Shown here: piece after piece, positions 1 through 20,683 of the stretch | Position numbering within the stretch: position 1 is the first letter of the stretch | Layout of the letters: every line of letters begins with the position of its first letter | DNA from: a virus | Length of the DNA: 20,683 nucleotides | Reading direction: 5' to 3' (one strand) | IMG/VR virus record: IMGVR_UViG_3300025769_001076 | Location: 1-20,683 of that record | Position numbers and translations under genes: made by a program | Notes under the pieces: model-generated | What the model was told of the DNA's origin: nothing | The model's database searches: none | What the model saw: only the letters and a program-made list of their open reading frames with translations

Positions 1-160
1 CACCTGATATAGAAATAATAAGCTGATTAAGACTTGCTATCTCTGCTGTGGTACCACCTATCTGTACATTAAACTGGGTTGCTGATCCGTTAAATCCTGA
101 ACTAATGTCATCGATTTTCTGGAACGCGCCAAAATCTAAACCTGGTCCTATATATCCCAT
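1..160 (-). CDS. Tail-fibre-type protein, N-terminal part (3' end outside window)
   Basis: An open frame starts with ATG at 160 and runs without a stop to the left edge, giving the first 53 residues. It begins MGYIGPGLDFGAFQKIDDIS. The MGYIGP opening is shared with the gene at 3127-3570, and such openings head short tail-fibre or appendage proteins in marine phages. The start overlaps the TAA of the preceding gene by one base (TAATG), so translation is probably coupled. Position at the end of the receptor-binding array supports a fibre role. The C-terminal domain, which would define the function, lies outside the window. Confidence 0.7.
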   Translation of the reverse strand, partial: MGYIGPGLDFGAFQKIDDISSGFNGSATQFNVQIGGTTAEIASLNQLIISISG

Positions 161-378
161 TATAATTTATCCATCTCCTCTAATATTTTTGCATAGGTAA
201 TTTCACTATGAGGACAAGTAGTTGTAGATATTGCACTACCTAAATCATCTACTCCTGTTTCCCACTCAACTTTATTAAATGCATCTTCTGTTGTTTCTGC
301 TCCTCTTACTACAAAAGGTACATTTGGTTTTAATACTTTAATTGCCATAATAAACTTATCTATTGGTTTTAATTCCAT
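160..378 (-). CDS. Small protein, possible tail-fibre accessory or assembly factor
   Basis: This 72-residue protein has no clear relative that I can name. It contains a short predicted alpha/beta core (IMAIKVLKP, PFVVRGAET, FNKVEWETG) and ends with a helical segment, HSEITYAKILEEMDKL. The layout, with a short core then a P-x-x-E-I-x-x-K-I-x-E helix, resembles small proteins that follow tail-fibre genes in many phages and often act as fibre assembly chaperones. That role is inferred from layout and position only. Its ATG overlaps the stop of the upstream fibre-like gene by one base and its own stop overlaps the next fibre gene by one base, so it is translationally locked between two fibre genes. 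Confidence 0.6.
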   Translation of the reverse strand: MELKPIDKFIMAIKVLKPNVPFVVRGAETTEDAFNKVEWETGVDDLGSAISTTTCPHSEITYAKILEEMDKL

Positions 379-986
379 TATGCTAATACCTCCATTAATG
401 TCATATTAGCTCTTTGGCTGTTATAACTTGATTCTATTCTTGCATTATCATTACCTCTATAAGCGGCTATTTGATGTCTATAAGTAATAGCACTTGTTGT
501 GCTATGCGAAGTATCAAGATAATGCCAAGTTATAGTGTTAATATAATGTCTATTACTTATCCCATTTCTATCTGACGCATACCATCCTTCAAATGCATTT
601 GCGTTTTGATACAAAGTTGTATTACTACCTCCTATTGTTCTTTTAACTCTAAATGCTCCACCCATATCATCATGGCTGTTAGTGTGGTGCATAAATACAT
701 GGTCTGTAATTGTAAGAAGTATTTTACTGTTAGTTGCACTAGGAGTTATTGAAGCTGTTAAATTTGTATCTGCATAAGATGTACCTGTTTGTGATGTAGC
801 AGAAGTAGTTTCTGCAAATATTATTTGATTAACTTTTCCACCACCAGCTTCACCTGTGCCAATAGCCGTGCTACCTGTAAACTTTAAAAACTGTCCCGTA
901 GTTCCTGACGCTAGGCCCGTGCCACCATTTGCTACAGGGATGGTGCCTGTTATTCCTTTTGTCATATCTATTGTTGCAAATGCCAT
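378..986 (-). CDS. Tail-fibre / receptor-binding-type protein with GGTGL repeat-like N-terminus
   Basis: This 202-residue protein begins MAFATIDMTKGITGTIPVAN and continues into GGTGLASGTTGQFLKFTG (about residues 21-38), a motif type common in phage tail-fibre shafts. The rest (about residues 55-202) is rich in Thr, Ser, Asn and aromatic residues in short beta-strand-like blocks and ends ANMTLMEVLA. The coding DNA for the N-terminus (901-960) is about 53% GC, while the C-terminal region (721-780) is about 30%, suggesting a conserved anchor joined to a variable domain. It starts one base after the stop of the previous paralogue-like gene. The likely role is receptor binding or fibre structure at the tail; the ligand is unknown. 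Confidence 0.75.
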   Translation of the reverse strand: MAFATIDMTKGITGTIPVANGGTGLASGTTGQFLKFTGSTAIGTGEAGGGKVNQIIFAETTSATSQTGTSYADTNLTASITPSATNSKILLTITDHVFMHHTNSHDDMGGAFRVKRTIGGSNTTLYQNANAFEGWYASDRNGISNRHYINTITWHYLDTSHSTTSAITYRHQIAAYRGNDNARIESSYNSQRANMTLMEVLA

Positions 987-987
987 G

Positions 988-1563
988 TTACGCTCCTAAT
1001 ATCCTATATGCTTGAAAGAAACATTGTTGCTGTACTGTTGTATCTCTACTGCTTCCGTTATTATGCCTTGCATATATTTCATAATAATTTGTTGCACTTG
1101 CATCAACTATATAAGTAAAATTGAAAAAAGCATCTTGTGTAGCGTCTGCACCATTTGATGTAAAACCCATGGAACGACTATTCAATTCACTTCCATTGAC
1201 ATATAAATATATTGAGCAATATTTAGCATCTGATAAATTAGAGAATCCAACTTGAGCATTAATGCAATATTTACCTGCAACACTAGGAGTAAACCTTGAG
1301 TTACTCGTATCGTATGTTCCATTAGAGTCAAATATTTCATCAGTAAATGTAATTTTTGTTGTGCTGTCTTGACTTACAGATTGTGCTGAACTTGTTTTTT
1401 GAGCTAAGAAAGCAGGAGTATTAGCAATACCTTCTAACGTATTCGTACCTGCACTATTAAGCGTAGCTCCTGAAGGAATAGTGATGGTATCCCCTGATTG
1501 GCCCACGGTTATCGTGCCAGTGCCCGTTCTCTTGAGTATCGTGTCTACTTTTAGGGTGCTCAT
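988..1563 (-). CDS. Receptor-binding-type protein with C1q-like C-terminal domain (paralogue 3)
   Basis: This protein of 191 residues has the anchor MSTLKVDTILKRTGTGTITV followed by GQSGDTITIPSGATLNSAGT (about residues 21-40), closely matching the two paralogues at 1560-2168 and 2540-3127. From about residue 50 it becomes a beta-rich domain with FTDEIFDSNGTYD, FTPSVAGKYCINAQVGF and a final FFQAYRILGA strand. This order of strands resembles the C1q/TNF-like jelly-roll used by phage receptor-binding proteins. That fold assignment is inference from pattern. Its ATG overlaps the TGA of the upstream paralogue (ATGA). The N-terminal DNA is GC-rich (about 53% over 1501-1560) and the C-terminal DNA AT-rich (about 25% over 1081-1140). 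Confidence 0.75.
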   Translation of the reverse strand: MSTLKVDTILKRTGTGTITVGQSGDTITIPSGATLNSAGTNTLEGIANTPAFLAQKTSSAQSVSQDSTTKITFTDEIFDSNGTYDTSNSRFTPSVAGKYCINAQVGFSNLSDAKYCSIYLYVNGSELNSRSMGFTSNGADATQDAFFNFTYIVDASATNYYEIYARHNNGSSRDTTVQQQCFFQAYRILGA

Positions 1564-2168
1564 GTTATTAATTTAAACCCCATAAAAAATGTATCTCTGT
1601 CATTACCTCCTGTAATTGAACAAGAGCCTCCACCATCATCTTGAGCATAAGCATAAACTTCAACATATTGACTTGCTGTTAAATTTAGAACTGCAGTAAC
1701 ACTTTTTCCTTCTGCGTAACTTGGATTTGCATTCATAAAATGAATTTCTTGTGCCGCAATAGAACCATTAATAGTAAATCTCATACCACTTCCAATTAAT
1801 CCATTGTTAGCATCAGTTGCGTTTATTTTTGCAGCTGTTGTAAAAAAATATTTTCCATCAGAAGGAGCTGTAAATTTATCTGAAGCAAAAACATTATCAG
1901 TATCAAACACTTCATCATCAAATGTAACTTTAGTCCAACCACCACTACTTAATCCTGTTTGATTACTTGATTTTCTTACATGAAAATTTGCAGAGTTAGT
2001 TCCACCAAAACCTGTAGCTGTACCAGCGTTAGCAATCGTCACCCCTGACGGGATGTTGACCGTGTCACCTGAAACACCTAAATTAATAGTCGACGTGTTC
2101 GTGCTACCAATTTGCATGGTAGACGTTCCAGATCTGGTATCTATCGTATCTACTTGTACTTTACTCAA
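1560..2168 (-). CDS. Receptor-binding-type protein with C1q-like C-terminal domain (paralogue 2)
   Basis: This 202-residue protein opens MSKVQVDTIDTRSGTSTMQI and then has GVSGDTVNIPSGVTIANAGT and TGFGGTN, the shared anchor of the array, here lengthened by a short insertion (STNTSTINL). After about residue 60 it has the beta pattern VTFDDEVFDTDNVFASDKFT, APSDGKYFFTTAAKI and the ending FFMGFKLIT, almost the same as YFTGYKLIT in the paralogue at 2540-3127. A C1q/TNF-like jelly-roll is the best guess. It lies downstream of the small XkdW-like gene. A purine-rich ribosome site (AAAGGAGAAG) stands just before the start. Function is inferred as host-surface recognition. Confidence 0.75.
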   Translation of the reverse strand: MSKVQVDTIDTRSGTSTMQIGSTNTSTINLGVSGDTVNIPSGVTIANAGTATGFGGTNSANFHVRKSSNQTGLSSGGWTKVTFDDEVFDTDNVFASDKFTAPSDGKYFFTTAAKINATDANNGLIGSGMRFTINGSIAAQEIHFMNANPSYAEGKSVTAVLNLTASQYVEVYAYAQDDGGGSCSITGGNDRDTFFMGFKLIT

Positions 2169-2179
2169 TTACTTCTCCT

Positions 2180-2515
2180 TTACGATTTAGGGTTTGCATC
2201 TTTGACCGACTTGATGCGAGCTTTCCAAGAATCAATATTCTTGTATATCTCGTCTAGCTGATCGCCAATATCACCATAAGCCGCTTTTCTTGTACTTTTT
2301 ACAGTGTTGTTTTTCTCTTCGGTATTGCCTGCCGTTTCATAATTCGCGAGAATTGCGTCCGTTGGTTTTGTTAAACCATCCACGCTCCACGTTTTTATGT
2401 ACGGGCCACTACCGTCCGAGTCATCCTGTAAAGCTACATTGCCTCCTGGACCGAAATCAGCCGTTTTGCTGTTCGCTTCACAGTAAAGCTTAACTTTAGT
2501 TGATAGACTTGCCAT
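2180..2515 (-). CDS. XkdW-like small tail protein
   Basis: This is a 111-residue protein whose C-terminal third (about residues 76-111) reads TRKAAYGDIGDQLDEIYKNI followed by DSWKARIKSVKDANPK. This pattern of AAYGxIGDQLDxIY, a W-containing helix and an AVKxxNP tail is typical of proteins annotated as XkdW-like in phages, after the PBSX gene; their exact role is not established. The N-terminal part (LSTKVKLYCEANSKTADFGP) gives no recognisable domain. It sits between two receptor-binding paralogues with its own strong ribosome site (AAAGGAGG), so a role in attaching or assembling fibres is plausible. Parts of its DNA are richer in GC than the neighbouring C-terminal fibre domains. Confidence 0.7.
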   Translation of the reverse strand: MASLSTKVKLYCEANSKTADFGPGGNVALQDDSDGSGPYIKTWSVDGLTKPTDAILANYETAGNTEEKNNTVKSTRKAAYGDIGDQLDEIYKNIDSWKARIKSVKDANPKS

Positions 2516-2539
2516 ATAGACCTCCTTTTAAAATTGTTA

Positions 2540-3127
2540 TCATGTTATTAATTTATATCCTGTAAAATAAGATTGATTTTCTCCTTGTATTAAATATGCT
2601 GTATCACTTCCATTAGCGTTGTTACACATACCATAAACTTGATAATAGTCAGATGCACTAGATGAATAATCAACTGTACTAATACTAAGACTATTTTCAT
2701 TTAATCCATCAAAACCACTATCTATAAATCGTTGATAATTTTGTGCAATTTTTGACCCATTTTTTGTAATCCATACTTGTATTCTTCTTCCTAAATTACT
2801 GTCATTAAAATTATAAAATACAGTAGCATTTAAATAATAATAACCAACACTTGCAGGTGTGTATTTATAAGTTGCAGTATCAAATTTAGCATCTACATCA
2901 AAACTTTCTGTATTCATTTCAAGAAGTGTATCGGTATCGTGACTCATAAGTTGTGAGCCATTATTATATGCTCTAAAAAGATTATCATTAGTTCCACCAA
3001 ATCCTGTTTGAGTACCATTGTTTGTAATTGTTGCACCTGACGGAATCGTGATTGTGTCTCCTGAACTACCAAGCTCTAATGATGTTCCTGATTGTGGATC
3101 TAATTTGTCTACAAATAAAGTTCCCAT
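2540..3127 (-). CDS. Receptor-binding-type protein with C1q-like C-terminal domain (paralogue 1)
   Basis: This 195-residue protein has the anchor MGTLFVDKLDPQSGTSLELG then SSGDTITIPSGATITNNGT and QTGFGGTN, the clearest form of the array's common N-terminus. The C-terminal domain (about residues 60-195) has YKYTPASVGYYYLNATVFYN, RRIQVWITKNGSKIAQNYQ and the final strand YFTGYKLIT, in the order expected for a C1q/TNF-like jelly-roll. Many Tyr and Asn residues are exposed-loop types, as in ligand-binding surfaces. Its ATG overlaps the stop of the upstream fibre gene (TAATG). It probably sits at the tail tip and contacts the host; the receptor cannot be told from the sequence. Confidence 0.75.
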   Translation of the reverse strand: MGTLFVDKLDPQSGTSLELGSSGDTITIPSGATITNNGTQTGFGGTNDNLFRAYNNGSQLMSHDTDTLLEMNTESFDVDAKFDTATYKYTPASVGYYYLNATVFYNFNDSNLGRRIQVWITKNGSKIAQNYQRFIDSGFDGLNENSLSISTVDYSSSASDYYQVYGMCNNANGSDTAYLIQGENQSYFTGYKLIT

Positions 3128-3570
3128 TATATAACTGTCAATGTCCCTTCTACCGTTACGGTGTTAGTAAAGTTTACTGGTCCTGCTACAAAAGCATTTT
3201 GTGTGGACGCTACTGTAATAGTTGATGTCACTGTTGCCAAGTTTAAATACATCCCGTTAAACGAACCTGAGATCGCGGTGTGATCAACGCTCCCATCAGA
3301 TGGTGTTTGTGATCCAACAGCAGCTCCTATGTTTACTACATATGCTGCATCTGTTCCTGCTAATACATTTGAGCCTGTAGATAATTGTGTACCACTTGCT
3401 GTATAATCAACATCTGGTTTTTGTACGACGTTGTTGACAACAAATCTTATTTCTGACGAATTGGCAACAGGTGTATTTAAAGTAAATGTTGTATCTGATC
3501 CATTACCCGTAATAGTCTGGGTAGACATGGATTTAAACTGATCACTATTTCTTGGTCCAATATAACCCAT
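3127..3570 (-). CDS. Tail-fibre-type protein (MGYIGP family)
   Basis: This 147-residue protein begins MGYIGPRNSDQFKSMSTQTI then TGNGSDTTFTLNTPVANSSE and IRFVVNNVVQKPDVDYTASG. The middle motif (TFTLxxPVxxxxxIxVxVNxVxQxPxxDYT) is a beta-sandwich module widely found at the N-terminus of marine phage tail fibres, where it likely attaches to the tail. The C-terminal part (about residues 95-147) is a Thr/Val-rich stretch (TSTITVASTQNAFVAGPVNF) typical of a beta-helical or fibrous end. The same MGYIGP opening appears in the truncated gene at 1-160. A good ribosome site (AGGAGAG) precedes the ATG. It is short for a complete fibre, so it may be an adaptor for the receptor-binding paralogues. Confidence 0.75.
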   Translation of the reverse strand: MGYIGPRNSDQFKSMSTQTITGNGSDTTFTLNTPVANSSEIRFVVNNVVQKPDVDYTASGTQLSTGSNVLAGTDAAYVVNIGAAVGSQTPSDGSVDHTAISGSFNGMYLNLATVTSTITVASTQNAFVAGPVNFTNTVTVEGTLTVI

Positions 3571-3579
3571 CTACTCTCC

Positions 3580-3906
3580 TTACGTGCTTATGCTATCAAT
3601 ATAGGATAACCAACAATCTGCTGAACTAGCTGTATCAGAACTGACTTTTACAGCATCGCCTGTTAATAAAACTACTTTTGCACCTCCATCAATAAACTCA
3701 ATACTAGAACCTTGAGGGATGCTAACATTTTTAGCTAGGTAATAATCATTACCACCACTTGAGATAAACACGTTTACTTGTATTGTTTGTGTTACTACAT
3801 TCGCAACACGAATACCAATAACTGCATCGTCTGAGTCAGCGGTGAGCAATGTTGAAGCGGAAGTTCCTATATTTCTTGCTTTTACGTTTTCAAAATCTTG
3901 TGCCAT
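3580..3906 (-). CDS. Small beta-sandwich virion-type protein
   Basis: This 108-residue protein is predicted to be all beta: VIGIRVANVVTQTIQVNVFI (about residues 29-48), then DYYLAKNVSIPQGSSIEFI, GAKVVLLTGDAVKVSSDTAS and a last strand CWLSYID. This pattern, a sandwich with the IPxGxSxxFIxG and VLxxGDxxKV motifs, recurs in small structural proteins of marine phages that lie near the fibre genes. I infer a virion or appendage component; the precise location on the particle is unknown. It is tightly flanked by fibre genes on both sides, with a ribosome site (AAGGA) upstream of the ATG. Confidence 0.65.
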   Translation of the reverse strand: MAQDFENVKARNIGTSASTLLTADSDDAVIGIRVANVVTQTIQVNVFISSGGNDYYLAKNVSIPQGSSIEFIDGGAKVVLLTGDAVKVSSDTASSADCWLSYIDSIST

Positions 3907-3920
3907 ATCTATTCCTTATA

Positions 3921-4415
3921 TCAAAGCGCCACCGACATTGCAATTACGAAGCCAGCACTTACGCCTGCACTTTGTGTTACCCACTCAGGAGCTGTTGCAC
4001 CAGAGTTAACTTGTAATACCTGGTTTGCTGTTCCTAGTGCTAATCGCGCTGGTGTATTGTTTGCTGACGCATATGCGATGTCCCCTGTTGTTGTCATTAC
4101 CATATCCATTGTTTTACTTGCAGGAAACGTACAGAATACATCTTTCGTCCCTGCTGAAAAGTTTACTGCTGCATCACTATTAGAGCTAGATATAACGGTT
4201 GTTCTTGTTAAATTTGCACTGGTACCATCAAGCGTACCAAGTCCTACTTCAAACTCATTGGCTGTTTGATGTACAATAGCATAATACGTTGTATTGCTAT
4301 TACCAACACCAGCACCAAAAGTTTCAAAACTAGATACCGCTCCACCAAGAGCTATTGCTCCTGTTCCTGTGGTAGTCGTGGTTTCTTTAACACGATCGTT
4401 GAGGACTAAAGCCAT
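3921..4415 (-). CDS. Tail-fibre or appendage protein with GDIAYA-type C-terminal repeat
   Basis: This 164-residue protein starts MALVLNDRVKETTTTTGTGA and has YYAIVHQTANEFEVGLGTLD and AAVNFSAGTKDVFCTFPASK, an arrangement known in phage appendage proteins of marine tailed phages. About residues 110-145 read TGDIAYASANNTPARLALGT then ANQVLQVNSGATAPEWV. That second segment is a common fibre repeat (GDI-Y-x-A-x-x-x-x-P-x-R-L-A-I-G) used near the junction to a trimerising tip. The last residues (SAGFVIAMSVAL) are hydrophobic. A strong ribosome site (AGGAGG) sits before the ATG. I am confident it is a tail-fibre family member but not of its exact position in the particle. Confidence 0.75.
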   Translation of the reverse strand: MALVLNDRVKETTTTTGTGAIALGGAVSSFETFGAGVGNSNTTYYAIVHQTANEFEVGLGTLDGTSANLTRTTVISSSNSDAAVNFSAGTKDVFCTFPASKTMDMVMTTTGDIAYASANNTPARLALGTANQVLQVNSGATAPEWVTQSAGVSAGFVIAMSVAL

Positions 4416-4424
4416 TTAGTCCTC

Positions 4425-4883
4425 CTACGAAATTCTTATAATAGCATCACTTGTATTTGCTGCTGGGAATTGCACAGTAAACGTACCGTTTGATGCTGTG
4501 AAGTCTCCACCAAATGCTAATACACAAACCGCATCTGTTGTACCTGTACCTGCGTCAGTCGTTGTATTGTAAATCAACGCACCGTTTGCAGTAAAACTAG
4601 CCGATGTCCATTGTGCATCCGCAAAATCAACATATGCTGTTGAAGCTCCTGATCCACCTGTTACACCGTTATTAGTTAATGTTTCACCCCCTGCTGTGTA
4701 AGCAGAGCCAGATGTGTTTGTTATTTCGTTAGTAGTTGAATAATCTGTAGTAGAAGCACCTAAAGTTGCAGATGAAGTAAATAATGCAATCTTGAAGGTA
4801 TCTCCACCAGACGAGTCAAAATCATGAAACCCTTTTAAAAGATCTCTCTTAAAAGTGTTGCATATTGCAGACGATATTGCCAT
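4425..4883 (-). CDS. Conserved virion-type structural protein
   Basis: This 152-residue protein starts MAISSAICNTFKRDLLKGFH then DTFKIALFTSSATLGASTTD. From about residue 60 it has YTAGGETLTNNGVTGGSGAS and strands VDFADAQWTSASFTANGALI and FTVQFPAANTSDAIIRIS. The opening helix followed by a KIALF-T strand and a final FPAANxxDAIIRI strand matches a family of small structural proteins that lie at the start of fibre regions in many tailed phages. Function in the family is not established as far as I know. A strong ribosome site (AAGGAGA) precedes the ATG. Confidence 0.65.
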   Translation of the reverse strand: MAISSAICNTFKRDLLKGFHDFDSSGGDTFKIALFTSSATLGASTTDYSTTNEITNTSGSAYTAGGETLTNNGVTGGSGASTAYVDFADAQWTSASFTANGALIYNTTTDAGTGTTDAVCVLAFGGDFTASNGTFTVQFPAANTSDAIIRIS

Positions 4884-4894
4884 GTTTTATCTCC

Positions 4895-5569
4895 TTATGG
4901 TTGTTTCGATTCAAGAGGAAGTCGGAGAACACCATCAAAGTATTCATCACGTCTTCTTCTACCTTGTTGTTCAAGTTGCAAGCCTTGTAGTGCTTGTTGA
5001 TAGCCTTGTTCATAGAAAGCTAAAAGATTATCTGGTCCTTTTAAGAACTTATATGCCTCCGATAGGCAAGCATATAAAAGAACTCTTGGAGCATTTGTAC
5101 TCACCCAAGTTGTTGTATTAGATGAGGATAATCCAGTTTCTTGCTTGTTCAAAGCTAATTCAATATTATAATTGGAATTTGGTGTAGGTGCAAGATATAT
5201 TGTGTCTTGATCCCACATTGCGTAGTATTTAGGTTGCGCTTGAGATGTTCTATCTGGCCAATATTCATTCATATACGAAATATCTTTTTGTTCTAAATAA
5301 TCACGAGTAGGTGTTCCTGTTGCTGGATATATCTGAGCCGAACGAATAAAGGCTAATTGACCTGTATTAGCACCTGGTAAGGTGACAAAAGAATTTCCTT
5401 GAGTAAGACTAGCAAATTGATAAGATCGGTATACATCTAAATCAATATCTCTAAATATACGTTTTTCTGCATGTTCAATAAAATCGTTAAGAATAGCGTC
5501 TGTTAAAACATCACTAGATGTTTCTGTATAATCTCTTATTTGTGTTTGTAATTCAGAATATGTTGTCAT
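4895..5569 (-). CDS. Helical head-tail adaptor-type protein (SU10-adaptor-like)
   Basis: This 224-residue protein opens with MTTYSELQTQIRDYTETSSD and NDFIEHAEKRIFRDIDLDVY, a helix pattern typical of adaptor proteins that form a ring under the portal. The middle is beta-rich (FVTLPGANTGQLAFIRSAQI, YYAMWDQDTIYLAPTPN) and the end is helical (RVLLYACLSEAYKFLKGPDN, YQQALQGLQLEQQGRRRRDE). Such a layout of helix, beta insertion and C-terminal helices is known for the SU10-type adaptor and related neck proteins. It overlaps the upstream gene by an ATGA junction. It would link the portal ring to the tail, together with the gp4-like protein at 5980-6678. The Arg-rich stretch near the C-terminus could touch DNA or the portal. 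Confidence 0.65.
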   Translation of the reverse strand: MTTYSELQTQIRDYTETSSDVLTDAILNDFIEHAEKRIFRDIDLDVYRSYQFASLTQGNSFVTLPGANTGQLAFIRSAQIYPATGTPTRDYLEQKDISYMNEYWPDRTSQAQPKYYAMWDQDTIYLAPTPNSNYNIELALNKQETGLSSSNTTTWVSTNAPRVLLYACLSEAYKFLKGPDNLLAFYEQGYQQALQGLQLEQQGRRRRDEYFDGVLRLPLESKQP

Positions 5570-5979
5570 GATATATTTACCGTTATTGTACCTAAAAATG
5601 ATTTAATTTCTATATTTTTATTTTCTTGATCTGTGCCTTCTAAAGGTTGCATTGTATTAACAATAACCGTCTCATTTGCACCTGGTGCTGGAATAGGATT
5701 AAATTGTGTAATTGTTTGTGTTTTTACAGCGAATATATTTTTTCCATACAGGTTAGTTGTTAAAGGAACAATTGCGCTTACTTTTTGAGGTTTAGCATAT
5801 TGTAAAGACTGTGAATCTGTTACGCGAGGTAAAGGTTCTAGCTGAGGATGTTTAGGTTCAAACTCACTGGTATGTACCCATGAACCATTCCACTCTTGCA
5901 CCATTTCATTGTAAGGAAACGCCATACCTGAACGATCCGATATTCGTAAAGCAAATTTACCTGATGCGTATCTAGCCAT
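5566..5979 (-). CDS. Conserved hypothetical protein between two neck proteins
   Basis: This 137-residue protein begins MARYASGKFALRISDRSGMA followed by FPYNEMVQEWNGSWVHTSEF and EPKHPQLEPLP. The opening resembles a conserved motif of marine phage proteins (YxSGKxALxISDRSGMxFPYxEMVxEWNGxxVHxSEFExKxPQLxP), which I recall without a function. The second half is beta-rich (KVSAIVPLTTNLYGKNIFAV, IEIKSFLGTITVNIS). No catalytic or membrane features are visible. It lies between a P22 gp4-like protein and an adaptor, so a neck or tail-assembly role is likely. The ATG directly follows the TAA of the previous gene, with CAGGAG upstream. Confidence 0.65.
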   Translation of the reverse strand: MARYASGKFALRISDRSGMAFPYNEMVQEWNGSWVHTSEFEPKHPQLEPLPRVTDSQSLQYAKPQKVSAIVPLTTNLYGKNIFAVKTQTITQFNPIPAPGANETVIVNTMQPLEGTDQENKNIEIKSFLGTITVNIS

Positions 5980-6678
5980 TTAAACTCCTGGAAGATATGT
6001 TTTAGGAGTCAAAAATAAACTTGTTCTTTCACCATCTTGATCCGCCGCTCGTTGGAACTCATCTTCATAAATTTGTTTTAATAATTGAATTCTGTCTGGC
6101 GCTTTTTTCATAGCTATGTAATAAGCTAATCCAGCAGATAAACATGGAAGAAAACGAAAAGGAATCTCATTATTATTCGTGTAATCGCCCGAATCCTTCA
6201 TCCGAACAAGAGCATAATATATTAGAGTGTATGCTGAGTCTGCAGCAGGATATAGATATAGTGTTGGGTTTATCGTACGTTCAAAATAGTATTGAGTTGG
6301 TCGTCCGCTGGTCGTTTTAACGGTATAATTCCAATACGTAGCTCTACTTATACTTGATGTTGAATAATCATTATTACTTGAATCACGAATAATGACATCA
6401 GTAATATCAACAATCTGTGAACTGTCATCAGCACCAGAACCAAATAAATTAGTTCCTGTTAAAGCTGTTGTATTAGCAGGTAACGTTTTTTCTTGTTTTT
6501 GAATTGTCCAGAGGTTTAAACCTCTGTTAGCCCATTCAGCTAACATAAGATTTAATGAACGTCTCGCGGTCTTTATATCGTATCCACTACGAATTTGTAG
6601 ACCGCATCGTTCAAAAGCTTCTTCAGATATATCATCAATTGATAAATTAAAATCTGATGTTGAAGAATAAGTTGGCAT
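5980..6678 (-). CDS. P22 gp4-like tail accessory factor / head completion protein
   Basis: This 232-residue protein shows SIDDISEEAFERCGLQIRSG then YDIKTARRSLNLMLAEWANR and GLNLWTIQKQEKTLPAN. The pattern (helix, then TARRSLNLMLxEWxNRGxNLWTI, then a beta insertion) is characteristic of the P22 gp4 family, whose members bind below the portal ring to close the head and attach the tail. The beta domain covers about residues 65-155 (VDITDVIIRDSSNNDYST, GRPTQYYFERTINPTLYLYP) and the final helices run AGLAYYIAMKKAPDRIQLLK and YEDEFQRAADQDGERTSLFL. The length is somewhat longer than P22 gp4 (166 residues). It follows the stop of the basic gene at 6679 directly (TAG-ATG). Confidence 0.82.
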   Translation of the reverse strand: MPTYSSTSDFNLSIDDISEEAFERCGLQIRSGYDIKTARRSLNLMLAEWANRGLNLWTIQKQEKTLPANTTALTGTNLFGSGADDSSQIVDITDVIIRDSSNNDYSTSSISRATYWNYTVKTTSGRPTQYYFERTINPTLYLYPAADSAYTLIYYALVRMKDSGDYTNNNEIPFRFLPCLSAGLAYYIAMKKAPDRIQLLKQIYEDEFQRAADQDGERTSLFLTPKTYLPGV

Positions 6679-7023
6679 CTATTTTTTTTTACTCCCGCCC
6701 ATTCTTCCTGGTTTTCTACCACCAAGAGCTTTTCGTCGTCCTAGTAAACCTACAGCACTTCTAATTTTACCCGCTATTGACATATCTTTGCCAGCAGGAT
6801 TTCCTTTACCTTTCATTATAGAACCCATCAAAGCAGCTTTTGCACCACCTTTAGTTCCCTTCATAGCAGCTTTTTTAGCAGCAGCGCTTCTACCAGTTGG
6901 TTTTTTGGCTAAAGGTTTAGCAATAGGCCCGCCTTTTGCCATTTTCTTTTTAGGACCCATCATTCCGCCACCACGTTTCTTGACTGCTCCTCCTCGTTTC
7001 ATTGCTTGTTTCTTTTTAAACAT
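6679..7023 (-). CDS. Very basic Lys/Gly-rich small protein
   Basis: This 114-residue protein is extremely basic: it has about 35 Lys/Arg residues and just one acidic residue (in AGKDMS). It opens MFKKKQAMKRGGAVKKRGGG and has Ala/Lys stretches (SAAAKKAAMKGTKGGAKAAL) and ends GRRKALGGRKPGRMGGSKKK. No enzyme domain is visible. The composition resembles histone-tail or core DNA-condensing proteins. It is preceded by a strong ribosome site (GGAGGT) and overlaps the upstream gene by eight bases. Lying just ahead of the neck genes, it could be packaged with the DNA or neutralise charge at the head vertex; both ideas are inference. Confidence 0.65.
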   Translation of the reverse strand: MFKKKQAMKRGGAVKKRGGGMMGPKKKMAKGGPIAKPLAKKPTGRSAAAKKAAMKGTKGGAKAALMGSIMKGKGNPAGKDMSIAGKIRSAVGLLGRRKALGGRKPGRMGGSKKK

Positions 7024-7591
7024 CTTGACCTCCGAATATTCGTCTATAAGTTTTTTGTCTAGATACCACGACGTCTCGATAATATCCCTTTGGCCACAGT
7101 TTATAGTAACCTTGACGATGTAGTTTATCAGAAGCTTCTTGTAATTGCGAGAACTTTTGTATGAGCATCATTGAATACTCCAAGTCACTATCTACAACAG
7201 GGGTGTCCCCATTTGGAGTAACCAAAAACTCTTGTTCTTCCTCATTGGCTGGATTGAGGGGATGAAAACCCATAAAAAATATATCTTTTTTATTATACCA
7301 ACCATTATAGTCATCAATCATATCTTGAAACTGATCTAATGAATAGTTAAAATACGGATCACAGAATATCAATATTTCATGAACTTTAAAATCAAGTTGT
7401 TTTAAATGACCATTTAATTCTCCTTTATATTGTTTAAATTTTCTTTTTGTTTCAATAACAACTTTGTGATCATTCCATGTTTTTTTAGCAAAAGGACACG
7501 CTGGAAAACCACCTAAATGTTTATTAGGTATTTCTAAAAATTCCTCTGACCACTTACGTACGTCTTGTATTATTTCTTCTTTAGAATACAC
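7016..7591 (-). CDS. Unrecognised 191-residue protein with CPFAKK motif
   Basis: I do not recognise a named family. From a GTG start at 7591 the protein begins (M)YSKEEIIQDVRKWSEEFLEI and carries GFPACPFAKKTWNDHKVVIE, with Cys in a P-x-C-P-F-A-K-K motif, then HEILIFCDPYFNYSLDQFQD and IFFMGFHPLNPANEEEQEFL. The alternating strands (KVVIE, VHEILIFCDP, DIFFMGFHPLN) and helices suggest a compact alpha/beta fold. The C-terminus (HRQGYYKLWPKGYYRDVVVS) is aromatic and basic. The open frame extends to a TTG at 7663, but that would overlap the upstream gene by 83 bases, so I prefer GTG at 7591, which overlaps by 11. It is the only non-basic, non-virion-like protein in the small-gene block, so it may be an accessory enzyme or regulator. 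Confidence 0.6.
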   Translation of the reverse strand: MYSKEEIIQDVRKWSEEFLEIPNKHLGGFPACPFAKKTWNDHKVVIETKRKFKQYKGELNGHLKQLDFKVHEILIFCDPYFNYSLDQFQDMIDDYNGWYNKKDIFFMGFHPLNPANEEEQEFLVTPNGDTPVVDSDLEYSMMLIQKFSQLQEASDKLHRQGYYKLWPKGYYRDVVVSRQKTYRRIFGGQDV

Positions 7592-7898
7592 CTTTAAAAT
7601 CAAAGCCTCTAATGGCTGCTCCTGCCCTTCTTTCTTTTGAGATAAGACCTCCTCTAGCTGCAAATGTTTTTACATTTGTAGGTTTACCTCCTGGATTGCC
7701 CGCAGCCCTCTTTCTGCTGACAGCACTCGCCTTTTGCGACTTTGTCATCCGTGTGGCTTTTGCAAGTGGAACGCATTTCGGATACGCTCTTTTGCTCCCC
7801 TTTTTTCTGCCACAAGGTTGATATTTTCCGTCTTTCTTTGGAGCTCCAATATCGACCCACTTCTCTTTCACCCATGCTCTTAGTCCTTTCTTTGCCAT
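7581..7898 (-). CDS. Small basic Cys-containing protein (GLRAWVKEKWVDIGAPKK type)
   Basis: This 105-residue protein begins MAKKGLRAWVKEKWVDIGAP then KKDGKYQPCGRKKGSKRAYP and KCVPLAKATRMTKSQKASAV. The motifs WVDIGAPKKDGKYQPCGR, YPKCVP and RMTKxQxxxAVxRKR occur in a family of small hypothetical proteins of marine phages. Two Cys residues (PCGR and PKCVP) about 14 residues apart could bind a metal or form a disulphide, but a full metal site is not seen. The rest is Lys/Arg-rich (SRKRAAGNPGGKP). Its start overlaps the previous stop (TAATG). It may bind nucleic acid in the virion or the cell; function unknown. Confidence 0.75.
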   Translation of the reverse strand: MAKKGLRAWVKEKWVDIGAPKKDGKYQPCGRKKGSKRAYPKCVPLAKATRMTKSQKASAVSRKRAAGNPGGKPTNVKTFAARGGLISKERRAGAAIRGFDFKGVF

Positions 7899-8170
7899 TA
7901 ACTATATTTAGTTTTTTTGCGTTTGTTTTCTGCAACCGCTCCGCACCCGCGCGCGATGCCACCTTTATTAAATTTAGAAACTGCTTTTCTTTGTTGTGAA
8001 AGTTTGTTTGATTCAATCATTCCTCCAGCAGCTTTTTTATTTTTCTTTTTACCGCCTGGTGTTACTTTTCCAGAACACACAGCACTTGCATACATGTTCG
8101 CATAAGCAGAAGGGTAAACTTTAAATTTTCTTTTAGCTGCAGCTTTTCCTCTAGCACATAATTTACCCAT
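7898..8170 (-). CDS. Small basic Cys-containing protein (MGKLCARGKAAAKRKFKVYP type)
   Basis: This 90-residue protein starts MGKLCARGKAAAKRKFKVYP then SAYANMYASAVCSGKVTPGG. The opening MGKLCxxGKxxAKRKFKVYPSAYANMYASxVCxG is one I recall from small proteins of marine and T4/T7-like phages with no known function. It has Cys at residues 5 and 32 and another near the end (RGCGAV), and few acidic residues. The remainder is Lys-rich and Gly-rich (KKKNKKAAGG, NKGGIARG). It partly overlaps the 46-residue gene upstream by eight bases and is coupled to the next gene (TAATG). A role as a DNA- or RNA-binding virion or early protein is possible but only by composition. Confidence 0.75.
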   Translation of the reverse strand: MGKLCARGKAAAKRKFKVYPSAYANMYASAVCSGKVTPGGKKKNKKAAGGMIESNKLSQQRKAVSKFNKGGIARGCGAVAENKRKKTKYS

Positions 8171-8303
8171 GACCTTGACCTCTATATTTAACGTGTTGAC
8201 GTCTTTTGTTTTTATTCTTCGGCCTACTGCGTGAAGAATTACCTATACTAGTTCTTTTTTTAATAGGTGTAAAGTATTGGTTATTTGGTAACTTTACTGC
8301 CAT
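8163..8303 (-). CDS. Very small basic protein, 46 residues (KKRTSIG/KYRGQG type)
   Basis: This is an ORF of 46 residues, under the usual 60-residue cut-off. It starts with ATG at 8303 overlapping the TAA of the upstream gene by one base (TAATG) and ends with TAA at 8163-8165, overlapping the next gene by eight bases. It begins MAVKLPNNQYFTPIKKRTSI and ends KYRGQGHG, with 13 Lys/Arg and no acidic residue. The motif KKRTSIG followed by a basic stretch and KYRGQG is one I recall from small marine phage proteins. Because it exactly fills the gap between two coupled genes, I consider it real. Function unknown; nucleic acid binding is a guess from charge. Confidence 0.75.
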   Translation of the reverse strand: MAVKLPNNQYFTPIKKRTSIGNSSRSRPKNKNKRRQHVKYRGQGHG

Positions 8304-8851
8304 TATTTCATTTGGTTAAGAGGGTTTTCCAGAGTTAGCTTTATTTGTTTATCTATATTTTCTTGTAACTCTTTCATCTTTTCTTCTAAGTTCGTTTTTA
8401 ACTTTGTCATATCTTCTTCAACAGTATCTATTGCAATCTTTAAATCTTTTGAATTATCTCTAGCATCTTCTTTAACTTGTTGTTCTACATCATTGACAAT
8501 CTTCTCTACTCTTCTTACATCTTGCCGAAGGTCGTTTTTCAATTCGTTTGCCACATCACTCACTAAGCGGATTTCTGACATCATCATTTCCATTTCTTGC
8601 ATTATCATTTCAACTTCTGTTTGTATAAGCTCCGTCTTGCTCACCATTTCTTCTTTAGTCAAAGCAATAGTCTTATCAAAGTCTGAAAGGTCAGGGGCAA
8701 CATATGACTCAATTTGCGCAGACATATCCTGAAATTTCTTGAACATCTCAAAACCGCCATATAAAACACCAACACTACTACTTAATGCTAGTATTATTGC
8801 GAGCATTTTTCCGCCCTTGAAAGTTATGCCTCCTATATTTACTTCTGCCAT
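8303..8851 (-). CDS. Membrane-anchored long coiled-coil protein
   Basis: This 182-residue protein has a single hydrophobic segment near the N-terminus (about residues 14-34, KGGKMLAIILALSSSVGVLY) followed by an almost continuous heptad-like coiled coil from about residue 45 to 180 (for example KTIALTKEEMVSKTELIQTE, MQEMEMMMSEIRLVSDVANE, NDVEQQVKEDARDNSKDLK). An N-in anchor with a long coiled coil to the other side of the membrane is likely, like an inner-membrane spanin or a stator arm, but no spanin partner with a lipobox is seen nearby. It overlaps the end of the 542-residue exported protein by 13 bases, so these are produced together. Function inferred only as an envelope-spanning element. 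Confidence 0.75.
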   Translation of the reverse strand: MAEVNIGGITFKGGKMLAIILALSSSVGVLYGGFEMFKKFQDMSAQIESYVAPDLSDFDKTIALTKEEMVSKTELIQTEVEMIMQEMEMMMSEIRLVSDVANELKNDLRQDVRRVEKIVNDVEQQVKEDARDNSKDLKIAIDTVEEDMTKLKTNLEEKMKELQENIDKQIKLTLENPLNQMK

Positions 8852-10467
8852 TGTTGCATTATCATTTCATCCATAAGAACGTCACTTCCTCCAAATAGAA
8901 AGTATTGTGCTATGTTGTTAGTTGTTAGTTCAGCATCAGGTATTGCATTATCTGTAAAGAATCCTTGTATATCATTTAAACTTTGTTGACCTTCAAAGAA
9001 TGATTTAGAGTTACCTAATACTTGCATCACAATTAATGTTTTTAACTGATTTGCAGAGTCATATCTACCCTTATCACCCATCTTCTTTAATATTTTTTTA
9101 GCTGCGACTTCTTTTTTACTCTCTTCTTTTTTTACCTCGTCTTGATCCTTATCCTCTGTTTCTTCCATATCTTCTTCGCTATCTTCATCTTTAGCAACCT
9201 CTGGTGAGCTTTCTTCCTGCTCAGGCTCCTCTTTCGTAGTAGGTTCAGTTTCCTTAGTATCTTCTTCAGTAGGTTCATCTTGTACCTCCTCTTGTTCTGG
9301 CTCAGAAACTTCTGGTTCTGGCTCAGGTTCTGGTTCATTTATTTCTGGCTCTGGTTCTGGCTCAGGTTGTGTTTCTACTTCAACCTCTGGCTCAGGCATT
9401 TCCATCTCCATCTCCATTTCTATCTCTGTCTCGACACTTGCCATTTCCATTTCTGGCATTTCCATCTCCATCTCTGGTATTTCTATTTCCATAACAGGCA
9501 TTTCCATCTCCATCTCCATTTCTACCATTTCATAAGAAACGTCTGAGTCTGGCTCCTGTATTGGTTCTATTTCTATTTCTCCACCAGGCTGTTCATTAAA
9601 ATCATTGTGATCAATAATATTTTCTACAATATCTATTACTTCTGTTTCTGTGCTACCACCGTAAGCAACCCACATTTCTACTGTTGTAATAGATTGTTGC
9701 ACGATTGTAGATATTACATTGTAAAGTACGTTTATGGTAATATCATCAAAGAGCGGGCCGATTGCCATATTGATATCACGCCCACCAATTTCGATTATCA
9801 ACGTTGTTATAGTGCCTGCAAAATCAAAACCATTTTCATATTCTTGATATCCACTAGCTACACCAGATTCTGATAATATATCTGTGCCACTAAATACATT
9901 TGTATTTCCGTTTCTACCTGTAATATGCATATAGATACGATCTTGCGCATCTTGCTTATCTACTTTGATTGTATAATTTGTTCTTCCTCCATTTTCTATA
10001 TCAAGGGAAGATATATCGACTGTGTTGACAAACGTGGTTCCCATTCCCTCCACGCCCATTGTGCTTGTACTGTTGCCCGATCCTGTAATTTGTGCACACT
10101 TATCTGTACCTAATTTAAAACAACCAGTTCCTGAAGGCATGCTTGCGGGGCCTTGACCTCCAAAATCCTGGTCCATATCACCTTCAAATCTAGGCTGTAC
10201 AAAACCATTATCACCATCTAATAAATCACCTGAATCTTCATTTGTTACAGTTGTTGTGGTTGTATTCGTTGTAGTTTCTGTGGTTACAGTATAACCATCC
10301 GCTTCATATTCTATTGTTTCTGTAACAGTTTGATCAATTATTTCTTCAATAGTAGGAGTACAAAGTCCAACTGTATCTGTTGAACAATCTACAGCTTTAC
10401 TAGAAAAGGATAGGGAAACCGATATACAGAGCCATAGCCATAAATAAAAACTTCTGGAATTCGCCAT
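8839..10467 (-). CDS. Exported 542-residue protein with acidic EM/EP repeats
   Basis: The N-terminus is a signal peptide (SFYLWLWLCISVSLSF, likely cut after SSKA near residue 25). Then come a Thr-rich stretch (about 50-70), a probable beta-sandwich (about 130-250; strands YTIKVDKQDAQDRIYMHITG and TTLIIEIGGRDINM, ending GPLFDDITINVLYN) that looks lectin-like, a strongly repetitive acidic zone (EMEMEMP, then PEPEPEPE, about 310-410), a Glu/Asp/Lys segment and a short C-terminal domain (QYFLFGGSDVLMDEMIMQQW). The cysteines before residue 130 (DCSTDT, GLCTPT, GTGCFKLGTDKCA) suit an oxidising periplasm. It is the largest member of a module of three envelope genes. No known phage protein of this layout comes to mind; a stalk-like adhesin or periplasm-spanning role is inference. 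Confidence 0.7.
   Translation of the reverse strand: MANSRSFYLWLWLCISVSLSFSSKAVDCSTDTVGLCTPTIEEIIDQTVTETIEYEADGYTVTTETTTNTTTTTVTNEDSGDLLDGDNGFVQPRFEGDMDQDFGGQGPASMPSGTGCFKLGTDKCAQITGSGNSTSTMGVEGMGTTFVNTVDISSLDIENGGRTNYTIKVDKQDAQDRIYMHITGRNGNTNVFSGTDILSESGVASGYQEYENGFDFAGTITTLIIEIGGRDINMAIGPLFDDITINVLYNVISTIVQQSITTVEMWVAYGGSTETEVIDIVENIIDHNDFNEQPGGEIEIEPIQEPDSDVSYEMVEMEMEMEMPVMEIEIPEMEMEMPEMEMASVETEIEMEMEMEMPEPEVEVETQPEPEPEPEINEPEPEPEPEVSEPEQEEVQDEPTEEDTKETEPTTKEEPEQEESSPEVAKDEDSEEDMEETEDKDQDEVKKEESKKEVAAKKILKKMGDKGRYDSANQLKTLIVMQVLGNSKSFFEGQQSLNDIQGFFTDNAIPDAELTTNNIAQYFLFGGSDVLMDEMIMQQWQK
9301..9523 (-). repeat. Low-complexity direct repeats inside the 542-residue exported protein
   Basis: A 27-base unit starting GGCATTTCCATCTCC (plus strand) occurs identically at 9395-9421 and 9497-9523, and its first 20 bases again at 9455-9474; it encodes the EMEMEMP repeat. 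An 18-base unit, CTGGTTCTGGCTCAGGTT, occurs at 9312-9329 and 9351-9368 and encodes the PEPEPEPE part. Perfect repeats this close can expand or contract by slippage or recombination, changing the length of the linker. Confidence 0.85.
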
Positions 10468-10978
10468 CGCTTACACCTTCTTCTACATTAATCTTTAAAA
10501 CATCTGTATCTTCAAATACTGTACTACCCTCTGGTATCATGTTTGGATTTGATTTCCATTTTTCCAAAGCTTCACTTCCAATAGCACCCATATATGGAGG
10601 TGGAGTGCCTGCCATAACTAAACTGTCAAAAACTCTTGGGTCAGTTGCGAGCAATGAAATTGAGGCAACTTTAAGCCCTGATGCATACAACTGGCGAGAA
10701 AGCTTTAAAAGCTGACACAGCTCATCGTCCACAACTACGCCTGTAGCGAGACCGAGTATGTTGGTTTGAATTGCGCCTGACGTTGCTACCTTACAAATAT
10801 CAGAATTGTTTACAACAACACTTGGAGCATTTGCGGTTGGTACCGATTTATCCGTCACAACGGTAGAACTGACCGTGTTCGTATCTGCAGCAAGCGCTGA
10901 GTTCATCATGCTATTTAAAAAGAATATTAATATGGTTGCAAGAATTACACCTATTGTTATTGGTTTTAACATTTCCAT
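10400..10978 (-). CDS. Envelope protein with signal peptide/anchor and C-terminal TM
   Basis: This 192-residue protein begins MEMLKPITIGVILATILIFF and continues LNSMMNSALAADTNTV, giving a long hydrophobic segment with an ALA-A cleavage-like site near residue 31. The C-terminus is also hydrophobic (FLFMAMALYIGFPILF) and could be a TM helix. The intervening domain has two Cys (NSDICKV, DDELCQL), consistent with a periplasmic disulphide, and a helix LLKLSRQLYASGLKVA. I do not recognise the family. The start may be ATG at 10972 (MLKPIT), because AAGAGA lies a better distance from it. Its last 68 bases overlap the next gene, and both reading frames there encode hydrophobic residues. It opens the three-gene envelope module. 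Confidence 0.7.
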   Translation of the reverse strand: MEMLKPITIGVILATILIFFLNSMMNSALAADTNTVSSTVVTDKSVPTANAPSVVVNNSDICKVATSGAIQTNILGLATGVVVDDELCQLLKLSRQLYASGLKVASISLLATDPRVFDSLVMAGTPPPYMGAIGSEALEKWKSNPNMIPEGSTVFEDTDVLKINVEEGVSDGEFQKFLFMAMALYIGFPILF

Positions 10979-11241
10979 CTCTTTCTTGCTTGTCTTAATC
11001 TTGATTTAGGATTTGCTGCTGCTTTTGGAAATTTTTTCATTTGTCCTGCACTTCTTGCACAAAAAGATTTTCTACGTTTTGCAGCTTTAGATCCTTTTTT
11101 AACTTTGCCTGTTACAGCAGTTTTTAATTTAGAACCAGGGTTCATAGCTCTATACTTCTTGACCCCAGCTTTAGTCATTCCCGCCCCAGACTTAGTGGGG
11201 CGAAAATTCTTTTTATTTTTCTTTGGTTGATTATCAGCCAT
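10966..11241 (-). CDS. Small basic protein with SFCAR motif (DUF6321-like)
   Basis: This 91-residue protein has GAGMTKAGVKKYRAMNPGSK then LKTAVTGKVKKGSKAAKRRK and SFCARSAGQMKKF, ending RLRQARKRWKC. This sequence pattern (MTxAGVxxYRxxNPGSKLKTAVT...GSKAAKRRKSFCAR...PxSRLxxARxRWxC) is a well-conserved domain of unknown function in phages and some giant viruses, which I recall as DUF6321; the number is from memory. Two Cys (SFCAR and the C-terminal residue) are part of the conserved pattern. I prefer ATG at 11241 to the TTG at 11247; it overlaps the stop of the preceding gene by eight bases. Function unknown; the charge (one acidic residue) suggests nucleic acid binding. Confidence 0.8.
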   Translation of the reverse strand: MADNQPKKNKKNFRPTKSGAGMTKAGVKKYRAMNPGSKLKTAVTGKVKKGSKAAKRRKSFCARSAGQMKKFPKAAANPKSRLRQARKRWKC

Positions 11242-11524
11242 ATACAAACAGAACAGATGTTACGTTTGTTAACGTAGCATGTAAAGCACTTGGAAAGTCT
11301 AAACCATCATCTGTAAAATCAACATTTATAGTAGTTGTAGCGGATCCTGGTGTAGCAATAGTTGCTAGTGTTGAACCACCAGAACCATTTTTTAACACGA
11401 TAGATCCTGCAGAACCAGCACAAACTGCATATATACTGTATAGTCTCGCTGAACTTGCTACAGCATTACCAGTACTTGTTATTGTTGCTGTTTCTACACC
11501 AGCTGTAGTTTTTACTAATGCCAT
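11234..11524 (-). CDS. Small beta-rich virion-type protein
   Basis: This 96-residue protein is Ala/Thr/Gly/Ser-rich with a predicted all-beta fold: VETATITSTGNAVASSARLY (about residues 10-29), SIYAVCAGSAGSIVLKNGSG, then TTTINVDFTDDGLDFPSALH and ATLTNVTSVLFVYG. Such short beta-sandwiches appear in phage structural clusters near capsid genes, often as decoration or appendage proteins, but I cannot name the family. It comes after the gene at 11534-11965 and is followed by the SFCAR basic protein. Function is inferred from context as a virion component. Confidence 0.65.
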   Translation of the reverse strand: MALVKTTAGVETATITSTGNAVASSARLYSIYAVCAGSAGSIVLKNGSGGSTLATIATPGSATTTINVDFTDDGLDFPSALHATLTNVTSVLFVYG

Positions 11525-11533
11525 TTAAACCCC

Positions 11534-11965
11534 TTATGCTAAGTTGTTATTCTGCATGTAAAGAACAGTAACTGTAGCAGCACCTGTTGTACCATTACCT
11601 GTACCTGCTGTGAAAACAGCATTTACAGTCTGATCAGATGAACCAATATCTGTACCATCAGTACCAATTGTACCTCTAGTTGTACCTAAAGCTTTTACGT
11701 TAGTAGCTGGTAAATACTCATCAGTATCACCTGCGTGTCCAACTTGAACTGTAGCAGTTCCACCATCATTGTTTACAGTTGTAACATTTAAAATTACATC
11801 CACAATCTGTGAGTTAGCAGGAATAATTCCTATTGCTGTAGTAGCAGTTGCACCGATAATATCAATTACTGCTGATTGAGCCATTAATACAAACCCTGTA
11901 TTAACACTTGCTCCTTCTCTTATAGAACCAGCTTTGACTGGTCCTGAAAATGTCGTTGTTCCCAT
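11534..11965 (-). CDS. Small beta-rich virion-type protein, first gene after the capsid terminator
   Basis: This 143-residue protein starts MGTTTFSGPVKAGSIREGAS and has IGIIPANSQIVDVILNVTTV, DGGTATVQVGHAGDTDEYLP and AATVTVLYMQNNNLA. The pattern (TTTFSGPVxAG; IPANSxIVDVxxNVTT; VGxAGDTDxYLP; ATVTVLYxQ) is one seen in small virion proteins near the capsid gene of marine phages; I would call it a possible decoration or fibre protein. It is the first gene after the terminator at 12011-12042 and has its own strong ribosome site (AAGGAGG) and a candidate promoter upstream, so its expression can be separate from that of the capsid block. Confidence 0.7.
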   Translation of the reverse strand: MGTTTFSGPVKAGSIREGASVNTGFVLMAQSAVIDIIGATATTAIGIIPANSQIVDVILNVTTVNNDGGTATVQVGHAGDTDEYLPATNVKALGTTRGTIGTDGTDIGSSDQTVNAVFTAGTGNGTTGAATVTVLYMQNNNLA

Positions 11966-12006
11966 GTCAACCTCCTTATAGTTGTCGTTTAAGTCTTGGG
12001 AAGGAG

Positions 12007-12035
12007 ATTATAAAATAAAAAAGGCGCTCTTACAA
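12007..12035 (-). promoter_or_regulatory. Candidate sigma70 promoter overlapping the terminator
   Basis: A perfect -10 box (TATAAT, minus strand 12012-12007) is 17 bases from TTGTAA (12035-12030), a four-out-of-six match to the -35 consensus. The -35 box lies in the loop and 3' edge of the terminator hairpin's first arm. Predicted initiation near 12000 would give a leader of about 35 bases ending with the AAGGAGG ribosome site of the 11534-11965 gene. AT-rich DNA yields chance -10 matches, so this needs transcript ends to confirm. Confidence 0.5.
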
Positions 12036-12042
12036 GCGCCTT
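12011..12042 (-). terminator. Rho-independent terminator after major capsid gene
   Basis: On the minus strand AAGGCGCT pairs perfectly with AGCGCCTT (eight base pairs; arms 12035-12042 and 12021-12028) around a six-base loop, followed by TTTTATTTTA. It begins 26 bases past the stop codon of the major capsid gene. The plus strand does not have an equal T-run after the stem, so it acts in the minus direction. It would limit read-through from the head genes into the next block. Confidence 0.9.
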
Positions 12043-12067
12043 CTTTCCTGGGAGGATCCAGTAATTT

Positions 12068-12970
12068 TTATGAACCTTGAGATCCGTATACACATCTAGG
12101 ATCTGAAAATCCAAAGCTGTATCTCTCTCTAGCTTTGTATCTCATGTTTCCTGTATCGAAATCACCTTCCATGCCAGTAGCAAGGGCAGCTCTTACGAAG
12201 TGTTTAAATCCATTAGGAGCATCAGTTTTAATGAAGTATGCATCTGTATCAGATAAGTAATGGTTAATTGTATAACCATCAGGTAACATACCCATGTTTC
12301 TCATTGCATTAATGTCATTGTCAGCAGTACCAACTCTTAGAGTAGAATTTAAAATTCTATCAGCTACAAATTGAATGTTTACTGGGATGATTAGTTTTCT
12401 TCCCTGCATTGCAACTTTTAGCCCTCTTTCATCGATAAAGCCTGCAATATCAATCATTGCTTGCTCTAATGAGGTTTCGTTCAAGTCAGCGTCAGTAGCA
12501 TTTCTGTTTGAGAAAGTGCCACCTAAAGCAGTTGGGTGAGCAGTGTTTACTAATGAAACACCATCGCCACCAGCAGTTGCGAATGCATTATTTAAAATGT
12601 TCGCTGCTTTTACTTGCTTTGTGTATGCCATTGAACGTGCCAAAGATTTTGTGTAACGAGCCGATAAAGTATCGTACAAGTTGTCTTCGACTGCTTCCTC
12701 AGTCAAACTGAATGCTAATGCAACAGTTTCATGAGAATATCTAGCAGTGAAAGATTCTTGAGCTGTATCAAATTGTACAGCAGAACCTTCCTGCTTGACT
12801 GCAGCTTCACCGAAGCCAACTAACATTACTTCTTCTTCAAAAGCTCTGTCACTTGTTTCTTGGTCAAAAATCTCAGCATGCTCGTTTTCATAACGAGAAT
12901 ACTCCATACCGAACAAGGCGTTAAGGCCAGGTTCTAGCTCTTTCGCGAGTTGCGCTCTATTAATCGCCAT
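12068..12970 (-). CDS. Major capsid protein (HK97-fold, Mu gpT-like type)
   Basis: This 300-residue protein opens MAINRAQLAKELEPGLNALF and has EEEVMLVGFGEAAVKQEGSA, RYSHETVALAFSLTEEAVED (about residues 76-95), then SLARSMAYTKQVKAANILNN, consistent with the N-arm, E-loop and spine helix of an HK97-type coat protein. Later motifs include NTAHPTALGGTFSNRN, GRKLIIPVNIQFVADRILNS and YFIKTDAPNGFKHFVRAALA, as in Mu gpT-like major capsid proteins. The length is typical for a coat protein without a delta domain, in keeping with a separate scaffold gene upstream. It forms the icosahedral shell. A clear ribosome site (AGGAG) stands before the ATG and a strong terminator follows. Confidence 0.9.
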   Translation of the reverse strand: MAINRAQLAKELEPGLNALFGMEYSRYENEHAEIFDQETSDRAFEEEVMLVGFGEAAVKQEGSAVQFDTAQESFTARYSHETVALAFSLTEEAVEDNLYDTLSARYTKSLARSMAYTKQVKAANILNNAFATAGGDGVSLVNTAHPTALGGTFSNRNATDADLNETSLEQAMIDIAGFIDERGLKVAMQGRKLIIPVNIQFVADRILNSTLRVGTADNDINAMRNMGMLPDGYTINHYLSDTDAYFIKTDAPNGFKHFVRAALATGMEGDFDTGNMRYKARERYSFGFSDPRCVYGSQGS

Positions 12971-12979
12971 AATCTACTC

Positions 12980-13564
12980 CTATACGCCTGCAGTTCCAGT
13001 ACCACCGTTCATATCAGAGTTGTTAAGTTTTATAACAAGAACAGAGTTATTAGCCGTAGCGTCATTACTCGGTGTGTCATAAAAATCAATCAACTTCACC
13101 TGAAGTGCTGCAGTAGTATTTTTAGAACTTGAATCAATTTCTACACCAGAAATACCATTAGTGGTAGAACCAGCGCCAAAAACTAGATCACAGTTTTGGT
13201 TTAAATCAGCTGCTACTAGATTGCTTGCTACTGAATCTTGCTGACAAATATATAATTGGTCAGGATCATCAGCAATAAAAGCTATAGCATCACTTGCCGC
13301 TGTACCGTTAGGGAAAGTGTTGTTATATCTAGGCTTGCCTGTGGATGGATCTGTGTAGAAACATCCTAAAAAAATACCTCTAATAGGGTCGCCAGCAGTT
13401 GCTACCTCAATTGATCCGTCAGCCTTTGGCTTAACGGGGTCTCCTGTAAATAATGCGCTTGCGCCACTTGTAATAGAGTATTTAGTCGTACCAGTTGTTC
13501 CACCAGGGGCAGAACCAACTTTAGCTATAGGTCTTAGACCGAAAGCTTGATCTATGTTAGCCAT
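12980..13564 (-). CDS. Probable capsid decoration or stabilisation protein
   Basis: This 194-residue protein begins MANIDQAFGLRPIAKVGSAP, then TTKYSITSGASALFTGDPVK and ASDAIAFIADDPDQLYICQQ. The motif AFGLRPxxKxG followed by YxIxSGxxxxLFxGDPVKxxxDGxIxxA is widespread next to major capsid genes in marine phages and typical of decoration proteins: a beta-rich fold built around a DPVKxxxDG turn. The C-terminal half (DLVFGAGSTTNGISGVEIDS, LQVKLIDFYDTPSNDATANN) is also beta-rich. Its position 9 bases upstream of the coat gene supports a head role. Its AGGAGA ribosome site lies in a hairpin (13569-13590). Confidence 0.75.
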   Translation of the reverse strand: MANIDQAFGLRPIAKVGSAPGGTTGTTKYSITSGASALFTGDPVKPKADGSIEVATAGDPIRGIFLGCFYTDPSTGKPRYNNTFPNGTAASDAIAFIADDPDQLYICQQDSVASNLVAADLNQNCDLVFGAGSTTNGISGVEIDSSSKNTTAALQVKLIDFYDTPSNDATANNSVLVIKLNNSDMNGGTGTAGV

Positions 13565-13568
13565 AGTA

Positions 13569-13590
13569 GTCTCCTAAATTTTTTAGAGAC
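13569..13590 (-). promoter_or_regulatory. Hairpin containing the ribosome site of the decoration-type gene
   Basis: On the minus strand GTCTC (13590-13586) pairs with GAGAC (13573-13569), and TAAA pairs with TTTA inside it around an AAA loop with one bulged G. The 3' arm contains the AGGAGA ribosome site of the 12980-13564 gene. The helix could limit initiation or act as a processing site between scaffold-side and capsid-side messages. No T-run follows, so it is not a terminator. Confidence 0.45.
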
Positions 13591-13606
13591 ATAATGATCT
13601 TACTAA

Positions 13607-14071
13607 TTAAGATTTTTTGCCTCCAAATGTTACTCTGCTTTGCCTTTCCTGATGGATTGGCATAGCTGGATGCTCCTGTTTATGTAGATCATTTTCAATT
13701 GCATTTGTCTTTTCGTTTGTAAGATTACGGAAATATTCATCTCTGTCTTCTTTTACTTCAATAGGACAACGCATTAATAATAATCCACCTATACCTATGA
13801 CACCTTTGTATTTGCCGTCAGCGATAGAAGGTAAATCCAATCTATCGGGATACTCATCATGTTTTACAAACTCATATCCACTTCGTAATCTGCCAATAAT
13901 GTTTTTTTCATCGAGCATACCACGATATTCCGACCTTACCCACCTGTGGTGAAAACCTTCTGGTGGTTCTGGTGCTTCTAGGTTACTTGGAGGAACCCAT
14001 CCCCTCTTTCGTGCATCCTTTTCACGGGTTTCAATATTGCGCGAGGTTTTGTTTATTTTTGTATCAGTCAT
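13607..14071 (-). CDS. Conserved hypothetical protein between scaffold and capsid genes
   Basis: This 154-residue protein begins MTDTKINKTSRNIETREKDA then RKRGWVPPSNLEAPEPPEGF and HHRWVRSEYRGMLDEKNIIG. The motif RxxxWxPPSxLxxPxPPxGxxxRWVRxExxGxxDxxNIxxRLRxGYExV is one I recall from marine phage structural clusters without a known function. The middle has IADGKYKGVIGIGGLLLMRC followed by PIEVKEDRDEYFRNLTNEKT; the end is helical and polar. It could bind the scaffold or coat in assembly. Its ATG directly follows the scaffold TAA (TAA-ATG), so the two are probably translated together. Confidence 0.7.
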   Translation of the reverse strand: MTDTKINKTSRNIETREKDARKRGWVPPSNLEAPEPPEGFHHRWVRSEYRGMLDEKNIIGRLRSGYEFVKHDEYPDRLDLPSIADGKYKGVIGIGGLLLMRCPIEVKEDRDEYFRNLTNEKTNAIENDLHKQEHPAMPIHQERQSRVTFGGKKS

Positions 14072-14983
14072 TTACGCCTCCTTCACGTGTTTTGCGTACT
14101 CTTCAAGTGGCACACCAAGTTTTTTTGCGATAGCTACCTGTGAAGGTGTGAGTCTCACAGTGCGGCGGCCTGTAGCCGATGTTCGAGTAGCAGAAGCAAC
14201 TTTTTGCCTCGGCTTACTTTGATCCTCAAATTTATGAGGAAACTCTTTTCGAATTCTTCGATTGATTTCAGTATAATACTCATCTGAGCTCGAGTCAAAT
14301 CCTTCATTTAATAATTCGTCATGAAAAGACATTGCGGTATAAGTCATTGCCTTATCTTCTCCAAACCATTTATTACCTTCAGCCCACTCTTGAGCTTTAG
14401 GATCAGGTTTAGCCTGTGATTGAGCCTGTGGTTGATTATTCCAAGGTTCTTCAACAGGTTGTTCTTTTTTAATTTCTTGTTGCTCTACTTTTCTTTTACG
14501 TAAACCCAATCTTTCTTTTTCAATAGCTAATTGTGCTATTCTTTGTTGAGCTTCCATTTGTTTTTCAACATCTCCTTCACTCACCGCTTGAGTAAAAGCT
14601 GTTTTTAAAAGCTGTTCCGTTGATTGTAGGCTTTGTTCATCAGAAGCAACTCTTTCTTTAGAAGTTACTTGAGACATAACATTTAAATTTTTATTCTCTT
14701 CTTGAACTTTTTTAGCATATTCAATAGCGGCTTGTTCACGTCTTTCAGCTTCACGCATTTTACGTGTAAGTTTATCAATACGTCTTTTTACCGATTGAGA
14801 ATATTCCTCAAGCTCTTCTTCTTTTGCTTCTTGTTTAGGTTCTTCTTCAACTTGAATTTCAGGTTCTGTAACCTGTTCTTCTTTTTTTTCTTCTTCTTTT
14901 AACTCCACTTCGACGGGATCACCAGAAGTATCTATCGGGACCAGTTTGTCATTTTGTGATTGTACTTGCATAGAATTCTCCAT
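14072..14983 (-). CDS. Probable scaffolding protein
   Basis: This 303-residue protein is highly charged and helical. The N-terminus is very acidic (VELKEEEKKEEQVTEPEIQV), residues about 55-110 form a coiled coil (SVKRRIDKLTRKMREAERRE), a second helix covers about 120-175, and the C-terminus is basic with an IxR-x-F core (NRRIRKEFPHKFEDQ) and TVRLTPSQVAIAKKLGVPLE, a helix-turn-like end that may contact the coat. This composition, length and position between portal and coat genes fit a scaffolding protein, as in P22-like phages where the C-terminal helical end binds the coat. It does not look like a protease, so the scaffold is probably recycled rather than cleaved. Role assigned by features and place, not by a strong family motif. 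Confidence 0.75.
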   Translation of the reverse strand: MENSMQVQSQNDKLVPIDTSGDPVEVELKEEEKKEEQVTEPEIQVEEEPKQEAKEEELEEYSQSVKRRIDKLTRKMREAERREQAAIEYAKKVQEENKNLNVMSQVTSKERVASDEQSLQSTEQLLKTAFTQAVSEGDVEKQMEAQQRIAQLAIEKERLGLRKRKVEQQEIKKEQPVEEPWNNQPQAQSQAKPDPKAQEWAEGNKWFGEDKAMTYTAMSFHDELLNEGFDSSSDEYYTEINRRIRKEFPHKFEDQSKPRQKVASATRTSATGRRTVRLTPSQVAIAKKLGVPLEEYAKHVKEA

Positions 14984-14984
14984 G

Positions 14985-15401
14985 TTACATTATGTTAGCT
15001 GGCAATATATCTCTAGGATCATCAACGACTGCCAGAATCTCATCTTCGTTAATAATACGTAACTCACCACCATCAATCTTTACTCGAGATCCTGCATAGC
15101 GAGTTATTATAACCCAATCACCCTCTTTACACCAAGGACCATCAGGATATCTCTCTTTATCTTTATAACATAAAGATCCAGTCTTTAAGACTTTACAAAT
15201 ATTTGTTGTTATTTGTGACTCTTCTACTGTTTCATCAGTAAGAATAACACCACCTTTTGTTTTACCTTTTAATTTTAAGGGAAATAATACTATTCTCCAA
15301 CCGACAGGCTGAGGAATTTTTTCTAGTTCTTTTTTTTGTTTTTGTTTTTCTGCACCATCCCAAACGTGTTTTGGTACAATTAATTTAGGTTTAGTCGTCA
15401 T
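14985..15401 (-). CDS. groES-like: GroES-like co-chaperonin (Cpn10)
   Basis: This 138-residue protein has the hallmarks of a Cpn10: PQPVGWRIVLFP (about residues 30-41), a mobile-loop region around KTKGGVILTDETVEES (about 47-62) including GGVIL, equivalent to the GroES GGIVL that binds GroEL, then CKEGDWVIITRYAGSRVKID and the final NEDEILAVVDD, matching GroES SESDILAIVEA. It has about 30 extra basic N-terminal residues, a ten-residue insertion (KDKERYPDGP) before the GDWV strand and a C-terminal tail beyond typical Cpn10 (about 97 residues). No GroEL is in the window, so it presumably pairs with host GroEL, as T4 gp31 does for folding the coat. Its location in the head operon, just upstream of the scaffold, suggests capsid folding. 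Confidence 0.92.
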   Translation of the reverse strand: MTTKPKLIVPKHVWDGAEKQKQKKELEKIPQPVGWRIVLFPLKLKGKTKGGVILTDETVEESQITTNICKVLKTGSLCYKDKERYPDGPWCKEGDWVIITRYAGSRVKIDGGELRIINEDEILAVVDDPRDILPANIM

Positions 15402-15588
15402 CGTCTAGCTCCGTTTTCTTCAGCAGGTCCGTGAGTTCCTGTTCAGTTTCTTCAAGACCGCGAAGTTTACCAGTCAAATACCGATATTCGTCCCAATCTT
15501 TTACACCATTGTATATAGCTTCTTTTACAGTGTCTTGTCTATCTTTTAGTTGATTTTTAAAGTAAGTAAATAAATTTTCTATTCGCAT
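15391..15588 (-). CDS. Small helical acidic-tailed protein
   Basis: This 65-residue protein reads as two helices: ENLFTYFKNQLKDRQDTVKE and YRYLTGKLRGLEETEQELTD, ending in ELDDDD. The two-helix hairpin with YxxLxGKLxGLExxExELxxLL resembles small phage proteins found near lysis or head genes in marine phages; no function is known to me. It overlaps the lysozyme gene by 10 bases and the GroES-like gene by 11, so it is embedded in the message joining lysis and chaperone genes. It may simply act with the lysozyme or head assembly. Confidence 0.7.
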   Translation of the reverse strand: MRIENLFTYFKNQLKDRQDTVKEAIYNGVKDWDEYRYLTGKLRGLEETEQELTDLLKKTELDDDD

Positions 15589-16019
15589 GATTTCATTTGG
15601 TCAGCTAATTTTTTGCAACGATTTGGAGTTTGTTTATTCCATTTCGAGTCGAGCATCTCGTAGCTCGCACCAATAAAATTGCTTTCCTGCAGGCATTTCC
15701 ACATGTTACGGAACTTGGACACGCCTGTAGGGCCAAGCTGAAATACCATTTCGGTAATGGTATGTTGAGCAGTTGTAGGCAAATCAGTGACACCATGTTC
15801 TTCCATGAGTGTTCTAGCTTTACCTATTGCAGTGTTTAAATCTTTATCAAATACTTCTTGTAGTTCTTCCTTGGTATATGTTTTACCATCTTCAAAATTA
15901 TCTTCGTGTACTACTTTATGACCCCAGCCTATTGTGCGAAATCCTTCGGTGTCTATGTATACGTGATCTCTAAAGCCTTCGGATAATTTTACGGAACCAG
16001 CTAATTCGTCGTATGTCAC
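15579..16019 (-). CDS. T4-type lysozyme (endolysin, GH24)
   Basis: This 146-residue muramidase cleaves the N-acetylmuramic acid to N-acetylglucosamine bonds of peptidoglycan. The catalytic triad of T4 lysozyme is visible as Glu14 (KLSEGFRDHVY), Asp23 (YIDTEGF) and Thr29 (RTIGWGH). The C-terminal core motif SKWNKQTPNRCKKLADQ matches the T4-type W-x-x-Q-T-P-N-R-A helix. Length fits single-domain GH24 endolysins. There is no signal peptide or anchor, so release needs the holin encoded just upstream. The start codon is GTG at 16019, overlapping the TGA of the holin gene (GTGA), which probably keeps its level tied to the holin. Confidence 0.95.
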   Translation of the reverse strand: MTYDELAGSVKLSEGFRDHVYIDTEGFRTIGWGHKVVHEDNFEDGKTYTKEELQEVFDKDLNTAIGKARTLMEEHGVTDLPTTAQHTITEMVFQLGPTGVSKFRNMWKCLQESNFIGASYEMLDSKWNKQTPNRCKKLADQMKSCE

Positions 16020-16429
16020 TTAGTAAGACCCTTTGCCTTCTCAAAAGTTCTGAGGCCCGATACGCCGAGCATTGAAGTGACAATTGCTAGAAGGGGCCCA
16101 GTTTCTATGGCAGGAGGCACAATATCCATACCTGAAAATTTTGCATACCAATCAATACAGGGAGATAAGATGAACGCGAAAAATAAAGCTAGGGCTCCGC
16201 ACCATCCTATAGCTGGTCGCCAGCCAGCAACGAATACGCTGCGATGGCTGGCTTCCTTTGCATTAACATCTAATTGCTTTTCTGCAAGCTTTTGTTGAAT
16301 GCGTTGCATGATAATTTTTTTATCTAATTTCTCTTCTTCTGATGTATGAATTGAATCTATAACGGAAGCAACTTGTTTTAAAGCTCCGTCTTTACCGCCT
16401 AGTAAACCAGATAACAATCCAAATGCCAT
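16016..16429 (-). CDS. Holin, 3TM/GTA-holin-like family
   Basis: This 137-residue protein has a cytoplasmic-type helical N-terminus (about residues 1-60, with EEEKLDKKIIMQRIQQKLAE), then RSVFVAGWRPAIGWCGALAL and FFAFILSPCIDWY (about 64-95), and a second hydrophobic stretch GPLLAIVTSMLGVSGLRTFE (about 111-130). The WRPAIGW motif and the LxxxLGxxxLRTxEKxKG ending are typical of the 3TM phage holin family (GTA-holin-like). It would form membrane lesions allowing the lysozyme through. ATG follows directly on the TAA of the 39-residue gene (TAA-ATG), and the gene overlaps the lysozyme GTG, so the three genes form one cassette. Confidence 0.88.
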   Translation of the reverse strand: MAFGLLSGLLGGKDGALKQVASVIDSIHTSEEEKLDKKIIMQRIQQKLAEKQLDVNAKEASHRSVFVAGWRPAIGWCGALALFFAFILSPCIDWYAKFSGMDIVPPAIETGPLLAIVTSMLGVSGLRTFEKAKGLTK

Positions 16430-16549
16430 TTAAATAGCTCCTATAATTAGAATTACGATCAAAGCTACAATACCCGCCTTAATCCAATCCTTCATCTTCC
16501 AGTCCGACCATTCTTTCAAATGTGACCATAGATCTTTTAGTAAGTTCAT
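16430..16549 (-). CDS. 39-residue single-span membrane protein at head of lysis cassette
   Basis: This short ORF of 39 residues begins MNLLKDLWSHLKEWSDWKMK and ends with a hydrophobic helix KAGIVALIVILIIGAI. The start has one of the best ribosome sites in the window (AAAGGAGG, five bases before ATG). The stop TAA is directly followed by the holin ATG. An amphipathic Trp-rich N-terminal helix next to a single membrane span suits a small lysis-control protein, such as an antiholin or pinholin-like factor, but that is inference. It is short of usual gene-calling cut-offs and fills an otherwise unexplained 150-base gap. Confidence 0.82.
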   Translation of the reverse strand: MNLLKDLWSHLKEWSDWKMKDWIKAGIVALIVILIIGAI

Positions 16550-16573
16550 AGAACCTCCTTTGTTAAGTTGAGG

Positions 16574-16579
16574 ATTATA
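16574..16579 (-). promoter_or_regulatory. Weak candidate -10 box before the lysis cassette
   Basis: A perfect TATAAT lies on the minus strand immediately after the stop of the 16580-16765 gene and about 25 bases ahead of the 39-residue lysis-associated ORF. No good -35 box is seen at 16-18 bases, and there is no TGn extension. It may be chance in AT-rich DNA, but its position in one of the few gaps is suggestive. Confidence 0.3.
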
Positions 16580-16765
16580 CTATTTTACGCCTTTAAATGC
16601 TACTTTTTTAATTTGCATTCTGCTTGTTTGCCCTTGAGGTCCCGTTCCTTTGTTATCTTTTACTACAAAAGGAGAGTAAACTTTCTCTGCTGTTGAAGCA
16701 ATTTTAGTATTAGGAAATGGGTTTTTTTGAGGGACAATAGTCATTTTTGCATTTTTAAATTTCAT
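16580..16765 (-). CDS. Small basic hypothetical protein
   Basis: This 61-residue Lys-rich protein begins MKFKNAKMTIVPQKNPFPNT and ends TSRMQIKKVAFKGVK. The middle (KVYSPFVVKDNKGTGPQGQT) has a probable beta turn (KGTGPQGQ). I recall similar short proteins after portal genes in marine phages without a known role. Its ATG overlaps the TGA of the upstream gene (ATGA). It may bind the portal or DNA in the virion; this is only inference from charge and position. Confidence 0.65.
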   Translation of the reverse strand: MKFKNAKMTIVPQKNPFPNTKIASTAEKVYSPFVVKDNKGTGPQGQTSRMQIKKVAFKGVK

Positions 16766-17151
16766 TTTCTTGCCTTTCCATAACCGCGTGTAGCTAGTCT
16801 ACCCGCTAAACCACCTTTGGCAGCTTTAACAACTCCTCTGCCCATGAGAATATCTTTTTGTGTAACTTTGCCATCACCTGATAGATCAGGAAACTTGGAT
16901 GCCGAACCACCGTCCTTTGCCATTAATATTATATTACCTTCTTGATCTTTTTTTGTTACACCGTGTGGATTTCCAGGCACTTCTTTTCTTGCTGGAATGT
17001 CTCCACCGTACTTACCTTTTTTCTTTTTTTTAAAAGGCTTTCCTTGCGAAGCTCCTTGTTTTTGTTTCTTTTTTGAAAAAATATTTGGTATAGGATTTTG
17101 TTTACCGCTATACTCTTTTAAAAACTCTTCTTTTGTTTTCTTTTTTGGCAT
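16762..17151 (-). CDS. Basic protein with EF-hand-like loop
   Basis: This 129-residue protein has a very basic N-terminal half (KKKQKQGASQGKPFKKKKKG) and, near residues 89-100, the loop DLSGDGKVTQKD. The spacing D-x-S-x-D-G-K-V-T-x-x-D matches a calcium-binding EF-hand or dockerin loop, with Asp in place of Glu at position 12. It is followed by ILMGRGVVKAAKGGLAGRLA and a basic end. The combination of FPDLSGDGKVTQKDILxGRGVI and a basic tail is one I recall in marine phage proteins near the portal; function unknown. It could bind calcium and the capsid or DNA. Calcium is abundant in sea water, which makes the loop more plausible outside the cell than inside. Confidence 0.7.
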   Translation of the reverse strand: MPKKKTKEEFLKEYSGKQNPIPNIFSKKKQKQGASQGKPFKKKKKGKYGGDIPARKEVPGNPHGVTKKDQEGNIILMAKDGGSASKFPDLSGDGKVTQKDILMGRGVVKAAKGGLAGRLATRGYGKARK

Positions 17152-17156
17152 AATAC

Positions 17157-17378
17157 TTAATGTATAGTGGGTTTTAAAAGATTTAGCAAGTCTCTTCCAT
17201 TATGATTCATAATATTATCATATTCTTGCTCGGTAAGATTATTATGATACAACATTTTTGCTACACCCATCATTGCACCCGCTAAAAGTATCTGTTCTTC
17301 TTGACTTGTAACCGCTGTATCCGAAAAATTCATCAATTCGTTAAAATATTCCTGTAATTTAGTTGTTGCGTTTTGCAT
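17157..17378 (-). CDS. Small helical hypothetical protein after portal
   Basis: This 73-residue protein appears all-helical: TTKLQEYFNELMNFSDTAVT, SQEEQILLAGAMMGVAKMLY and TEQEYDNIMNHNGRDLLNLL. A central E-E-Q-x-L-L-A-G-A-M-M-x-V-A-K helix is recognisable as a type seen after portal genes in marine phages, with no known function. It overlaps the end of the portal gene by 20 bases and is likely translationally coupled. It may bind to the portal or take part in prohead assembly. Confidence 0.7.
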   Translation of the reverse strand: MQNATTKLQEYFNELMNFSDTAVTSQEEQILLAGAMMGVAKMLYHNNLTEQEYDNIMNHNGRDLLNLLKPTIH

Positions 17379-19743
17379 TGTTTTGATTTTGTTTATCTAG
17401 ATTAACATTTGCACGTAATTGTGCAATATCTTCGTTAGAATCTATCTTATCTTGTGCAATTTTTGCACTTTGATCAAGTTTTGCACCTTCTAAATCAAGT
17501 TTTTGTTGATCATTTTGTGCTTTTCGTTGAATATCTTGTGCTTTTAACTGTAATTCTTGTTGTTTTAAGCCAACAAGAGGGTCTTCTCCTTGTCCAGACA
17601 TTGCTTGTTGCTCTTCAATAAACATTTCTTCAATAAATTCTGTTGCTTTTAACGAAATTTGACGTTCCATTTCTTCTTGGAATTGAGCTTGTAGCTCTGG
17701 CGGTAATTGACCACCGAATTTTGCCGCTTCAGCTTGTATTTGTTCTTGATTTTCTGCTTCCACTATTTGTCTTGCTAACAAAGATACATGTTCCATAACA
17801 TGTGCTTGCAATAATACAGTCGCTTGAGGGTTATTACGAACCAACATTGATGATAAAAATGTTCTATGTGCATCGATGTGTGCTTGATGCTCTTGATTTC
17901 TAAAAGCGATTAATTTTTTGCCAAGCAATGAGTCAGAATTTTCTAACGCAGGATCTTTTGGTTTAGGTGTTGCTGGCGGAGGTAAAATTGCATCAATATC
18001 TTTTACTCCAAGTGATTGGTACATTCTTTTATATGCTTCATAAATATTATGTGACTGCGGATCAGACTGTGCCATTTGTAATTGTGTTTGTGCCAACGTA
18101 ACACGTTGAGACATAGAAAAAATATTTGGATCAGACACAGGCATGATATCAACGCGTTCGTCAAAGTCAGTTGATTTAACACTCGGTACAGCGCCACTTC
18201 CTACATCATAAGGATATCGTTGTGGTAAAAATTCTTTAAATACTTTTGCTAGTAAATTAAATTCTGTTTTTTGTGCATAGTGTAATCTTTTATGTATTGC
18301 ACTCATGACTCTTGATCCTCTTTCAATCAACGCCATTGTTGTTCCTACAGGTGCATTTGCCGCTACACTATCACCAATTTTTTGATCGGCAATAGAAGCA
18401 AAACGTTGCCCTGCTTGTACAACAAATCCTAGTAATTGAAATAAAGTTTGATCAGCGCCTTTGTAAGGTAAAGGCATTAGTCCTGCACGTAGATCTCCAC
18501 TTGGTGCATCGACATCTCTAAACTCACCAGGTTGTATTGGAGAATCATCATCAGCAATACGTAAACCTCTTGCTTTAAATCCTGCTGGTAAGTTTGCTAA
18601 CGTGCCTGCATCAAGTAATTGTCTAAGAGCTGCTGTTGCAGTTCTTGATAAACCACCAAGCATGTGAATTAATCCATAACCATAAAAACCAAGGCCAGGT
18701 AAAAATTTGTAATGTACAAAATATTGTTTTTTCTTTTTTAAAGGATCTTGTTCATCATAGTTTCTGTATACCGATAAAATATTACCAGAGCCCTCATCAA
18801 TAGTTACAATATACGGAAGTTTAATTCCATCAGGATCTTCAAATCCTGGCACATCTAAATCAACATGCATTTCTAATAACGTGTATGTATCATTCTTGTA
18901 AGGCCCTGTTTCTCTCACACCATCCAAACGATTAACTTCTGTTTGAATGCTACTTGTTTCAGAGTCTTCATATTCTTCTAAGTCTACATCACGATAAAAA
19001 CCTGTTACTTGTAATTTACGAATATCGTTTTCTGTTCTTTTTAATACATGTGTAATTCGTTCTGCTGTTCCTAAATCTGTTGCGGTGTACGGAACAATTA
19101 ATTCTTCACTAGGAATAAACTTTGATACAGCTCTTCCCATTGTAGAATCATAATAAACTTTTTTAAAACTTGAACCAGATAGAGGTAAGTAAAACAACAT
19201 TTGATCTAAGTCAGGATCAAAATCTTCCATGACATGCATTACTTGGTAGTTCATAAACTCTTGTACACGTTGAGCTTGTTGTTCTTTTTGTGGATCAGAT
19301 TTACCAATCATTTGTACTCTGACGGGACCATTTGCAGGCAATAATTCTTTGTAAGCTTGAGCTTGAAACTGTGTAACTGTCTCTGATAATAAAGGATGTG
19401 TTACACCACTTGCTCCTTGAAAAGGTTGTGATCTATCTTCATACTTAAATCCAAGTAGTTTTAATCCTTTTGCATAAGCATCATACCACTCTTCTCTAGA
19501 AGAACTATCTTCTTTGTAATCACCGACAAGATCAGATGACATATCCTGTAGATCTTTTTCATCTATGTACTCAGCTAGGTTAGAATCAAATTCTACTTCT
19601 TCTTGTTCATCCATTGGATTGACTAACGCCCCTCCATCTTCTGTCATTTCAATGTTTTCAACTGTTAGTTCATCAGGAGTTTCTACTGTTACCTCTTCAG
19701 CTATTACTTGTGTAGGTTCACCTGTTATTCTTCTCTCAACCAT
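17359..19743 (-). CDS. Portal protein (P22-type)
   Basis: This 794-residue protein forms the dodecameric ring at the unique head vertex for DNA entry and tail attachment. Recognisable blocks are SSREEWYDAYAKGLKLLGFK, GASGVTHPLLSETVTQFQAQ, AYKELLPANGPVRVQMIG (about residues 80-150), FYLPLSGSSFKKVYYD, and the conserved core FLPGLGFYGYGLIHMLGGLS followed by RTATAALRQLLDAGTLANLP. The C-terminal quarter (about 630-794) is Gln-rich and helical (LKQQELQLKAQDIQRKAQND), like the barrel helices of P22 gp1. The length is a little above P22 gp1 (725). Its ATG overlaps the upstream stop (TAATG). The position ahead of the scaffold and capsid genes fits, though lysis and chaperone genes intervene. Confidence 0.94.
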   Translation of the reverse strand: MVERRITGEPTQVIAEEVTVETPDELTVENIEMTEDGGALVNPMDEQEEVEFDSNLAEYIDEKDLQDMSSDLVGDYKEDSSSREEWYDAYAKGLKLLGFKYEDRSQPFQGASGVTHPLLSETVTQFQAQAYKELLPANGPVRVQMIGKSDPQKEQQAQRVQEFMNYQVMHVMEDFDPDLDQMLFYLPLSGSSFKKVYYDSTMGRAVSKFIPSEELIVPYTATDLGTAERITHVLKRTENDIRKLQVTGFYRDVDLEEYEDSETSSIQTEVNRLDGVRETGPYKNDTYTLLEMHVDLDVPGFEDPDGIKLPYIVTIDEGSGNILSVYRNYDEQDPLKKKKQYFVHYKFLPGLGFYGYGLIHMLGGLSRTATAALRQLLDAGTLANLPAGFKARGLRIADDDSPIQPGEFRDVDAPSGDLRAGLMPLPYKGADQTLFQLLGFVVQAGQRFASIADQKIGDSVAANAPVGTTMALIERGSRVMSAIHKRLHYAQKTEFNLLAKVFKEFLPQRYPYDVGSGAVPSVKSTDFDERVDIMPVSDPNIFSMSQRVTLAQTQLQMAQSDPQSHNIYEAYKRMYQSLGVKDIDAILPPPATPKPKDPALENSDSLLGKKLIAFRNQEHQAHIDAHRTFLSSMLVRNNPQATVLLQAHVMEHVSLLARQIVEAENQEQIQAEAAKFGGQLPPELQAQFQEEMERQISLKATEFIEEMFIEEQQAMSGQGEDPLVGLKQQELQLKAQDIQRKAQNDQQKLDLEGAKLDQSAKIAQDKIDSNEDIAQLRANVNLDKQNQNNAKRNN

Positions 19744-20683
19744 TATACCTCAAATATATCAATATGCTCGACAAGTCCACCTTGTGCTTTGTGTGTCTTA
19801 TATGGTTCTAGCATTTCAGGAGTAATTTTAATAGCAAAAACTGGCTCCATGTCTTTTTTGTTAGGTATGGCAATAGGTTGAATTCTGTAATTTGGATTTG
19901 ATACAAGTAATTCTCTTGCTTGATCTTCATTGGTTAAGGTTGCTACCATATTACCATTTTGATCGGTAACACGGTATTGTGTTGACCCTTTTCCCCTTTT
20001 TACTTGTACAGGCATGGTAATGATTTCTGAATTATTACTCTGCGCTTGTTTCTTCAAAATCTTTTCAATGGTTGATGTGTAATGTTTACCTTTTTCATCA
20101 ACAGAGTTAGGCCCTCCATAAAACTCGTCCATACCAATACCTTTGTATTGTGAACTTCTAAATTCACCGCTTCTTTTAAAAACATCAAAGCGTCGTTGTT
20201 TATCGGCCGCTCTATCGGCTGCAGATGTTGCAGCATTTCCTTGAAAACTATATCTGTCAATAACGTATTCAGATGGTGACACCGCATAATACGATGACGC
20301 ATCAGGATCTTTTAAGACAAACTTTCTATACGCTAGTTCATACAAGTCCTTTTTAATTAAAGCATCTGCCCACTCGTCTCTATTTTTAAATGGTAGATCA
20401 GGAAATAATCCGTCTATGGCATTGGAATCTATATCAATAAGTTCTTTCATCATTGTATCTAGATTGTCATTCAATAAAGTTGATAGTCTTGATAGATCCG
20501 CATCACTTACTTCTCTTGTTTCAATATACTTACCAACAATTTCATCTACCTCTTCGTCCATCTTTGCCACTCTTTGTGCCAGTACATTTACCTCAGCTTC
20601 CGTTTTCTTTAGTGGTCTAAACACAGATTTATTCTTTTCATAAAAATCCATTGTTGCTTCTGCTAATCTATTAAGGCCTTGTA
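19743..20683 (-). CDS. C-terminal part of a larger unrecognised protein (5' end outside window)
   Basis: At least 312 residues of an ORF are present. An ATG occurs at 20651, but the same frame stays open upstream to the window edge (reading QGLNRLAEAT before it) and no ribosome site precedes that ATG, so I treat the gene as truncated here. The N-terminal part is helical and coiled-coil-like (KKTEAEVNVLAQRVAKMDEE), followed by FPDLPFKNRDEWADALIKKD and LYELAYRKFVLKDPDASSYY. The later part has YKGIGMDEFYGGPNSVDEKG and KGKHYTSTIEKILKKQAQSN, and ends AQGGLVEHIDIFEV. I cannot name the family. The KxAQGGLVxxIDIFxV ending is familiar from marine phage proteins upstream of the portal. A virion or accessory-enzyme role is possible; nothing catalytic is seen. 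Confidence 0.7.
   Translation of the reverse strand, partial: QGLNRLAEATMDFYEKNKSVFRPLKKTEAEVNVLAQRVAKMDEEVDEIVGKYIETREVSDADLSRLSTLLNDNLDTMMKELIDIDSNAIDGLFPDLPFKNRDEWADALIKKDLYELAYRKFVLKDPDASSYYAVSPSEYVIDRYSFQGNAATSAADRAADKQRRFDVFKRSGEFRSSQYKGIGMDEFYGGPNSVDEKGKHYTSTIEKILKKQAQSNNSEIITMPVQVKRGKGSTQYRVTDQNGNMVATLTNEDQARELLVSNPNYRIQPIAIPNKKDMEPVFAIKITPEMLEPYKTHKAQGGLVEHIDIFEV

Follow-up and report, generated by a model that had tools for sequence, protein, structure and literature searches.

The tail module of a marine pelagiphage-like podovirus encodes what is probably a multi-slot receptor-binding array, in which the heads of the slot proteins stay fixed and the tips are swapped as cassettes, also across slots. 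The array lies on the minus strand of the window, by which we mean the whole stretch of 20,683 nucleotides analysed (IMG/VR record IMGVR_UViG_3300025769_001076). Judged from its homologous portal and capsid, the virus belongs with the HTVC023P/HTVC027P podovirus group. The portal is 50-52% identical to HTVC027P and HTVC023P, and the capsid gene matches HTVC023P at 70% DNA identity; on these two genes, HTVC023P and phage 023Pt_psg01 rank among the closest complete relatives. The features of the array are the following.

3127..3570, minus: gene E, conserved fibre-base-like protein (MGYIGP...), phrog_18673 tail fibre
2987..3127, minus: gene D anchor, slot-specific head MGTLFVDKLDPQSGTSLELGSSGDTITIPSGATITNNGTQTGFGGTN
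3036..3064, minus: gene D SGDT-PSG segment, 29 bases
2540..2986, minus: gene D tip, exchangeable, C1q-like, runs to the stop codon
2540..2567, minus: gene D 3' end and stop context, a right-hand exchange edge
2180..2515, minus: gene X, placed between slot D and slot C, resembles XkdW (E 1.5e-6, passing the Pfam cut-off; synteny)
1995..2168, minus: gene C anchor, slot-specific head LSKVQVDTIDTRSGTSTMQIGSTNTSTINLGVSGDTVNIPSGVTI..., TTG start
2044..2072, minus: gene C SGDT-PSG segment, 29 bases
1560..1994, minus: gene C tip, exchangeable, C1q-like, homologous to B and D over the full length
1560..1587, minus: gene C 3' end and stop context, a right-hand exchange edge that matches 2540-2567 at 86% identity
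1423..1563, minus: gene B anchor, slot-specific head MSTLKVDTILKRTGTGTITVGQSGDTITIPSGATL...IA
1469..1497, minus: gene B SGDT-PSG segment, 29 bases
988..1422, minus: gene B tip, exchangeable, C1q-like, begins NTPAF
378..986, minus: gene A, fibre whose anchor differs (MAFATIDMTKGITG...) and whose tip is of a second class (...SATNSKILL...LMEVLA), phrog_6942 tail fibre
160..378, minus: gene Z, small protein encoded between gene A and E', recurs in a few relatives
1..160, minus: E', second E-type gene (MGYIGP... start), cut by the contig end

A sequence-only reading of the same DNA had placed three paralogues at 988-1563, 1560-2168 and 2540-3127, followed by a fourth fibre-like gene with a different anchor. 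The open reading frames are confirmed at these coordinates on the minus strand, as is the fourth gene at 378-986. The array is larger than that reading saw, as positions 1-160 open a second E-type gene and relatives carry further anchored genes. Because E' is cut at the window's left end, the array extends past the window. The gene order K-J-I-H-G-F-E-D-X-C-B-A is co-linear across IMG/VR loci, with an exception around gene X in one relative (L028). In relatives a second gene set comes after the first, and the window's left end falls inside that set, at E'. The model of gene E has a mean pLDDT of 63.6 and is confident only at residues about 12-90; in fold it resembles the N-terminal domains of fibres and tailspikes only weakly (best E 0.003).

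The paralogy of B, C and D is borne out far beyond chance, with 31-34% identity over the full length and E-values of 5e-26 to 2e-32 (BLASTP). The proposal of one shared anchor holds for the SGDTITIPSGATI stretch, which is common to the three proteins, but not for the first ~23 residues preceding it, which are specific to each slot. Similarly, a GT-x-TGFGG motif had been attributed to all three genes, but B lacks it and has GTNTLEGIANTPAF instead. The slot-D head is 96% identical (median of 46 slot-D members), the slot-C head 94% (18 members) and the slot-B head 96% (12 members). Compared across slots D, C and B, heads are only about 48-58% identical, and for the slot-D head the figure against B and C is about 48%. 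Tips are just 24-31% identical, whether they come from the same slot or from different slots. As these comparisons indicate, every gene position owns an N-terminal head that is near-invariant across dozens of uncultured phages. In a comparison bearing on whether anchor DNA may be homogenised, identity at fourfold sites is 82% for the D anchor, 58% for gene E, 55% for gene I and 81% for the start of X, the E-start control being misaligned.

The sequence-only reading had posed two alternatives, namely several receptor-binding proteins mounted together on one tail or a store of exchangeable tips. Exchange is upheld by the comparisons below, but a silent store is not, as all array copies in the window are intact open reading frames that have their own starts, neighbours are tightly packed in the list of open reading frames, and B/C and D/E overlap. 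A store of silent cassettes was rejected on the basis of the intact window copies. A milder version, in which one gene is in use at any time and the rest serve as spare tips, would agree with the ability of tips to sit on different anchors. Such a reservoir is nonetheless improbable, given the intact, packed and overlapping copies and the near-invariant head of each slot, for which a spare tip would have no use. The two alternatives are compatible, and several tips per genome on slot-specific anchors combined with exchange fits best. We infer that all slot proteins are mounted together on one virion.

The C-termini of B, C and D are C1q/TNF-like jelly rolls. They had been taken for different domains, a view contradicted by homology that continues through the C-termini. 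An AlphaFold2 single-chain model of D (pLDDT 89.5) has C1QL3 (4qqp) as its best PDB match, with E 6e-9 and a target-normalised TM-score of 0.85, and this structure match identifies a jelly roll of the C1q type. A profile of the family scores E 2e-12 against adiponectin and E 4e-8 against C1q-related factor, whereas single proteins score under the Pfam C1q cut-off (gene B at E 9e-4). Gene B also matches phrog_15750 (E 1e-11). The C1q-like tip probably trimerises. The same anchors elsewhere bear quite different tip types, including that of gene A, whose tip resembles tips on array-family anchors in other phages (best E 1e-15).

Tips differ among phages that are otherwise nearly identical. Where the backbone of neighbouring tail genes was at least 95% identical, slot-D tips fell below 45% identity in 18 of 19 comparisons. 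The relatives L005 and L033 have I, J, E and F proteins that are 100% identical and D tips that are 31% identical, and their DNA identity drops after the anchor and is back at the stop codon. Between L026 and L056 the D tips differ (31%) while C is common (99%), and identity again resumes at the D stop codon. The window itself has flanks mostly at 90-100% DNA identity to L004, with far lower identity in both the D and the C tips; in gene C, identity falls sharply from about 1987 to 1567 against both L004 and L002. The suggested swaps of C-terminal ends between anchors were found in related contigs, and they are frequent. Co-linear order without exchange had been named as grounds for refutation; the order is co-linear, but exchange is evident all the same, so the core idea stands. 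The comparisons show that each slot independently has its tips replaced by whole cassettes, which start at the first tip codons and run to the stop.

Near-identical tips also occur on different anchors. Twenty pairs, all genuine, combine different anchors with tips of at least 80% identity; the pair L236/L022 was discounted from 21, since there a one-residue head shift alone made the anchors differ. Comparison of relatives thus shows that one tip can transfer to the anchor of another slot. Across the 20 pairs, the left exchange edge lies at a median of +1 nt from NTPxF and the right edge at a median of +3 nt from the last sense base. The repeated 29-base anchor DNA had been proposed as the point of exchange. 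The positions given for the segments (1469-1497, 2044-2072 and 3036-3064) are exact, but the segments are not strict repeats (21, 24 and 23 of 29 bases identical, or 72-83%; that of D shares 24/29 with B and 23/29 with C). Just about 4 of the 20 pairs have their left edge at the segment or within it, and the segment was rejected as the main crossover site in favour of NTPxF and the stop codon. For the most part, the exchange observed involves different phages. Within one contig a single case came to light, that of L102, in which 98% identical tips sit on two anchors; tips inside the first set of one contig are 41% identical at most. None of the tips in the window has a near-identical counterpart in a different slot, the closest being D with the slot-C tip of L004 (55%), so the move between slots is shown in relatives rather than for these copies. 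Tips keep a weak memory of anchor type, with the best partner being of the same type in 27% of cases compared to 14% with shuffled labels.

Apparent exchange could also be produced by metagenome assemblers fusing anchors and tips of separate phages at repeated segments. The contigs with these exact slots are all metagenomic and mostly short, and same-slot anchors are very alike in DNA among phages. We consider such an artefact hardly likely. Between slots, heads share about 50% protein identity, and with the 29-base segments diverged as above no long exact repeat is available to mis-join. Exact matches between two of the genes B, C and D reach 16 nt at most; this longest one (TAAATTAATAACATGA) lies outside the anchor, where C and D have their 3' ends, and no long exact repeats surround the anchors of the window array. 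Many common tips are 80-98% rather than 100% identical, which indicates divergence since the exchange. The cases are drawn from many samples, and a similar array exists in a cultured phage. Ordinary divergence of old duplicates, with tips evolving fast under selection and no cassette exchange, would account for the vertical conservation of gene order and heads and for the homology of the window's three tips. It is very improbable, as slot-D tip identity among close relatives is nearly always about 30% or over 90%, flanking DNA is near-identical up to the edges, and near-identical tips on different anchors contradict it.

A dedicated switch reassorting tips within one genome, such as a shufflon-like inversion or a diversity-generating retroelement, could explain the nearly identical tips on two anchors in L102 but is extremely improbable, because reverse transcriptases (PF00078) and tyrosine and serine recombinases (PF00589, PF00239) gave no match in 12 related records (24-61 kb, possibly incomplete genomes), no inverted or silent tip cassettes were seen in the window array, and tips within a first set are as dissimilar as given above. 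Unlike in a shufflon or invertible-fibre system, tip orientation is uniform in the window array, and the variation consists of complete tips being replaced, not of the scattered substitutions of a diversity-generating retroelement. The lack of a reverse transcriptase or site-specific recombinase in these contigs makes ordinary recombination between co-infecting phages the likely route. A YqaJ-type exonuclease is present in 1 of the 12 records.

We suggest that each gene of the multi-slot array consists of a near-invariant head, the short common SGDTITIPSGATI stretch, which probably begins a beta shaft, and a tip that is most often C1q-like. The head might dock the fibre at a set place on the tail, possibly via the E-type fibre-base proteins, and the tips might bind host surface molecules. 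Replacement could proceed by homologous or short-homology recombination in one co-infected cell, with the conserved anchor keeping the frame at one edge and the stop or next-gene start doing so at the other. The outcome would be several tips per virion, taken from a common pool. It is possible, if only tentatively proposed, that the head is the private address of one docking site and that any pooled tip can be loaded in any slot. If so, the virion would always show one tip kind per slot, and marine phages would share a combinatorial plug-in receptor array of several fold classes. The ocean harbours relatives of SAR11 phages in great abundance, and their means of keeping pace with host surface variation are only partly understood. 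The comparison recasts the "hypervariable island" as a rule by which anchors stay and complete tips move, also between slots. The rule yields testable predictions on docking, several tips per virion and recombination positions.

Among known systems, the distal tail-fibre adhesins of T-even phages, studied by Tetart and colleagues in 1998, reportedly swap receptor specificity by recombination at conserved motifs. The array would share with them recombination at conserved motifs that changes specificity. In the T-even system, though, the motifs lie within the adhesin region of a single fibre position, whereas the array has parallel slots, different anchors and complete-tip exchange. In Ackermannviridae, which offer a parallel, co-encoded receptor-binding proteins form a branched TSP1-4 complex, in which conserved N-terminal domains define the place of each tailspike, recognition parts at the C-terminus vary and recombination at the conserved N-terminal domains is possible (PMC11414711). 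Those are large tailspikes with XD/TD domains, whereas the array proteins have about 200 residues and C1q-like tips and belong to a podovirus-like phage. The array heads are short, about 23 residues. According to Mizuno et al. 2014 (PMC3909814), C1q proteins adjoin the tail fibre in Pelagibacter phages and have a conserved N-terminus and a hypervariable C1q domain, XkdW proteins occur in the same metaviromic islands, and C1q genes are under-recruited. The window likewise has a C1q protein in the tail module with a conserved N-terminus and a tip hypervariable among near-identical phages. The available portion of that paper describes no slot-specific anchors, array or tip movement, and the words "recombination" and "tandem" are absent from it. 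Among cultured pelagiphages, HTVC115P has gene X and an E-type gene as well as three C1q genes in tandem, of which the first bears an S1-type anchor. HTVC115P, HTVC203P and HTVC019P resemble the array in having tandem C1q genes near an XkdW-like gene. They have fewer slots and different anchors, save the S1-type anchor of HTVC115P gp59. HTVC203P (gp42, E 4e-15) and HTVC019P combine an E-like domain and a C1q tip in one fused protein. HTVC023P (gp59-gp62) and 023Pt_psg01 have tandem genes with the same kind of anchor, on which the tips are long Gly-rich domains and not C1q. Hypervariable C1q tips in pelagiphages were thus already known, while slot-specific anchors with a common tip pool look new.

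The structural genes of the window lie on the minus strand, and in transcription order this region reads K-J-I-H-G-F-E-D-X-C-B-A-Z-E'. The genes at its downstream end are:

3127-3570 (-), E: conserved, fibre-base-like gene, before D
2540-3127 (-), D: anchored fibre gene
2180-2515 (-), X: XkdW-like gene, between D and C
1560-2168 (-), C: anchored fibre gene
988-1563 (-), B: anchored fibre gene
378-986 (-), A: array gene
160-378 (-), Z: array gene
contig end, E': second E-type gene, truncated

Relatives keep the same gene order, and several go on into a second set of an E-type gene and anchored genes.

The sequence-only reading, which placed its genes correctly, took B, C and D for paralogues with one shared anchor and different C-terminal domains. 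Their paralogy was confirmed (31-34% identity, E 5e-26 to 2e-32), but the homology spans the full length, which makes the C-termini divergent forms of a single domain. D was modelled with confidence as a C1q jelly roll (pLDDT 89.5; C1QL3 match, E 6e-9), and a family profile matches C1q domains at the sequence level. The 29-base anchor segments running from SGDT to PSG exist as described, but their mutual identity is just 72-83%; the longest exact match among the three genes is 16 nt, at the 3' ends of C and D. Rather than being shared, anchors are specific to each gene position, or slot. Heads, the N-terminal attachment ends, have a median identity of 96% in slot D (MGTLFVDKLDPQSGTS..., 46 members), 94% in slot C and 96% in slot B, but just about 48-58% from one of these slots to another. 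Tips, the C-terminal parts, have a median identity of 24-31%, in the same slot and in different slots alike. Mean identity over 49 loci is 96% for the D head, 82% for E and 61% for tail gene I. At fourfold-degenerate sites, the D anchor is 82% identical in these loci, versus 55-58% in E and I. This could stem from recombination passing through the anchor, or from constraint acting where genes start. The slot-D anchors of L012, L016, L034, L045, L050 and L054 (L-numbers denote related array loci) are extended by additional SGDT...PSG-type units, as if fibre shaft length were variable.

Tips are exchanged as cassettes, and the C-terminal swaps proposed earlier were found in related contigs. Between L005 and L033, identity is 100% for the I, J, E and F proteins and 31% for the D tips; DNA identity in the D gene falls past the anchor and returns at the stop codon. 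Slot-D tips are less than 45% identical in 18 of the 19 pairs with a backbone of neighbouring tail genes at least 95% identical, and more than 90% identical in the remaining pair. Between L026 and L056, tip identity is 31% in slot D and 99% in slot C, and slots therefore change independently. Between the window and L004, DNA identity is 90-100% across the D anchor, roughly 35-55% across the D tip and back to 70-100% in X and the C anchor, before the C tip is low again and the start of B recovers.

Tips also pass from one slot to another. In twenty genuine pairs, different anchors carry tips that share at least 80% identity, including L005 slot D with L045 slot C (95%), L002 slot D with L005 slot C (91%) and L028 with L141 (99%). 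A further pair was an artefact of a one-residue head shift. The single contig L102 carries tips 98% identical on two different anchors (993-1550 and 3239-3784), possibly a copy made within one genome. Array contigs are metagenomic, and same-contig loci were merged by sequence identity only, so that overlapping records may enter some counts. In different-anchor pairs, the left edge of the tip DNA match lies a median of 1 nt from NTPxF, the motif at the first codons of the tip, and the right edge a median of 3 nt past the last sense base, which is the stop codon. The proposed exchange site in the 29-base segment may be used sometimes, as about four left edges fall at its start, but left edges lie mostly at NTPxF. 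The best tip partner has the same anchor type in 27% of cases versus 14% for shuffled labels, a weak memory of anchor type.

The locus comparisons show that heads stay constant and that tips are exchanged with sharp edges, independently in each slot and also from slot to slot. We suggest that heads dock at defined places, that tips bind host surfaces and that ordinary recombination swaps tips when phages infect the same cell. Searches of 12 related, possibly incomplete records of 24-61 kb turned up neither a reverse transcriptase nor a tyrosine or serine recombinase. The sharp edges may owe something to selection, as a swap made elsewhere than at a domain border would not give a working protein.

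Anchors also accept other kinds of tip. A second tip class (SITPTSTSSKVLI...LMEIL), which is the tip of window gene A (best E 1e-15), occurs on the same heads in some members. Other ends on these heads were judged, by sequence only, to be collar-like and S74-like, and HTVC023P and phage 023Pt_psg01 have long Gly-rich tips on related anchors. The cultured phages HTVC203P and HTVC019P have a C1q tip fused straight onto an E-like domain (E 4e-15 and 1e-9), which suggests that E itself is a fibre base. The E fold weakly matches N-terminal domains of fibres and tailspikes, consistent with this role.

The window, a linear virus record of 20,683 bases, comes from a phage related to Pelagibacter phages HTVC023P and HTVC027P; its portal shows 50-52% identity to theirs, and its capsid gene 70% DNA identity to that of HTVC023P. 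A protein with a GroES/gp31-type co-chaperone look is encoded at 14985-15401 (-); both phages have an annotated co-chaperone GroES in the corresponding place before the capsid gene. The gene at 8839-10467 (-) encodes a 542-residue protein whose N-terminus is signal-like and which contains long repeats rich in Glu, Met and Pro (EMEMEMEMP...); it has a look-alike in HTVC115P gp53, near the C1q array of that phage. Small, strongly basic Lys/Gly-rich proteins with KKMAKGG-type motifs are unusually many (6679-7023, 7581-7898, 7898-8170, 10966-11247 and 16762-17151, all (-)). The overlapping genes at 15579-16019 and 16016-16429 (-) resemble, by sequence only, a pair of T4-type lysozyme and holin-like membrane protein.

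No earlier description of several parallel slots with private anchors and a common tip pool was found in the open-access literature covered. T-even phages exchange adhesins at conserved motifs. N-terminal domains define place in Ackermannviridae (PMC11414711) and, as one paper reports, in Klebsiella phages (PMC6872550). For pelagiphages, hypervariable C1q proteins with steadier N-termini were reported in 2014 (PMC3909814), and near-identical phages with C1q variants in 2020 (PMC7468147).
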